Of a stretch of 58,411 nt of DNA, positions 1 through 58,411 are shown in pieces (position 1 is the first letter of the stretch; each line of letters opens with the position of its first letter). Where the stretch lies: positions 1-58,411 of the IMG/VR virus record IMGVR_UViG_3300032285_002078; one strand, 5' to 3'. A model generated the notes under the pieces. The model ran no database searches, was not told the DNA's origin, and saw only the letters and a program-made list of their open reading frames with translations. The translations under genes were made by a program, and so were the position numbers. The stretch comes from a virus.

Positions 1-830
1 GCATATGGAATTTCGATTTGCAACGACTCAACAGGTTTTGCATAACGTGTTTTCATAATTTTACAGGCTGCACGAATACCATGTACTTCACTTGTCTTGG
101 TACCATTCTCGTCAGTCTTAAGTTTAAGTTTTTTCATAGCAACTACAATCGAACTTGCATAAACAAATCCCTGACCACCACTAATCTTGTCATCTGGATC
201 GAACATATCCTGACTTGCGTATGTATGGTTGGTGCAAACCATACCTACATTATAACTACCAAACATGTTAACACAATTACGAACAAGACTTGTAAGTGCT
301 TTAGGCTTACGACCCATGTCTCCCTTCATATCACCTGCTTCAAACTGGTTAATGTCAGTAGGAGTAAGCAACATACCTAATGAGTCTATAACAAATAAGA
401 CTTTAGGACGAGGCTCCATAGCTTTGTACTCTTTCATGAATTCACTGATAGTTTTTGCAACATCATCAATCATAGCCATGTTGAGTTTAAGCAATTTATC
501 TTCACTTGTATCTACACCAAGTGCGTGAAGCCATGCTTCGTCAAGTGCATTTTCGCTATCAATTAAGATAACATAGATACCTTGTTCTTGTGCATTTTTA
601 ACGATGTTTGCGGAACAGATATAACTTTTACCAGCACCAGATTCTCCAGCGAACACAGTGACTTTGCCCAAAGGAATACCTTTGTAAAAGTCGCCACTAA
701 TAAGTGCATTCAAAGCATAATTACCAGTGCCTATCCAGTCTGTAGGATCATTGAATCCTACACCTAAACCGTCAATTGACTTGGTCAGTGTCTTTCTAAA
801 TTTTGATAAATCGAACGCTTTAGTAGCCAT
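1..830 (-). CDS. uvsX: UvsX/RecA-like recombinase (3' end cut off)
   Basis: Strand-exchange recombinase that coats ssDNA and drives homologous pairing in phage recombination-dependent replication. I translated the minus strand from the ATG at 828-830; about 276 codons are present and the C terminus lies beyond the left edge. The Walker A motif GESGAGKS is at residues 62-69, and a Walker B strand VLFVID ending in D149 precedes SLG. The stretch IDSEN near residue 90 and the NHTYAS and GGQGFVYASS segments fit the RecA core of T4 UvsX. The gene starts one base after the stop of the 62-residue protein upstream, so the two are translationally linked. It is downstream of gene 32, whose product is the functional partner of UvsX. 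Confidence 0.9.
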   Translation of the reverse strand, partial: MATKAFDLSKFRKTLTKSIDGLGVGFNDPTDWIGTGNYALNALISGDFYKGIPLGKVTVFAGESGAGKSYICSANIVKNAQEQGIYVILIDSENALDEAWLHALGVDTSEDKLLKLNMAMIDDVAKTISEFMKEYKAMEPRPKVLFVIDSLGMLLTPTDINQFEAGDMKGDMGRKPKALTSLVRNCVNMFGSYNVGMVCTNHTYASQDMFDPDDKISGGQGFVYASSIVVAMKKLKLKTDENGTKTSEVHGIRAACKIMKTRYAKPVESLQIEIPY

Positions 831-831
831 A

Positions 832-1020
832 TTATTCTACATCCATTGTGTTCCACTCTTGTACTACAGCAAGCATTTCCTCTTCTGTATTACATAGAAC
901 TTTAGCAGTTTTCCAGTCGTCGTTTTCATTACGACCACCTACTTCAACCATAAAACCGTTATCATAACGATTAATAGTGATTGACTCGTTTACTTTTGTT
1001 AATTTGTTTAATTTAGACAT
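832..1020 (-). CDS. Small protein of unknown function between gp32 and UvsX
   Basis: A 62-residue protein, start MSKLNKLTKVNESI, with an AGGAAAA ribosome-binding site ahead of the ATG. It is rich in charged residues and contains WKTAKVLCNTEEEMLAVVQEW, which looks like a compact alpha/beta fold; no known family is recognised. Its stop codon is separated from the uvsX ATG by one base, and gene 32 ends 67 bases upstream, so it is probably co-transcribed with both. The placement suggests a role in replication or recombination, but that is context only. Confidence 0.7.
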   Translation of the reverse strand: MSKLNKLTKVNESITINRYDNGFMVEVGGRNENDDWKTAKVLCNTEEEMLAVVQEWNTMDVE

Positions 1021-1087
1021 TTGTTTTTCCTGTTTTTATAGATGACAAGGGCGTACAACTAAATTGCAGAGGCCCAAGCCGAATGTT

Positions 1088-2068
1088 TTACTTTTGACGA
1101 TTACGAATCATTGCCAAGATATCTTGGGCACGATTATCACCGCCTGCATCTGCCGCTGGTGCAGGTGTAGCTTTTGCTACTGGAGCAGGAGTGTCATCTT
1201 CGTCATCATGTGATGCCGCAGGTATAGCTTTTGCTACTGGAGAAGATGTCTTTTGTGGATCACCTGTATTCTGGCTCATGCCAGCTGGTTTGAAGTATTG
1301 GCCCCAACGTTCCATATCATATGGCTCGCCATCAACTGACGCTTCAAACATTTCCTTCATTACCTTCAACTCGACATCAGTCGGCTTTTTAGGCAAGAAG
1401 TCAGACAAATTAAACAAACCGTGATCTTTAATTGCCGCTTGTTCTAAATCGTTCAATGGGCGCTCACGACGTGACCAAGTACTAGTAGAGTAGTCAGCAT
1501 AACCGCCTTTGCTACCTTTCTTCATACGATAGTCAATACCGTGTACGTAGTCTGTTGGCAAGTCTTCCAATTCTGGATCAACCAAAGCGGCACGGATACT
1601 TGTAAAGATCTGTGGGCCGATGATAAATCTACGGATTGGATTTGCTGGGGTTTCTTTTTCAGCAAGACCATCTTCTACTACGAAGCCTTGGAAAATATAA
1701 CTACGTTTCTTCCAGTACTTACGGCCCATGTCTTCCAATGCTGGGTCTTTGAACCATGCACGAACTTCTGACAAGATCGGGCATACATTGCCTTCGCCAT
1801 ACATTTCTACGCATGGAACTTGTACTGTAATTTGTTTGCTTTCTGATTCACCTTTAATTCCGGCGAATGGCAATTTGATCATTGCACGTTCAACCCAGAA
1901 AAAAGTGTTATTGGCGTTACCGTCTGGTAGGAAGCGTAGGACCGCTTCGTCGCCTTCTTTTAGATTCCAGAATGGATAAATTGAATTGTCTCCACCTGTT
2001 CTGTTACCGTCTGAACCTTTCGATTCTGCTGCCTTAAGTTTTGCTCTGATTTCTGCTAATGTAGCCAT
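1088..2068 (-). CDS. 32: Single-stranded DNA-binding protein (gp32)
   Basis: A 326-residue homologue of T4 gp32, which binds ssDNA cooperatively and couples replication, recombination and repair. The N terminus MATLAEIRAKLKAAE is the basic, helical self-association segment. The core contains the YPFWNLKEGDEAVLRFLPDG strand region (residues 31-50) and the aromatic GRKYWKKRSYIFQGFVV stretch. The C terminus has a spacer rich in Ala/Pro, an acidic patch DDEDD, and ends AQDILAMIRNRQK, as in gp32 of marine T4-like phages. Only two cysteines (C86, C96) are seen where T4 gp32 has a His-Cys3 zinc site, so zinc binding is doubtful. The start has an AGGAG ribosome-binding site and follows a structured leader. 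Confidence 0.92.
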   Translation of the reverse strand: MATLAEIRAKLKAAESKGSDGNRTGGDNSIYPFWNLKEGDEAVLRFLPDGNANNTFFWVERAMIKLPFAGIKGESESKQITVQVPCVEMYGEGNVCPILSEVRAWFKDPALEDMGRKYWKKRSYIFQGFVVEDGLAEKETPANPIRRFIIGPQIFTSIRAALVDPELEDLPTDYVHGIDYRMKKGSKGGYADYSTSTWSRRERPLNDLEQAAIKDHGLFNLSDFLPKKPTDVELKVMKEMFEASVDGEPYDMERWGQYFKPAGMSQNTGDPQKTSSPVAKAIPAASHDDEDDTPAPVAKATPAPAADAGGDNRAQDILAMIRNRQK

Positions 2069-2125
2069 AGTATTTCTCCTGTTGTAAGCCTATGTTTTGC
2101 ATTTCTGCTATTTTTATGTGCCTGT

Positions 2126-2181
2126 ATTGCTTTAGAACCTACTAAAGCAAAAAACGCATACATGTTATTGTATACGTTTTT
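2126..2181 (-). promoter_or_regulatory. Structured 5' leader of gene 32, two hairpins
   Basis: Read on the minus strand, the leader has a first stem with arms AAAACG and CGTTTT extended by TATACA pairing (2149-2181) and a second perfect 7-bp stem GCTTTAG/CTAAAGC (2129-2148). These are followed by about 60 A-rich bases to the AGGAG and ATG. In T4, gene 32 mRNA carries a leader pseudoknot followed by an unstructured stretch where gp32 represses its own translation. The same order here suggests autoregulation. The first stem is also followed by a run of six T, so it could instead act as a terminator or attenuator. Confidence 0.5.
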
Positions 2182-2188
2182 ATTTATC
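2181..2188 (-). promoter_or_regulatory. Late promoter box upstream of gene 32
   Basis: Minus-strand GATAAATA, an exact match to the window's T4-like late box. It lies 112 bases upstream of the gene 32 ATG, so a transcript starting here would begin at the foot of the first leader hairpin. Confidence 0.55.
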
Positions 2189-2231
2189 ATTGCAAGAGAA
2201 ATCTTGCTTAAATGTGATTTATTTTCACCAA

Positions 2232-3704
2232 TTATCTACGACCCAATGAAACTATTCTTGCCAAAGTTTGATCGTCTGCATACTTGACTGCTTCTTGTAC
2301 ACGGCCTGGTAAAGGTTTAACATTGGGCATAGGTCTTGGTGTTGGAGGATTTGGAAGATTAGTAAACTTGCTTGTATCAAGTTCTTTTTTATCCGGAGGA
2401 GTAGGTGCTGTTGGTGGAGTAGGTGCTGTTGGTGGAGTAGGTGCCTTTGGCGCCGCAGTATCATCTTTTTGTTGAGTGGTATATTGTTTACCTTTCCAAG
2501 TAAATATTCCACCTCCTGGATTTTTCGGATCTTTTTGCATTTGAGCATTACGTGCCGCTCTAAATGCTTGTCCAAAACTTTGATTAGCTGGCACAACGCC
2601 ATCACCTCCGGCTGATTGTCCTCCGGGTATTGTAGTTGCAGGATCTGCTCCTGGTTTAGTTCCATCTAATGCCGCACTTCCTGTTGTAGGTTGTGCCGCA
2701 TTAGCTGTCATTGCCGCCCCCATTGCCTGATCTTCTGCATCTTGGTTAGCACCAATTTCTTTTTCTTTTGCCGCTTGAGCATTAGCCTTCATTGCCGCAC
2801 CCATATCTGCATCTTCTTGATCTGCCGCGGTTAAAGCAGGTGCTGTTTCTGGTGTTTTAGCAGCTTGATCGATAGCGGCTTGTGCATTTTTTAATGCTTC
2901 AACTGTTTCTGGATCGTGATCATTGCCTTCTAATTTTTCAATTTCAGCCATTATGGCCTGGCATTGTTGAATTAATTCTGCTTTATCAGTTGCAGGAGTT
3001 TTAGGGGCCGCCTGGTTCGCAGGATTTTCTAATCCGCCAGTTGGAATAGCTGTTGCCGCATTAGTAGTTCCAATTGGATTTTTAGCCGTATCTCCTGGTT
3101 TGCTAGCAGGTACATCAGCTTCTGCGATTAAACTACGTAATCGTCTCATAGCCTCTGCTAACGGTAAATTAGCAGGCACTACGCCACCGCCAGTTTTAGC
3201 ATCTCTAGTTCCTATTAATGCTAATAAATTAGTTACAACTTTTTTCAATTCTTCAACTTTTGCATCTACTGCTTTATCAGTTTCAATTTTTTTCTGAGCG
3301 GCTGTTTGATTAGCAATATTTTGTGCCTGTGCATCTGCACTTGCTCCACGACCAAACAAATTTCTAGTTAAGTAATCAGCTTGTCCAGCATTGGGCATAG
3401 TACCATCCCATTGATCAAACGGAGGTAATTCTGGAGGCAATCCGTAACGTTGACGTACAATATCATCCTTTGGAGGGTAAGATACTTCTGCCTTATTATA
3501 CAAGTCTTTAATTTGTTGTAATGCTAATGCATAATTACGCTGACTCTTTTTACCTTTCTGAGCAGTAGTTGCTTGATAATCAGGTTTGCCCCACGAACTT
3601 GGGTCGTACCATACTTCATCAATTTCATTATTGTTTTCTAAAATTAATTTTTCTCTTAATGAATTAACACGTTTGGATAATTCAGCTTCTGTAATTTTTT
3701 TCAT
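2232..3704 (-). CDS. Low-complexity Ala/Pro-rich late protein, function unknown
   Basis: A 490-residue protein, not assigned to a family. The N terminus (MKKITEAELSKRVNSLREKL) is helical and charged and is followed by WYDPSSWGKPDY and a PPELPPFDQWDG segment. The middle is Ala/Gln/Glu-rich with two near-copies of a QEDADMGAAMKANAQAA-type stretch (around residues 295-345). Near residue 430 there is a proline-rich tandem, (APTPPT) repeated, encoded by an 18-bp DNA repeat. A short folded tail RVQEAVKYADDQTLARIVSL ends it. It begins two bases after the preceding large protein, so both are likely late virion or assembly proteins. A scaffold or linker role is possible but unproven. Confidence 0.75.
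   Translation of the reverse strand: MKKITEAELSKRVNSLREKLILENNNEIDEVWYDPSSWGKPDYQATTAQKGKKSQRNYALALQQIKDLYNKAEVSYPPKDDIVRQRYGLPPELPPFDQWDGTMPNAGQADYLTRNLFGRGASADAQAQNIANQTAAQKKIETDKAVDAKVEELKKVVTNLLALIGTRDAKTGGGVVPANLPLAEAMRRLRSLIAEADVPASKPGDTAKNPIGTTNAATAIPTGGLENPANQAAPKTPATDKAELIQQCQAIMAEIEKLEGNDHDPETVEALKNAQAAIDQAAKTPETAPALTAADQEDADMGAAMKANAQAAKEKEIGANQDAEDQAMGAAMTANAAQPTTGSAALDGTKPGADPATTIPGGQSAGGDGVVPANQSFGQAFRAARNAQMQKDPKNPGGGIFTWKGKQYTTQQKDDTAAPKAPTPPTAPTPPTAPTPPDKKELDTSKFTNLPNPPTPRPMPNVKPLPGRVQEAVKYADDQTLARIVSLGRR
2398..2445. repeat. 18-bp tandem repeat, 2.7 copies
   Basis: The unit GGAGTAGGTGCTGTTGGT occurs at 2398-2415 and again at 2416-2433, followed by a partial copy to 2445. It lies in frame in the low-complexity gene and encodes repeated Ala-Pro-Thr-Pro-Pro-Thr on the minus strand, so the copy number can change without breaking the reading frame. 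Confidence 0.9.
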
Positions 3705-3706
3705 AA

Positions 3707-6283
3707 TTATTTAATTCCTGCAATTTTCAGCCATGACGCTAGTTCATCACTTTCGTTCATGCCCGGTATAGTCATGCCTTGTTTAGGCATTTTACTCATG
3801 ATTTGTTGCATCATAGCATTTGGATCTATATTGCCTGCACCACCGGGTAACTCCATGTTACCTTGTGGCATCTTGCTTTGTATACCTTTCATCATAGCTC
3901 GAGGATCAAATTGACCGTCATCGCCTATACCTGGCATATTCATACCTTTCATCATGCCACCAAGTTTACTTTGAATACTTTTTTGCATAGCTTCTGGACT
4001 AGATCCATCAAAGCCCATACCAGTAACCATATCTCTAAATTTGGCCATGGCATCTGCATAACTCGCTGGCTTTCCGTCAATTGTACCAGTTTGATTATTG
4101 CTTGATGTTTGACCTGCTTGGGGTACAGATGCATTTGTTTCATCTGGCACTTCAAGATCGCCTTCTTCATCGCCTTCATCCGAGTCATCGTAAGGACCCA
4201 TGCTAGGATTATCTTCATCTACACTGTGAGCTTGATGTGGAAGTCCTGCCATTTGCTTCATGCGATTTAACCCGCTTGCATCACTGCTTGGATCCATTTT
4301 TTCAATCATAGCTAACACTCGGCTAACATCTTCTTTGGTAGCATGTTCATATTCGCCATTTTTAAAATTGGAAATAACATGTTGTTTAGTCCAAGTGCCA
4401 CCTTTGGTAAAGTTGCCTTCTGTAATGGTTGCATCTCTATTCCAAAAACCACTAATGCTTTTTAAGATTTCTTGTACACCGTCACCACTACTGTGTGACT
4501 TCATACCAATGCTTGCTGGGTCAATACCGCATTCTTGCAATGCACTCATCAGGCTCATCTTTCTAGAACCAAAATCTAATTGTGTGTCTGGGCCTGCTCC
4601 GCACTCGACAGCTTTAATTAATTTGGCTTTTAACTTACTCATACCCATGCTTTCTGCAACTTGAGGAGCTTCTGGCTCGGCAGGTGCCTCTGGAGCAGTT
4701 GGCTCATCAGGTGTTGCTGGTGCCTCTGGTTCAGCCGTTGTCATGTCTTGACCACCCACAGGCATGTCACTGCCTTCAGGACTACTAAATTGTAATTGTC
4801 CTGATTGAATTAAATCTGCAAGATCTTTGTTATGCTCGGACATTTGATTTAAAATTACTTCAATTCCTGAACGCATATCTAAATCGCCTGTATCACTTAA
4901 ATGGTCTAACATAGAAGCAAACTCTGGATCAGGAATTAACTCTTTTACTTTGTTAAGATTAACATCGTCTGGGCCGCCTTTGAGTTCAGTTTTGAAAATA
5001 TCATTTAATTCAGCGACTGCACTTGGACGTTGTTTTGGATCAAATATTCCGCCCAGGACTTGTGTAGTATTGTCATCTTCGGGGAGAATACCATTCATAA
5101 AGTCTTCAAATGCTTGCTCTGGATTAAATCCTTCTTTTTTAGGCATACCTTTTTGGGCCAATGCTTTTACAGTATCATGAGGTGTACGGTTAGGATTGTG
5201 TTTTTTCTTAAAAGGAGATTTGTTCTTGTCAGCATCTTGTTCAGTTTTATCTTTATACCACGGAGCAACATCTTCTTTGTCATCTTCTGCTAATAAATCT
5301 TCTGCTGTTAATTCACGTACTGGTAATTCACTTTCATCAACTAATTTATAGATATACGGGAATACGCTTTTCAATTCTTCGTTGAATGTGCGTATAGTTA
5401 AACGATCAATCCAGTCATCCATAACTGCTTCAGGAATCATTTGTTCTTCTTGTTCTTGAAAACTTTCCGCAAATTGTTGATAATATGTAGGACGTTGTAA
5501 TGAATGTATTTCTTTTTTAATGCTATCAATGCGTTCCATTACTTTGCTAGTAATATCGCCCATTGCTTCGCTTAATTGTGTTTGACGACTAACATAGCTT
5601 TTAAACTTACGCAAACTTGCTAATTCTTCGCTTAAACCAGTAATGTGTTGACCGATACCGTCGTAAGGATGTCCGCCTGCTTTGATGTGTTCTGCTAATG
5701 CACGGGCACCATTCAAATGCTTTACTGGATAACGGAAACGTTCTCCTACGGCATTCTCAATGTAAATGTTTTCAATGTGCATTGTTCGGCCTGCGGCAAG
5801 TTCAGGATTAATTTGTTGACTGTGTTTAATAATTAATCGTGCTTCTCCGAGATCCTGGTAGCTCATCTTCGAAGTACCAAACAACTTGTTTTCCATAATC
5901 ATATCATCCTTAACTTTGGAGCGAAACGCATAGTCTCTTTTATCTAAATTACTTTTACCCATTCTTTTAACATCATAATTTAATAGCCTATCTTTAGCAA
6001 ACTGCCTAAAACTGCGAATAAATTTAAATGCACCAGGGTGTTTTTTTGCAACAATATCTCCGCTGACTTCTAACACAACACCTTCATCGGCGTCAAGTGT
6101 AACAGAAATAGTGCCAATTTCGTCACCGTCTTCTTTGTATTCAAACTCAAAAAATCGAGCTTTGGGTATATCTTGTTTTTTACTCAATACGTTAGCTTCT
6201 TCATCTCCGATACGAATATCAGGGAAGCGTGTCTGTATTTTTCCATAAAGGTCTTTAGCAATTGTATCTAAATTAGCATCCAT
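3707..6283 (-). CDS. Large late protein next to terminase, function unknown
   Basis: About 858 residues from the ATG at 6283 (MDANLDTIAKDLYGKIQTRF). The frame is open to an earlier ATG at 6361, but that would overlap the terminase gene by 68 bases, and a late promoter box sits directly before 6283. The N-terminal third is a mixed alpha/beta region (to about residue 250). A charged helical part follows, then an acidic Pro/Glu/Ala linker, and a Met/Gly-rich C-terminal third with repeats of the type AMMKGIQSKMPQG, AMMQQIMSKMPKQG. No enzymatic motif is visible. Its position after gp17 and its late box suggest a virion or head-assembly role. No homologous function is recognised. Confidence 0.75.
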   Translation of the reverse strand: MDANLDTIAKDLYGKIQTRFPDIRIGDEEANVLSKKQDIPKARFFEFEYKEDGDEIGTISVTLDADEGVVLEVSGDIVAKKHPGAFKFIRSFRQFAKDRLLNYDVKRMGKSNLDKRDYAFRSKVKDDMIMENKLFGTSKMSYQDLGEARLIIKHSQQINPELAAGRTMHIENIYIENAVGERFRYPVKHLNGARALAEHIKAGGHPYDGIGQHITGLSEELASLRKFKSYVSRQTQLSEAMGDITSKVMERIDSIKKEIHSLQRPTYYQQFAESFQEQEEQMIPEAVMDDWIDRLTIRTFNEELKSVFPYIYKLVDESELPVRELTAEDLLAEDDKEDVAPWYKDKTEQDADKNKSPFKKKHNPNRTPHDTVKALAQKGMPKKEGFNPEQAFEDFMNGILPEDDNTTQVLGGIFDPKQRPSAVAELNDIFKTELKGGPDDVNLNKVKELIPDPEFASMLDHLSDTGDLDMRSGIEVILNQMSEHNKDLADLIQSGQLQFSSPEGSDMPVGGQDMTTAEPEAPATPDEPTAPEAPAEPEAPQVAESMGMSKLKAKLIKAVECGAGPDTQLDFGSRKMSLMSALQECGIDPASIGMKSHSSGDGVQEILKSISGFWNRDATITEGNFTKGGTWTKQHVISNFKNGEYEHATKEDVSRVLAMIEKMDPSSDASGLNRMKQMAGLPHQAHSVDEDNPSMGPYDDSDEGDEEGDLEVPDETNASVPQAGQTSSNNQTGTIDGKPASYADAMAKFRDMVTGMGFDGSSPEAMQKSIQSKLGGMMKGMNMPGIGDDGQFDPRAMMKGIQSKMPQGNMELPGGAGNIDPNAMMQQIMSKMPKQGMTIPGMNESDELASWLKIAGIK

Positions 6284-6287
6284 ATGA

Positions 6288-6295
6288 TATTTATC
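6288..6295 (-). promoter_or_regulatory. Late promoter box abutting an ATG
   Basis: Minus-strand GATAAATA followed by TCAT and then the ATG at 6283. The terminase TGA stop overlaps the box (TGATAAATA). No Shine-Dalgarno sequence can fit in the 4-base gap; the predicted transcription start falls at or in the ATG. Confidence 0.7.
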
Positions 6296-7889
6296 AAACG
6301 TTAGAGGAAATGAATATGGGTAGTGGTGCTTCCCAATCTTCGGTAAAATCGTTATTAACACTCATTGTTTCAAATACTACAGGATCCCATTCTGCTAGAA
6401 TAACACTCATACGTATTATAAGCAATAATGCACTTACTAAATCGTCATGTTGCCCAACTTTTGCTTTGAAGCTGGTGCCTGCCGCAATAAATGCCTTGAG
6501 CTCTGTAATCAAAGGCCTACTGTTTATTTTCATTTTATCGTTTTCAATTAGATATTTTAAACGGGCACAAGCTGATATTTTGCTGCCAAATGTAGTATTA
6601 AACCCTTTACGGAATTTACGCACATGTCCTTTCTTCACAGGCTCGCTGACAAATAATCCTGGGAATGTTTCTTCTCCAAGATCCTTAATAACAACTAAAG
6701 CCGCTTCACCTACTGTATTATTTTCCACACTCCAATAGATACTATTGGTGTATTCTTGACCAATTTCGTCTTGAATATATTTCACTATATCTCTAAATAT
6801 CCTAACTTGATCTTGGATGATTGTAAGATTGTGTTGCCATTCTCCACACTGTATCATGCTAGGTAATTCAAATATTTGTATGGCAGCATAATCTCCGCCT
6901 GTTCCTAAACTCGGATCCAGTGCAACAACATATAAGTTTCCTGGTGTTGGTTTTTTAAACCAACGAACTTGTCCCATTTTAGTAATGGCCTCTCGACCAG
7001 TAAGCTCGCTTAATTTAATACTATTAATAAGAGTCTCGTCGTACACCAAGAACTCGCAACCGTATTCACGACGGAAACGTTCTTCGCCAATACGCCCCAT
7101 CTCAACTTGTTTCCAATTTTCATCACGATCAGGATGTTCACTCCATTCTGCACGGAAACCGTGAAAGCCATTAATGCCAAGGCCGTCTTCTTTCTCGTTG
7201 CCAAACTCATCAAAGGTGTTTTTACTTTCTTTCCAAATTAATGCAAATTCGTCTTCGTCACTGTTTGGAGTACTGGTGATAATTGCTCGACCACCAGTTG
7301 CTAGTGTTGGGCTGATTGAAGTCCAAAACTCTGTGGCAATATTTGGTTGAACGAAAGCAAACTCATCACAGTATAATAAGGATATTGACATACCGCGACC
7401 AGTATTGCCGGTAGTAGTTGCTGATACAATTCTTGATCCATTTTCAAACTCTATTGAGCCCTTGTTATAGTTTACTACGCCTGCACGAATATGATCAGGG
7501 CATAGTTCGTATCCATAACGAATACGTTGCATAATTTCTTGTGAGCCTGTGTATTTGTGTGCGGCAACTAGAATAGTTTGATCTGGATGGAACATAGCAA
7601 ACCATAGTAAGTATGCTGACGCACAAGTTGTCTTGCCACTTTGACGTGGTAGCATGTTAATGTTAAAACGATAATCGTGATAACTTTGTAATAGTCTTTC
7701 CTGATATTCAAAAGGTTGGAACAACATTTTACCTTTAACAGGATGCTGAATATAGAAAAAGTTTTTACTAAAATGTAAATATCCGTTAGTCGGATCAGCA
7801 CATGCCAGCAAGTCAGTAACTTGCTGTTCCGTAAACTTTTCTCGAGTATGTGCTTTCTTGGTGATTACACCATCTAAACTTTTTGACAT
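6294..7889 (-). CDS. 17: Terminase large subunit, ATPase-nuclease (gp17)
   Basis: Packaging motor that pumps DNA into the prohead and cuts concatemers; 531 residues (T4 gp17 has 610). The ATPase domain shows Walker A PRQSGKTT at residues 81-88, Walker B LLYCDE with D175 and E176, and the coupling motif TSTPNS near 205-210. The RNase H-like nuclease domain has D325 in VALDPSLGTGGD, E388 in SVENN, and D481/D482 in GQHDDLVSAL, the three metal ligands expected. The ATG at 7889 has a weak late box only six bases upstream and no clear ribosome-binding site. Two unknown genes separate it from gp16. Confidence 0.96.
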   Translation of the reverse strand: MSKSLDGVITKKAHTREKFTEQQVTDLLACADPTNGYLHFSKNFFYIQHPVKGKMLFQPFEYQERLLQSYHDYRFNINMLPRQSGKTTCASAYLLWFAMFHPDQTILVAAHKYTGSQEIMQRIRYGYELCPDHIRAGVVNYNKGSIEFENGSRIVSATTTGNTGRGMSISLLYCDEFAFVQPNIATEFWTSISPTLATGGRAIITSTPNSDEDEFALIWKESKNTFDEFGNEKEDGLGINGFHGFRAEWSEHPDRDENWKQVEMGRIGEERFRREYGCEFLVYDETLINSIKLSELTGREAITKMGQVRWFKKPTPGNLYVVALDPSLGTGGDYAAIQIFELPSMIQCGEWQHNLTIIQDQVRIFRDIVKYIQDEIGQEYTNSIYWSVENNTVGEAALVVIKDLGEETFPGLFVSEPVKKGHVRKFRKGFNTTFGSKISACARLKYLIENDKMKINSRPLITELKAFIAAGTSFKAKVGQHDDLVSALLLIIRMSVILAEWDPVVFETMSVNNDFTEDWEAPLPIFISSNV

Positions 7890-7894
7890 AACTT

Positions 7895-7902
7895 TATTTA
7901 CA
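7895..7902 (-). promoter_or_regulatory. Weak late promoter box before gene 17
   Basis: Minus-strand TGTAAATA, 6 of 8 matches to GATAAATA, placed five bases before the ATG (AAAGT T then ATG). The geometry matches the other boxes that abut start codons. It overlaps the T tract of the upstream terminator. Confidence 0.4.
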
Positions 7903-7930
7903 TAAAAAAAGCACCACGAAGGTGCTTTTT
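7903..7930 (-). terminator. Rho-independent terminator
   Basis: Minus-strand stem AGCACC-TTCG-TGGTGCT-type hairpin (core 7911-7925) followed by seven T residues. It ends the transcript of the 265-residue gene and separates it from gene 17. The flanking A run also allows function on the plus strand. Confidence 0.85.
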
Positions 7931-7953
7931 GATATCTCGATTAAGATATTGGT

Positions 7954-8751
7954 TTAATCGTACTTATTGTATTTGTCTCTAACTTTATCCAAATCTTTGC
8001 CTTCTTTTCCAGCTTTGGCCAATGCTTGCATACCTTCTTTACCATACTTTTCATAACCTTTGGCCGCACGACTCATAGTTTTTTTGTCGCCTGCTTCTTT
8101 GATTTCTTGGTATAAACTTGACAACTGACTAACAAGTTCTTCACTTACTTGTGTGTAAGGATTTCCGCCGCCGTTTGCTTTTCGTACTTCGTGATCACCG
8201 CGGCCATCGTTTGAACCAATATCAGTAACTGCTGATTGTGGTAGATATGCTTGCCCGCTTGCACCTGCCATAGAATTTGCAAATGCTTCCATCTCTGGTT
8301 CCATCTCTCCACCAAACACTACATCCATTTCGTCATGATCTGCATGTGGTTCACCTGCATTTTCAATACCTTTTAAGATATTCATTAGGTCGCGGATGCC
8401 GCCGTCACCTGAACCATTCATACTAACACTCATAGTAACTGAATCGCTTTGGCCGGGACTAGAAATAGAACCTCCCATTGGCATCATGTCTCCGCATTCT
8501 TCAACATCGCCTATGCTTTCGTCTTTTAGGTTACCTTCTTTTTCAGCACGTTGTAAAAATTTAATACGTGACTCGACGCCTTTAATGCCTGGCTCAATAT
8601 TTGCAGCATCAGCTCGGTCGCCGTAGCTAGGATTTTTTAAATGCTTCAATGTATTTTTAGCTTGATGACTGTGAGGAGTACCTTCAGTATCATCTGAATG
8701 TTTACCTTCATCAATAGCTTTAATCTTATTATAAATGTCTGCGAAGTTCAT
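7954..8751 (-). CDS. Acidic/Gly-rich late protein of unknown function
   Basis: A 265-residue protein beginning MNFADIYNKIKAIDEGKHSD, with AAGGAAAGGA ahead of the ATG. The centre is low complexity (Gly/Ser/Met, GDMMPMGGSISSPGQSDSV) with an acidic stretch. The C terminus is a Lys-rich helical segment (GYEKYGKEGMQALAKAG) ending VRDKYNKYD. I recall similar Lys-rich tails in late proteins of marine T4-like phages, but I assign no function. It lies between gp16 and gp17, starts one base after the 205-residue gene, and is closed by a strong terminator, so it is the last gene of that late unit. Confidence 0.72.
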   Translation of the reverse strand: MNFADIYNKIKAIDEGKHSDDTEGTPHSHQAKNTLKHLKNPSYGDRADAANIEPGIKGVESRIKFLQRAEKEGNLKDESIGDVEECGDMMPMGGSISSPGQSDSVTMSVSMNGSGDGGIRDLMNILKGIENAGEPHADHDEMDVVFGGEMEPEMEAFANSMAGASGQAYLPQSAVTDIGSNDGRGDHEVRKANGGGNPYTQVSEELVSQLSSLYQEIKEAGDKKTMSRAAKGYEKYGKEGMQALAKAGKEGKDLDKVRDKYNKYD

Positions 8752-8752
8752 A

Positions 8753-9370
8753 TTATTTTCCTTTCCTTGGGTCTGGATTAGTTACTTTGCCAAAGACCCC
8801 AGTAGTCAATGTTGGCTTCTCTGTTTTTGTAGATTTTGTTGCTTTTTCAGCGGGAGCTTTTTTAGCTAATATTTTTTCGTTGACGCCTTTATACTGTATA
8901 AGTCCAACTTTATTTTTTCCTAATTCTTTTAAGAAACTCATAACATGTTTTTCACCAACAGTATCTTGCCCAGTACTTTTTTCGTATTCTTTTTCAATTA
9001 ATGCTTCACCGGTTGGTTCATCATTGGCATGATTAAGCTCTTCTTCTTCTTCTTCTTTTAAATTACGCACTTTAATATAATCTGCGGAAGTTTTGCAATG
9101 CTCTGCAACTAAATTTTGTATTTCTAAACTTGTAGCAGGGTAGCTTGTGCATACATCAAATACGGTAACACCTACGTTAGCCAACCCTGGAAAATCTGTT
9201 TGTGTTCCTTGAATTGGAGTGCTTTTGCCGCTACTACAATTCTTAACGTGAAACTTTGATAAGGCACGTTTAATCAGCATAGAGCAGTCTTTAGGACAGT
9301 CTCCAGCAAATTTAATTTTAAATTCGTAGACTTGTTTATTTTCTACAAGGTATTCTTTGAATGATTTCAT
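8753..9370 (-). CDS. Late protein of unknown function between gp16 and gp17
   Basis: A 205-residue protein, MKSFKEYLVENKQVYEFKIKF. The first 100 residues look like a small alpha/beta domain containing GDCPKDCSMLIKRAL and CSSGKSTPIQGTQTDFPG. A Glu run (EEEEEE) leads to a charged linker, and the C terminus is Lys/Thr-rich (KKAPAEKATKSTKTEKPT), ending GKVTNPDPRKGK. No family is recognised. It has its own late promoter box inside the end of gp16 and a SCAGGAAT-type leader. Its place in the packaging cluster suggests a head or packaging accessory role, by context only. Confidence 0.72.
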   Translation of the reverse strand: MKSFKEYLVENKQVYEFKIKFAGDCPKDCSMLIKRALSKFHVKNCSSGKSTPIQGTQTDFPGLANVGVTVFDVCTSYPATSLEIQNLVAEHCKTSADYIKVRNLKEEEEEELNHANDEPTGEALIEKEYEKSTGQDTVGEKHVMSFLKELGKNKVGLIQYKGVNEKILAKKAPAEKATKSTKTEKPTLTTGVFGKVTNPDPRKGK

Positions 9371-9388
9371 TATATATTCCTGATAGTA

Positions 9389-9396
9389 TATTTATT
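9389..9396 (-). promoter_or_regulatory. Late promoter box at the end of gp16
   Basis: Minus-strand AATAAATA, 7 of 8 matches to GATAAATA, about 18 bases upstream of the ATG at 9370. It overlaps the stop codon of gp16, and an AGGAAT ribosome-binding site follows. Confidence 0.6.
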
Positions 9397-9868
9397 TCAT
9401 ATTGCGTAGTTTTTCTAATAAACTATTGCGATCAGTAATAATAACACCATCGCCCTGTATACTAACGCTGTTGTCTTCTTGGATTGAGTCGTTATCTAAC
9501 TTTTGTTTCTTAAGTTGGAGATCAATCATTTTTAATTTTTTATCTATTTTTGCGGCTTTAGCATCTATAGCGTTTTTCAACATTCCGCCAGCAACTTCAA
9601 AAATGCGGCCGCTGTAACGTGCTTCCACATTCATACCTAAATCCATAAGATCATCAAAAGCATCTGTGGCACGAGTTGCAAGTGCGTCAAACTCTGCATC
9701 GCTTTCAGCAAGACCTTTTACTGCCGGTAATGCGGCTGCAATTTTATCAAATTCTGACATGTCGCGTAAAAAAGGTTGAGCCATTTCTGCTTTGGCAGCG
9801 GCTTTTTCTTCGTCCTTGACAACTTTTTTGCTCTCGGGTAAGTTTAAAATTTCTTCAAGTTTCTTCAT
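9392..9868 (-). CDS. 16: Terminase small subunit (gp16-like)
   Basis: A 158-residue protein similar in length and layout to T4 gp16 (164 residues), which recognises DNA for packaging and regulates the gp17 ATPase. Residues 40-85 are a helical region (EFDKIAAALPAVKGLAESD, then RATDAFDDLMDLGMN). The central segment RIFEVAGGMLKNAIDAKAAK with the following coiled-coil-prone KIDKKLKMIDLQLKKQKL resembles the gp16 oligomerisation helices. The C terminus is short (NSLLEKLRNMK). The call rests on this helical pattern and on its place between gp4 and the terminase region. The gene follows gp4 by eight bases. Confidence 0.78.
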   Translation of the reverse strand: MKKLEEILNLPESKKVVKDEEKAAAKAEMAQPFLRDMSEFDKIAAALPAVKGLAESDAEFDALATRATDAFDDLMDLGMNVEARYSGRIFEVAGGMLKNAIDAKAAKIDKKLKMIDLQLKKQKLDNDSIQEDNSVSIQGDGVIITDRNSLLEKLRNMK

Positions 9869-9876
9869 AATAATAC

Positions 9877-10314
9877 TTATGCATTTCCTTGGTGGAACAA
9901 ATCGTTTTCGTTAAGAATGCGAAATTTTATGCCCTGTTGTCTACACCATATATTGGCAGCGGCCCATTTGGCTTGATTCTTAACATACTGTGCTTGATTG
10001 TATTTGTTCTTACCAACACGCTCTAATATAGTTTGGCTTGCTGGTTTAACTTCGATTAATTCTACTATAATCTTATTATTTTTATCCACGTATTGTATGA
10101 AAAAATCAGGAACATATATCGTGTTACGTCCAGTGAGCGGATCTCTATAGGGAATATTTATAGCTTCACTAGCCCATTTTTGTACACTTTTATTTGTGTC
10201 GCAAAACCGCATAAAACTCCATTCCCAACTACTGCGGTATGTAGGAATTTTAGTACCTACATACTTTTCAGGTTGTGTTATGGTAAACTTACCGCGGGCA
10301 AATTTACTGGCCAT
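9877..10314 (-). CDS. 4: Head completion nuclease-like protein (gp4/gp50)
   Basis: A 145-residue head completion protein that in T4 is needed to finish filled heads before tail joining. It has a TnsA/phage-endonuclease-like fold. The signature segments are TYRSSWEWSFMRFCD (residues 25-39), KWASEAINIPYRDP, the catalytic-type strand VPDFFIQY, and LIEVKPASQT, giving the D...ExK arrangement of PD-(D/E)xK enzymes. Length and motifs agree well with T4 gp4. The start follows the stop of the 121-residue gene by one base, so translation is probably coupled. Confidence 0.88.
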   Translation of the reverse strand: MASKFARGKFTITQPEKYVGTKIPTYRSSWEWSFMRFCDTNKSVQKWASEAINIPYRDPLTGRNTIYVPDFFIQYVDKNNKIIVELIEVKPASQTILERVGKNKYNQAQYVKNQAKWAAANIWCRQQGIKFRILNENDLFHQGNA

Positions 10315-10315
10315 G

Positions 10316-10681
10316 TTAGACTAGGATATTACGACTTTCGTAACTATCCGCAACCGGTGCAATTCTATATCCAAGTAGGCTGACTTTTTCTCGATAAGCA
10401 TTTAATATCTGTGCTATAATTTGACTTAACTTCACATCACTGACTGTCTTTAATGTATCTAATAATTGAAAAGCATTTACATTATCTAATCGTGCTTGGT
10501 TAAGTAATACTATTGAAATGCTTCTTGCACTTTCAGTGTCAAACCCTCTTTTTAAGAAAAATCCAACACTTGCATCAATTTCGTTTGCTGGGAAACTAAC
10601 TTCATGAATAAAAAATTTATCAAAAAATTGTTTAGTATCAAGCGCGCCATCTGCGCCAATAGTTGGTAAATTACTGGCCAT
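10316..10681 (-). CDS. Small conserved-looking tail-region protein, unknown
   Basis: A 121-residue, mostly helical protein with no family I can name. It contains FFDKFFIHEVSFPANEID, then FLKRGFDTESARSISIVLLNQ and NAFQLLDTLKTVSDVKLSQI, and ends YESRNILV. Its ATG shares one base with the stop of the tube-like gene (TAATG), so it is translated by termination-reinitiation. Its place between tube genes and the head-completion gene suggests a structural or assembly role at the head-tail region. Confidence 0.7.
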   Translation of the reverse strand: MASNLPTIGADGALDTKQFFDKFFIHEVSFPANEIDASVGFFLKRGFDTESARSISIVLLNQARLDNVNAFQLLDTLKTVSDVKLSQIIAQILNAYREKVSLLGYRIAPVADSYESRNILV

Positions 10682-11685
10682 TATGGTTCTATACCTAAAT
10701 TAATTTTTTTAGCAACTGTAGTACTAGTATTTGCTACATTAAGAGATTGGGGGAATGTAGTATCTGGAATACCACCTACTGTTTGTATAGTACTTGCTGA
10801 CAATAAACCAGATACTCCCGGAGTAGCTTTATTTTGCGTATTTTGATATGAATTAATACTAGTTGCAGTATTGCTTAATGATTCGACGGCATTGTTTGTA
10901 ACATTTTGTTGAGCAACAAAACTAGGACTTGCAGTATCAACTTGCGGTAATCCTTGCAACGGGCTTGGCGTTAAATCATAATGTTCAATTCCAAATCCTT
11001 CAACTGCTTCTGAACTAACAGTTCCCATTTCATAGCTAACTGCCTCGTATGCAATGCCCATTGTAAATTCACGCAGTTCACTACCGCCATTATATGCAAG
11101 ATCTCTATGATCAAATGCTTTAATGATTGGATTGTATAGTTTATAGCTAACATACTCATGACGAGCCATTTGATATATTGTAATGTAATTAAAAAACGGA
11201 GCAGTACTGCCGTTATCTAATCCGTATGCAGTTTTAATAAAATCACTACTTCTGGTAGCATTTCTACTATAAGCTCCCGGTGCTGTTGCACTTGTTGGAT
11301 CAGCATAATAATAACTATAATAATTTTGCCACAACTGATTGATCAAACTCATGTTATCATCGTGAAATGTAATATTAATGTCTTCTAACTTATGTTGAGT
11401 TTGTACTTGTTTTTTTCTGTTATACTGATTAACTTGTTCTGTAGCAATAGTAAACTTGGGTAAACTAATCTTTTTTACTAACATGTTAATCTCATTTCTG
11501 TGACGTTGAGATAAATCTATTGTTTTCAGCGCGGCTTGATTAATATTAAATGCTACATGAAATAAATGATTAAACTTTGGTGCAAGTCTAAACTGATCTG
11601 ATGCAAACATTCTACTCGAGTGTTGAAAATCACGTAAGAGTATATGCGAATCAGCTGCTAAAAATTTTGTTGGAGTGAATGCCAT
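10681..11685 (-). CDS. Tail tube-related protein, possibly gp54/gp48-like
   Basis: A 334-residue protein. FNHLFHVAFNINQAALKTID (residues 38-57), the KISLPKFTIATEQVNQYNRK segment and ITFHDDNMSLINQLWQNYY follow the beta-sandwich plan of tube-fold proteins (gp19, gp48, gp54). After about residue 230 (AVSYEMGTVSSEAVEGFG) comes a low-complexity Ser/Thr/Asn tail. It is directly downstream of gp19 and of the gp19 terminator. A baseplate tube initiator (gp54) or second tube protein is likely; I cannot separate these. A late box lies five bases before the ATG and no ribosome-binding site is visible. Confidence 0.65.
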   Translation of the reverse strand: MAFTPTKFLAADSHILLRDFQHSSRMFASDQFRLAPKFNHLFHVAFNINQAALKTIDLSQRHRNEINMLVKKISLPKFTIATEQVNQYNRKKQVQTQHKLEDINITFHDDNMSLINQLWQNYYSYYYADPTSATAPGAYSRNATRSSDFIKTAYGLDNGSTAPFFNYITIYQMARHEYVSYKLYNPIIKAFDHRDLAYNGGSELREFTMGIAYEAVSYEMGTVSSEAVEGFGIEHYDLTPSPLQGLPQVDTASPSFVAQQNVTNNAVESLSNTATSINSYQNTQNKATPGVSGLLSASTIQTVGGIPDTTFPQSLNVANTSTTVAKKINLGIEP

Positions 11686-11690
11686 AACAG

Positions 11691-11698
11691 TATTTATT
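11691..11698 (-). promoter_or_regulatory. Late promoter box abutting an ATG
   Basis: Minus-strand AATAAATA followed by CTGTT and the ATG at 11685. If transcription starts six bases after the box, as at T4 late promoters, the first base is the A of the ATG. Confidence 0.65.
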
Positions 11699-11733
11699 TA
11701 AAATATAAACTGCGTAGTTAATGAATAGTCATT

Positions 11734-11760
11734 AAAAAACCCACCGAAGTGGGTTCTTTG
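11734..11760 (-). terminator. Terminator after gp19
   Basis: Minus-strand AACCCACTTCGGTGGGTT hairpin (11738-11755) with a TTCG tetraloop followed by a run of T. It ends the gp18-gp19 transcript just before the next late box. Confidence 0.88.
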
Positions 11761-11766
11761 TGTATA

Positions 11767-12402
11767 TTAATACAATCCGCCGCCAGTGACAGCAGTACCG
11801 CGTTTTTGTTGGAATCCTGGAGTTCCCATACCAGCGCCAGCGCCAATTTGTTGTGCGTTATCATATTGGATTGACAAGTCAATTAACATAATATCTGCAC
11901 TACCAGTGTAGCTGAGTGCTTGGTAGTTGGTTGATTCTAAATAGCAACCGTATAATTCCCAAGTTTCAAGTACTGTAATTGCTTCAGCTCCGTTTCCACC
12001 GTCTAGCATTTCAATACGTGTTACAAACTTGTAATCGCCGCCTGAAGTAGCACTTGCTTGTTCAAAGAAGTCAAACTGTTTCTGATTCTGCTCACCCACA
12101 AGTTTGGTAACCGCGTTAGTGATATCGTCGCGTAGTTTGATTGCGATAGGAGCCCATGTAGGTTTACCAGCATAGTGAATCTTACTGTTATAAACTTCGA
12201 TAGTTTTATCTTCAAACTTAACGCTTGGTCGGGCCGCATCTGCGACTTGTTTTGTTAATTCAACAGTACTACCTGATACGCCAAAGTTTTCAAATGAAAC
12301 ACGGAATCTGTATTTCAACTTTGGCATTAATAGGCCTTGTGTAGCAGAGCTTTGATTACTTGCTAGCGGTACTGTAAATCTTGATAATGATGCAATTGAC
12401 AT
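11767..12402 (-). CDS. 19: Tail tube protein (gp19)
   Basis: A 211-residue tube subunit that polymerises inside the sheath. The N-terminal strand MPKLKYRFRVSFENFG, the KQVADAARPSVKFEDKTIE segment and the NSKIHYAGKPTWAPIAIKLR segment are typical of the T4 gp19 family, as is the C-terminal QALSYTGSADIMLIDLSIQY. The length (T4 gp19: 163) is extended mainly by a flexible C terminus GTPGFQQKRGTAVTGGGLY and by loops. AGGAG precedes the ATG. It follows gp18 by 20 bases and is closed by a strong terminator, matching the high expression expected. Confidence 0.93.
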   Translation of the reverse strand: MSIASLSRFTVPLASNQSSATQGLLMPKLKYRFRVSFENFGVSGSTVELTKQVADAARPSVKFEDKTIEVYNSKIHYAGKPTWAPIAIKLRDDITNAVTKLVGEQNQKQFDFFEQASATSGGDYKFVTRIEMLDGGNGAEAITVLETWELYGCYLESTNYQALSYTGSADIMLIDLSIQYDNAQQIGAGAGMGTPGFQQKRGTAVTGGGLY

Positions 12403-12422
12403 TTATGTTCTCCTAATTAGTT

Positions 12423-15400
12423 TTAAGCTAACCCTTTAATTTCGCCAGTATTCTTTAAGCGTAGTGGAATGTAGATGAATTCAACTGCCTTCACTGGTTC
12501 AATCGCGACATCAAGGTATAGTTCGCTGCGATCAATTCTTGCAGGTGTATTGTTTGAAGTATCGCACACTACCAAGTAGTCGTACAATGCACGTTGTCCT
12601 ACTAACTCAAGCAATAGACTTTCTGCGGCTTGTTTAATTTCATTACGTGTAATAGTGTCATTTGGTTCAAACACATATGGTTTGGCCAATTGAGCAAACT
12701 GTCTACGTAAATAAATTACTAAACGGGCAACGTTAATACGATCCAATGCACTTGCCGTTAATTGACGTGTATACTGTCCGTAGTTAACTAAACCTGTTCC
12801 AGTAATGTATGTAATTGGGTTTACATGAATGCTTGCCAATGTATCACGTTGTCCGGTGTTCAATGCAACTGCATTAAATTCGCCAGTCATTGGATCTACA
12901 TAACCTACTGAACTAACATTAGTAATACCACCACGACGTGTTCCAGCTGGAGCAAACCATGGATAAGAGACATTATCACTTAATGCAATTGTACGTAACA
13001 TCATGTGGCTTGGAGGAACAACGATGTTATTACCTAGCAAGTCTGTTGTATAACCCCATGGATAAAACACACCAAGATACGCATCTGTTGTAACCATTCC
13101 GTCGTCGCTGTCTACAGTTGCATTTGCTGTGTTGTTACCCCAGTTGCTCAATGATGTAGCGTCTGATGTTAAACGTGCTGGTGTATCGCCAACTACAAAT
13201 GCAGTTTGTCCGCGATCGTAGTTCAATCCAACCAATGCTGTGATTGCTTCAGGATAACCTGGGCAAGCCATTAAGTTGAAAATACGCGACTCTTCATCAC
13301 GTAGGTTTGTGTTACTATTAATTTCTCCGTTTAGAGCAGCAAGAACAACTTCACGGACAGCTTTACGTCCAAATGATCCTGCACCATTAGGTTGGTTGGC
13401 GGCATAGCTGACCCAGCGAGCTGGATAGTAGTCCGTCATTGGTTCGTCCTCATAGCGATGGTTATCTGCAAGAACGTCAATGTAATTTTCGTGGTATTTC
13501 TTAACGTTAAATCCGCTACGGCGTAGATTCCATAACAACATACCGCGTGGGTATAATGCTGGATCTGGTGCATCTGGGTCTACAAAATCACTATCTAACA
13601 AGTCCATGATAGGGCTTGGGTCTGCGCCCATACCAGTTGTATTCCAACGTGCATCTGCAAATAAAACACCGTTTTCTGTTGTTTGATCTGCGTTGTCAAG
13701 TAATACCCATTTTTTAGTAGATCCGTTGAATTTAGAAATTTGTGGGAAGTTTTCTAAATCAGCGGTACTGATCCACAAATCACCATCAACTAAAGGTGCT
13801 CCACTAGTTTGTAATGTTGGTTTACTTGCACTAACGATCGGACCTGTTGCGTTGCTTCCTGAAACATAAGAATAACCAGCCCAGTTTGAACCATTGTGTA
13901 CCATGATATCAATCTCATCAATCATAGTGTTGTACCACAATGTACCGTCCATTGGAGTTGTTACAGGTGCAGCGGCGTTCGATGTAATATCAAAAGACTC
14001 TGTCCATAGTGTTGCAATGCCAGTAGCATCGTCGGCTGGATCATAGTAGTAATTAGTAGTTGATCCAACTGCAAACAACTTGCTTAACGGACTATGGTCC
14101 TCGTCATAAAATTTAATGTCGCCGCCTTGTGTATGCGTGATAACAATTTGATTAGTGGCAGTTCTTGTGGCAGTTACAGGAAGTCCAGTTAGTTCTGCGT
14201 GTAAATTATCTAATAAATCGTTCACGCTTGTTACTGGATCAGCATATGCTGTAAATTCAACAGTAATGCTATAATAACTATTTGATCCTGCATGGCTTAT
14301 GTCCAATGAAAATTGGTTATGACCAAGGTTAAAATTATGACCTGAAGTAATTGCTGCCGAAGTTACTACAGTTGGGCCAACTTTTGAACGTGCATAGATT
14401 TTAAAATCTGCTTCATTGTTATATTCTGCGTCATTTGTTTTTACGTAAACTGTACCAATTGCTAGACCTAATCCGCCAGTCAATGGATCTAATCCGTTAA
14501 GGGCTGCGGCTGCTGTTGGATATAAGGAAACATCTTGCTCTACCCATGCACCAGTAGTTGAACTGTATTTTTTAACAATAAAGTCTGCACCTTGGTTAGG
14601 TTTAGTTGTTTTAATCCATACTGAACCAGTTGGATTGCCGTCCGCATTAAATGTTGGAATTTGTGTATGCTTGCTAATTACCAATTTAGGTGGTTTGTAA
14701 GTGGTTGAACTTAATCCAACTTTTGCTACTGTAGTACCGCTAATTGTAATATTATTACCATCAGAGTATAAGTTTAAACGTCCGTTAATTGCAGCTGCCG
14801 TAACGCCACCGCCTGATATATTTGCATCATTGATTGATTTTACGAGACCAGCAGTTATCCCGTTTCCTAACCCTGTTACACCAGTTACTGTGACACCGTT
14901 AATAACAATTTCATCTTCTTCCAATAATGTTGGAGTAGGAGTACTTCCAACTGCTGTTGGCCAACTTGCTGTCCACTCTGGTGTTCCTACTTTAACCCAT
15001 GTTCCTGCAGGCGTACTTGTTGTGATTTTTTTGTAGTATAATCTATTTAAATTAGTAGTTGCTACTAACGCATAATCACCGTTTGAACCAACAGAGTTTG
15101 CAGGGCCACTTGATGGATCAGTATGATCCATAAGTTGAGTAGTATCAGTAATGACCATTGGATAGCGAACATTAGCAAGGCTAAATGATGGGGAACTTGC
15201 ATTATATTCGTTAATACCAAATTTAGTATCTGCTGTATCAAACCAATATGTACCATCAGCTGGGTCACCGTGTGGTGCGTCTGCTTTGCCAGTTAGTTGA
15301 GCAAGATCTAAATCTGCACGAACAACATAAGCACGATTGCTTACACCTAGGAAACTGTATGCAGCCTCTAAACCGTATTCATTCTGTTCGCCAGCATGGA

Positions 15401-15653
15401 TAGGATTGTTGTTTGAGTCAGTGTAAAATTTAGGAATACCAAATGTATCCGATAAATCTTTCTGGCTTGTAAGCAAGTATACTTTGCCTGCGTTTGCTGC
15501 CAGTGTTCCCGGTGCGATGCCAGTGCCTGCACCATTTTGTTTATTTTCTGCGGAAGCAACAACAATTAACGGTACAGTGCCTGGGGCAGCTGGAGTGTAG
15601 AAACTCTCGTCTATTACTGTTACACTTACGCCTGGTGAACTTAATTGAGCCAT
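12423..15653 (-). CDS. 18: Tail sheath protein (gp18), enlarged
   Basis: Contractile sheath subunit, about 1076 residues, far longer than T4 gp18 (659). The N terminus MAQLSSPGVSVTVIDES and the C-terminal domain (RQFAQLAKPYVFEPND, GQRALYDYLVVCDTSNNTP, LYLDVAIEPVKAVEFIYIP) are the conserved polymerising parts. Between about residues 130 and 660 lie surface insertions, with four short related units of the form GTYWFDT, GSVWIKT, GTLWYNT and GDLWIST, each followed by a strand with a Trp. I chose the ATG at 15653 because GGAG lies nine bases upstream; an in-frame ATG at 15668 has no ribosome-binding site. A perfect late box lies 33 bases upstream. Confidence 0.93.
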   Translation of the reverse strand: MAQLSSPGVSVTVIDESFYTPAAPGTVPLIVVASAENKQNGAGTGIAPGTLAANAGKVYLLTSQKDLSDTFGIPKFYTDSNNNPIHAGEQNEYGLEAAYSFLGVSNRAYVVRADLDLAQLTGKADAPHGDPADGTYWFDTADTKFGINEYNASSPSFSLANVRYPMVITDTTQLMDHTDPSSGPANSVGSNGDYALVATTNLNRLYYKKITTSTPAGTWVKVGTPEWTASWPTAVGSTPTPTLLEEDEIVINGVTVTGVTGLGNGITAGLVKSINDANISGGGVTAAAINGRLNLYSDGNNITISGTTVAKVGLSSTTYKPPKLVISKHTQIPTFNADGNPTGSVWIKTTKPNQGADFIVKKYSSTTGAWVEQDVSLYPTAAAALNGLDPLTGGLGLAIGTVYVKTNDAEYNNEADFKIYARSKVGPTVVTSAAITSGHNFNLGHNQFSLDISHAGSNSYYSITVEFTAYADPVTSVNDLLDNLHAELTGLPVTATRTATNQIVITHTQGGDIKFYDEDHSPLSKLFAVGSTTNYYYDPADDATGIATLWTESFDITSNAAAPVTTPMDGTLWYNTMIDEIDIMVHNGSNWAGYSYVSGSNATGPIVSASKPTLQTSGAPLVDGDLWISTADLENFPQISKFNGSTKKWVLLDNADQTTENGVLFADARWNTTGMGADPSPIMDLLDSDFVDPDAPDPALYPRGMLLWNLRRSGFNVKKYHENYIDVLADNHRYEDEPMTDYYPARWVSYAANQPNGAGSFGRKAVREVVLAALNGEINSNTNLRDEESRIFNLMACPGYPEAITALVGLNYDRGQTAFVVGDTPARLTSDATSLSNWGNNTANATVDSDDGMVTTDAYLGVFYPWGYTTDLLGNNIVVPPSHMMLRTIALSDNVSYPWFAPAGTRRGGITNVSSVGYVDPMTGEFNAVALNTGQRDTLASIHVNPITYITGTGLVNYGQYTRQLTASALDRINVARLVIYLRRQFAQLAKPYVFEPNDTITRNEIKQAAESLLLELVGQRALYDYLVVCDTSNNTPARIDRSELYLDVAIEPVKAVEFIYIPLRLKNTGEIKGLA

Positions 15654-15685
15654 ATGTTTTATCTCCATGAATACATGTTCTAATG

Positions 15686-15693
15686 TATTTATA
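15686..15693 (-). promoter_or_regulatory. Late promoter for gp18
   Basis: Minus-strand TATAAATA, identical to the T4 late consensus, 33 bases upstream of the gp18 ATG, with a normal leader and ribosome-binding site. Confidence 0.8.
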
Positions 15694-15728
15694 GGTTTTT
15701 TGGTTTTTCTAGCTGTTATAGCATACCA

Positions 15729-15750
15729 AAAAGGCCTTCAAAAGGCCTAC
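15729..15750 (-). terminator. Terminator downstream of the dNMP kinase
   Basis: Minus-strand AGGCCTTTTGAAGGCCT hairpin followed by TTTTT. For the minus strand it lies beyond the kinase gene and beyond the antisense HNH gene, so it is the probable end of the kinase transcript, just before the gp18 late promoter. Confidence 0.8.
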
Positions 15751-15755
15751 TATTG

Positions 15756-15763
15756 ATTAAATA
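15756..15763 (+). promoter_or_regulatory. Possible late box before the HNH gene
   Basis: Plus-strand ATTAAATA followed by CACT and the ATG at 15768, the same 4-base spacing as at 6288 and 17586. It matches the consensus at only 6 of 8 bases, so it is tentative. Confidence 0.3.
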
Positions 15764-15767
15764 CACT

Positions 15768-16103
15768 ATGAGACCACTATGTTCATGCGGATACAGACCC
15801 GCCGCAGTTAATTATCGTAAGAATGGACAGACATACTATCGTAGTATGTGCAATGTCTGTATGAAAGGTGTGGCTAATGCTGGTATTGCTAGATGGTTCC
15901 GCGCTGGGTACCGCATAAAGTCAACATGCGATAAGTGTGGATTTAAAAGTCCACACTCAGAAGTATTTGCAGTATTTCATGTGGACGGCAATTTAGATAA
16001 CTGTCGGCCTGCTAATCTCAAGACTGTGTGTGCAAACTGTCAGAGGCTTCTTCATCGAGAAGGTGTAAAGTGGAAACAGGGAGACTTGACACCAGACCTT
16101 TAA
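15768..16103 (+). CDS. HNH-type zinc-binding endonuclease
   Basis: A 111-residue protein with four cysteine pairs: C5/C7, C28/C31, C54/C57 and C88/C91. The HNH motif is FHVDGN (H71, D73) with N83 in PANL and H96 in CQRLLH. The Cys pairs probably bind two zinc ions. Such small enzymes in T4-like phages are often homing or packaging nucleases. I chose ATG 15768; an upstream in-frame TTG at 15753 would add five residues. It lies antisense between the dNMP kinase and its terminator, and its 3' end overlaps the kinase 3' end by 86 bases, a typical sign of insertion of a mobile nuclease gene. Function inferred. Confidence 0.8.
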   Translation: MRPLCSCGYRPAAVNYRKNGQTYYRSMCNVCMKGVANAGIARWFRAGYRIKSTCDKCGFKSPHSEVFAVFHVDGNLDNCRPANLKTVCANCQRLLHREGVKWKQGDLTPDL

Positions 16104-16713
16104 CCTGTGCAAACAAGTCATCAATAGACTTGTTATTGTCTAACACAGCATCAAAGTTAGTTCCAACCCATGCAGTTTCGCTAGCGTGAATTTTTAAACG
16201 TTTAATACGTTCGCTACTAATGGCATAACTCATATTTCTGTCGCCTGCATTCATGTTTATAGCATCGTTGTACCATTCGGGTTCCGGGCCACGTACAACC
16301 CGCACAACAAGGCCGCCCGAATCTTTAATTGATTTAATTTCATTAGGGAAACGACAGTCGCTAATAACAATATCATCTTTGCTGTTGCGTAGTTTATTTT
16401 CTAAACTGGCAATCCATATATCATCGTGAAAGGCTTTGCGACAAACTTCAGTGCCCCAGTACTGTAATACCCAGCGTGGAGTTAAATTAGGCATGTTTAA
16501 GCGTTCTGCCCACCAAGGATCAACTTGTTCACGCCATTCACGTGCTTGTTTTGTACGACCTTCTAGCATCATGCGGTCCCACCCAAACACCTGTGCTACT
16601 GCATCTTTAAGACTGTTGGCAAAAGATTCTCGTCGGAATCCGTGAAAGTTGGTAAGATAATCGGCAATAGTATCCTTGCCAGAACCAATAAAACCGCATA
16701 CACCTATGATCAT
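16018..16713 (-). CDS. 1: Deoxynucleoside monophosphate kinase (gp1-like)
   Basis: A 231-residue P-loop kinase that phosphorylates dNMPs to dNDPs for phage DNA synthesis. The P-loop GFIGSGKD is at residues 7-14. The RRESFANSLKDAVAQVFGWD and TKQAREWREQVDPWWAERL segments match T4 gp1-like kinases, as do the lid/acceptor region LQYWGTEVCRKAFHDDIW and DCRFPNE. The last 29 codons (LPVSTLHLLDEEASDS) overlap the antisense HNH gene and may be an altered tail. A sigma-70-type promoter and an AGGGGG ribosome-binding site precede the ATG, so it is probably expressed early, unlike its neighbours. Confidence 0.9.
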   Translation of the reverse strand: MIIGVCGFIGSGKDTIADYLTNFHGFRRESFANSLKDAVAQVFGWDRMMLEGRTKQAREWREQVDPWWAERLNMPNLTPRWVLQYWGTEVCRKAFHDDIWIASLENKLRNSKDDIVISDCRFPNEIKSIKDSGGLVVRVVRGPEPEWYNDAINMNAGDRNMSYAISSERIKRLKIHASETAWVGTNFDAVLDNNKSIDDLFAQVKGLVSSLPVSTLHLLDEEASDSLHTQS

Positions 16714-16734
16714 AGAGCCCCCTAATATAGCTCT

Positions 16735-16763
16735 AGTATATAACAGTTTTATTACAAGGTCAA
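16735..16763 (-). promoter_or_regulatory. Early sigma-70-type promoter for the dNMP kinase
   Basis: Minus-strand -35 TTGACC (16758-16763) and -10 TATACT (16735-16740) with a 17-base spacer, 22 bases before the kinase ATG. Such matches are rare in this window. Confidence 0.75.
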
Positions 16764-16771
16764 CTTATTTG

Positions 16772-17557
16772 TTAGCCAATAACAAATGCATAGCCAGTTC
16801 CACCTGCTATGTAAGTTTCCATTTCTTTATCTAGATCTTTTAGCTCTGCTGTACCGGCAGTTAATAGTGCTGTGCCATTCAATGTAATAGCACTCCCCGG
16901 GCCTGCAATACTGCCAAACTTACTACGTGCTTCACCCAACATTATCTTACAAGTTGCTAGTGTATAATCTTTAAGCCATTGTTTGGCATAAATGTCTTGT
17001 AGCAATACCCAATCTGGACGATAATTTTGACTCTTAATTAAAATCTGTTCGCCTTGTGCAAATGGTCGTTGTAAAATATTTAAAATGTGGCTTGTTGGTT
17101 TCCAACTGAATTCAATATACGATCCAAACATTTTACCTACTAGCTTTTGATAGCCAGCAAATAATTCGTAAGTTGCTAAACCGCCCATCATACTACCCGA
17201 CATTAAATAAGTGTTGGTGTAAGCTAGATTAAACGGCTCAAATAGCGTACCGCCTGCACCCATTCCACTTCTTGAGCCAATAGCTCTACGAAAGACGCTT
17301 TGTACATTAATAATTTCGTCAGGCAATCTATATTCATTTTGATCCATTATTAGTTCAAGGAAACTATAACTTTCTTCCACAGCATTTGGACTACGTTGTC
17401 GAAAGCGGTTTAATGCACGATCTAAAGCAGTTTCATAATGAATAGGGTCAAGCTCTACTTCAATCATGCCGTCACCTAGCATGGTACGCACATAGTCAAA
17501 GACTTTGTTTCGTTCTAGTAATGAATTAGATTCTGTTGTTGATGGTAGATCGTCCAT
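16772..17557 (-). CDS. 13: Neck protein (gp13-like)
   Basis: A 261-residue virion protein. The helical N terminus ERNKVFDYVRTMLGDGMIEVELDPIHYETALDRALNRFRQRS, then LPDEIINVQSVFRRAI, and the C-terminal DYTLATCKIMLGEARSKFG followed by LNGTALLTAGTAELKDLDKE resemble the neck/connector fold of gp13-type proteins, where a helical bundle ends in a Gly-rich turn. T4 gp13 (309 residues) forms the collar ring that joins head and tail with gp14. The assignment is supported by gp14- and gp15-like genes starting 40 bases away on the other strand. A late box and GGAG ribosome-binding site lie before the ATG. Confidence 0.65.
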   Translation of the reverse strand: MDDLPSTTESNSLLERNKVFDYVRTMLGDGMIEVELDPIHYETALDRALNRFRQRSPNAVEESYSFLELIMDQNEYRLPDEIINVQSVFRRAIGSRSGMGAGGTLFEPFNLAYTNTYLMSGSMMGGLATYELFAGYQKLVGKMFGSYIEFSWKPTSHILNILQRPFAQGEQILIKSQNYRPDWVLLQDIYAKQWLKDYTLATCKIMLGEARSKFGSIAGPGSAITLNGTALLTAGTAELKDLDKEMETYIAGGTGYAFVIG

Positions 17558-17573
17558 ATAAGTTCTCCATGTA

Positions 17574-17593
17574 TATTTATCAAGCGATAAATA
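17574..17593. promoter_or_regulatory. Palindromic divergent late promoter, gp13 versus gp14/15
   Basis: TATTTATC-AAGC-GATAAATA: two exact late boxes, head to head, separated by four bases. The minus box (17574-17581) serves gp13 with a normal leader and GGAG. The plus box (17586-17593) is followed by TCAT and the ATG of gp14 at 17598. The whole is a near-perfect inverted repeat with nine-base arms. Confidence 0.75.
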
Positions 17594-17597
17594 TCAT

Positions 17598-19001
17598 ATG
17601 CCAAGACTATCACTGTATAAACCCGAACGCGGGCAAGATTATAAATTCATGGACCGACAAATTTCTGAGATGTTTCAGGTTGGCGGCACGGATGTGTATT
17701 TGCACAAGTACATGGGTCCAAAATTAAACCCTAACGGAACCGCAGATCAACCTGTAATTGATTCATATAATGTGGCAAATATACAGGATTTATTGTTTTT
17801 AGAAAATCGTGATAGGAAATACGAAGAAGAAATTTATCGTATTCGTGGCATTTATAATGTACAGAACATTGATTTTAATTTAAGTCAGTTTGGATTGTTT
17901 ATCGATAACGATACAATTTATATGACCGTGCATATTAACGATTTTATCAAGTATATTGCCCGTAAACCCATAAGTGGAGATGTAATAGAATTACCGCATT
18001 TGAAAGATCAGTTTGCACTAAATGATTACGATATTGCACTGCCACGCTACTATGTAATTGAAGATGTTGGCCGTGCTAGTGAAGGTTTTAGCCCAACTTG
18101 GTATCCGCATCTATACAGATTAAAACTTAAGAAAATAACAGATAGTCAACAGTTTGCTGACATTCTTAATAAACCTGCAACTGATGCCAACGGTGATCCA
18201 AGCGGAACAACTTTAAGAGAATTATTAAGTACTCACAACAAAGAACTTGAAATTAACGATCAAATTGTTGCACAAGCAGAAGCAGATGCACCCAAGAGTG
18301 GTTATGAAACTAGACAATTTTACACACTGGCTGTTGATTCTACTGGAAAACCAACATTAACCACTGCTGACGAAACTGACATTAGTGCGGCATCAACTGT
18401 AAGAGCAAGTCAAGTGACTGGCGTTCCAGAACGTACAGGTTATACAGGTTATCTGGTTGGAGACGGTTTCCCAGTTAACGGATATGAATTTGGATTTGGA
18501 ATACAATTTCCTTCATCCCCTGCGCAAAATGATTTTTTCCTTCGAACTGATTTTCTTCCTAATAGATTGTTTAGATTTGACAGTACAAGATGGATTAAAG
18601 TTGAAGATGCGGTACGCATGAGTATGACTAATAATGATGTGAGACGTACTTTTAAAACTAACTTTATCAATAATAACAATTACATGTATACTGATATTGT
18701 TGCTACTGATTATGTAAGATTAGTACAAGGTGCCGCAGTTGTGTCCACTAACATTGCTTCCACTATTTTGGCGCCGTATGTTGTATTAAAACTTGATACT
18801 AATAAATTAGAATATGCGCTTGCAGATTATCCTGATTTAATTTCTATCAACGGTGATTTTATACAAATAGTATTGCCAATTATTAATCTAGTACAACAAA
18901 CGATTCCTTATGATGGAGTCTGGGCAGTGACATTATATAATGTACGTGAAGAGGAAAGACAAAGCCTTTCCAAAGCACTTAAACCAAAGGCAGATTTATA
19001 A
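17598..19001 (+). CDS. 14: Neck protein (gp14-like)
   Basis: A 467-residue protein; T4 gp14 has 256. The region from residue 31 to 200 (VGGTDVYLHKYMGPKLNPNG, ENRDRKYEEEIYRIRGIYNV, SQFGLFIDNDTIYMTVHIND) has the family pattern for gp14: an amide-rich N terminus, a beta-rich SKFGI-type strand, then the ISGDVIELPH and TWYPHLYRLKLKKI strands. The C-terminal 250 residues are longer than in T4, beta-rich, and include FQVNGYEFGFGIQFPSS-like and TRWIKVEDAVR segments. gp14 forms part of the neck where the tail docks. The ATG is 4 bases after a late box. It overlaps the gp15-like gene by one base. Confidence 0.8.
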   Translation: MPRLSLYKPERGQDYKFMDRQISEMFQVGGTDVYLHKYMGPKLNPNGTADQPVIDSYNVANIQDLLFLENRDRKYEEEIYRIRGIYNVQNIDFNLSQFGLFIDNDTIYMTVHINDFIKYIARKPISGDVIELPHLKDQFALNDYDIALPRYYVIEDVGRASEGFSPTWYPHLYRLKLKKITDSQQFADILNKPATDANGDPSGTTLRELLSTHNKELEINDQIVAQAEADAPKSGYETRQFYTLAVDSTGKPTLTTADETDISAASTVRASQVTGVPERTGYTGYLVGDGFPVNGYEFGFGIQFPSSPAQNDFFLRTDFLPNRLFRFDSTRWIKVEDAVRMSMTNNDVRRTFKTNFINNNNYMYTDIVATDYVRLVQGAAVVSTNIASTILAPYVVLKLDTNKLEYALADYPDLISINGDFIQIVLPIINLVQQTIPYDGVWAVTLYNVREEERQSLSKALKPKADL

Positions 19002-20512
19002 TGCAACATTTCTACGACGGTCAGATAAGACGTTATATCACGCAAACAATTCGTGTGTTTAGCAATTTTGTGGTCAAATACGGCGACGGCACGCTTGTAC
19101 GTATACCAGTCATGTACGGAGATGCTGATCGACAAGTTGCTAGTATTGTAAGACAAAATAGTGAAAATAAAATTAATAGTGTTCCTAGAATTTCTGTGTA
19201 TGTTAACGAATTAAGTTTAGATCGTACTAGACTCAGTGACTCTAGTTTTGTTGGAAAAGTACATTTTAGAGAACGCGGTATTCAAGTTGATCCGACTACC
19301 GAGCGCAATACTTATAATCAAAGCCAAGGCCGTAATTATACTGTTGAGAGGGTAATGCCAACTCCGTTTAAATTATCAATGAAAATTGATATATGGGCTG
19401 CCAATACTGATCAAAAATTGCAAATTCTTGAACAAATACTAGTACTATTCAATCCAAGTTTAGAATTACAAACTACAGACAACTATATTGATTGGACTAG
19501 TTTAACTACTTTAGAATTGTTTGATGTACATTGGAGTAGTAGAACGGTCCCCGTAGGAAATGATAGCCCTATTGAAGTAGCTACACTAACAGTGAATACT
19601 CCTATTTGGATCAGCCCGCCGGCCAAGGTCAAACATCTCGGTGTTATTACTAAAATTATTACAAGTTTTTATCAAGATTCAAACACAAGTCCAAGTGGTT
19701 ATATAGATGGATTAGGTCAAGATCTTGCAGATTCTACTACATCGTTTTCAGTGCGTTTAACAACAATAACAACAACCACTAGCGGAGACTTTGGAATACA
19801 AGTATACAATAGCGAAGTTAGATTGATGGCTGAAAAAGAAAATGCTATTCCCCAAGATAGTCTTTTACAATTACCAGTTAAACAAGGAGCGGCTATCAAC
19901 TGGCAAGAATTATTTGATCAGTTTCCGGAACAATATGTTGCAGGATCTAGTAGATTATTTCTAACACAATCTAATGGGTCAGCAGTTGTTGGTACTATAT
20001 TAATTAATCCTTTAGATAATACATTACTTAATGTATCGTGGGATCCTGATACGCTTACTACAAATACTGGAATAGATAGTCAAGGTTATTTAGATACCGA
20101 TGTTGGTTATGATTTAAGCGGGTGTCATAGGGCTAGTAGTCCTGGAACATTTGATGCCATCATGGATCCGTTAATGACTGGGCCAAACGATGTAAAATTT
20201 ATTTCTAGATACGGTGCATTGGCTGCCGGGCGGCGTTATCTAATCATAGAAGACATCGGTAGTAATATCAATATAGATGGTGCAGATGCCTGGAAAAGCA
20301 CAACCAATGTTGATTTTGTGGCTCGTGCAAACGACATTATTGAGTGGTCTGGCACGCAATGGAACGTAATTTTTGATAGTGTTCAAGAAACTGATACCAT
20401 GGTCTGGCAAACAAATATATACACTGGAGTTCAATACTTATGGAACGGAGTTTCCTGGGTTAAGAGCTTTGAAGGTGAATATAAGGCCGGTGAATGGAAG
20501 ATAGAACTTTAA
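19001..20512 (+). CDS. 15: Tail completion/sheath terminator (gp15-like), extended
   Basis: A 503-residue protein; residues 1-230 match T4 gp15 (272 residues) in pattern. FYDGQIRRYITQTIRVFSNF, VRIPVMYGDADRQVASIVRQ, VPRISVYVNELSLDRTRLSD, TPFKLSMKIDIWAANTDQKL and TVNTPIWISPPAKVKHLGV all align with the gp15 order. gp15 caps the tail tube and sheath and is the joining ring for the head. The C-terminal 250 residues are extra; the end, QYLWNGVSWVKSFEGEYKAG, is a Trp-rich beta segment that I associate with gp15 of marine T4-like phages. The gene overlaps the following Nudix gene by 19 bases. Confidence 0.85.
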   Translation: MQHFYDGQIRRYITQTIRVFSNFVVKYGDGTLVRIPVMYGDADRQVASIVRQNSENKINSVPRISVYVNELSLDRTRLSDSSFVGKVHFRERGIQVDPTTERNTYNQSQGRNYTVERVMPTPFKLSMKIDIWAANTDQKLQILEQILVLFNPSLELQTTDNYIDWTSLTTLELFDVHWSSRTVPVGNDSPIEVATLTVNTPIWISPPAKVKHLGVITKIITSFYQDSNTSPSGYIDGLGQDLADSTTSFSVRLTTITTTTSGDFGIQVYNSEVRLMAEKENAIPQDSLLQLPVKQGAAINWQELFDQFPEQYVAGSSRLFLTQSNGSAVVGTILINPLDNTLLNVSWDPDTLTTNTGIDSQGYLDTDVGYDLSGCHRASSPGTFDAIMDPLMTGPNDVKFISRYGALAAGRRYLIIEDIGSNINIDGADAWKSTTNVDFVARANDIIEWSGTQWNVIFDSVQETDTMVWQTNIYTGVQYLWNGVSWVKSFEGEYKAGEWKIEL

Positions 20513-20943
20513 CAGATAAAATTATATGTAGTGGTGCATTATTTTGTACCAAATCAACCCGCAGATTTTTACTGCTACAAAAAGCACACGGTAAACACAT
20601 TGGTACTTGGGGACTAGTAGGCGGCACTAATCTAGTCGGTGAGAATCCTTGGCAAGGTCTTCAACGAGAAATTGAAGAAGAAATAGGAAAAGTTCCTTAC
20701 ATTAATAAAACATTGCCATTAGAAAAGTTTGTTAGTAATGATAGTGTATTTAATTTCCACACTTATTTCTGTGTTGTTGAGGAAGAATTTATTCCAAAAT
20801 TAAGCAATGAGCATAGTGCATGGGGCTGGTTTGATCTACAACGATTTCCAAAACCTGTACACCGGGGACTTGATTTAAGTCTGCGTAATCGAATTATACA
20901 AACTAAAATACAAACAGTGATAGATTTAATAGACAATTTATAA
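20494..20943 (+). CDS. Nudix hydrolase
   Basis: A 149-residue Nudix enzyme that hydrolyses nucleoside diphosphates linked to another moiety. The Nudix box reads G44-x5-E50-x7-R58-E59-I-E-E62-E63-I-G65, with G at 44 and REIEEEIG at 58-65; the hydrophobic last position is K66. The preceding GTWGLVGG is typical. The start codon at 20494 overlaps the end of gp15 by 19 bases, so it depends on translation through gp15. A T-rich bidirectional terminator follows. It may act in nucleotide or sugar-nucleotide turnover; the substrate cannot be told. Confidence 0.87.
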   Translation: MEDRTLTDKIICSGALFCTKSTRRFLLLQKAHGKHIGTWGLVGGTNLVGENPWQGLQREIEEEIGKVPYINKTLPLEKFVSNDSVFNFHTYFCVVEEEFIPKLSNEHSAWGWFDLQRFPKPVHRGLDLSLRNRIIQTKIQTVIDLIDNL

Positions 20944-20977
20944 AACAAAAAAGCCGCATATAGCGGCTTTTTGTTTT
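20944..20977. terminator. Bidirectional terminator
   Basis: Inverted repeat with AAAAAAGCCGC and GCGGCTTTTTT arms around a short loop. It stands between the convergent Nudix gene (plus) and the large virion gene (minus) and has T tracts for both strands. Confidence 0.9.
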
Positions 20978-20990
20978 GTACTTTTTTGAA

Positions 20991-23900
20991 TTAAGCCTGC
21001 GCTTCACTCCAACGTAATACCAAATTACAAGGAATACTTCCTGAACCAGCGGCACGATAGATGTTAATTGCCAGTACGTCTGGACCGTTTGGATATGTAC
21101 CACGGCCACCTAACACAGTGTTTGTTAGTTCTTTCAATCCTGATAAGTCAAGACCTTTGTCGTTTCCTGGAGCACTAATGAACGAGAAAATCTGTTCGCC
21201 TGGTTGTGCATAAGGCGGTTGTCCAAACTTGAATGTAACACTTGTACTTGCAGGAGTAATTGTACTGCTATCTGAAGTTTGGTTAAAAGTTACACGATAA
21301 TACTGCGTACCAAAATAACTTACTAATGTTGTTGTTGAAACATAAGTACCGCCTGGGAAAATGCCTCCAGTGTTAACCTCAGTACCGTTAGTGGCGTTAG
21401 TAGCTTCCCAACTTGCTTTCTGGAAGAAAATTTGTGAAGTTCTTGTTACAGGGTAGCTGTTTGTTGCTGTTAGTGTTGCAGCACCTGCTGTATTACCAGT
21501 TGCGTTCTTACTTAATGTAACATAATAATAGCTTACACTGTTATAAGTTCCCCAGAAGTTAATACTGTTAATAACACTACCGGATGCAATATTACTTCCG
21601 CTAATACCTTGACCAGTTGTTAGTCCAGATGTAAGATATGTATTATAGTTTGTAGTAGTAATGTACAAGTACGGGCTACCGCTAACTACTGAGTTAGCAC
21701 CACCAGGTACTAATTCAACTGTAATCGAACCAGTTGGGAAAGCTGCGGTTGTAATAGCAGTTGTCGTTTGACTTGCACCACCAGCCCAAACAACGCTACC
21801 ACCAGAAGCAACTTGTGAGAAGCTTGGCAAGCCGCCAGCACCAGAACTTTGTAAACCAGTCCATGTAACATCTGAAACGTTAGTTGGATAGTTTTGTGGA
21901 TTTAGCACACCTTCAACAACAATACCGCCTGTAAACTGTGCGTTAGAACCGTTGTATCCGTCTGATGTAATTTCAAGAGATTGTAACAATAATTGCGCAC
22001 GGTTAATCAAGTCCCTATCGCCCAAGTCACCAATAATTGCGTTAGACACACTGGGTGCTAGACGTATCATAAACGCTGTTTGTTTAGTAGTAGTTACTTG
22101 CAAGTTAGTAGAACTGTAGTTAAACAAGTATCCGCGATCCGAGTCAAAGCCGCCGTCTTGAATGTAAGCACTACCCCAGTGACTAATGTTTGGTGTTGCT
22201 GTACAAGCCACCTGGATAACACCAGTAGCAATAGCATGAGTAGCTGCTGTACCTGCGCTGAATGATCTAGCAAATCCTGCTACGAAGTGTGTAAATGTTG
22301 CTGTTCTTGTTGCGCCTGTTAAATTACCTGCACCTGTTGATGCGCTCTTACCAGTATAGCTGATAAATTCATTATCTATGTAAACAGTACCGGCAGTTGG
22401 GAAAAATGTTAAATCTGCAACTGGTATAGTCGTTTGGCTTACATCCATGGCTGCTGTTAGTTGGCTTCTTGCACCTTCGTTGACAACTTCATAACGAACT
22501 GGGCTGTTACCTGAACGCTGATAAGCTTCTCTGTTTAAGTTATTACCACGTAGTCTGTGAACAGTAATATATTGCCCTGTTGGGCCACGCATCATCCAGT
22601 CTGTAAATCCAGCACCATACCATGTCCACTGCAAGCCAATCATCTGCATCTTACCTGCATCAATATTATATCCGCTTGGGTTGAAAACTCCTCCGGTTCC
22701 GTCACAACGATCTACGTTCCATTTACTCTGTGGCACAATATATTCAAGAGTTTTAGCAATCTTGATACCCGAGCTAGTGTTTGTTCCACGATAGTCTGGA
22801 GAAATATACATTGTAGTGTCGCTGGCAATATTAGTTACCACGTGGGTCATACCACGAATAACTACACGATCACCTGCTACCAATTGGCTGGCAAAACGTG
22901 TTGCTACACCAGTTACTGTATTGCTATCAGGTGCAACTGTTGCTGTACCTGAAATTTGGAATGTGCTAGATCTACGTCCGATAGCAAATGTATTGCCGTC
23001 GTATTGAAAGAACGGACCGTTTTGGTCGTCAAATGTTCCTGCACGAACAACAGCACCTGTCCAGTTTTTAATAACCATGTAGCACGGGCCGTCTAAAGAT
23101 GTACTAGTTGCACCTAGTGTAGTTGTAGCCAATACTGTTAATGTACGTTCATCAACAATACTTGCCACAGTATATGTGCCATTATAGCCAGATGTAAATA
23201 CGCCGGCAATTTGAATAGTAGCACCAATTTGACAGTTATGATCAACATCGTCTGTGACAATAGTAATAACACTACCAGCACTAGTTCCGCTAGAATTAAC
23301 ACTCTTAATATCATAGTTAGGAGCAAACAATGCACCAGTATTATAATTAATAGCTTTACCAGACTGATAACGAATGTACTTTTTACTCATACGAATTGCA
23401 TGAGAACCATAAGCAGGGCCGCCTGTACTTAAAATAACGCCGCCGTCTAGTGGTCTGTGTAAGAACCAACTATCAGGACGAGCATAAATCAATCCACCAA
23501 TTGTTCCAGTAATAACGGCTGCACTTCTTGCAGTATATGTAAGTGTTGTTGCGCTTGGAGTAGATTCAATAAAGAACGGGCCGCCAGCGATTTTATGGTT
23601 TTGTGTATCGCCAGAGTCACTTGTAACATACACTAGAATTGTACCGCCAGCAACAAACCCGTGGGGAGCCGGGAATGTAATTGTAATTACTGGAGTTGCG
23701 GCTGCGCTATAAGTAAATTGAGGAGCACTTACAGCAGCACCTGTATAGAATCCGCCTTTACGCAACTGAATAATAGGACTGTATAAACTATCGCCGTTTG
23801 CAGACCCTACTTGTGCTTTAGCATAGTAAGTAAAACTACTCGTTGTAGGCACTGAAAATATAATAAAACTGCCTTCTGCGCGGCTAAAACCTGTAATACT

Positions 23901-24500
23901 TGTGTTTAACCCTTTAATAGTGAACGGGCCGCCTACTAATAAACCGTGTGAGCCAGATGTAGTGACTGTGATCAAACTTTCACCAGTCGCAGCATTTGTT
24001 GTGATTGCAGTAACGGTTGTATCTGTTCCTGGAATTTCGTAAATGCTTGGGTAACCACGCATCATGCTAACTGCTTGCCACTTTGTAGGTTGTAATCCAT
24101 ATTCAAAGTCTGCATCAAGCATGGACATTGGTGCAGAAATACGTGTACGTTCAAACGCATCTGTACCAATTTCTGGCATACGGACATCCATAAATGGCTT
24201 TTCGTAGAATATTTGGATAGTATCGTTAGCACTGTGGCTTGCGGTATTAACTTGTAGTGTAATTGTAGTAATACCGTCAGTACTATCCAACGCTGTTGTA
24301 AAGTTAGTATCGTTTGCTCTAGTAAATGTAATTGCTGTGCTAGCGTTTGTTGTGTCAGCAAAGTTATATAGAATAACATTGCGTGTGGTGTTTGTGATAA
24401 TTAACAACTGATTAAGATCAACCTTACCCGGAACTTTAATAGTACCTACGCCAGCAGCACCTGGGGTAAAAACGTAGCTTCTAATCTGACTTTTGGCCAT
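20991..24500 (-). CDS. Large virion structural protein (fibre/baseplate-like)
   Basis: An 1169-residue beta-rich protein, start MAKSQIRSYVFTPGAAGVG, a beginning I recall from large virion proteins of marine T4-like phages. The N-terminal 110 residues contain TIKVPGKVDLNQLLIITNTT and a NDTIQIFYEK strand. RTRISAPMSMLDADFEYGLQPTKW follows. The rest is Gly/Ser/Thr-rich beta repeats, including APHGFVAGGTILVYVTS and VAGDRVVIRGMTHVVTNI units, and C-terminal LDLSGLKELTNTVLGGRG. No catalytic motif. GGAGAAG precedes the ATG and a GCTAAATA late-like box is 28 bases upstream. It may be a tail fibre, baseplate or whisker component; I cannot decide. Confidence 0.75.
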   Translation of the reverse strand: MAKSQIRSYVFTPGAAGVGTIKVPGKVDLNQLLIITNTTRNVILYNFADTTNASTAITFTRANDTNFTTALDSTDGITTITLQVNTASHSANDTIQIFYEKPFMDVRMPEIGTDAFERTRISAPMSMLDADFEYGLQPTKWQAVSMMRGYPSIYEIPGTDTTVTAITTNAATGESLITVTTSGSHGLLVGGPFTIKGLNTSITGFSRAEGSFIIFSVPTTSSFTYYAKAQVGSANGDSLYSPIIQLRKGGFYTGAAVSAPQFTYSAAATPVITITFPAPHGFVAGGTILVYVTSDSGDTQNHKIAGGPFFIESTPSATTLTYTARSAAVITGTIGGLIYARPDSWFLHRPLDGGVILSTGGPAYGSHAIRMSKKYIRYQSGKAINYNTGALFAPNYDIKSVNSSGTSAGSVITIVTDDVDHNCQIGATIQIAGVFTSGYNGTYTVASIVDERTLTVLATTTLGATSTSLDGPCYMVIKNWTGAVVRAGTFDDQNGPFFQYDGNTFAIGRRSSTFQISGTATVAPDSNTVTGVATRFASQLVAGDRVVIRGMTHVVTNIASDTTMYISPDYRGTNTSSGIKIAKTLEYIVPQSKWNVDRCDGTGGVFNPSGYNIDAGKMQMIGLQWTWYGAGFTDWMMRGPTGQYITVHRLRGNNLNREAYQRSGNSPVRYEVVNEGARSQLTAAMDVSQTTIPVADLTFFPTAGTVYIDNEFISYTGKSASTGAGNLTGATRTATFTHFVAGFARSFSAGTAATHAIATGVIQVACTATPNISHWGSAYIQDGGFDSDRGYLFNYSSTNLQVTTTKQTAFMIRLAPSVSNAIIGDLGDRDLINRAQLLLQSLEITSDGYNGSNAQFTGGIVVEGVLNPQNYPTNVSDVTWTGLQSSGAGGLPSFSQVASGGSVVWAGGASQTTTAITTAAFPTGSITVELVPGGANSVVSGSPYLYITTTNYNTYLTSGLTTGQGISGSNIASGSVINSINFWGTYNSVSYYYVTLSKNATGNTAGAATLTATNSYPVTRTSQIFFQKASWEATNATNGTEVNTGGIFPGGTYVSTTTLVSYFGTQYYRVTFNQTSDSSTITPASTSVTFKFGQPPYAQPGEQIFSFISAPGNDKGLDLSGLKELTNTVLGGRGTYPNGPDVLAINIYRAAGSGSIPCNLVLRWSEAQA

Positions 24501-24528
24501 TTATGACTTCTCCAAATATTATTAATGT

Positions 24529-24536
24529 TATTTAGC
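24529..24536 (-). promoter_or_regulatory. Late promoter-like box
   Basis: Minus-strand GCTAAATA, 7 of 8 matches to GATAAATA, 28 bases before the ATG at 24500. The same 8-mer occurs at 55453-55460 before another virion gene. Confidence 0.5.
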
Positions 24537-24557
24537 TTAATTTAGTGTTCGCATTTA

Positions 24558-25310
24558 TTATCGAGCACTTACACCTGAAAAGTAACCCATTATAAACATA
24601 TCTTCTACTTGCTTCTTGGTGGCTGCATATGTTCTATTAATATTCCATGTAGGGTCTGACATAGTTATCGCTGCATTTGTAAATCTGCCTGATGCCGCAG
24701 TTGTTGCACCAATTATAACATTATCAATTGTGCCTGCTGTCGCCGGATTAATAGTAATTGTACCACTTCCAGTTGGGCTTAATGTTACTGTTTGATTATT
24801 GGACACCGCTGAAAGTTGTCCAAGTAATGATGTAGTTTGTCCAAGTGTTCCAAGCGTTAATGTGCTAGACGGGCTTACTGTAACTAATCCCGTCGGGCTT
24901 ATTGTAACATTTGCTGCTGGGCTTAATGTAACAGTATCAGTTGTAGTAAGAGTTGTAAATCTTCCTGGTGCTGCTGTTGTCACACCAATGCTTGTATTGT
25001 TCAGTGCTGCCGTTGTTGCTGGTGCTAGACTAAAAGTACCAGATGTTAAATTTAAATTACCAGTAATATTGACAGTACCTGTAACATTTAATCCGTCTAA
25101 TGTACCTGCAACATGTGTAACACTTGGTCCTAATGTAGTAGGTGTTAATAAAGCATCCCCGTTATAGCCTAAATAAGAACCAGTTGTAAGTTCAATTTTA
25201 GTACCAGTAACTGTAATGGTATTTGTGACCAAGTTTCCTTCAACGTCTACTACAAAATAAGGGCTAACGTATCCGTGTGCTGATCTAAATAATTTAGAAA
25301 CTGTAGTCAT
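24558..25310 (-). CDS. Tail fibre-like repeat protein
   Basis: About 250 residues from the ATG at 25310 (MTTVSKLFRSAHGYVSPYF). This start is preferred because GGAAAA precedes it and the upstream gene ends just before it; an in-frame ATG at 25340 would overlap that gene. After a short N-terminal domain comes a chain of about 45-residue repeats with the theme NPATAGTIDNVIIGATTAASGRFT then TLTTTDTVTLSPAA. The C terminus ATKKQVEDMFIMGYFSGVSAR resembles the tip of trimeric fibres. It shares the repeat with the next two genes upstream. A trimeric fibre subunit is likely. Confidence 0.72.
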   Translation of the reverse strand: MTTVSKLFRSAHGYVSPYFVVDVEGNLVTNTITVTGTKIELTTGSYLGYNGDALLTPTTLGPSVTHVAGTLDGLNVTGTVNITGNLNLTSGTFSLAPATTAALNNTSIGVTTAAPGRFTTLTTTDTVTLSPAANVTISPTGLVTVSPSSTLTLGTLGQTTSLLGQLSAVSNNQTVTLSPTGSGTITINPATAGTIDNVIIGATTAASGRFTNAAITMSDPTWNINRTYAATKKQVEDMFIMGYFSGVSAR

Positions 25311-25320
25311 AGTTTTTCCA

Positions 25321-25995
25321 TTAATACATTGCCATGCCATATGCGGCTGCTAATGCGGCTGCATATCCAAATGTAACTGCACTATTTGGGCCAGCTGGCT
25401 GACTGGTCATTGTTAATGTTGTAAATCTTCCAGATGCAGCAGTTGTTGAACCAATAGCTGTATTATTAATAGTACCAGTTACAGTAGGATTAATAATAAG
25501 AGTTCCTGTACCTACTGGACTAATAGTGATAGTGGCATTGTTGCCGTTCATGTTAACGTTGCCAGTAGTTGTTAGGGTAGTAAAAGTAGCCGGTGCAGGA
25601 GTAATATTACCAATAGTTACATTATTCATAGTTCCTGTGGTCGCCGGAGCAATTGTAATAGTACCTGTTCCTGTTGGGCTTAACGTAACTGTAGCATTTG
25701 CTGAATTTAAATTTACAGTACTGGTTGCAGTTAAGGTTGTAAAAGTTCCTGCTTTAGGAGTACTTGCACCAATAATAACATTATTCAATGCACCAGTTGT
25801 TGCTGGATTAACTGCTAAACTATTTGTTACTGTTAAATCTGCAATTGAACTTCCAGTATTAATATACAATGTATTTGTAACTGCATCAGTAGTTACCGCA
25901 ACACCATTTGTTCCTACAACATTTAAAACATTATTAGATGCATGCAGATTAATTGTGTTTTGACCGCTGACTGTGAGATATGTATAACCGTTCAT
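25321..25995 (-). CDS. Tail fibre-like repeat protein
   Basis: A 224-residue protein, MNGYTYLTVSGQNTINLHAS, with about three and a half copies of the 45-residue repeat (AVNPATTGALNNVIIGASTPK, FTTLTATSTVNLNSAN, and others). The tail AVTFGYAAALAAAYGMAMY differs from the neighbours and could be a trimerisation or attachment tip. It overlaps the upstream gene by four bases (ATGA) and ends 10 bases before the next start, so the three are coupled. The paralogous layout suggests alternating or nested fibre subunits. No enzymatic motif is seen. Confidence 0.72.
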   Translation of the reverse strand: MNGYTYLTVSGQNTINLHASNNVLNVVGTNGVAVTTDAVTNTLYINTGSSIADLTVTNSLAVNPATTGALNNVIIGASTPKAGTFTTLTATSTVNLNSANATVTLSPTGTGTITIAPATTGTMNNVTIGNITPAPATFTTLTTTGNVNMNGNNATITISPVGTGTLIINPTVTGTINNTAIGSTTAASGRFTTLTMTSQPAGPNSAVTFGYAAALAAAYGMAMY

Positions 25996-27182
25996 ACGGC
26001 TGCTCCTAAAAGAATAGCCTGTAATTGGCTGAGTGTTATAAGTTGATTACCTGTTGTACTAGGATTTAAAACTGTTATCGTAGTAAATGTGCCAGACGCT
26101 GGCGTAGTTGCACCAACAGATACATTATTAATAGATCCTAAATTTGTAGGGTTAAAAGAAATAGTACCCGTACCCGTTGGGCTCATAGTAATTGTTTGAT
26201 TGTTGCTAACAAATGATCCTGTTGAATTTACTGTTAATATTGTAGCAATTATAGAATCTGGTGCCGATGCTCCTATACTTACATTATTAATTGTACCGGT
26301 TGTTGCAGGATTAATAGTAACTGTGCCAGTTCCGGTTGGTGCTAATGAAATTTGTTGATTAGTACTAATTGCAGATACTGCACTGGTTGATGTTAATTGT
26401 GTAAATGTTCCATCAGTAGGAGTTGATCCTCCAATATTTACATTATTAAAATTTGATACCGTTATAGTGTTTGCTGTAAAAGAATTAGTAACTGTTAAAT
26501 TAGCAACATTATTCAAACTAAATGTTATTGCACTAGGAGCAGTAGTAATTGTAATTGCACTATCTGTATTTTTAATGTTTAGTTTTGTTAATATAAAATC
26601 AGCAGCTAATGTTGTTTGACCCGGAACTTGAACTAACCCAATATTGCTAATTGCCATAGATCCATTTTCATTGACAGCCATGAATCCGTCAGGAAGATTA
26701 GAATTATTCCAATTTTTAAATACACCCAATTCGCCGCCAGTACTTGAACTTTCGCCATCGATGGTTGGAATATATGTAGGTGTTAGTCTTTCATAGTAGG
26801 TAACTTTAAAAGTTAATTTAACGTGTTCTAACGGGGTAACACCGTCATCTTGATTGAAAGGACTGGCTGTTAATATTACTTTAGATGCGTCAACTGTTGC
26901 GCTGAACTGTACTAAATCTCTACCATTATTATTTCTACTGCTAACCAATACTGATGCCTGTTCGGGTCGAGCAGAAACTTTTACGCTAACATACTCAACA
27001 TCATTTTTTCCGTATTCAGCTACTACTTCGTAAACTGCGCTAGAAAATTCTCCAACAAACCATGTATCTATTACGGTATCCGTTGGAATAGGTATTTCAG
27101 ATCCTTTAACGGACCAGTTTATACCCTTTTTAAGTCTCAGGGTATTTCTTAAGCCTTTAACAAAATAGTCTGCAAAGTTCAT
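25992..27182 (-). CDS. Tail fibre-like protein with N-terminal virion-binding domain
   Basis: A 396-residue protein, start MNFADYFVKGLRNTLRLKKG. The first 170 residues look like a folded domain (IDTWFVGEFSSAVYEVVAEYG, KVSARPEQASVLVSSRNNNG, VKLTFKVTYYERLTPTYIP) that could attach to the virion. The rest is three copies of the 45-residue fibre repeat (INPATTGTINNVSIGASAP). The C terminus STTGNQLITLSQLQAILLG may be a trimerisation segment. It is the first gene of the three-gene fibre unit, with a late box 21 bases before its ATG. Confidence 0.72.
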   Translation of the reverse strand: MNFADYFVKGLRNTLRLKKGINWSVKGSEIPIPTDTVIDTWFVGEFSSAVYEVVAEYGKNDVEYVSVKVSARPEQASVLVSSRNNNGRDLVQFSATVDASKVILTASPFNQDDGVTPLEHVKLTFKVTYYERLTPTYIPTIDGESSSTGGELGVFKNWNNSNLPDGFMAVNENGSMAISNIGLVQVPGQTTLAADFILTKLNIKNTDSAITITTAPSAITFSLNNVANLTVTNSFTANTITVSNFNNVNIGGSTPTDGTFTQLTSTSAVSAISTNQQISLAPTGTGTVTINPATTGTINNVSIGASAPDSIIATILTVNSTGSFVSNNQTITMSPTGTGTISFNPTNLGSINNVSVGATTPASGTFTTITVLNPSTTGNQLITLSQLQAILLGAAV

Positions 27183-27202
27183 ATAGTCTCACTAGTACAA
27201 TG

Positions 27203-27210
27203 TATTTATT
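27203..27210 (-). promoter_or_regulatory. Late promoter box for the three-gene fibre unit
   Basis: Minus-strand AATAAATA, 7 of 8 matches, 20 bases upstream of the ATG at 27182. It lies back-to-back with an early-type promoter for the plus-strand gene. Confidence 0.6.
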
Positions 27211-27224
27211 CATAGTCAAATATA

Positions 27225-27253
27225 TTGCTCACGCTCGCTAAAAATGCTAAATT
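27225..27253 (+). promoter_or_regulatory. Sigma-70-type promoter for the HAD-like gene
   Basis: Plus-strand -35 TTGCTC (27225-27230) and -10 TAAATT (27248-27253) with a 17-base spacer, 21 bases before the ATG, followed by an AGGAG ribosome-binding site. Confidence 0.55.
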
Positions 27254-27274
27254 AATACAAACTAGGAGTCTTAT

Positions 27275-27850
27275 ATGGGTCGTTATTCAGAGTATTTTAA
27301 TGAAATATGGAAATTGCAAGCTAATCGAAAAGTTATTGGAATAACACTATTTGGTGTATTATTTGACAACTCTGTGCCGTTTACACCTGGCAATCAATTA
27401 ACTGTTGCGGATGGTGCTGATAAGGCTATCCAAATACTCACGCAAAAAGGTTATGATTTTGTTATTATTGCAGGACAAGCACCCAGCAGAACTAAAAATT
27501 TAGATCAGCAAGACTTTGAAAATATTCTAAACGGTACCAGAGAAATATTTGAAAGCATGGGTGCAAGAATTAAAAGTGCATATTATTCTCCGGGAACAGA
27601 CAAATCAGATCCGTATGTTAAACCTAATATTGGAATGTTTGAACGGGCACAGTCTGAAGGATTTATTAAATGGGACGGAACTTACTACGTTGGAGCAGAG
27701 TCTAATGATGTTAAGGCTGCGGCAAAAGTTAAATCAATTCCAGTTTTAATTAAATCAGGCAAAGGATCTAAAACAAAAGCGTTTGAATTAACACATCAGG
27801 TTAAGGTACAAGAATTTGATAGCTTATTAGAATTTGCTAACAGCATATAA
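27275..27850 (+). CDS. HAD-fold protein without catalytic aspartates
   Basis: A 191-residue protein with the fold pattern of the HAD (GmhB/HisB-N) phosphatases: strand ITLFGVLFDN where motif I DxDGT should be, then a helix, VIIAGQAPSRT at motif II, KPNIGMFERAQ (K116, motif III) and YYVGAESNDVKAA at motif IV. The nucleophile aspartate and second aspartate of motif I are replaced (LFG), motif II Thr/Ser is Ala66, and the first motif IV Asp is Ala141. No zinc-binding cysteines. The lysine of motif III and the second Asp of motif IV (D145) remain. It is probably non-catalytic; its role is unknown. AGGAG and a sigma-70-type promoter precede the ATG. Confidence 0.78.
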   Translation: MGRYSEYFNEIWKLQANRKVIGITLFGVLFDNSVPFTPGNQLTVADGADKAIQILTQKGYDFVIIAGQAPSRTKNLDQQDFENILNGTREIFESMGARIKSAYYSPGTDKSDPYVKPNIGMFERAQSEGFIKWDGTYYVGAESNDVKAAAKVKSIPVLIKSGKGSKTKAFELTHQVKVQEFDSLLEFANSI

Positions 27851-27880
27851 TAAAAAAGGAGCAGTTGCTCCTTTTTTGTT
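27851..27880. terminator. Bidirectional terminator
   Basis: AAAAAAGGAGCAGTTGCTCCTTTTTT: a perfect hairpin with A/T tracts on both sides, between convergent genes. Confidence 0.92.
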
Positions 27881-27881
27881 G

Positions 27882-28493
27882 TTAAAATTCTCTTGAATTT
27901 AGTATATCATCAGTTCCAGTTTGACCTTTCCAAAATGTATTAAATGCCATTGTTCTACGAATTTCAGCTGTTTTATTAGGTAATACTTGATGTCCAACAT
28001 TTGATAATATAAGAAGTAAGTGATTTTTTAAATTAGTTTCAGGTGTTACCAATTCTTTTATACTTACAGGACGTTGTTTTCTATAAAGATAGCAAGGAAT
28101 TTCTTGAACAGTAGTATTCATTGAAAAGTTTAAATTATCCGGGTTATCGTCCAAATACAATACACCGCTAACAACACTAAATGGATGTACGTGATCCTGA
28201 TGGCTGCCTCCTGCTAGAGTTTTATTAGCCCAAGAATTAGATATTTCTATTTTTTCAAAATGTTCAGCACCGTATGCATTTTTTAAATAATTTCCACATT
28301 CGTTTTCTAAAACATCTTTAATTGTTTTAAATTCTTTTCGATTAAAAAGATGTTGATCAATACTTATATCGTTATACTTATTGCGCTTAAATTCAAGTTT
28401 ATCAAATTCTTCACGCAATAAGTCAAAATTTATCTCGTTACTTAAATCTTTAATTAAAACTAAATTGGTAGACAAATTAAAAAATTCGTTCAT
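27882..28493 (-). CDS. 2-oxoglutarate/Fe(II) oxygenase-like protein
   Basis: A 203-residue double-stranded beta-helix oxygenase, family 2OG-FeII_Oxy_5-like. The iron ligands are in SHQDHVHPFSVVSGVLYLDD (H101 and H103, or H98 and D100), with H168 in SNVGHQV as the distal histidine and R179/R180 as the 2-oxoglutarate contact. Such enzymes hydroxylate proteins, sugars or nucleotides; the substrate is unknown. It overlaps the carbamoyltransferase stop by four bases, so it is coupled to it. A terminator follows. Confidence 0.8.
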   Translation of the reverse strand: MNEFFNLSTNLVLIKDLSNEINFDLLREEFDKLEFKRNKYNDISIDQHLFNRKEFKTIKDVLENECGNYLKNAYGAEHFEKIEISNSWANKTLAGGSHQDHVHPFSVVSGVLYLDDNPDNLNFSMNTTVQEIPCYLYRKQRPVSIKELVTPETNLKNHLLLILSNVGHQVLPNKTAEIRRTMAFNTFWKGQTGTDDILNSREF

Positions 28494-30205
28494 ATTACTT
28501 CTTTAAATGCGTTTTTTGTCACCAGCTTGCCGATTTCTGGAAGCCATAAGTATTGCATTTCTGAACGATCTAGAGTTGACAATGCTTCTTTAACTGTTTC
28601 AACTAACGGATCGCCTGCAAGATTAAAGCTGGTATTAAATAAAATAGGAACATTTTTTAACTTGTTAAACTCACTAATTAGTTCATAATAGTGAGGGTTT
28701 TGTTCAGACGTTACTGTTTGAATTCTACAAGTTCCGTCTACGTGTGTGATTGCAGGAATTGAGGATTGTTTATCTTCTAATACATTCACAGCATACATCA
28801 TAAATGGACTGTCTGTACGTGAACGGAAATCAAACCATTCTGATGCATGTTCTGCCATGACTGTACCTGCAAATGGTCTAAACCACTCGCGATGCTTAAC
28901 TTCATTAACAATATCTTTGCCGTTAACAACTGTTGGGTCAAATAAAATTGAACGATTACCTAATGCACGGGGGCCGGCTTCACTGCGTCCTTGATATAAA
29001 CAAACAATGTTCCCGTCTGCAATTAATTTAGCCACTGTAGCGGCACTGGCGTCAGTTTGTAAAAATCCAGTAAAATCAGCATCAGCATAGTTAGCACTAT
29101 TATCAGGTCCAAGATATAAACTTGTCAGCGGAGTTTTTATTGAATCTTTTGTAATTGTCCTATACACATGCTGGCATACCCCCATTACATTTCCACCGTC
29201 GTGGCTTACTGGTTCGTGATAAAATTCAACATCGGGAAATTCTTTTAAAAATTCATAGTTAGCAACACAGTTAAGTACAAAACCTCCAGCCATTACAATT
29301 TTCTTATTACCAGTTATTTCAATTGCTTTTTTAATTAGTGCAATCACACGTTCTTCAGCAGATTTTTGTACGGCATATGCAAGATCTTTTCTAAAATCAT
29401 CAATAAGATCTGGATCAGTGTGCCATGCAACATCGCCTTCGTGCTCTTTTAATTCTGGATTTAAATCGCAACGAATTACATTGCCAGCGGGAAACTTTGG
29501 TTTAATTAAATTACGGTTACTAAATCTGCCTTCGTGAATCTTAATGTTGTTGTTTGGTTTTCCGTACGGTGCAATACCCATCGTTTTTCCTGCTTCGATG
29601 GCATGAAATCCTAGATATTGTGTCACAGCTTCGTAGGTTTTAGTAATACCGTGGCCGTCTGATACTTCAATTTGGCAATCGTCGTCGAACAATTCAAAAC
29701 TATCAACAAGATTTGTACCGTAGTGTACTAACTGACGTTTAATTTCAGCAGGATACCCAAGACTCCAGATAGACTCTACTTCCCATGTTTCCTGCTTTAA
29801 CTGTTCCAAATCAGGAATGTTAATGCCGCTGCCGGCGCCATCAATCACAATAGCGGTAGCAGAATCAAATCCACTATTATAAAATGCTGTTACAGCATGT
29901 GTCATATGATGATCGTCGCCTAGTTTAATAGTTTCTACCTTATGTCCTGGTTGTTTCTTACGAACCAAACAAGTGTAGGCATCTTCACCAGTCCACGGCA
30001 CTTGCCCAAATGCATTACGTGTTCCGCATAATATAAGAAAATCTATATGATCAGTATATTCAAATGCTTTCTCAATGCCTAGAAATGGGTTACCGTCGTA
30101 TTTCAACCTACTTAATCTGTCTTCTTCAATGTAAAAAATTAATTCACTATCTTTGTATAGGGCTGCTGCGCCGTTATGTCCTACATTAATTCCTAATAAC
30201 CACAT
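28490..30205 (-). CDS. Carbamoyltransferase (NodU/CmcH/TobZ type)
   Basis: A 571-residue enzyme that transfers a carbamoyl group from carbamoyl phosphate to a hydroxyl, commonly on a sugar. The N-terminal Kae1-like domain has LGINVGHNGAAALYKD, the metal-binding DDHHMTHA (H99, H100, H103) and VIDGAGSG. GGFVLNCVAN is near 307-316. The C-terminal domain has GRSEAGPRALGNRSIL (406-421) and REWFRPFAG (439-447), signature of the family. The length agrees with NodU/TobZ. AAGGA precedes the ATG. It follows a GT9-type gene by 11 bases, so a glycan is the likely target. I infer modification of a host or virion glycan. Confidence 0.9.
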   Translation of the reverse strand: MWLLGINVGHNGAAALYKDSELIFYIEEDRLSRLKYDGNPFLGIEKAFEYTDHIDFLILCGTRNAFGQVPWTGEDAYTCLVRKKQPGHKVETIKLGDDHHMTHAVTAFYNSGFDSATAIVIDGAGSGINIPDLEQLKQETWEVESIWSLGYPAEIKRQLVHYGTNLVDSFELFDDDCQIEVSDGHGITKTYEAVTQYLGFHAIEAGKTMGIAPYGKPNNNIKIHEGRFSNRNLIKPKFPAGNVIRCDLNPELKEHEGDVAWHTDPDLIDDFRKDLAYAVQKSAEERVIALIKKAIEITGNKKIVMAGGFVLNCVANYEFLKEFPDVEFYHEPVSHDGGNVMGVCQHVYRTITKDSIKTPLTSLYLGPDNSANYADADFTGFLQTDASAATVAKLIADGNIVCLYQGRSEAGPRALGNRSILFDPTVVNGKDIVNEVKHREWFRPFAGTVMAEHASEWFDFRSRTDSPFMMYAVNVLEDKQSSIPAITHVDGTCRIQTVTSEQNPHYYELISEFNKLKNVPILFNTSFNLAGDPLVETVKEALSTLDRSEMQYLWLPEIGKLVTKNAFKEVI

Positions 30206-30216
30206 GTGATAATCCT

Positions 30217-31143
30217 TTATTTTGTTGTTTTAGTAATATGTGCTTTGATATTAGCAATAATACTTTTAAGCTCGTCTTTGCTAAAATCCATGATTGAATC
30301 ATTTAATCTATCTGCTTCTTCAGCTGCAAATCCTGCAATCCTAATAGGGCTATAATGTCTAACAGTATTTTTCTTTTCAACGATGTTAAAGTGCTCTGGG
30401 TATGTAATATTGATTGGAAATGTACTGCCGCATACAATAGTTCCAGGTTTATTAAATGCATATGCTAAATGTTGTCCTACACTATCGCATCCAATAAAGT
30501 AATCACTAGCTTCTATGATTGCAGCCCATATTCTTAATGGCACTATATTGTCTGGCTGGAAAATGGGTAAATTTACAACATTTAACTTATGTTCTCCCAT
30601 ATACATGATATTATAATCTTTAGATAATTCTGCAACTAATTCCATAAAAGTAGATTGTTCTATACTTCTACTGCTTTGATCGTACACTACTCCGCCGCCG
30701 CCCAACATACTGCTTCTTCCAAACGGTTGAATTACAATAGTTTTTTCTTTTTGATGTTGCTGTTTTACTTGCCCAAGAATTTCCATTGCGGCAATTTCTT
30801 CAGATTTATTTAAAACAACTGTTGGTTGAACATTTGCAGTAGTGCGTTCTCCTAATATTTCCCACCAAAAACTTTGTTGCAAACTACTGCGTTGATTGTA
30901 ATATTCTCTGTCTCTGTAAGGCTCTGGGCTAATACAGATATTGTCTTTGATTAAGTTTTCAAATAATCCTTTGTGGTTAACATCCCATGCATATTGTTGC
31001 AGAGTAGGATGACCCATATAAAATTCCATGCCACCTTCGCAAACGATGCCGCCAAGTTCTCCTCGTTTATGACTTTCTTCCAATGCTGGAATGCTGGCCA
31101 GTACACGGCCTGCGCCACCGTTGATAAAAAATATTTTTTTCAT
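30217..31143 (-). CDS. Glycosyltransferase GT9-like (heptosyltransferase type)
   Basis: A 308-residue GT-B enzyme. FFINGGAGRVLASIPALEE is the N-terminal nucleotide-fold strand and loop, IVIQPFGRSSMLGGGG is the start of the second domain, and DYFIGCDSVGQHLAYAFNKP (residues 214-233) with GTIVCGSTFP is the donor-site motif of ADP-heptose:LPS transferases. The family uses nucleotide-activated sugars; the acceptor is unknown. It starts a late unit (CATAAATA box, AAGGG ribosome-binding site) leading into the carbamoyltransferase and an oxygenase. The order suggests glycan transfer followed by carbamoylation. Confidence 0.8.
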   Translation of the reverse strand: MKKIFFINGGAGRVLASIPALEESHKRGELGGIVCEGGMEFYMGHPTLQQYAWDVNHKGLFENLIKDNICISPEPYRDREYYNQRSSLQQSFWWEILGERTTANVQPTVVLNKSEEIAAMEILGQVKQQHQKEKTIVIQPFGRSSMLGGGGVVYDQSSRSIEQSTFMELVAELSKDYNIMYMGEHKLNVVNLPIFQPDNIVPLRIWAAIIEASDYFIGCDSVGQHLAYAFNKPGTIVCGSTFPINITYPEHFNIVEKKNTVRHYSPIRIAGFAAEEADRLNDSIMDFSKDELKSIIANIKAHITKTTK

Positions 31144-31174
31144 TGTTGCCCTTGATAATGTGCGTATATAACTT

Positions 31175-31182
31175 TATTTATG
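31175..31182 (-). promoter_or_regulatory. Late promoter box for the glycan-modification unit
   Basis: Minus-strand CATAAATA, 7 of 8 matches, 32 bases before the GT9 ATG at 31143. The 223-base divergent spacer otherwise contains the plus-strand promoter and A/T-rich sequence. Confidence 0.6.
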
Positions 31183-31312
31183 ATACACGTTTTATTGTAA
31201 AATATTCTTGGTTATATAGTCAACCAATATGTTACCGTATTCTATGTGAGACGCAAAATCAAAACACTCCATCCTGTATCGCTGTTAGCATACAATATAG
31301 TCATTTTTTCTC

Positions 31313-31340
31313 TTGGGAATCAATTAATAGCATATATAGT
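31313..31340 (+). promoter_or_regulatory. Sigma-70-type promoter for the oxygenase run
   Basis: Plus-strand TTGGGA (31313-31318) and TATAGT (31335-31340) with a 16-base spacer, 26 bases before the ATG; TAGGAA follows as a ribosome-binding site. Confidence 0.5.
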
Positions 31341-31366
31341 GTATAAATCAATTACATAGGAATAAT

Positions 31367-31984
31367 ATGAAAAAAGTAGTTAATGCATTTTCAGTGCCTA
31401 TTTTAGAAGCAATTTTTCCATCTAATTCAGATCAGACTTCTGAATGGATGGATAATATAAATTTTTTGCTTGATAGTATGGACGATAAACGATTGTTAAG
31501 TCACGAGTGGAACAATAATGTTGTTACTGATAATAGGAGTACTATTGGATATAGCTCTTTCAATCATGGTAATTTATTAGACGATCCAACATTTCAAAGT
31601 TTTTTTGAAAATATAACTCCATTAATAACTGAATTTTTAGAAAAACTCGAATACACTGGCAACTGGCGATTTGAAAATGCATGGGTCAATGTATATCCGG
31701 TAGGCGCCTATGTTCCATTGCATAATCATGGAAACATGCATTGGAGCGGAGTTTACTATATTACAGCATTAGAAGGTTGTGGCGATTTAAAACTTATTGA
31801 TCCAAAAGAATACGCATTGAGCAACGAACCAAATGGAACCAAATGGAGAGGCGTTAATAATATGAAGATTGATGCTACTACTGATAAACTAGTAATTTTT
31901 CCTGGCTATTTAAAACACGAAACTGATCCAAACTATTCAATAGGTGATAGGGTAGTCATTAGTTTTAATATCATGTGTGTATAA
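31367..31984 (+). CDS. 2-oxoglutarate/Fe(II) oxygenase-like protein
   Basis: A 205-residue DSBH oxygenase. LHNHGNMHWSGVYYI contains H119 and H121, followed by KLIDPKEY. H184 in FPGYLKHETDPN is the distal iron ligand and R195 in GDRVVISFN is the probable 2-oxoglutarate contact. The layout is that of 2OG-FeII_Oxy_5 proteins, common in aquatic T4-like phages. It is first of three consecutive oxygenase genes and is separated from the next by one base. Substrate unknown. Confidence 0.83.
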   Translation: MKKVVNAFSVPILEAIFPSNSDQTSEWMDNINFLLDSMDDKRLLSHEWNNNVVTDNRSTIGYSSFNHGNLLDDPTFQSFFENITPLITEFLEKLEYTGNWRFENAWVNVYPVGAYVPLHNHGNMHWSGVYYITALEGCGDLKLIDPKEYALSNEPNGTKWRGVNNMKIDATTDKLVIFPGYLKHETDPNYSIGDRVVISFNIMCV

Positions 31985-31985
31985 A

Positions 31986-32564
31986 ATGTTATATAATACA
32001 GAATTCCCATTGCTATTAGAAACAACATACGTTGTTGATTCTGAAACTCAACAACGTATGATTAATACTGTATTATCTCAAAAAGATAATGGAAATTATC
32101 ATGGAGGTTACACTTTTCATGTAAAAGATCAATGCGGTGATTTTAAAAATCTATATAATTATTTTTTAAAATCTACTGAAAGTGTTACTGGACCTTTAAC
32201 ATTAGCTCCTCGTAATAAATCTTGGTGCTGGGCCAATGTATATAATCGAGATAATTTTAAAACTAACTTACATGATCATGTTGCAACTTCTTCAATAAAT
32301 GCAATTTATTATTTAAAAATGCCAGTTGATTTAAAACCAAACGAAGGCGGACTGCGAGTCTTTAACATTAATAACGAATTAATAGAATACTACCCTGACG
32401 AATTTGACTTAATAATCATGCCTAGCAATATTCCTCATGAACCGTTATATCATTCATCGGAAGATTTTAGGATAGCTATAAACATGGAAATATGTACTTT
32501 ATTTCCTATTTCTCAAAATTATACAGAAGATAAAATTTATGCAGCCGCGCAACCAAGATTATGA
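31986..32564 (+). CDS. 2-oxoglutarate/Fe(II) oxygenase-like protein
   Basis: About 192 residues from the ATG at 31986 (a GTG at 31977 could add three). LHDHVATSSINAIYYL holds H96 and H98 of the HxH/D motif. NEGGLRVFNINNELIEYYPDE and MPSNIPHEPLYHSSEDFRIAI give H151 and R162 as the distal ligand and 2-oxoglutarate contact. It is the second of the oxygenase run; its stop lies inside the third gene. The sequence is clearly diverged from the first, so this is not a recent duplication. Confidence 0.78.
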   Translation: MLYNTEFPLLLETTYVVDSETQQRMINTVLSQKDNGNYHGGYTFHVKDQCGDFKNLYNYFLKSTESVTGPLTLAPRNKSWCWANVYNRDNFKTNLHDHVATSSINAIYYLKMPVDLKPNEGGLRVFNINNELIEYYPDEFDLIIMPSNIPHEPLYHSSEDFRIAINMEICTLFPISQNYTEDKIYAAAQPRL

Positions 32565-33054
32565 GCAACTACGAGTATTATCAAAAATAATTATTGATCC
32601 AGAATATTGTGACAAAATTATACATAAGTATGATACTGATCTAGAACGTGTAATACAGCAATCTTTTCGAGATGTTCAAATAAAAAACATTAATATAAAC
32701 GATATTCTAGATTTAAAAAATAATATAATTTCTGCAAACGAAATACACTACAAGTTTGATCTTAATTATGATCAATCAGATTGTTTTTTTGCAAGATACG
32801 ATACTGGTATGCATTATCAATCATTTCATTTAGATTGTATTGCAGGAGAACAACAACGTAAATTATCTTTTAGCTTGTTATTAAATGAAGAATTCACAGG
32901 AGGAGAATTTGAATTGTTAGAAGGAGCTCCTATTCCAACAAAAAAGGGAAAATTATTAGTTTTCCCTTCTTTTTTACCTCATAAAATAACACCAATTACC
33001 AGCCAAACACGATATGTTATATTTGGCTGGTTTTATGGTCCAAATTTTATTTAA
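32539..33054 (+). CDS. Prolyl-hydroxylase-like 2OG-Fe(II) oxygenase
   Basis: A 171-residue protein close to the prolyl 4-hydroxylase (P4Hc) group. SFHLDC holds H97 and D99, H148 in SFLPHKITPI is the third ligand, and R158 in QTRYVIFGWF contacts 2-oxoglutarate. FTGGEFELLEG is the connecting strand typical of the group. It overlaps the previous gene by 26 bases. Unlike the other three it has the HxD motif, so its substrate could be a protein; the neighbouring glycine/cysteine-rich adhesins are possible but unproven targets. Confidence 0.85.
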   Translation: MQPRNQDYEQLRVLSKIIIDPEYCDKIIHKYDTDLERVIQQSFRDVQIKNININDILDLKNNIISANEIHYKFDLNYDQSDCFFARYDTGMHYQSFHLDCIAGEQQRKLSFSLLLNEEFTGGEFELLEGAPIPTKKGKLLVFPSFLPHKITPITSQTRYVIFGWFYGPNFI

Positions 33055-33055
33055 A

Positions 33056-33568
33056 TTACGGAGTAACAACAGTTCCTGGTATCGTAACAGTACTATCAGC
33101 AACTGCATCGCCGCCAGGGCCTGATACTTTAAGAGATACATCGATTGTTTTGTCCTCGTTGCTACGCTCAAATGTCATAGTAACCGGATTTGGTAAATCT
33201 AGATCTTCTCGAACTTCTTTTTGAACTTTACCGTCAATTGTCCATTCAATAGTTTCAAATATTCCAGCAGCAATTGATATAAAACTATAAACTACTTCGT
33301 TTGAAGTCATTGATGTAAATTTCATGTTAATAGCTGCGCTAGGAGGACCTGGTGGTGGTGGTGGATTTGCAGCTACCCATTCTTCGTGCCATTGGCCGCC
33401 TGAAATCCATTCGTTGTCTCTAAATCGCCAGCCAACATGTACGTGGCTTGGCACTTGTTCCCAATGACCTGGGATATCATTTTTTGCAATAGCATCTGGA
33501 TGCCAAAGACCGCTAGGATCTTCGTCGTGCAGTTGCATTATTTCGTCATTTACTATTTTTGCCCACAT
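33056..33568 (-). CDS. Tail fibre assembly-like/virion protein with Ig-type domain
   Basis: A 170-residue protein. The N-terminal WAKIVNDEIMQLHDEDPSG and VGWRFRDNEWISGGQWHEEW segments recall tail-fibre-assembly proteins, which begin with a variant of VVxN and a Trp-rich turn. A proline linker NPPPPPGPPS leads to an Ig/PKD-like beta domain (TFERSNEDKTIDVSLKVSG). It follows the cysteine-rich gene by 17 bases with AAGGAA before the ATG. It may be a chaperone or cap for the adhesins. Confidence 0.62.
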   Translation of the reverse strand: MWAKIVNDEIMQLHDEDPSGLWHPDAIAKNDIPGHWEQVPSHVHVGWRFRDNEWISGGQWHEEWVAANPPPPPGPPSAAINMKFTSMTSNEVVYSFISIAAGIFETIEWTIDGKVQKEVREDLDLPNPVTMTFERSNEDKTIDVSLKVSGPGGDAVADSTVTIPGTVVTP

Positions 33569-33585
33569 AATTTATTCCTTATTAA

Positions 33586-35214
33586 TTATTTCCAATAGAT
33601 GATAGCCATGCCTGTTCCTGCATTGCTAACTCTCCAATCTAAATCGCTTGGTGGATATGCAAGAGCTGCTCCTGATCCGTTACATAAATCAAATGTTCCG
33701 CCATAACATATACATAATATATAACATCTGTTTACGCCTGCGCCACCGCCTTTGCCTGCTTTACTAGTTAAATTACAAATTCCAACGCCGCCAGATCCAC
33801 CTAATGTTCCAGCACATGTAATCACATTGGGGAATAACGATTGCTGTAATCTATCTGAACAACATACTTTGCCGGCTGTACCTAAACAACATAGTAGTGT
33901 CCAATTTACCATAGTTGAACTACTATTGTAAAAATAAGTAGAATTACAATATACATATGTCACGCCGCCAGTACCTGCACCTTCTCCTGCGTTTTCAGGA
34001 GTGCTTCCGTATGCTATTTTAGTTGCCCATTGAATTGTGCCGCACCAATATTGTGCATCAAAGCTGATACTTTTTCCAGACGATCCGCTGCCGCACATTG
34101 AATGAATATCGTGCCACGGATATGTTTTTGGAGGAGTAGACGGTGTAAATCTTGAACAAGAATGACAGCCATAATAACTACTAGTAGTTTGCACACCCCA
34201 CCAGTAACATTCTCCCTGTCCCTCATTATTATCGGCGCCGCCCCATCCACCGTGGCCTCCTCTCCAATTTCCACTCATGCAGCAATTGCCTACAATTGGT
34301 ACACATTCACAAGATGTACTTGTTTGCCATTTGGTTCCTCCTCCTCCGCCAGCTGTAGGAGGATAGTTAACATTGTAAGCATCAGGCCCGCTTTGGGCTG
34401 GACTTTGTGGAGTACAAATACAACTACAAGCAGATGCTACCATATTGCCTCTAGTTATATAGCCAATTCCGCCGCCTCCTCCTGCACTAGATCCGCCACC
34501 GCTCATACCCCATACTGTAACAGTATTAACCGCATTTTGGCCAGCGCCGCCCGTACTGTAAATCCAAGAGCCTGCAGATCCGCCGCCTGCATATCTTGCA
34601 TTACAGCAATCGTCGCCTTGATGACCTGGGGATATGGCTGTGCCAACGCCTGCATATACAATGCAATAACCGCAGCAAGTTGTGCAAGAAAAACAAATGC
34701 AAGACCCGCAATAATGACTATAGCTACTGCATAAGTTATAGTTGCATCCTGCACAACCACCGTTACTGTTCCAATCGCCTCCTGATGCAACGCCTGCAAC
34801 ACAACCAGCTGCTCCGCCACCTGTAATTGTTCTAGCAACTGCACCAGTATTAGTATATGCAATTGTAGTATCTTGCTCTTGGCGGCCAACAACAATTGTT
34901 ACTGTGCAACCTGCAGCAACTGCATCAACTTTTTCAGCATATCCGCCGCCAGATCCAGCCATTCCGCAACACTGACCAACTGTACATTTACTCTTGCCGC
35001 CGCCGCCAACAGCAATAGTACGTAAACATGTTGCACCACTAGGCAAAGTAAAAGAGTAGTTGCCCGGAGTATCTAAAATAATACGATTGGGCCAGCACTC
35101 GTTAGCATTGTACGTATACTTGTGTTGCGAAGTTTGATAACATGTTGAATTTATAACAGCATTACAACAGTTTGTTCCAACTTGTGTAGATCCTGTACTT
35201 ATATAACGACCCAT
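33586..35214 (-). CDS. Cysteine- and glycine-rich adhesin-like protein A
   Basis: About 542 residues from the ATG at 35214 (MGRYISTGSTQVGTNCC); GGGAAG precedes it, and the open frame to 35259 overlaps the upstream gene. I count 45 cysteines (8%). Glycine runs such as SGGGSSAGGGGGIGY alternate with CC, CxC and CxxC motifs. Segments RTIAVGGGGKSKC and GNYSFTLPSG resemble glycine-rich phage adhesins, which in some T4-like phages fold into polyglycine type II sandwiches at fibre tips. The cysteines could bind metal or form disulfides. It is paralogous to the next gene. Confidence 0.72.
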   Translation of the reverse strand: MGRYISTGSTQVGTNCCNAVINSTCYQTSQHKYTYNANECWPNRIILDTPGNYSFTLPSGATCLRTIAVGGGGKSKCTVGQCCGMAGSGGGYAEKVDAVAAGCTVTIVVGRQEQDTTIAYTNTGAVARTITGGGAAGCVAGVASGGDWNSNGGCAGCNYNLCSSYSHYCGSCICFSCTTCCGYCIVYAGVGTAISPGHQGDDCCNARYAGGGSAGSWIYSTGGAGQNAVNTVTVWGMSGGGSSAGGGGGIGYITRGNMVASACSCICTPQSPAQSGPDAYNVNYPPTAGGGGGTKWQTSTSCECVPIVGNCCMSGNWRGGHGGWGGADNNEGQGECYWWGVQTTSSYYGCHSCSRFTPSTPPKTYPWHDIHSMCGSGSSGKSISFDAQYWCGTIQWATKIAYGSTPENAGEGAGTGGVTYVYCNSTYFYNSSSTMVNWTLLCCLGTAGKVCCSDRLQQSLFPNVITCAGTLGGSGGVGICNLTSKAGKGGGAGVNRCYILCICYGGTFDLCNGSGAALAYPPSDLDWRVSNAGTGMAIIYWK

Positions 35215-35215
35215 T

Positions 35216-36826
35216 TTATGCTTCCCTGTAATATATAATTGCCATGCCTGTTCCGGCATTGCTTACTAGCATGTCAAGTAAACATGGAGGAAATGCTAGT
35301 GCTGGCAAAGAACCGTTACAGCAATCGTAAGTTCCACCATAGCACACACATAGTAGTTGACATTTTGATTGTCCGCCACCGCCACCTTTGCCTGCTTTAC
35401 TAGTATATCTGCACCAGTTTACGCCGCCGGATCCGCCCAGTGTTCCTGCACAAGTAACAAATGTTGGAAACAATGCATCAGACATTAACCATGCTTGATC
35501 ACATTGTCCAGTTGTTCCTAACGAACAAAGTTTTACCCAGTTTACTGGATCTTGATTAACTAACATTATCCCATGCATGGTAGGATTGCAACAAACTGAA
35601 ACAATACCGCCAGTCCCTGCACCTTCGCCAGAATTACGTGGGCGAGGGCCTACAAATCCTCCCCAGCAAGCCATATAATTAGTACGCGAACCAACTGTGC
35701 CTGGACTACCTGATCCTCTCATATCCTGTATATCCCACCAATCATGTTTTGCAATTCCGCAACATTGACTTTTTTCTCTCCAGCCTGTCCAGCAACAACT
35801 GCCGCCAAATGGATATGTACAGAATGCTTTCCAACCCCATTCGTATGTCCAGGCCTGGCCTTCTGATTGGTTGTCTCCGCCTGCGCCGCCATCGCCGCCT
35901 TTCCATACACCATTTGAGCAATCTTGTGATCCAAAACTTCTACAACCATAGCCAAAAGTGATTCTAGTGCCGCCGCCACCTTGGGCCGAACCTGGGTAAT
36001 TTGTACACCAGTTAGTACCTTCACCGTATGCTTCCCATGATCCTCCGCAAATACAATAGCAGCAATTGTAAGACCAATTGCAGCCAGCGTCACAAAAGCC
36101 GCCGATGCCAGCACCGCCGCCAACAGTTCCGCCTGTGCCACCACCACCGCCCGATCCGCAAATTCCCCATGCATAGCCACCGCATAGTGCTAAAAATGAT
36201 CCTGCACTTGCTCCACCAGCAATAGACATACCACAACAGGGACTACCTTCACTTCCAGTTGGTTCGTATTGATAAACAATACAGTATCCGCAACAAGTTG
36301 TTAAAGATATACACTTTTGGCTACCGCAATAATGACTATACGATCCACCGCAGTTATTACAAGTGAAGCCTACGCAACCGCCTCGGCTATTCCAATCTCC
36401 GCCTGTTGCGGCGCCAGGAATACAACCGGCTGCGCCGCCTGCTGTATGTACATTTGTACCATTGCAAGCAAGTGTAGTGTCAGCTTCTTGTCTGCCAACT
36501 ACCACTGTAAATGCCGTTGATCCGCCAGTGATAGCATGAATTTTCTCACTATATGCGCCGCCGGCACCTGCTGCACTATTACAGCCGTTGGTATTACCGT
36601 CGGCAGTTAAACTGATACACTTTGGTTTGCCACCACCACCAACGAGTATGGTTCTTGCACAAATTGCATTTGTAGGTGCAGTCCACGTGTAACTACCTGG
36701 TCTATCAAAGACTACTTTATATTGCCAGCATTGTTTGCCGTCATAGTAGGTCTTTGCACCAGTAACTGTAGGTGCTGTTTTTTCAGCAACACTTACAGCA
36801 TACGAAATTGGTACAAAACGTCCCAT
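35216..36826 (-). CDS. Cysteine- and glycine-rich adhesin-like protein B
   Basis: A 536-residue paralogue of the preceding protein, start MGRFVPISYAVSVAEKTAP. I also count 45 cysteines. The shared order is GSYTWTAPTNA, RTILVGGGGKPKC, a GGDWNSRGGC stretch, SYSHYCGSQKC, LTTCCGYCIVY, and the C-terminal CVCYGGTYDCCNGS and VSNAGTGMAIIYY. Gly-rich runs and CC pairs fall at similar places, but the sequence differs in detail, so the two are old duplicates. AGGAAA precedes the ATG. The arrangement suggests two alternative or paired receptor-binding proteins. Confidence 0.72.
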   Translation of the reverse strand: MGRFVPISYAVSVAEKTAPTVTGAKTYYDGKQCWQYKVVFDRPGSYTWTAPTNAICARTILVGGGGKPKCISLTADGNTNGCNSAAGAGGAYSEKIHAITGGSTAFTVVVGRQEADTTLACNGTNVHTAGGAAGCIPGAATGGDWNSRGGCVGFTCNNCGGSYSHYCGSQKCISLTTCCGYCIVYQYEPTGSEGSPCCGMSIAGGASAGSFLALCGGYAWGICGSGGGGGTGGTVGGGAGIGGFCDAGCNWSYNCCYCICGGSWEAYGEGTNWCTNYPGSAQGGGGTRITFGYGCRSFGSQDCSNGVWKGGDGGAGGDNQSEGQAWTYEWGWKAFCTYPFGGSCCWTGWREKSQCCGIAKHDWWDIQDMRGSGSPGTVGSRTNYMACWGGFVGPRPRNSGEGAGTGGIVSVCCNPTMHGIMLVNQDPVNWVKLCSLGTTGQCDQAWLMSDALFPTFVTCAGTLGGSGGVNWCRYTSKAGKGGGGGQSKCQLLCVCYGGTYDCCNGSLPALAFPPCLLDMLVSNAGTGMAIIYYREA

Positions 36827-36841
36827 ATTATCTATTTCCTA

Positions 36842-37165
36842 TTAAGTTGTACTTGTTTCAATACCGTATGCTACAGCATTAACGCTAGTTGTACTTGCGT
36901 AAACTACAATATACTTATTAGTAGCATCGCATACAAGTCCAGTACGCTCTAATACAGAGTTAGCTGGGATTGTTGTGCCGTATTCAAGGTATTCAGCACC
37001 GCCCGGTGATGTTGAGCTAGCAAGTGCTAGCCTAACAGTTACCGAAGTTGCATTTCTGTTGCAAATTGTTACGTTTACAACGGCAAATGTGCTTGCCGGA
37101 CAAGTATACAGTGTAGTATTTGTCGTTGCTGAAAGGTCTTGAGCGCCTAATCTTCCTGTTGCCAT
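36842..37165 (-). CDS. Small virion protein
   Basis: A 107-residue beta-rich protein, MATGRLGAQDLSATTNTTLY. CPASTFAVVNVTICNRNATS and VRLALASSTSPGG form strand pairs, and it ends VVYASTTSVNAVAYGIETS. Similar short proteins sit beside fibres in marine T4-like phages, probably as virion decoration or fibre-base subunits. GGAG precedes the ATG. The preceding giant fibre gene ends 16 bases upstream. Confidence 0.68.
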   Translation of the reverse strand: MATGRLGAQDLSATTNTTLYTCPASTFAVVNVTICNRNATSVTVRLALASSTSPGGAEYLEYGTTIPANSVLERTGLVCDATNKYIVVYASTTSVNAVAYGIETSTT

Positions 37166-37180
37166 AATTTAATTCTCCAA

Positions 37181-40100
37181 TTATCTTAGTAAGAAGTAGT
37201 TTAATGCTAAGGGACTACCGTCTATACCCTGTGTAAAGTTAGCTTTGTTACGTATATTTATCTGTGTACCAGCCGTATTACTGATGTTGCTACCAGTAAT
37301 TTGGATAGTTCCAGCAACAAGCGTATTTACGTTGACTGTGCTATTACCGCCACCAATTTGGCTAGCAATATATGTTCTAATAGCCTTTTGTGTTGGCACA
37401 ATAGTATCACTATTTGCACTGAATGTTGCATCAGTACTAAACTGACTAATACTTGTATTTGAGCTACCTAGTGTAACACTACCTAGTTGCAATGTCTGTA
37501 ATCCGCTCAAGTTAAATGCATTGGCATTTAATGTAGCAACACCAGTTGATTGCTGAACAGTGAACAAATTACCCACGTTAAAGTTACCGTCTTGATCGGT
37601 ACTTGTGTAGAATACGCGGCCGCCACCACTTTCTACAGTCTGTTGCGAAGGAGCTTCAGCTTGGCTTGGTGTATTTGGATAATTGGTTGTAGCAATTGTG
37701 CCAGTTCCAATACTCAAAAAGTCATGGCCAGTTAAACGAACTTGGCTGTATAATATTCGCATTGTAATTGCTACACCGTGTACTGGTGCAAGTGAAATGC
37801 TCATATTTGGACTGATTTGTAATGTAGCACTATAGTTACCTGCAGTTCCAGTTTGACTACTAATTGTTACTAACTTATAGTAATTACTATTTCCAGCAAA
37901 TTGTATGTTACTACCTAATGTAGGTATAGCAGTCATACCAGATACATTCATATACTGACTATTTTGATAAATGTCAGCATACCCACTACCACTAATTGTA
38001 GTTGTAGAACTTGTGTAACCAGTACCACGATTAGTAAATGTTGGATTACCTAAAACACCAATACCTGTTCTTACAGTATAAGTAGCAGCCGATGTTGCAT
38101 TTGGATCTCCAAGTGTAATTGTTGGAGGCGTAGCATATCCAGAACCTGGTTCGTAGATCCTAAAGCTACTAATTTGTCCACTTGTAACAACTGCGCGGGC
38201 TTCTGCTCGCGTAAAGTTAGGAATACTCAATGCACTTGTGCTGCCACTTGCAATTACTGCCCATGTAGGAGCTGCACTTGTAATTGTAATACTGCCTGTT
38301 CCGCTTGCATGAGCTGTATCAACTGTCCAAGTTGAGCTTGAACTAAATTGTGTGCCTGTTAAATTACCGGTAATTGTAGTACCAGCAATTACTCCAATAC
38401 CATTTAATACAGCACCATTAATAATACCGCTACCACTTGGTGTGCTTGTAACAGTTAATGTAGTTCCACTAATGCTACCAGTAAAGCTAGTACTTGTGTT
38501 ACCAAATGTCAATGAATTCCATGCTAAATTGCTTAATGTACGCGGAGTCCAGTTAATACCATCTGGGCTACTTGCACCTGCACCTGCACCAGTAACGCTG
38601 GTCCATGAACTACCGCTGTTACTTGTAACACTGGTAATTGGGCTCAATGATGAACTTGTACTAACTTGTATTTGATTAGTAGTTTGATTAATATTTGCAA
38701 TATAATAAGTTGTGCCGCTGGCTATTCCACCAAATGTTCCATTATAAGCTGTTGTTAGTGAGCCTGTAGCAGTGGACAATGTTTGATCTTTACCGCCAAA
38801 CGATGTAGCAATTGCAAGTTGTGTACTGCTTGGAACCGCAGTTACATAATATGTAGAACCAACTGTGTATGTTAATCCAGTAGGTGTACCAGTTGTAGTT
38901 GTTACACCTGTACCTGCATTCAATGATGTACCTAATACAAATGTTGTACTACCATTAGTACTGATAATATAGTAAGTAGTTGGGTTAGCGTAACCAGAAA
39001 TAGTACCAGTACCGCCCAATGTGCCACTAATTGTTACAGTCATACCAACAGTCAATGTTGCTGCTGTACAAGTAAATTGTCCAGCTGGGCCGGCAATTAC
39101 AACGCTAGCCAATGTTTGACTTGTTGGTAAAATTGTACCAAAACTAGTTCCTGCAAAAGTTACCGGGCTACCGACACTGATACTTGCTGTACTCGATACT
39201 GTTACCAAGTTTCTAGTAGCAATTACAGGTGTGCCTGTAGCAACAGATTGTGTAGTACTTAAACTATAGCTTGTACCAGCAACTGCAATAGTACCTGTTG
39301 AAGCAATTGATGTATTAATTGTATAAGTACCTGCGCCGCCTGATCCTGAACCAAAAGCAGTAATCCAACCAGTTAAGTTGTTTAGTGCGATACTTGAATT
39401 TTGATAGCTAACATAATTTAATGTATATGTTAATCCTGTTGGAGTACCAGCTGTAGTTGTTATAGGTGTTGAATACTGGCCGCCATTCCAAGGAGGAGTT
39501 ACGCTTAATTGGAATGTAGTAGAACCGTTTGTACGAGTAATATAATATGTATTACCAGTAGCGTAACCTGTAATAGATCCTGTACCGCCTAGTGTACCTG
39601 TAATAGTTACAGTCATACCAACTGTAAGATTAGAAGCTGTACAAATAAAGTCGCCGCTAACGTCATTAATAATTACACCAGCAAGTGTTCCTGCACTAAC
39701 TGTATATGCTAGTCCTGTAAAACTTGTACCGCCAGAAACTGAAGCTGTAGGGGCCGGGCTTACATAATAAGTACCTGCGCCGCCAGAGCCTGTTCCGTTT
39801 GCAGTAACGTAAGTTCCTGCACTTGTTACGGTTCCGCCAGCGCCTGTCGCAGTTGTTCCACTATCAAATGTACAAATACTTGTTGAACATGCTGTTACTT
39901 TAAATGTACCGTTAAAGTTGCTGTTTGCATTACCAGTAATTGTAATTGCTTGGCCTGTTGCAAAAGGTGCAGTCGATTGGACACTACTGAATGTTACAGT
40001 AGCACTTAATCCGTTTCCAGAAATACTACTAATTGATAAACTTTGTGCAACAAAGCCACCTGGCCAACTTACAACCGTGCCCGGAACAATAGTTCCAACA

Positions 40101-43100
40101 CCAACACCAGATACTGTCATAACAACTGGAGTTGCTGTAATTGTTGTACTTGACACAGTTTGGCTAATATTTACGTACCACTGGCTTGAGCTAGCTGTTG
40201 CAGTTCCGAAGATATTTGCAGAAACATAAGTTCCTCCGGTAACACCAGTTCCGCTTAAAACATAACCTACAACAATACCAGTTCCTGAAGGAGCACTGGT
40301 AACAGTCATAATGCCACCTAAACCAGTGTCTGTAGTACTAACAGGTGCAATACTTGCAGTAAATGTTACTGCTGTACCTGCTGCAATACCTGCAAACCAT
40401 GAACTTGAATTACTGGCACCGATTGAAGGTACTGAACCATTAATGTTAGGGCCGCCAATATACATACCTGCTACAGGAGTACCTACGTTTATGCCTTGTA
40501 GACTTAAATTACCACCAACTATTTGTGCATAGTTGTTAGTGACTACTGTACCACTAATTGCTTGTCCAACTGATACAGTACCAGTAACTGTTCCGCCAAC
40601 AGTTAATGTAGACCCGCTAACGCTTGAACTAGTACTTGTAAAACTATTAGTACCAGTAATAGACAATGGACCGGCAAAGATTGTGCCGCCACTTGTGTAA
40701 CTAGCACTTGCTGTACCTGATGCAGTTAATTGATAACCAGAACTAGATAAACCAATACCTGTGATAGTATAAGAACCATTATAAGCAATTGGTGTAATAC
40801 CTTGTACGCTTACTGTTCCGCCTACCAAGTATGGAACTGGTGGATAGTAAACAAATGTTACTGCCGCACTTGGTGTTCCTGCGGTTGTTACAGAATATGC
40901 ACCTGTAGTATAGCTAATTGTACTTGTTGCGGCTGTACCTGTTACAAATGTTAATGCTGTTCCGCCTGGTGTTAAACCAAGTGTTACACTTGTACTTGCA
41001 GTTACACTTAATACATAATAAATTGTGTTAGCAACGATACCAACACTAGCCAAGTTAGCACCAGTAAAGTATATTGGCATACCAACTGCCAATGGGCTTG
41101 TTGTTGCAAAAGCAAGAGTTGTTGTACCGTTACCTGTTAACGTTTGTGCTGCGATGGTGCTTGGAGTACCAATTCTAAATCTAGTTGCACCGTCTGTGTT
41201 TAAGATGAAATAGTAATTACCAGATGAATAGCTAGTGATAGAGCCTGCGGCAAACGTACCAGAGATTTGAATCAATCTGTCTGTTGAAATAAGATACGGT
41301 GAACTATTAACTGTAATCCAACCTGCTGTATCTTGAATAACTGCACCGCTTAAATTCACGGATGGCTGTGCGTAAGTAAATGTTACTACAGAACCTGTAC
41401 CAGAAGCTGTAACAATCGCCAAATTGTTTGCTGACTGTATTGACGTGGCATTAACTCCAGATACAACCATACCTGTTGCAACTGTTCCTTGGCTAACTGT
41501 TCCTGGTGTTAGTACACCTGATGCAACACCAATTACGCTGTTGCTTAATTTAGCTACAGATGTTGTTGTTGCTGTAGCAGTTGTTGAGCCGCTATTAGTT
41601 GTTAGAACCCAAGTTTGTCCGGTTGCCATACCAGCGGTACTACTTAAAGTAATTTGATTACTGCCTGTATAAGCTGCTGTTGCGGTTGGAGTTAAGTAAG
41701 CTGCTGTTGCAAGGAATGTACCTTGTCCGTATGCAATATTTTTCCAAGCATAGCTGTAAGGTAAAACTGTGTTTGGAGTTGTCCAAGTAATACCGTCAGT
41801 TGAATAAGCTGTTGCTGTGCCGCCTTGTGCAACTGCAACAAAACGTCCGTTACCCCATGCAATGCTTGTCCAATATGCACTTTGCGGCAATGAACCCGCT
41901 GTCCAAGCTGCACCATCTGTTGAATATGCAGTAGCTAAACTTGAAGTAGTTCCGCCAGTAATTGCTACAAATCGTCCTGGGCCAGTACCGTATGCAATTG
42001 CTACATAGTTGCCATTAGTAACTGCACCACCGTTACTCCATGTTGTTCCGTTAGCACTATAGGCTGTCACAGTACCGTTACCAATTGCAACAAAACGGCT
42101 GTTACCATAAGCAACACTAGTCCATGTACCAGACTGTAAACTAGTCATAGCAGTCCAGCTTGTTCCGTTAGTGCTATAATATGCAACAGTTGTTGCGGTT
42201 GAACCTGCAACAGTTACATAATATGTTGTTGAGCTAATTGATCCAGATGCAACACTAACATATGCACTTGCTGAACTTAATCCAGTCATAGCTGTCCAGT
42301 TTGCACCATCTACGCTATATGCACTATTGCCCCCTGTTGTGGAAACTGCCACAAAACGACCATTAGCATATGTTGAGCTTGACCAAGTTGTACTTGCTGG
42401 CATTGTACGACTTGTAGTTGCAAAACTTGGGCTAGTAAATGTTACTCTTGGCTCAATGCTATAAGTTGTAGTTGAATCTAATGTTGAACTAATTGCTGTT
42501 CCAACAACAACGTGGTCCCAGCCTGCTGCATTTACAATCATTGTGCTTGCTGTTACATCCGATAATCCGCTACCAATTACGCCGCCGCCTGCGGATGTAC
42601 CAACTGAGAATTGAGTTGCACTTGTAATAGCTTGAATGTAATAAACTGTACCAGTGCTGAATCCTCCAATTGCTGTACCCGTAAAAATGATTGGCTGATT
42701 TACATATAAAGTTAGTGTACTAGCTACTGTGACTAGTGCGCCAGATGCTGTAACTGCACTAGCAGTTAATGCTACAAAACTTTCTTTAGCAACATATGCT
42801 TGTTTTGATCCTGAACTGTAGTATGCAATATATCCAAACTGTCCTACACCTAGACCTGATGTAATTAACATTCTCATACCAAGATATGCTGCACTGACCG
42901 CAGTATCTGAACCAGCAATAATAATGCTATTAGTAGTACCACTTTGTGCTGTATTTGTTGCTGTTACATAGCCTGCGCCAGTAGTCAACATTCTATTTTC
43001 AAATACAGCATTATCGCGTACTTCGTCGCCTACCGCGGTGGCATTGATACCGTTTGCACTGTTAAATGTAAACGTTGTACCTGAATTAGGATATGCATTA

Positions 43101-45703
43101 CCAGCATTACTATATTCTAATCTGTAGATATTTGCACCGCTAGTAAATGTGTTTCCAACTTGTGCCTGTGCCGCACGATTGTTTACTGTGGCAGTAATTG
43201 GAGTTTCTGTGCTATTTACATATTCAGAAACACTTCCGTACTTACCGTAAGAATTATTTCCGTTTGTAGCACGGATCTTGCCGCCGTTTTCTGCAAGATA
43301 ACCAATATGTGCATAGTAAGTAAACACAGAAACTAATTCTGCTCTTCCTTGGTTGGTAATCCAAGCACCAATACCGTTGTCAATAACTTGTGTAAAGTCA
43401 TTGGCAACAATAGATTTATTTCCGCCATCGTGCAAGCTACCGTCTACTTTTAAACCAATGGCCGCAGAACCAAATGTTGTAACGTTCTGTATATACGGAC
43501 TACGTTTTGTAATCCATACGCTGGCATCACTTGTGCCAGTACCTGGATCTAAACTGATGTATGCACCAGCTGTAGGTCGTTGTGTACCATAGCTGTTTGC
43601 TGTTCCTAATGTACCGCTTAATCCTTGTAGTGTACAGTTACGCAAACCAGAACCGTTTCTCATGTAAAACATGTTGTTAGTTGTATAACCTGTTGTTGGC
43701 TGGATTACTGTTGAACGTAATTCGTCGCCAACAATTGCGCAGTTTTCTGGAACACTAATTGGTAGCACTTCTGAGTATGTACCAGATTTAACATAAATTG
43801 TACTAGAGTAACCAGTTGTTGGCAATGGAATTCCAGCTGTACTAACTGCTGTTAATGCATTAATAACAATATCAAACAATGCGCCAGCGGCAGTTGTTGC
43901 ACCTGCTTCAGAAGTATAAGATACGTTAATTACTTGGCTAACTGCTGGTGAATAGCTAGTTAATGTTTGGTAGTTAGTACCTGGAGCGGTATTTGTCAAT
44001 GCATTGGTAACAATATTTGTTTTTAATTTTTGCAACAATGCAATAATATAAGGCATTGCTGATGTAGTGGCTGCATTAACAAATGTAGTAGAAGTAGCAA
44101 AATATGCTTTTGTTGCAGCTACAGTGTTAGCATTACTGCCGCTACGCAAGTCTTGGGTAATTGCATCAAGAATAATTCTTGAATCGCGTAATGTTTTTGT
44201 GCCGTCGTATACAGAACTTGGGCTGAACGGAGAAATACTATTTGTTTTAGCATACTCGCCATACTGATACATTTCACGAACAGCCCAATTAATATTTGCA
44301 TTAAACAAAAATATAGCATTAGGAAATAATGTCCCTGCGGCTACTTGAGAACAAGCATAAGCAATACTTGCCCAAGGTTTGTCTAATGTTTTACCTTGAT
44401 CAGTTGCTGTTGTGTCTGTTCCGCCAGTTGCAACATAATACACATTATTAATGTTACCAAACGTATTCCAATATAAATTAGTACCAGTAACAGTTAGTAC
44501 TTGTCCGTCTGTACCAATGGGTAATCTTGCAGGGCCAGCACCACTATAATACAACATATCGCCTTGTGTTGTTAATACTGCGGTTTCAGAGCCAGCCGCT
44601 AACAAGTTCCAATATGTACCTGTTAAATCAACGTCTGGTCTATTTGTTGCATTAGCGGCAGTATGAGCTAAAATACAAACATAGCTGTTTACACCATATT
44701 TGACTGTGTCGCCTGATTTGTATGCTGTAGCATTTGTCCAAGTACCTTGCCATTTATACCCTGGGTTTAATAATTCCCAGTATGTTCCATTAGGTGGTTC
44801 ATTATTTGTATGATCTAATTTTGATAGGTATGTATAGCCGTTTAAACGAACTACATCGCCAACTTTGTAAGCTGTTGCTCCAGACCAGTTACCTGTAAAA
44901 TTAAATCCTGTACTTAAAACAGTCCAATAAGATGTAGCAGTGCTCGGAGTTTGATTTGTATGATTTTGTAATGCTACATAACTATAACCGCCGTATGTAA
45001 CAACATCACCTTGCTGATAAGTTGTTGAGCTAGACCAAGTACTTTCAAATTGTAAACCTTCTACAAAAATACTCCACTTGGTGTTATCAAATGTGCCAGC
45101 AGATGTGTGATAAGTTGTACAAATCCATAAATCGGCACCATACTTAACAACGTCATTTAATTTATAACGAGTAGTTCCTGCCCAGTCTGTTTTGTAATCA
45201 AAACTTCTGTTAACTAGGTCCCATGATCCTGTATCAGCTTCTAATCCGTTTGCAGTTGATTGGCTTGTGTGTGCGGCATTACAAATATAAACAGATGCAC
45301 CGTACTTAACTACATCGCCAACTTTGTATGCTGTAGTTTGTGCCCAAGAACCAATCCAATTGAAGGCACTAGCAAATAATGTCCACTTGCCTTGGTCTGC
45401 TTCTAAAGTAGATTGACTTGTATGGCCGTTATTACAAATATAAACGCGGCCGCCATATTTTACAAGATCATTCACGCTGTAATATGTTGTGCCGGCCCAG
45501 TTACCTTTCCAAGATTGTCCGTCAGCTGTAATATTCCACTTACTTGCTAAATCAGTGTAAAAATCTGCCGAGCTTGTATGCCCTGTGGTACAAATATATA
45601 CTTTACCACTAACTCTAACTACGTCATCTTTTACGTATGCGGTAGTTCCTGCCCAGACACCTTTCCAGACAAATCTAATTCTACCTAGTTTAAACTCTGC
45701 CAT
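37181..45703 (-). CDS. Giant tail fibre (2840 residues)
   Basis: A single long frame with GGAG before the ATG and a late box 27 bases upstream. The first 370 residues are seven repeats of the kind WAGTTAYKVGDVVKYGG..YIC..HTS..W, which resemble carbohydrate-binding module family 5/12. A right-handed beta-helix-like region follows (TLDKPWASIAYACSQ, SGTYSEVLPISVPENCAIVG, RSPYIQNVTTFG). In the middle a large extra region carries propeller-like blades (WTSVAYGNSRFVAIG) and many Thr/Ser/Gly beta repeats. The C terminus VVESGGGRVFYTSTDQDGNF and QKAIRTYIASQIGGG are fibre tip segments. It is a paralogue of the next gene. It probably binds cell-surface glycans. Confidence 0.85.
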   Translation of the reverse strand: MAEFKLGRIRFVWKGVWAGTTAYVKDDVVRVSGKVYICTTGHTSSADFYTDLASKWNITADGQSWKGNWAGTTYYSVNDLVKYGGRVYICNNGHTSQSTLEADQGKWTLFASAFNWIGSWAQTTAYKVGDVVKYGASVYICNAAHTSQSTANGLEADTGSWDLVNRSFDYKTDWAGTTRYKLNDVVKYGADLWICTTYHTSAGTFDNTKWSIFVEGLQFESTWSSSTTYQQGDVVTYGGYSYVALQNHTNQTPSTATSYWTVLSTGFNFTGNWSGATAYKVGDVVRLNGYTYLSKLDHTNNEPPNGTYWELLNPGYKWQGTWTNATAYKSGDTVKYGVNSYVCILAHTAANATNRPDVDLTGTYWNLLAAGSETAVLTTQGDMLYYSGAGPARLPIGTDGQVLTVTGTNLYWNTFGNINNVYYVATGGTDTTATDQGKTLDKPWASIAYACSQVAAGTLFPNAIFLFNANINWAVREMYQYGEYAKTNSISPFSPSSVYDGTKTLRDSRIILDAITQDLRSGSNANTVAATKAYFATSTTFVNAATTSAMPYIIALLQKLKTNIVTNALTNTAPGTNYQTLTSYSPAVSQVINVSYTSEAGATTAAGALFDIVINALTAVSTAGIPLPTTGYSSTIYVKSGTYSEVLPISVPENCAIVGDELRSTVIQPTTGYTTNNMFYMRNGSGLRNCTLQGLSGTLGTANSYGTQRPTAGAYISLDPGTGTSDASVWITKRSPYIQNVTTFGSAAIGLKVDGSLHDGGNKSIVANDFTQVIDNGIGAWITNQGRAELVSVFTYYAHIGYLAENGGKIRATNGNNSYGKYGSVSEYVNSTETPITATVNNRAAQAQVGNTFTSGANIYRLEYSNAGNAYPNSGTTFTFNSANGINATAVGDEVRDNAVFENRMLTTGAGYVTATNTAQSGTTNSIIIAGSDTAVSAAYLGMRMLITSGLGVGQFGYIAYYSSGSKQAYVAKESFVALTASAVTASGALVTVASTLTLYVNQPIIFTGTAIGGFSTGTVYYIQAITSATQFSVGTSAGGGVIGSGLSDVTASTMIVNAAGWDHVVVGTAISSTLDSTTTYSIEPRVTFTSPSFATTSRTMPASTTWSSSTYANGRFVAVSTTGGNSAYSVDGANWTAMTGLSSASAYVSVASGSISSTTYYVTVAGSTATTVAYYSTNGTSWTAMTSLQSGTWTSVAYGNSRFVAIGNGTVTAYSANGTTWSNGGAVTNGNYVAIAYGTGPGRFVAITGGTTSSLATAYSTDGAAWTAGSLPQSAYWTSIAWGNGRFVAVAQGGTATAYSTDGITWTTPNTVLPYSYAWKNIAYGQGTFLATAAYLTPTATAAYTGSNQITLSSTAGMATGQTWVLTTNSGSTTATATTTSVAKLSNSVIGVASGVLTPGTVSQGTVATGMVVSGVNATSIQSANNLAIVTASGTGSVVTFTYAQPSVNLSGAVIQDTAGWITVNSSPYLISTDRLIQISGTFAAGSITSYSSGNYYFILNTDGATRFRIGTPSTIAAQTLTGNGTTTLAFATTSPLAVGMPIYFTGANLASVGIVANTIYYVLSVTASTSVTLGLTPGGTALTFVTGTAATSTISYTTGAYSVTTAGTPSAAVTFVYYPPVPYLVGGTVSVQGITPIAYNGSYTITGIGLSSSGYQLTASGTASASYTSGGTIFAGPLSITGTNSFTSTSSSVSGSTLTVGGTVTGTVSVGQAISGTVVTNNYAQIVGGNLSLQGINVGTPVAGMYIGGPNINGSVPSIGASNSSSWFAGIAAGTAVTFTASIAPVSTTDTGLGGIMTVTSAPSGTGIVVGYVLSGTGVTGGTYVSANIFGTATASSSQWYVNISQTVSSTTITATPVVMTVSGVGVGTIVPGTVVSWPGGFVAQSLSISSISGNGLSATVTFSSVQSTAPFATGQAITITGNANSNFNGTFKVTACSTSICTFDSGTTATGAGGTVTSAGTYVTANGTGSGGAGTYYVSPAPTASVSGGTSFTGLAYTVSAGTLAGVIINDVSGDFICTASNLTVGMTVTITGTLGGTGSITGYATGNTYYITRTNGSTTFQLSVTPPWNGGQYSTPITTTAGTPTGLTYTLNYVSYQNSSIALNNLTGWITAFGSGSGGAGTYTINTSIASTGTIAVAGTSYSLSTTQSVATGTPVIATRNLVTVSSTASISVGSPVTFAGTSFGTILPTSQTLASVVIAGPAGQFTCTAATLTVGMTVTISGTLGGTGTISGYANPTTYYIISTNGSTTFVLGTSLNAGTGVTTTTGTPTGLTYTVGSTYYVTAVPSSTQLAIATSFGGKDQTLSTATGSLTTAYNGTFGGIASGTTYYIANINQTTNQIQVSTSSSLSPITSVTSNSGSSWTSVTGAGAGASSPDGINWTPRTLSNLAWNSLTFGNTSTSFTGSISGTTLTVTSTPSGSGIINGAVLNGIGVIAGTTITGNLTGTQFSSSSTWTVDTAHASGTGSITITSAAPTWAVIASGSTSALSIPNFTRAEARAVVTSGQISSFRIYEPGSGYATPPTITLGDPNATSAATYTVRTGIGVLGNPTFTNRGTGYTSSTTTISGSGYADIYQNSQYMNVSGMTAIPTLGSNIQFAGNSNYYKLVTISSQTGTAGNYSATLQISPNMSISLAPVHGVAITMRILYSQVRLTGHDFLSIGTGTIATTNYPNTPSQAEAPSQQTVESGGGRVFYTSTDQDGNFNVGNLFTVQQSTGVATLNANAFNLSGLQTLQLGSVTLGSSNTSISQFSTDATFSANSDTIVPTQKAIRTYIASQIGGGNSTVNVNTLVAGTIQITGSNISNTAGTQINIRNKANFTQGIDGSPLALNYFLLR
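38880..39665. repeat. Tandem domain duplication inside the giant fibre gene
   Basis: Two copies of a block of about 75 residues, with shared LTVGMTVTI(S/T)GTLGGTG and TNGSTTF segments, at about 38880-39105 and 39425-39665. The copies are similar at both the protein and DNA level. Confidence 0.7.
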
Positions 45704-45729
45704 ATTCTACTCCAGATTTAAGTTTTAAA

Positions 45730-45737
45730 TATTTATC
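45730..45737 (-). promoter_or_regulatory. Late promoter for the giant fibre
   Basis: Minus-strand GATAAATA, exact, 26 bases before the ATG at 45703, with a TGGAG ribosome-binding site in between. Confidence 0.75.
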
Positions 45738-45747
45738 AATATACATT

Positions 45748-48700
45748 TTACTGTGCTCCACTTGATACAAAGAACGCAGTTGCTAACATACTTCCGTCAA
45801 TTCCACCTGTAAAATTAACTTTATTTTTAAAATTAATACTAGTACCAAGTGTATTTGTTATTTGATTTGTTGTTGCAATTTTAATTTGTCCCGCTGTTAT
45901 TTCATTGACATTTAAGTTTGCACCGCCGCCACCAATTCTACTAGCAATATATGATTTAATTGCTTTTTGTGTCACTAATACATTGTCGCTATTTGCAGGC
46001 AATGTCGCATCTGTACTAATTTCTGTAATGGTTGCACTTGTACCTCCAAGAACAATACCACCTAGTGTTAATTGAGAAAGTCCGTTTAGCTGGAAGAAAC
46101 TAGCATTAAGTGTTGCTGTTCCGCTAGCTTGTTCAACTTTGAATAAACTTCCAACCCGGAAGTTACCATCTTGGTCTGTAGCTGTATAGAATACGCGGCC
46201 TCCACCACTTTCTACGGCAAGATTCTGTGGTTTAATTGCTGTAACATCTATACTAGGATAGTTTGTGGCCGCTGCATTACCTGTGCCAATTTCTAAAAAG
46301 TCATGACCTGTTAATCGAGTCTGACTGTAATTAGTTCTAATGGTTACAGTCTGTCCTTGTGGAGGTGCTTCTGCTAATGGGATTGCCGGGTACACGTTGA
46401 ATTTTGCAGAATAAGGACCTGTTCCTGTAATATTGCTAGTTGATACTAATCGATAATTAGCAGTACTACTAGGGAAATTTACGTTAGCGCCTGGGCCTGG
46501 AACTGATGCTAATCCACTAACATATAAGTATGAACCATATTGATAGATATCTGCATATCCTGTTCCAGATAAAATAGTAGCCGATGCTGTCAGATAGCCA
46601 GTACCTCGATTACTAAATGTAGGAGTAGCTAGCACTCCGTCTCCTATTCGAACCTGGTATGTTACACCAGATCCGTTTGGATCTCCAATCACAAATGTTG
46701 GAGCAGATATATATCCAGCTCCTGGTTCAAAAACTCTAAATTTAGCAATTCGACCAGAAGCAATAACAGCTCGCGCCTGGGCCCTAGTTCCTGAAACTGG
46801 AGCACTAAAAGTAATTCTTGGTTCAATACTGTATTGACTTGTTGTATCAAGATCTACTATAGCATTAACACTTTGCATTGCGTCCCAGCCTGATGTTCCG
46901 TCGCTTTCTTTTAAAATAGTAGCTAATTTACTAGAAGAATTATAGGCACTGATATACCCGTATTGTCCAGATCCTTTTCCAGAAATAATTATAATTCTCA
47001 TTCCAAGATAATTGCTAGAACTATTAGTGTCGCCGGCTGCTAGATAAATTGTACCAGCAGACCCGCTTCCAGATTGTGCATTATTAACTACATTTAAGTA
47101 GCCGCCGCCGCCGTAGCTTCCTGAATTAGTAGGGTCTGTTAGTCTAACTTCGTAAACTCCACCATTACGTATATTTGCAGAACTTGTTGCAGCATTTAGT
47201 CCTGATCCGGTAAATGAAAATGTAGTTGAGCTATTATAACTAATACCTGCATTATCGTATTCAAATCCTAGTATTTTACTGCCGTCAGTAAATACAAATC
47301 CAATTACAGCATTTGTACCGCCATTGTTCACAGTTCCTGTAATTGGAGATTCTGTTGCCAATGTTCCTTCAGCTACTGAACCGTAATCTCCATAACTGTT
47401 GTTTCCATCTGTTGCACGAATTTTGCCACCATTCTCTGCTAGATAACCAATATGGCAGTAGTATGTAAATACTGAAACTAGTTCTGATTTTCCGCCGTTT
47501 GAAACCCATATGCCAATTCCATCACTGATAACTTGTGTAAAGTCATTGGCAACAATACTTTTATTTCCGGCGCCGTGCAAGTTACCGTCAATTTTCATTC
47601 CTATACATCCTGTTCCTAGTGTAGTAACATTCTGTATGTACGGGCTACGGTATACAATTTGGGCAGCGGCATCTGTTAATCCTGTTGGATCTAAACTGAT
47701 GTATGCGCCTGCTGTTGGACGTTTAGTACCGTATGTGTTTGCCGTACCGAGTGTTCCGTATAATCCTTGCAAAGTCATATTTCTAATAGCTGAACCATCT
47801 CGGACATAAAACATATTAGAGGTTACAAATCCTGAAGTAGGCTGCACAATTGTGCTTCGTAACTCATCGCCAACTAATGCTACATTTGCAGGAACAGTGA
47901 TTGGAAGTTCTTCTGAGTACACACCAGATTTAACGTATAGTGTTGCAGTTCCAGTAATACTATTACATGCATACTTGATTGTTTTAAATGGTTTATCTAA
48001 AGTTGTACCATAGCCTACAGCATCTGTTCCTGATGGTGCAACATAATAAACTTTTGTTCTGACGCCCCATAATCCCCATGCTGGACTATTGCCTGAAACT
48101 TTCATTACTTGACCATCAGTTCCTGCTGGTAAACGAGTTTTAGCACCAGAATTGTAGTAGACCATATCTGCCGGACTAGTCATTACGTTAGTTGTTGTAC
48201 CTTGTACTAAAATAGTCCAGTAAGTACCACTAGTACCTCCGCCAATATCTGCATCTGGTCTATTGCCGCTTGTTGCTCCGTGTGCTAACAAGCATTGAAA
48301 TGTACTAGGACCGTAGCCAACAATATCTCCTAGCTTATAAGTTGTTGCAGTAACCCAAGGGCCTTGCCATTTTGATCCTTGATTTACAACTTTCCAGTAA
48401 CTTGCATTTGGTGGTTCTTGTAATGTATTATCAGCAGTTGCTACATACAAGTAACCATTTAATCTAACAACATCTCCAACTTTGTATGATGTTGGCGTTA
48501 TTCCTCCAACCCAGTCGCCTGCAAAATTATAATTTGCTACAACAACAGACCAGTAACTTGCATTGTTAAATGGAGTTTGATTTGAATTATTTTGTTCTGC
48601 ACGATATGCGTATCCGCCGTAAGATACAACATCGCCGCGCTGATAAGTTGTTAAGTTACTCCAAGTAGCAGATTCAATTTGTAAACCATCTAGATATACT

Positions 48701-49383
48701 GACCAGTTGGCTAGATTAGCGGCAAAACTTGTTGATGTATGCCCGGCGGTTGCAATCCACAACGAGCCGCCATATTTGACTACATCCTTAACTTTGTAAC
48801 GAATTGCAGTAGTCCAGTTGCCTTTAAAATCGTTTTGTTGATAAGCAATTTCCCAGAATGCACTATCTGCTTCTAATCCGCTAGCATATGAGCTTACACT
48901 ATTATGTGCAGTAATACATCTGTAAACAGTAGCACCGTACTTAACTAAATCATTAATTTTGTATCGTGTGCTAATTGTCCAATCTTGAGTCCAGTTATCT
49001 GATTTAGCAACAATTTCCCATTTTGATTGATCGCCTTCTAGACCAGATGTTGTATCTGCTCCTGCAACTCCTGAAGTTGTTGTACTTTTACTTGTATGGA
49101 CAGTTAGACATCTATAAACAATACCGTTATATCGTACAATATCACCTGGATTGTATAATGTACTAATAGACCAAGTACTTCTCCAAGTATAGCCGTCTAA
49201 CATTAGTACCCAAGTGCTTGCTGCTAAATCTGGTGCGAAAGTTGCAGCACTGGTGTGTGTACTAAAACAAACATATGTTTTGCCGCCATACGCTACTATA
49301 TCATCTTTGACATACTCGTAACTATTGGCCCAATTACCTTTCCAGGTATATCTAATTTTTGCTATTTTAAAATCTGTAGTCAT
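45748..49383 (-). CDS. Tail fibre (1211 residues), short paralogue of the giant fibre
   Basis: Same layout as the giant fibre: seven N-terminal CBM5/12-like repeats (WANSYEYVKDDIVAYGGKTY), a beta-helix-like part (TLDKPFKTIKYACNS, YVKSGVYSEELPITVPANV, RSPYIQNVTTLG), then ARAVIASGRIAKFRVFEPGAGY and the C-terminal VFYTATDQDGNFRVGSLFKV and AIKSYIASRIGGG. It lacks the 1400-residue and the shorter inserts of the other gene. The weak AAGAG ribosome-binding site and the lack of a late box directly upstream suggest it is read through from the preceding small genes. Confidence 0.85.
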   Translation of the reverse strand: MTTDFKIAKIRYTWKGNWANSYEYVKDDIVAYGGKTYVCFSTHTSAATFAPDLAASTWVLMLDGYTWRSTWSISTLYNPGDIVRYNGIVYRCLTVHTSKSTTTSGVAGADTTSGLEGDQSKWEIVAKSDNWTQDWTISTRYKINDLVKYGATVYRCITAHNSVSSYASGLEADSAFWEIAYQQNDFKGNWTTAIRYKVKDVVKYGGSLWIATAGHTSTSFAANLANWSVYLDGLQIESATWSNLTTYQRGDVVSYGGYAYRAEQNNSNQTPFNNASYWSVVVANYNFAGDWVGGITPTSYKVGDVVRLNGYLYVATADNTLQEPPNASYWKVVNQGSKWQGPWVTATTYKLGDIVGYGPSTFQCLLAHGATSGNRPDADIGGGTSGTYWTILVQGTTTNVMTSPADMVYYNSGAKTRLPAGTDGQVMKVSGNSPAWGLWGVRTKVYYVAPSGTDAVGYGTTLDKPFKTIKYACNSITGTATLYVKSGVYSEELPITVPANVALVGDELRSTIVQPTSGFVTSNMFYVRDGSAIRNMTLQGLYGTLGTANTYGTKRPTAGAYISLDPTGLTDAAAQIVYRSPYIQNVTTLGTGCIGMKIDGNLHGAGNKSIVANDFTQVISDGIGIWVSNGGKSELVSVFTYYCHIGYLAENGGKIRATDGNNSYGDYGSVAEGTLATESPITGTVNNGGTNAVIGFVFTDGSKILGFEYDNAGISYNSSTTFSFTGSGLNAATSSANIRNGGVYEVRLTDPTNSGSYGGGGYLNVVNNAQSGSGSAGTIYLAAGDTNSSSNYLGMRIIIISGKGSGQYGYISAYNSSSKLATILKESDGTSGWDAMQSVNAIVDLDTTSQYSIEPRITFSAPVSGTRAQARAVIASGRIAKFRVFEPGAGYISAPTFVIGDPNGSGVTYQVRIGDGVLATPTFSNRGTGYLTASATILSGTGYADIYQYGSYLYVSGLASVPGPGANVNFPSSTANYRLVSTSNITGTGPYSAKFNVYPAIPLAEAPPQGQTVTIRTNYSQTRLTGHDFLEIGTGNAAATNYPSIDVTAIKPQNLAVESGGGRVFYTATDQDGNFRVGSLFKVEQASGTATLNASFFQLNGLSQLTLGGIVLGGTSATITEISTDATLPANSDNVLVTQKAIKSYIASRIGGGGANLNVNEITAGQIKIATTNQITNTLGTSINFKNKVNFTGGIDGSMLATAFFVSSGAQ

Positions 49384-49392
49384 AATTTACTC

Positions 49393-49758
49393 TTAACTTG
49401 AAATACCTGTTGGGTATGTATATTTTGTGTTTATTCTAGCTACTAGCTGACCGTCTGCGTCAACATAGTAATAAATTCTACGGTTGTCCCAACGGTATTG
49501 TTCATATAATAAATTTTCATAAACAATATTATGATATACATCGCGACCTTCGTAAAAATCTGTGCCTGTATCAAAATCTTCGTAGTTATTTGCAATGTCG
49601 CCTACAGCATTCACAGATATATAATCATCTCTACTTAACTGGTCAACTAGTGTAAGTGTAATCTCACCGTCGTCGTTACGTTTAATACCCATAAAGTATC
49701 GAGGTTGATCCCCAATTAGCTCGTCTTGGCTTCTTCCAAAAAAGAAATTACTATTCAT
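49393..49758 (-). CDS. Small late virion protein, unknown
   Basis: A 121-residue protein, MNSNFFFGRSQDELIGDQPR. It has an acidic middle (NYEDFDTGTDFYEGRDVYHN) and an aromatic C-terminal half (YEQYRWDNRRIYYYVDADGQ). No family is recognised. AAGGAAA precedes the ATG. It is one of a row of small virion genes upstream of the fibres and may be a fibre-base or baseplate component. Confidence 0.65.
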   Translation of the reverse strand: MNSNFFFGRSQDELIGDQPRYFMGIKRNDDGEITLTLVDQLSRDDYISVNAVGDIANNYEDFDTGTDFYEGRDVYHNIVYENLLYEQYRWDNRRIYYYVDADGQLVARINTKYTYPTGISS

Positions 49759-49768
49759 ATTAGTTTCC

Positions 49769-50098
49769 TTATGCTATTTCAGCGTAACTGGCAATGACAT
49801 CTAAACTAGCATCAGTATCGCTTATAACGCTGATACTACAGCTATTACCTAAAATAATCTTTTCGCCATTTTGTACTAATTTTGCCGACGTATACGGGGG
49901 TATAATTAACTGTTTTATATAATAACCTTTAGTTGATGTTGCATCTGTAATGTAGACATCTACAATAACGTCATAGTCAATAATATTCGCTACATTTAAA
50001 CCAATAAGAGTATAAATGTTAGCAGGTGTTGTTGATAAAATAGTTGTTTCAACAGTTCCAACTTCTTGTTCAACTTTTGTTCTAAAATAAGTTGTCAT
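49769..50098 (-). CDS. Small virion protein, unknown
   Basis: A 109-residue beta-rich protein (VGTVETTILSTTPANIYTLI, IIDYDVIVDVYITDATSTKG, LIIPPYTSAKLVQNGEKIIL). The pattern of a beta-sandwich with a strand asking for a polar ligand resembles the 117-residue protein at 53990-54343. No late box or strong ribosome-binding site is seen, so expression may be coupled to the upstream gene. Confidence 0.65.
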   Translation of the reverse strand: MTTYFRTKVEQEVGTVETTILSTTPANIYTLIGLNVANIIDYDVIVDVYITDATSTKGYYIKQLIIPPYTSAKLVQNGEKIILGNSCSISVISDTDASLDVIASYAEIA

Positions 50099-50103
50099 TT
50101 CTA

Positions 50104-51162
50104 TTATCCAAATGTTAAGGCAGTTTGAATGCCAATGTCTGTGGCTACATTAGCAGTTACACCAGCTGCGGCGCCAGCAACACTGACCCATGTTGTGCCG
50201 TCCCAAATTTCAACAAGGAACAATTCGTTGTTATAACGCATCATGCCTGTTTCAACATATATGCCTGTTGGGCGGGCAGCAACACTACCTGCTGGGATTA
50301 CCACACCTCGTGTGCCGGCAATTTTTACATAACCGTTATTTGTCTCAAGGAATTCAGTTACAGCATTATTGGAAATATTTGTAATTGTATTATTAAAAAT
50401 TTTAATATTTCCAAGTACGACGCCGCCAGTGCCACTAGTTGTAAAGTTAATATCAGTGTCAGTAGTTTTAGCACTGATTGTATTACCAGTTATTTCTAAA
50501 TTAACTGTTTGAAAATCGTCTGCTGTAAAGTTTGTAGTAGTAATACTTGATACTGTAACTGCATCACTGTATACACCAGCCCACTTTAAAGTTGGTGTAC
50601 CTAATGTATATTGATTATTCTGACTAGGAACAATGTTGCTACCAACTTCTCCTTCAAAGTCAATAACGTCTGTAGTTTCATTACCTAATGTAATATTTCC
50701 GTTAGCAGTAATACTGCCGGTAGCATGAATATCACCGTTGACATACATACTGCTATTAACATTAACTTGTCCTGAACCAGAAGTTGTAATGTTTAAATCT
50801 TGATTAGTTCCAAGTGTGGCAATTGTATTGCCGCTAATTTCGAGGTCAGTTCCAATTAATGCACGGCCTTGATATACAACACCATTTGTGCCTTGTGGTA
50901 AAAAATTAATTGTTGAGCTTGAACTGCTGATTGTATTATTTGTAAGTGTAAAACTAGCAAGCTGGGCTTCGTTGTTTACTTCAAGGTTTGTTGATCGAGC
51001 TGTGCCGACAACATCTAGTTGGTATTGCGGAGATGCGTTATTAACACCAATTTTATGGCTTGTAACATCCAAGTAAAGTAGGCTCGTCTCAAAAGCTAAA
51101 TTCACTCCGTTGCGAAGCAAATTATCTTTTAAGAGCGGACCCGATATTCGACCAACAGCCAT
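50104..51162 (-). CDS. Fibre-like virion protein (short paralogue)
   Basis: A 352-residue protein, MAVGRISGPLLKDNLLRNGV, where RISGPLLxDNLLRNGxNLAF is shared with the 552-residue protein next to it. IGVNNASPQYQLDVVGTA is a segment typical of trimeric phage fibres and of beta-prism stems. Repeats of the type TGSITANGNITLGN and ITTTNFTADDFQTVNLEITG form the stem. The end is NNELFLVEIWDGTTWVSVAG. GGGAG precedes the ATG and a late box is 102 bases upstream. Confidence 0.75.
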   Translation of the reverse strand: MAVGRISGPLLKDNLLRNGVNLAFETSLLYLDVTSHKIGVNNASPQYQLDVVGTARSTNLEVNNEAQLASFTLTNNTISSSSSTINFLPQGTNGVVYQGRALIGTDLEISGNTIATLGTNQDLNITTSGSGQVNVNSSMYVNGDIHATGSITANGNITLGNETTDVIDFEGEVGSNIVPSQNNQYTLGTPTLKWAGVYSDAVTVSSITTTNFTADDFQTVNLEITGNTISAKTTDTDINFTTSGTGGVVLGNIKIFNNTITNISNNAVTEFLETNNGYVKIAGTRGVVIPAGSVAARPTGIYVETGMMRYNNELFLVEIWDGTTWVSVAGAAAGVTANVATDIGIQTALTFG

Positions 51163-51263
51163 TTACGCTCCCTTATACCCCGAGTTTCACGGTTAACCAC
51201 CTTACATTGCGGGTTTACCACAGTTGAATATCGTAAAAGTTTGGTCAACTCTTACAGTAAAAG

Positions 51264-51271
51264 TATTTATC
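51264..51271 (-). promoter_or_regulatory. Late promoter box with a long leader
   Basis: Minus-strand GATAAATA, exact, 102 bases upstream of the ATG at 51162. The leader includes the palindrome GGTTAACC and a possible GTTGA/TCAAC pairing. Confidence 0.6.
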
Positions 51272-51282
51272 GGATTTTGGTT

Positions 51283-52941
51283 TTAACCTAGTATAAGGGT
51301 CCAAATGTCCATAATTTCAGTTACTTCGTCTGTTGAGAGAACGGGACTAGTACCAATCATTGGAATCCATTTGCGCTGTATGTTGATATTGTTTCCGGAC
51401 GTTAAAAACCCGGTAGCAGCTACATCTATGTTGATGCTAATACCTGTAACAACCGATGTAACCAGTGTTGGGCTAGTAAATATCCCTGGAGTGGTACAAC
51501 TAACAAAATCGCCCACTGCGTATCCAGATGTAGTGTCTACATAAATTGTAGTGTCGCCAATATTGATATCTGCTGTAACAGCCGTTACAGTAACAGTAGT
51601 AGTATTAGAAACATCTGCATAAACTTCAGGTGTAATTGAAGTTGTATTATAGCGAATTGTTCCTATATCAGGAATTGTAGGACGTTGAGTTGTAGTTCCT
51701 ACAGGTATCGTCCATCCTGTTGTTCCTCCAAATTTAAAATATCCATTGCCTGTTGAAACAAATTGTAATGCTGTCGAGTCGTAGTGTGAAATTGTATTAT
51801 CTTTAATAGACAAGAAACTGTTAAAATTTAAACTACCAGTACCGCTAGGAATTAAATTAACATCATTAGTTGTAATATTATTGTTAATTGTATTCCCGCT
51901 AATTTTAATATTTCCTGCATTTAGTGTAGTAATATTAGCATCTGTTGTATTAAAATCTGTAGTTATTAAATTAGTAGCATAGACATTTTTCCACACTAGC
52001 GGAGTTATATCTTCCCCTAAATTATAAGCGCCGCCAATAATTGGAACTATATTGCTACCAACTTCAGCACCAAATGTAATTACATCTGTTGGGTCATTAC
52101 CTAATGTAATATCACCATCAAATGTAACATTTCCTGTAGCAGTGATAGAGCCATCTACATATAAATTAGTTTTACTAATGGTTATTGTGACTGTATCTAA
52201 CGGGTTTAAATTTACTAATTGATTTGTACTTGTAAAAATTATATAATAATCTTGTCCAAAATCTGCAAAAGGTCCTTGTACACTAGTTATAGTAGTACCT
52301 TTAATAAATTGTGTACGATTAGTAAAATATGATCCTACATCTAACTCACTAGCTTCCCAGCTGGTACGTGTAGCACGGAAATAATTTTCAGCTGTTGTAG
52401 TTGACAATAAAGGTTCGTCTGGAATCACCAGAGTAGCAATTACATTTGTTCCAAATACTAATCTACCGGTAGGATCAAATATGATATTTTGATTTATAAA
52501 TCCTGTTAATTCAGCACCAACAAAATTAAATTTATTTGTACTGCCTATACCATTGAATGTAATAATTGGATCCATGCCCTGATCAGGTGTGATATAGATA
52601 TTTTCATTTCGATAGTTAGCAATTTGATCCAGTGTGCCAGTACCGCCAAAAGTAAAATGAGCAATATCTGCTTGAGTTTCTACAATAAGATCTGTGGAAT
52701 AAACATCCCCAAATATATCTAATGCTCTAGTAGGAGAACTGGTATTAATTCCTACGAATTTATTATTGACATCAAAATACATTACATCCGTATCAAAAGC
52801 TAAATTTTCCCCGTTACGAAGTAAATTATCTGATAGTAATGGACCGCTTATACGTCCAAACTCTTTTCCTGGTGAAACGATAGGAGTAAGACCAAGCGGT
52901 GCTGTATTTGGTGAACCTTTTCTATTAATCTTTAAGGCCAT
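51283..52941 (-). CDS. Fibre-like virion protein (long paralogue)
   Basis: A 552-residue protein. After an N-terminal 30-residue extension it has RISGPLLSDNLLRNGENLAF and FVGINTSSPTRALDIFGDVY, matching the 352-residue gene. The stem includes ITATGNVTFDGDITLGNDPT and VGSNIVPIIGG. The C-terminal half differs (WTIPVGTTTQRPTIPDIGT, TEIMDIWTLILG). AAGGA precedes the ATG. Duplicates of a fibre stem with exchanged tips are plausible. Confidence 0.75.
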   Translation of the reverse strand: MALKINRKGSPNTAPLGLTPIVSPGKEFGRISGPLLSDNLLRNGENLAFDTDVMYFDVNNKFVGINTSSPTRALDIFGDVYSTDLIVETQADIAHFTFGGTGTLDQIANYRNENIYITPDQGMDPIITFNGIGSTNKFNFVGAELTGFINQNIIFDPTGRLVFGTNVIATLVIPDEPLLSTTTAENYFRATRTSWEASELDVGSYFTNRTQFIKGTTITSVQGPFADFGQDYYIIFTSTNQLVNLNPLDTVTITISKTNLYVDGSITATGNVTFDGDITLGNDPTDVITFGAEVGSNIVPIIGGAYNLGEDITPLVWKNVYATNLITTDFNTTDANITTLNAGNIKISGNTINNNITTNDVNLIPSGTGSLNFNSFLSIKDNTISHYDSTALQFVSTGNGYFKFGGTTGWTIPVGTTTQRPTIPDIGTIRYNTTSITPEVYADVSNTTTVTVTAVTADINIGDTTIYVDTTSGYAVGDFVSCTTPGIFTSPTLVTSVVTGISINIDVAATGFLTSGNNINIQRKWIPMIGTSPVLSTDEVTEIMDIWTLILG

Positions 52942-52952
52942 AATTTATGTCC

Positions 52953-53990
52953 TTATTGATCAAATCCATGCAATACTGTAACTGGTTTACCCGGTGGTAC
53001 AGGGCTACTAAATTGTAAGTACCATCCTGAACCTGTTTGACTGAGTTCTGCAATAGTGATAGCCGTTCCTGCAGTGATTGGTGATCCTGTAATTGGCTGG
53101 CTAATGTCAATACTGGTCAATGCACCTGTTGCGTCGTCAGTAGTATATGTTACCACCGTGGTAAGTGCTGGAATACCTGTCCCAGATACAGCGGCTCCAG
53201 TAATATCTACTGCTGGATAAATTGTGTGAATGCTTGTGATAGTTCCTGCTACTGTTTGGGCTCCAGTAGTAGTATTCACATAACTTACAGAAGTTGTGTT
53301 GCAAGCAGTTACAACTGCTTCTCCATTGTAGCCATACGGGGTCATTCCAGTTACTAATATAGTTTCACCTATTGAAAACGGTGCAGCGGGTTGTTCGGCA
53401 AATGTTAAAGTTGCAGTTGTGCTAGATCCGCTTGCACCAGTTGTTTGCAAACTGGTATTGAAATATAATCTAGTTGCAGTTACCAGTTCAGTTCTACTGA
53501 TTGTGCCGTAGTATGTTTCTGCACTAAATGTTGGATTTTGTTCGACTGTGTAGTTTGTGGTATGAAGTTGTATTACATTTTCTACAATTACTAATAAGTT
53601 AGATCCAGTCCACGTATATCCGCGTTGCGAAATATCGGGCGGTGCTGGATTTAAAGGACCAAAATAAACAGTATCGCCATCGCCGACTCCTAGTGTCTGC
53701 TGTGTAATTTGGCCTGACTCTCTATAACGTAATGCACGCCAAGTACTACCTTGATATACTTCGATATCAAATGTTGTTTCGTTGTAACGCATCATTCCAT
53801 TTTGCGGAACAACGGGCCTTTCGTTATCAGCATCCCCAAATCCGCCCGATGGCATAGCATCATCGCCTAGACCGTGGGGCAATTTCAATGCAGTACGAGA
53901 GTCCATTATTACAGACCCGTTAATATCAACATACAGCGAATTATCAAACACTGCTCTGCGATTTAATGTTAAGCGTCTCAGAAATCTCAT
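52953..53990 (-). CDS. Virion structural protein, unknown
   Basis: A 345-residue protein, MRFLRRLTLNRRAVFDNSLY. GTKxMMRYNETTFDIEVYQG-type and TYTVEQNPTFSAETYYGT segments, Thr/Ser-rich beta repeats, and a FSIGETILVTGMTPYGYNGE segment resemble the modular repeats of the giant fibre. Its ATG shares one base with the stop of the small gene upstream (TAATG), so the two are coupled. No catalytic motif. Confidence 0.7.
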   Translation of the reverse strand: MRFLRRLTLNRRAVFDNSLYVDINGSVIMDSRTALKLPHGLGDDAMPSGGFGDADNERPVVPQNGMMRYNETTFDIEVYQGSTWRALRYRESGQITQQTLGVGDGDTVYFGPLNPAPPDISQRGYTWTGSNLLVIVENVIQLHTTNYTVEQNPTFSAETYYGTISRTELVTATRLYFNTSLQTTGASGSSTTATLTFAEQPAAPFSIGETILVTGMTPYGYNGEAVVTACNTTSVSYVNTTTGAQTVAGTITSIHTIYPAVDITGAAVSGTGIPALTTVVTYTTDDATGALTSIDISQPITGSPITAGTAITIAELSQTGSGWYLQFSSPVPPGKPVTVLHGFDQ

Positions 53991-54343
53991 TATACCACCA
54001 ATGTACTAACTGTAACTGCTAATTGATTTTCGCCATCTGATACTGCAACAATAATATCGCCATCAGACAAAATTAATTTTTCTTGATCTAAACTTAAAGT
54101 TTCGCCTGCTGAAATTGGCAGAGAATTAACTATGGTATGCTTTGCTAATACGCCAAAAGTTGGAGCTACATCAGTTTCGGCAGCCGGGATAGCATACAAT
54201 GTTATAGTGTAAATATTATCAACAGGGTTTAATTCGTTAAATGGATTAATGTTACAAATTATTATGCTAGTGATAGCATTGTCGCCGCTACTTTCAAATA
54301 CTAGTGTATTTGAGTTGTTTACTAATGTGTTTTGAATTGCCAT
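53990..54343 (-). CDS. Small virion protein, unknown
   Basis: A 117-residue beta-rich protein (NNSNTLVFESSGDNAITSII, FGVLAKHTIVNSLPISAGE, LEKLILSDGDIIVAVSDGE-like). Same size class and strand pattern as the 109-residue protein at 49769. AAGGAAA precedes the ATG. Probably a fibre-base or decoration subunit. Confidence 0.66.
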   Translation of the reverse strand: MAIQNTLVNNSNTLVFESSGDNAITSIIICNINPFNELNPVDNIYTITLYAIPAAETDVAPTFGVLAKHTIVNSLPISAGETLSLDQEKLILSDGDIIVAVSDGENQLAVTVSTLVV

Positions 54344-54352
54344 ATTCTTTCC

Positions 54353-55408
54353 TTATAGCACTATACTTAGTAGTACAGCACGATTCTTACTTACTAATTC
54401 GTCTACATTGTTAGTCATACCAAGTGTACTTGTATTCTTAAAAAACAATCCAGTTTTACCAGCACCTATATTTAAAGTATTTGAAAATAATTGTGTTTTT
54501 GTAGCAGATAATACCGGAAACGTTGATTGATTTGATAAATTTAAAAACGAATTAATTTCAACATTATTGTTATTTGCAAGTAACACTAAATTGTTACTAG
54601 ATGTATTGTTAATAGAATCGTTAAGGATGTTTACATTATTAACGCTTAATCCGTTTTGACTCAATGTTGCTACAATGTGTTGATTATTGAGTATTCCCGG
54701 ATGCCCAACAAAAAATTGTATGTTGCTACCAAAGGCTTGAATTTTACTATCTTCGTTACCTGGGGCAGCAGTTGGTGGAAAATATAATCTATCAACAGTA
54801 GCAACACCCTGTGATGCTGTTACATAACTTGTAATTGATTTCCAATTTGGGATATTGTTGTCATCGTCTGGTACGTGTATATGATAATCATCATTGGTAC
54901 CGCCGTTGGCAATACGTAACATACCGTTTTTACTTTTTAAATCAAATATAAAATTAGCAGTACGATCATTAACAATGCTTGCTAAATTCAATCCGGTAAC
55001 AGTGTCAGATGCCGCAGTTTTTAAAACAAATGCACCATGTACTTCAGAATCAGTAGCACCATCATAGTACGATACTTTCTCGTCAAATACTAGCTGTGCA
55101 TTTCCATTAGGATGGGCACCACGCTCAATTTCAATGCCTGATCGTTTGTTATTTTGTGCATCTGCAACAATTCCCCAATCTGGATAAACCGCACTGGGAT
55201 TAGTATTGCCGCCACCTTTGTTAAGAGTTATAAGACGATCTTCGATGTATAGTTGGGAAGTATTAACAGATGTAGTGTTACCTTGAACTACTAAATCACC
55301 AGTGATATAAGTAGTACCAGCATCAGAACCAGTATCCAACGTAATGGTTCCATTGTAACCCGTTTGGATTCTGTAATTACTTTGACTGACTTTTAATACT
55401 CTTGACAT
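54353..55408 (-). CDS. Fibre-like virion protein
   Basis: A 351-residue protein, MSRVLKVSQSNYRIQTGYNG. GDLVVQGNTTSVNTSQLYIE and DRLITLNKGGGN are segments seen in phage fibre stems. KSGIEIERGAHPNGNAQLVF-type and DDYHIHVPDDDNNIPNWKS segments follow. The Asn-rich C-terminal half (NDSINNTSSNNLVLLANNNN) is low complexity. AAGGA precedes the ATG and a GCTAAATA late-like box is 45 bases upstream. Confidence 0.75.
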   Translation of the reverse strand: MSRVLKVSQSNYRIQTGYNGTITLDTGSDAGTTYITGDLVVQGNTTSVNTSQLYIEDRLITLNKGGGNTNPSAVYPDWGIVADAQNNKRSGIEIERGAHPNGNAQLVFDEKVSYYDGATDSEVHGAFVLKTAASDTVTGLNLASIVNDRTANFIFDLKSKNGMLRIANGGTNDDYHIHVPDDDNNIPNWKSITSYVTASQGVATVDRLYFPPTAAPGNEDSKIQAFGSNIQFFVGHPGILNNQHIVATLSQNGLSVNNVNILNDSINNTSSNNLVLLANNNNVEINSFLNLSNQSTFPVLSATKTQLFSNTLNIGAGKTGLFFKNTSTLGMTNNVDELVSKNRAVLLSIVL

Positions 55409-55452
55409 TTATTATCCTTAAGTTTAGAATCAAACTTCTTAAGCTATTACAG

Positions 55453-55460
55453 TATTTAGC
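55453..55460 (-). promoter_or_regulatory. Late promoter-like box
   Basis: Minus-strand GCTAAATA, 7 of 8 matches, 44 bases before the ATG at 55408. Confidence 0.5.
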
Positions 55461-55494
55461 AGATACAGAAAAAGCGAACGGCTGTGTATGCAGA

Positions 55495-55502
55495 GTTAAA
55501 TA
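55495..55502 (+). promoter_or_regulatory. Late promoter-like box for the glycosyltransferase pair
   Basis: Plus-strand GTTAAATA, 7 of 8 matches, 25 bases before the ATG at 55528; AGGAAC is the ribosome-binding site. It is back-to-back with the minus-strand box. Confidence 0.45.
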
Positions 55503-55527
55503 ACTGCACATTTAATTCAGGAACACT

Positions 55528-56202
55528 ATGAAATTAGTCTTTTGCATACCAGGAAATACGTTTAGTAAGGCATTTTTAATCAGCTGGACTCAAACACTTC
55601 AATGGTGCCACGATAATGACATTAGTTATGATGTCAGCATCACATATATTCCAATCATATATCATGCTCGAAATATGCTAATGGGCGGTACTAGATATAC
55701 ACCCCGAACATTTAAACCGTTCAATGGAGCAATTGATTACGATTGGATTATTTGGATAGACAGCGATCAAACTTGGGATCCAAGCGACATTGAACAGCTA
55801 ATTTCAAATCCTGAACATAAAGTTGTTACGGGCATGGTATTAATGTATGACAACGAGCATTTTAATGTTAGCACCTACGACGATACTTCTTATGATAAAC
55901 GTAGATGGTTAACCAGAGAAGATGTTGATATAGGCGGTGAAAGATTTACTACACCTGAATGTGGTATGGGATTTATGGCTGTGCAAAAAGGTGTTTTTGA
56001 ACAGTTAGAATATCCTTGGTTCTTCCCTATGCCGCACGACGAAGAAGAAGTATTATGGTTTGAAGCAGAAGACGGCAGTTTTTGTAATAGGATAACAGAA
56101 TTAGGAATTGAGATTTGGGTTGATCCAAAATTACAAATTGGACACGAAAAACACAGAATACTCACTGCGGAGTTACCACTTGGACTTACAAAACCAGCAT
56201 GA
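55528..56202 (+). CDS. Glycosyltransferase, GT-A fold
   Basis: A 224-residue enzyme. KLVFCIPGNTFSKAFLISW is the first nucleotide-binding strand and IIYHARNMLMGGTRY is the donor region. IWIDSDQTW has D78 and D80 as the metal-binding DxD motif. ECGMGFMAVQKGVFEQL and the C-terminal IGHEKH are typical acceptor-side segments of GT-A enzymes. It overlaps the GT25-like gene by four bases. The sugar donor and acceptor are unknown. Confidence 0.82.
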   Translation: MKLVFCIPGNTFSKAFLISWTQTLQWCHDNDISYDVSITYIPIIYHARNMLMGGTRYTPRTFKPFNGAIDYDWIIWIDSDQTWDPSDIEQLISNPEHKVVTGMVLMYDNEHFNVSTYDDTSYDKRRWLTREDVDIGGERFTTPECGMGFMAVQKGVFEQLEYPWFFPMPHDEEEVLWFEAEDGSFCNRITELGIEIWVDPKLQIGHEKHRILTAELPLGLTKPA

Positions 56203-56783
56203 ACCCAAAGACTTATTTGATAGTATTAGAAAAACATCCACCCAGTGAACAGTTGGCTGCCGAGTGTTTAATCAGTGCTAAAAAGTTTAATTGGGATGTG
56301 GAAATATTTCCTGCGGTTAATGGAAATACTATTACTGAACAAACTTGGTTAGACTATGGTTTAAAAATTTCAGGGCACAGGCCTGCAGATTCAAAATACA
56401 AAGGAACACAAGGTTGTTTTTTAAGTCATTGGACATTATGGAATCGTTGTGTCGATCTTAATACTCCTGTTGTTATATTGGAACAAGATGCTGTGATAGA
56501 AGGCTATTATCCAACTATTCCAGAAACCAACGGTGTTATTAAATTACATCCAGTATATAATGTAGAAGAAGATACCATTTCTGGTACGTGGACATCGTCA
56601 ACTCATGCTTATTATATTGAGCCAAAGACTGCTAAACATGTTATTGAATTTGTAAAAAATAACGGATGGATGGCAGTTGATGTATTACTTGGCAGTAATG
56701 TTGTGGACATTTATCACACCAATCCTGTACTGGTTAATCGACAAAACAAGTTTTCCACAACTATAAATCTTCCTAGTCAATAA
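56199..56783 (+). CDS. Glycosyltransferase GT25-like
   Basis: A 194-residue protein of the LPS/collagen-type GT25 family. TQGCFLSHWTLWNRCVDL (residues 70-87) is the family's G-CFLSH signature and PVVILEQDAVIEG (E95, D97) is the DxD-type region, with one D replaced by Q. SSTHAYYIEPKTAKHVIEF follows. GT25 enzymes transfer galactose or glucose to LPS or hydroxylysine. It is coupled to the GT-A gene and followed by a strong terminator. Confidence 0.82.
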   Translation: MNPKTYLIVLEKHPPSEQLAAECLISAKKFNWDVEIFPAVNGNTITEQTWLDYGLKISGHRPADSKYKGTQGCFLSHWTLWNRCVDLNTPVVILEQDAVIEGYYPTIPETNGVIKLHPVYNVEEDTISGTWTSSTHAYYIEPKTAKHVIEFVKNNGWMAVDVLLGSNVVDIYHTNPVLVNRQNKFSTTINLPSQ

Positions 56784-56807
56784 AAAAGGACCCGAAGGTC
56801 CTTTTTG
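56782..56807. terminator. Bidirectional terminator
   Basis: AAAAAAGGACC-CGAA-GGTCCTTTTT hairpin between the convergent GT25 gene (plus) and virion gene (minus). Confidence 0.9.
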
Positions 56808-56819
56808 TTTGATTGCTTA

Positions 56820-58211
56820 TTAAGCATTATCAATTTTTACATAACCAGTTGTTGGACCTGTTAATCTCCATGGTGCGGCAGCACCAGTGATAAACACCCA
56901 CTGACCAGCACCTGGGCTTCCAAAGCCACTAGTTTTCTGTGTAAGTGTAGCTCTATGTCCTGTTAGTTTAGTAACATAATATGTTGCACCAAACTCGTCA
57001 GTTGCAACAAGATTGGCATCACCGTCTGCTGACACTGCGGATGCTTTTAACTTAACAGTGGCTACAGCATTACTACCTTTTACTTTGTAACGACGTGTAG
57101 ATACTTGACGAATAATGTCAACAGTACCAACAGTTGAACCAATTTGAGCTGTCATTAAAATAGCATTTTCTTGATTGTTGTTTGAACCAATTAAGCCACT
57201 GTCTGTTGTTAGAACAATGGTACCAGTAGCACGAGTTTCACTGTGGTCAACAATAGTAGATGCAAATGTAACTGGTTCTACACCAGTATATCCAGAACCT
57301 TTTTGTGTTACTGCAATAGTCTTAACACCGTAGTAAATGTCAAGAGTTGCATTAGTGCCTGTTCCAGAAACGTTAGTTACCGCTTGAGAGGCAGCATCAA
57401 CTACTGTATAGTCGCCTTGGTATCCAGTTACAACTTCAACTGCTTCAATACCATATGTAAATGTTACTGTTCCACCAGACGCATTGTTATCATTTACTGG
57501 ATCATTTGTTGGGCCGTTATAGTCACCGTCACCACGTGTGTTGTAACTTGGGTTTGTTGGGTTAGGTGTATTATTACCACCAACAATAGTTTGCGGACCT
57601 ATTGGTGCTAGATCTAATGGGCCGCCGCCGTACGTGCCATCCCATACACCATAACTACCAGCTCCGCCTTTTGCTAGTCCAGTTAAACGGTGGCCGCCTA
57701 CACCACCAATTGTTACACTTTTAAGAATAGTAGGACTTGTCCAGTTTCCCTGAACTTTGTCGTCCCATACTACCCATTCGCCGCCATCCCAGTTTGTACC
57801 TGAAGTAGCATAATTTACAGTGATATCTACAACTTTTAATTTTGTAACACGGAATCTTGCTTTTGTACCAGTACCTGTAGTACCTTCAACAATATCACCA
57901 ATTTGATAACCTGTACCTTTAAGGTTAGGTACGGCATGAACTGCTTGAACATGACTTACTGTGGCAACAGCTGATACGCCACCTGGAATAGTAGGCGGTG
58001 CTATTGAGATTGTTGGAATTCTTTCCAAGTATGCACCGCTACCGTACGATGTATCAGCTACTGATGCACCAAATGTAACTCCTGCAAAACCTTCACCGCC
58101 GATACGGTCATCAGCGTAGTTTTGATTATTTGAATTATTACCACCAACTTGGTTACCACCAACACCTATGTTGCGGTTACCAAAATATTTTTTATTTAGA
58201 GGACGTCCCAT
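56820..58211 (-). CDS. Virion structural protein
   Basis: A 463-residue protein, MGRPLNKKYFGNRNIGVGGN. The N-terminal NxxIGG-rich part leads to beta repeats (KGTGYQIGDIVEGTTGTGT, GTYGGGPLDLAPIGPQTIVG, KGSGYTGVEPVTFAS). NYADDRIGGEG and Gly/Asn-rich linkers are characteristic of fibre-like proteins in marine T4-like phages. AAGGAG precedes the ATG. A weak ACTAAATA box lies about 90 bases upstream. No enzymatic motif. Confidence 0.76.
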   Translation of the reverse strand: MGRPLNKKYFGNRNIGVGGNQVGGNNSNNQNYADDRIGGEGFAGVTFGASVADTSYGSGAYLERIPTISIAPPTIPGGVSAVATVSHVQAVHAVPNLKGTGYQIGDIVEGTTGTGTKARFRVTKLKVVDITVNYATSGTNWDGGEWVVWDDKVQGNWTSPTILKSVTIGGVGGHRLTGLAKGGAGSYGVWDGTYGGGPLDLAPIGPQTIVGGNNTPNPTNPSYNTRGDGDYNGPTNDPVNDNNASGGTVTFTYGIEAVEVVTGYQGDYTVVDAASQAVTNVSGTGTNATLDIYYGVKTIAVTQKGSGYTGVEPVTFASTIVDHSETRATGTIVLTTDSGLIGSNNNQENAILMTAQIGSTVGTVDIIRQVSTRRYKVKGSNAVATVKLKASAVSADGDANLVATDEFGATYYVTKLTGHRATLTQKTSGFGSPGAGQWVFITGAAAPWRLTGPTTGYVKIDNA

Positions 58212-58299
58212 TTTATTTTCTCCTTAAGAAATAATGGCGTTCTAGGCCATACGCGGTTGGATTTCCGCATAAAACTTACCCTGCGTAAGTTGTACTGTG

Positions 58300-58307
58300 T
58301 ATTTAGT
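58300..58307 (-). promoter_or_regulatory. Weak late promoter-like box
   Basis: Minus-strand ACTAAATA, 6 of 8 matches, about 90 bases upstream of the ATG at 58211 and just downstream of a terminator. Confidence 0.3.
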
Positions 58308-58312
58308 TGATA

Positions 58313-58341
58313 ATGAAAAAGGGCTCCGAAGAGCCCTTTGA
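58313..58341 (-). terminator. Rho-independent terminator
   Basis: Minus-strand AGGGCTCTTCGGAGCCCT hairpin with TTCG loop followed by TTTTT. It ends the transcript of the truncated gene at the right edge. Confidence 0.88.
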
Positions 58342-58367
58342 TTTTGTTTACAAACTTTAGGTTTGAA

Positions 58368-58411
58368 TTAGCTGAACTTAACGTTAGCGGCTGTAATAGC
58401 AACTTTACCTA
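58368..58411 (-). CDS. 3' end of a gene cut by the window edge
   Basis: The last 13 codons before the TAA, GKVAITAANVKFS, are visible. The short strand pattern resembles the ends of small virion proteins, but nothing more can be said. A strong terminator lies 27 bases downstream of the stop. Confidence 0.55.
   Translation of the reverse strand, partial: GKVAITAANVKFS

What the first reader, a model, noticed from the sequence alone, without database searches (positions are those of the whole stretch)
27882..33054. Oxygenase, carbamoyltransferase and glycosyltransferase island
Within 5.2 kb there are four diverse 2OG-Fe(II) oxygenases, a NodU/TobZ-type carbamoyltransferase and a GT9-like enzyme. 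The minus-strand unit runs GT9, carbamoyltransferase, oxygenase from one late box; the plus-strand unit is three oxygenases in a row from a sigma-70-type promoter. Together with the GT-A/GT25 pair at 55528-56783 this looks like a pathway that hydroxylates, glycosylates and carbamoylates a glycan or protein. GT25 enzymes are known to act on hydroxylysine in collagen-type proteins, so a protein hydroxylation-then-glycosylation route on virion proteins is conceivable. This is a candidate undescribed modification system.
Basis: inference. Interest (0 to 1): 0.72.

Follow-up and report, generated by a model that had tools for sequence, protein, structure and literature searches.

The report
Phage heptose-carbamoyl tail-decoration genes
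A group of genes between the tail-fibre genes of a T4-like aquatic virus seems to attach an unusual seven-carbon sugar (heptose), cap it with a carbamoyl group and hydroxylate something, most likely the virus's own tail proteins; the same core gene pair recurs in many aquatic phages and had been labelled only as hypothetical or LPS genes.

Summary
The six genes are real. The conserved core is the "GT9-like" gene plus the carbamoyltransferase: adjacent in 51 of 57 non-redundant relatives, usually among tail genes. The GT9-like protein (phrog_8954, function unknown) folds like ADP-heptose heptosyltransferases (TibC, WaaF, WaaC). In P-SSM2, S-CAM1, S-CAM3, S-SSM7 and Sf-FS3 the pair is followed by HldE kinase, HldE adenylyltransferase and HldD. 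Near relatives of the window encode these genes elsewhere; one does so 10 kb from the same oxygenase/GT9/carbamoyltransferase array. The window's neighbouring gene (27275-27850), not in the finding, is a GmhB-like protein without its catalytic Asp pair.

Best reading: a heptosyl-plus-carbamoyl decoration system, like WapO chemistry on bacterial heptose, with tail proteins as the likeliest acceptor. Fold and gene linkage are well supported; acceptor and oxygenase targets are inferred. A DNA (5cmC) role is disfavoured by diagnostic residues and missing thymidylate synthase. The collagen idea has one indirect support (a GT25-PLOD-oxygenase fusion after tail fibres in another cyanophage) and one strike (no G-X-Y repeats). 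OxA-OxC carry HxH...H, not canonical HxD...H, so their 2OG dependence is unproven. Nothing is experimentally shown.

The parts
27275..27850 (+). GmhB-like HAD protein (heptose bisphosphate phosphatase homologue) with catalytic DxDG motif lost (LDRDGTI -> TLFGVLF); begins MGRY like the neighbouring adhesins
   Evidence: NCBIfam PRK08942 64.6 bits, below the 178-bit cut-off; alignment with active-motif homologues L052, L078, L041 and E. coli GmhB; within 1.5 kb of the carbamoyltransferase in 23/57 non-redundant relatives
27882..28493 (-). OxA, PF13759 oxygenase, third gene of the minus operon (HVH101-103...H168, R179/180)
   Evidence: same slot in L017 and L058
28490..30205 (-). NodU/TobZ-type carbamoyltransferase, active-site residues conserved (H10, H99-H100..H103, D122)
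   Evidence: PF16861 and PF02543; PDB relatives GdmN, NovN-type, TobZ; alignment
30217..31143 (-). GT-B heptosyltransferase-like enzyme (phrog_8954, 'GT9-like')
   Evidence: AlphaFold pLDDT 92.5; Foldseek TibC 5e-10, VIA-align Z 22.1 (3tov), 20.8 (TibC), 20.0 (WaaF), 18.9 (WaaC), other GT-B about 12; hhalign with Waa proteins 95.5%
31367..31984 (+). OxB, PF13759 oxygenase (HNH119-121...H184, R195)
   Evidence: AlphaFold pLDDT 84.3 with jelly-roll matches 2rg4/3bvc Z 20.1, OGFOD1 16.7, bacterial P4H 15.9, PHD2 about 15.6
31977..32564 (+). OxC, divergent PF13759-like oxygenase (HDH99-101...H154, R165)
   Evidence: PHROG_81 3e-10; Pfam sub-threshold
32539..33054 (+). OxD, PF13640 (P4H/lysyl-hydroxylase-like) oxygenase with canonical HxD97-99...H148...R158
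   Evidence: matches the C-terminal oxygenase end of phrog_61, E 4e-30
33586..36826 (-). two glycine/cysteine-rich adhesin-like tail proteins (33586-35259, 35216-36826), candidate acceptors
   Evidence: composition; conserved next to the module (gly6-gly6-orf33 order)
24558..27182 (-). three Ser/Thr-rich repetitive tail-fibre-like proteins (25-29% S+T), candidate acceptors on the other side of the module
   Evidence: family tf3 downstream of the module in relatives
55528..56202 (+). GT-A glycosyltransferase (phrog_1574), possible accessory gene
56199..56783 (+). GT25 glycosyltransferase, homologue of the GT25 domain of a phage GT25-PLOD-oxygenase protein
   Evidence: PF01755; 26% identity over 169 aa, E 4e-15 with S-8S53

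Best explanation
The core of this island is a viral heptose-decoration module. The virus lineage makes ADP-heptose with its own HldE and HldD (GmhB in some), encoded elsewhere in the genome. The GT9-like enzyme moves the heptose to an acceptor hydroxyl. The NodU/TobZ-type enzyme carbamoylates a hydroxyl of that heptose, as WapO is thought to do on Pseudomonas LPS heptose. The oxygenases hydroxylate side chains of the acceptor (creating attachment sites, as PLOD enzymes do) or the glycan. The likeliest acceptor is the set of Ser/Thr-rich tail fibres and glycine-rich adhesins encoded on both sides. Shown by sequence and structure comparison: enzyme families, heptosyltransferase fold, conserved GT9-carbamoyltransferase linkage, link to ADP-heptose genes, position among tail genes. 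Inferred: donor use, order of steps, acceptor, oxygenase substrates.
For: GT9-like model: top Foldseek hit is the protein heptosyltransferase TibC, then WaaF and WaaC; Z 19-22 against about 12 for other GT-Bs. Pair adjacent in 51/57 non-redundant carbamoyltransferase loci. HldE-C, HldE-N and HldD directly follow the pair in P-SSM2 (TIGR02199 106 bits, TIGR02198 148, TIGR02197 210), and the same cassette lies in S-CAM1, S-CAM3, S-SSM7 and Sf-FS3. All 8 distinct cyanophages with GT9 above 40% identity and more than 15 kb of sequence also carry HldE kinase, which only 36 of 50,697 phage records have. G004, with the window's gene order (gly-gly-orf33-Ox-Ox-OxD-GT9-CBT-GmhB), has intact GmhB, cupin, HldD and HldE 10 kb away; the 356-kb G002 has HldD, HldE and cupin. 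GmhB-like gene beside the pair. Precedents: WapO, putative 7-O-carbamoyl transferase on LPS HepII (PMC8005017); TibC heptosylates adhesin protein (PMC4358343). Cyanobacterial LPS is reported to lack heptose (PMC4390846), so a phage heptose need not be for host LPS there. GT9 homologues also lie among tail genes in unrelated Vibrio and Aeromonas phages.
Against: No acceptor is shown. The window itself has no HldE/HldD, though it is a 58-kb fragment. The phage GT9 family seems to have an invariant Arg where WaaC/F/U/Q have catalytic Asp13 (the alignment there is weak). GmhA is absent from all 15 records tested. The adjacent GmhB-like protein has lost its catalytic pair. The oxygenases vary between relatives (29/57 within 6 kb). 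All HldE hits fall below the curated NCBIfam cut-offs. Host of this virus unknown.
Confidence: 0.5

Rival explanations
1. The same enzymes act on host LPS or another surface glycan: the phage adds a carbamoylated heptose to the infected cell surface, for example to block superinfection or release trapped progeny.
For: Heptosyltransferase and carbamoyltransferase are LPS-core enzymes in bacteria (PMC8005017); Sullivan et al. filed these clusters as LPS genes (PMC3037559); GT25 is a named LPS family.
Against: Cyanobacterial LPS is reported without heptose (PMC4390846), yet cyanophages carry most of the pathway; the genes sit among tail fibre and adhesin genes in diverse phages; Foldseek ranks the protein heptosyltransferase first, though by Z it is close to the LPS-type enzymes.
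Confidence: 0.22
2. DNA base modification: the carbamoyltransferase makes 5-carbamoyloxymethylcytosine or similar, with the oxygenases hydroxylating bases.
For: A phage-derived carbamoyltransferase of this family does exactly this to 5hmC (PMC8670742).
Against: 25% identity to that enzyme; of the diagnostic TobZ positions 408/421/423 the window has L/G/R, the 5hmC enzyme I/C/T; thymidylate synthase/dCMP hydroxymethylase family absent from 15 of 16 records including the 345- and 356-kb ones; no TET/JBP family hit among the oxygenases.
Confidence: 0.04
3. A loose collection of auxiliary genes: the oxygenases serve 2-oxoglutarate/nitrogen metabolism or DNA repair and only happen to lie beside a glycan pair.
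For: Cyanophages carry many such oxygenases, and these roles have been proposed (PMC3037559); the oxygenase set varies between relatives.
Against: Oxygenase genes sit directly behind the carbamoyltransferase or between GT9 and it on the same strand in many relatives; the window's three-oxygenase unit is kept at the same place in L007, L009, L013, L016, L017 and L033.
Confidence: 0.18
4. The GT9-like enzyme uses a different nucleotide sugar and the HldE/HldD linkage reflects a related but non-heptose pathway (PfkB kinase + CTP_transf + EcbF-type HAD + WbuC-like cupin).
For: GmhA is missing; a cupin and an EcbF-type HAD are extra; catalytic Asp apparently replaced; HldE hits below cut-offs.
Against: Best family matches of three separate genes are all ADP-heptose enzymes; HldD reaches its curated cut-off in G019 and G020.
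Confidence: 0.15

Closest known systems
TibC/AAH bacterial autotransporter heptosyltransferases (BAHT; PMC4358343)
   Same: GT-B heptosyltransferase fold (Foldseek 5e-10; Z 20.8, rmsd 3.0 over 267 residues); repetitive adhesin genes next door
   Different: No four-Cys iron finger, no N-terminal 97-residue beta-barrel, apparent Asp to Arg at the catalytic position; acceptor unknown
GT9 LPS heptosyltransferases WaaC/WaaF/WaaQ
   Same: Fold (Z 19-20), C-terminal DSxGxH motif, profile match 95.5% over the C-lobe
   Different: PF01075 not reached; encoded among phage tail genes; catalytic Asp apparently not conserved
WapO-type heptose 7-O-carbamoyltransferase of Pseudomonas LPS (PMC8005017)
   Same: Carbamoyltransferase linked to heptose chemistry
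   Different: Sequence not compared here; here encoded with tail genes of a phage
5-hydroxymethylcytosine carbamoyltransferase (PMC8670742)
   Same: Phage-type enzyme of the same carbamoyltransferase family
   Different: 25% identity, diagnostic residues differ, no thymidylate synthase partner
PLOD/procollagen lysyl hydroxylase-glycosyltransferases and phage phrog_61
   Same: GT25 and P4H-type oxygenase homologues, fused in phage S-8S53 just after a tail fibre and two oxygenases
   Different: Here separate genes 23 kb apart, no PLOD GT domain, no collagen repeats
Cyanophage 'LPS' clusters of P-SSM2, S-SSM7, S-SM2 (PMC3037559)
   Same: T4-GC 302/303/304/305/307/308 are this GT9, carbamoyltransferase and ADP-heptose cassette in P-SSM2 and S-SSM7
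   Different: Described there as LPS or possible stuffer genes; no heptosyltransferase, carbamoyl-heptose or tail link proposed in the passages read

Membership tests
GT9 heptosyltransferase (PF01075) | GT-B heptosyltransferase fold | tested here: met
   Z 22.1 to GT9 3tov, 20.0 WaaF, 18.9 WaaC against about 12 for other GT-B
GT9 heptosyltransferase (PF01075) | Pfam PF01075 above gathering score | tested here: not met
   No PF01075 hit for the window protein at E 0.1; PSSM2_307 E 0.011, 15.4 vs 22 bits
GT9 heptosyltransferase (PF01075) | Catalytic Asp near the N-terminus (WaaC D13) | tested here: inconclusive
   Invariant G12-R13 in 33 phage sequences against invariant G12-D13 in WaaC/F/U/Q; alignment there is weak
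GT9 heptosyltransferase (PF01075) | C-lobe D-x-G-x-x-H donor-binding motif | tested here: met
   D220-S221-V-G223-Q224-H225, aligned to D261/H266 of WaaC
BAHT (TibC/AAH) | Iron finger of four Cys | tested here: not met
   Only Cys 35, 70, 219, 238; no CxxC pair
BAHT (TibC/AAH) | N-terminal beta-barrel (residues 1-97 of TibC) | tested here: not met
   Phage protein starts at TibC residue 97 in the structural alignment
NodU/TobZ carbamoyltransferase | PF02543 + PF16861 above cut-off and active-site residues | tested here: met
5hmC carbamoyltransferase system | Diagnostic residues and a thymidylate-synthase-family partner | tested here: not met
   L/G/R against I/C/T at TobZ 408/421/423; PF00303 in only 1 of 16 records
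WapO heptose carbamoyltransferase | Carbamoyl transfer to heptose O-7 | not testable with these tools
   Needs an assay; only the genomic link to heptose genes was tested
GmhB phosphatase (27275-27850) | HAD catalytic DxDGT | tested here: not met
   TLFGVLF in the window; DRDGT kept in L052, L078, L041
ADP-heptose pathway encoded by this virus lineage | HldE kinase, HldE adenylyltransferase, HldD | tested here: met
   In relatives G002, G004, G010, G011, G017, G021, W01-W04, below curated cut-offs (HldD passes its own in G019/G020); absent from the 58-kb window fragment
ADP-heptose pathway encoded by this virus lineage | GmhA isomerase | tested here: not met
   PF13580 in 0 of 15 records
2OG-Fe(II) oxygenase | HxD/E...H metal triad and 2OG-binding Arg | tested here: inconclusive
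   Met for OxD (H97-x-D99, H148, R158); OxA-C carry H-x-H...H with a conserved Arg
PLOD-type lysyl hydroxylase-glycosyltransferase | GT25, PLOD GT and 2OG domains in one protein acting on collagen-like repeats | tested here: not met
   Separate genes, no G-X-Y runs in the window; the fusion was seen only in another cyanophage

The most novel reading that the evidence does not exclude
Many aquatic T4-like phages build their own ADP-heptose and put carbamoylated heptose on hydroxylated or Ser/Thr residues of tail adhesins, using a heptosyltransferase family distinct from both the LPS and the autotransporter enzymes: the first phage protein heptosylation and the first carbamoyl-sugar on a virion.
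Probability: 0.35. Interest if true: 0.82.

Novelty: new variant of a known kind. Interest (0 to 1): 0.62.

Why it matters
Carbamoyltransferases, oxygenases and 'LPS genes' have been listed in cyanophage genomes for years without a shared purpose (PMC3037559 even considers stuffer DNA). A concrete, cheap prediction now exists: specific mass additions on virion tail proteins of phages already in culture. If true, it would show that phages chemically tune or shield their host-binding proteins with a sugar that, by the cited review, cyanobacterial LPS lacks, and it would assign function to phrog_8954 and to neighbouring orphan genes in several phage groups.

Tried and rejected
DNA hypermodification (5cmC): rejected on diagnostic residues and absent thymidylate synthase. 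BAHT membership of the GT9-like protein: rejected (no iron finger, no N-terminal barrel). Collagen-type acceptor: no G-X-Y runs in the window. Promoter claims: the simple consensus scans give no clear support. PDB sequence search with the GT9 alignment found nothing useful, so a fold comparison was needed. Bacterial relatives of the GT9-like family: only 8 loci in marine or groundwater MAGs, probably viral contigs; not followed. Literature searches for phage heptose plus tail modification gave no prior description, but most subscription papers are not held. The GT-A/GT25 pair was not tested for co-occurrence with the island across relatives.
Full report
What is in the sequence. The six reported genes are present and open at the given coordinates. 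The minus unit GT9-like/carbamoyltransferase/OxA is tightly packed (11-nt gap, 4-nt overlap), and the plus unit OxB/OxC/OxD overlaps gene by gene. Pfam confirms the carbamoyltransferase (PF16861, PF02543), three oxygenases above threshold and one just below it. The record is a 58.4-kb virus record, to judge by the longer records of its relatives a fragment, with head, tail-sheath, tail-tube, baseplate and tail-fibre genes.

The conserved core is smaller and clearer than the island. In 57 non-redundant full-length carbamoyltransferase loci fetched by similarity, the GT9-like gene is adjacent in 51 (most of these loci were selected on the carbamoyltransferase, not on GT9). An oxygenase lies within 6 kb in 29 and a GmhB-like HAD gene in 26. 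Gene-order strings repeat: glycine-rich adhesin, adhesin, small gene, oxygenases, GT9, carbamoyltransferase, (oxygenase), GmhB-like, tail-fibre-like genes. In L070, L092 and L100 an oxygenase sits between GT9 and carbamoyltransferase, with tryptophan halogenases around.

What the GT9-like protein is. Sequence searches are nearly silent: phrog_8954 of unknown function, weak heptosyltransferase III hits (E 0.001), PF01075 at E 0.011 for its P-SSM2 relative. An AlphaFold model built on 33 relatives has pLDDT 92.5. Foldseek puts TibC, the protein heptosyltransferase solved with ADP-heptose, first (E 5e-10), then WaaF, a GT9 enzyme and WaaC; VIA-align gives Z 22.1 (3tov), 20.8 (TibC), 20.0 (WaaF), 18.9 (WaaC), with other GT-Bs near 12. 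Profile comparison with E. coli WaaC/F/U/Q gives 95.5% over the C-lobe. It is not a BAHT member (no iron finger, no barrel), and the canonical catalytic Asp appears replaced by an invariant Arg, so its chemistry may be unusual.

Where the heptose comes from. In P-SSM2 the GT9-carbamoyltransferase pair is followed by genes whose best NCBIfam matches are HldE adenylyltransferase, HldE kinase, an EcbF-type HAD, a cupin and HldD; the same cassette follows the pair in S-CAM1, S-CAM3, S-SSM7 and Sf-FS3. HldE kinase is rare (36 of 50,697 phage records), yet all eight distinct GT9-positive cyanophages with more than 15 kb of sequence have it (hypergeometric 2.8e-26 against the whole collection, 2e-9 against a deliberately small assumed denominator of 400; phages are related, so these numbers overstate independence). 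Closer relatives of the window have it too: G002 (356 kb, GT9 78% identical) at 335-338 kb, and G004, whose array closely matches the window's gene content and order, with intact GmhB, cupin, HldD and HldE 10 kb downstream of the degenerate GmhB-like gene. The window shows none of them, but it is a fragment. GmhA was not found anywhere; the host may supply the precursor.

What the carbamoyltransferase does. Its active-site residues are conserved. Two precedents were considered: a 5hmC carbamoyltransferase from phage contigs (PMC8670742) and WapO on Pseudomonas LPS heptose (PMC8005017). The first is disfavoured: 25% identity, L/G/R instead of I/C/T at the diagnostic TobZ positions 408/421/423 (the PDB chain numbering runs 6 ahead of the published one), and no thymidylate synthase family gene in 15 of 16 records. 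Linkage to a heptosyltransferase favours the second, by chemistry rather than by tested membership.

What the acceptor is. Nothing here shows it. Location is the main clue: the module is flanked by tail fibres and adhesins in the window, in Kyanoviridae and, for the GT9 gene alone, in Vibrio phage SBP1 and Aeromonas phage HJ05. Cyanobacterial LPS is reported to lack heptose (PMC4390846), which weakens the LPS reading for cyanophages; the host of this virus is unknown. Flanking fibres are rich in Ser/Thr (25-29% in the three genes at 24558-27182). TibC acts on repetitive beta-helix adhesins (PMC4358343), a functional parallel only.

The oxygenases. OxB models as a jelly-roll oxygenase closest to two marine bacterial structures of unknown function (2rg4, 3bvc; Z 20.1), then OGFOD1, bacterial P4H, SnoN and PHD2 (Z 15-17). 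Most of these next-best matches are protein hydroxylases, but a shared fold shows no function. OxA-C have H-x-H...H instead of H-x-D...H; OxD is canonical. OxD and the distant GT25 match opposite ends of phrog_61; in phage S-8S53 that protein is a 621-residue GT25-PLOD-oxygenase fusion two oxygenase genes after a tail fibre.

Verdict. A conserved glycan-decoration module with heptose as the most probable sugar and carbamoyl as its cap; virion tail proteins are the most probable acceptor but unproven. Parts of the gene content were described before as LPS or stuffer genes (PMC3037559) or heptose-related genes (PMC7378029); the joint reading and its mass-spectrometric test appear new in the library searched.

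Noticed in passing
27275-27850, 33586-36826; loci L005-L110: GmhB-like proteins (39 of 51) and the glycine-rich adhesins (27 of 45) share the N-terminal peptide MGR[FY], seen in 78 of 1681 genes in all; in several GmhB-like proteins it is followed by a Q/P/G-rich linker. Possible shared virion or assembly tag.
   Followed up: partly
L127:7062-7628 and L127:17098-17715: One virus carries both a degenerate GmhB-like gene beside the carbamoyltransferase and an intact GmhB in its ADP-heptose cassette, suggesting a new role for the degenerate one.
   Followed up: partly
L125:3959-5824 (Synechococcus phage S-8S53): A phage GT25 + PLOD-GT + 2OG oxygenase fusion protein (PF25342 2.4e-47) encoded after a tail fibre and two oxygenases.
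   Followed up: partly
27882-28493, 31367-32564: Three PF13759-type oxygenases have an H-x-H...H triad in place of H-x-D/E...H.
   Followed up: partly
L102:16030-16374 (PSSM2_311): Annotated phosphoheptose isomerase, but best matches are EcbF-type HAD phosphatases; no GmhA (SIS) was found.
   Followed up: yes
L070, L092, L100, L101, L045: Tryptophan halogenases surround the GT9/oxygenase/carbamoyltransferase operon in some viruses, and a PF13469 sulfotransferase gene lies near it in L045; further tailoring enzymes in the same neighbourhood.
   Followed up: partly
L115-L122: The GT9-like gene occurs in marine and groundwater MAG contigs labelled Euryarchaeota, Marinimicrobia, Woesearchaeota and others, probably mis-binned viral contigs.
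   Followed up: no
L002:14916-16631, L003:10723-14305: Other cyanophage nol/carbamoyltransferase genes lie by DNA polymerase or a gene annotated thymidylate synthase and are more distant; they may be a separate, DNA-related branch.
   Followed up: no
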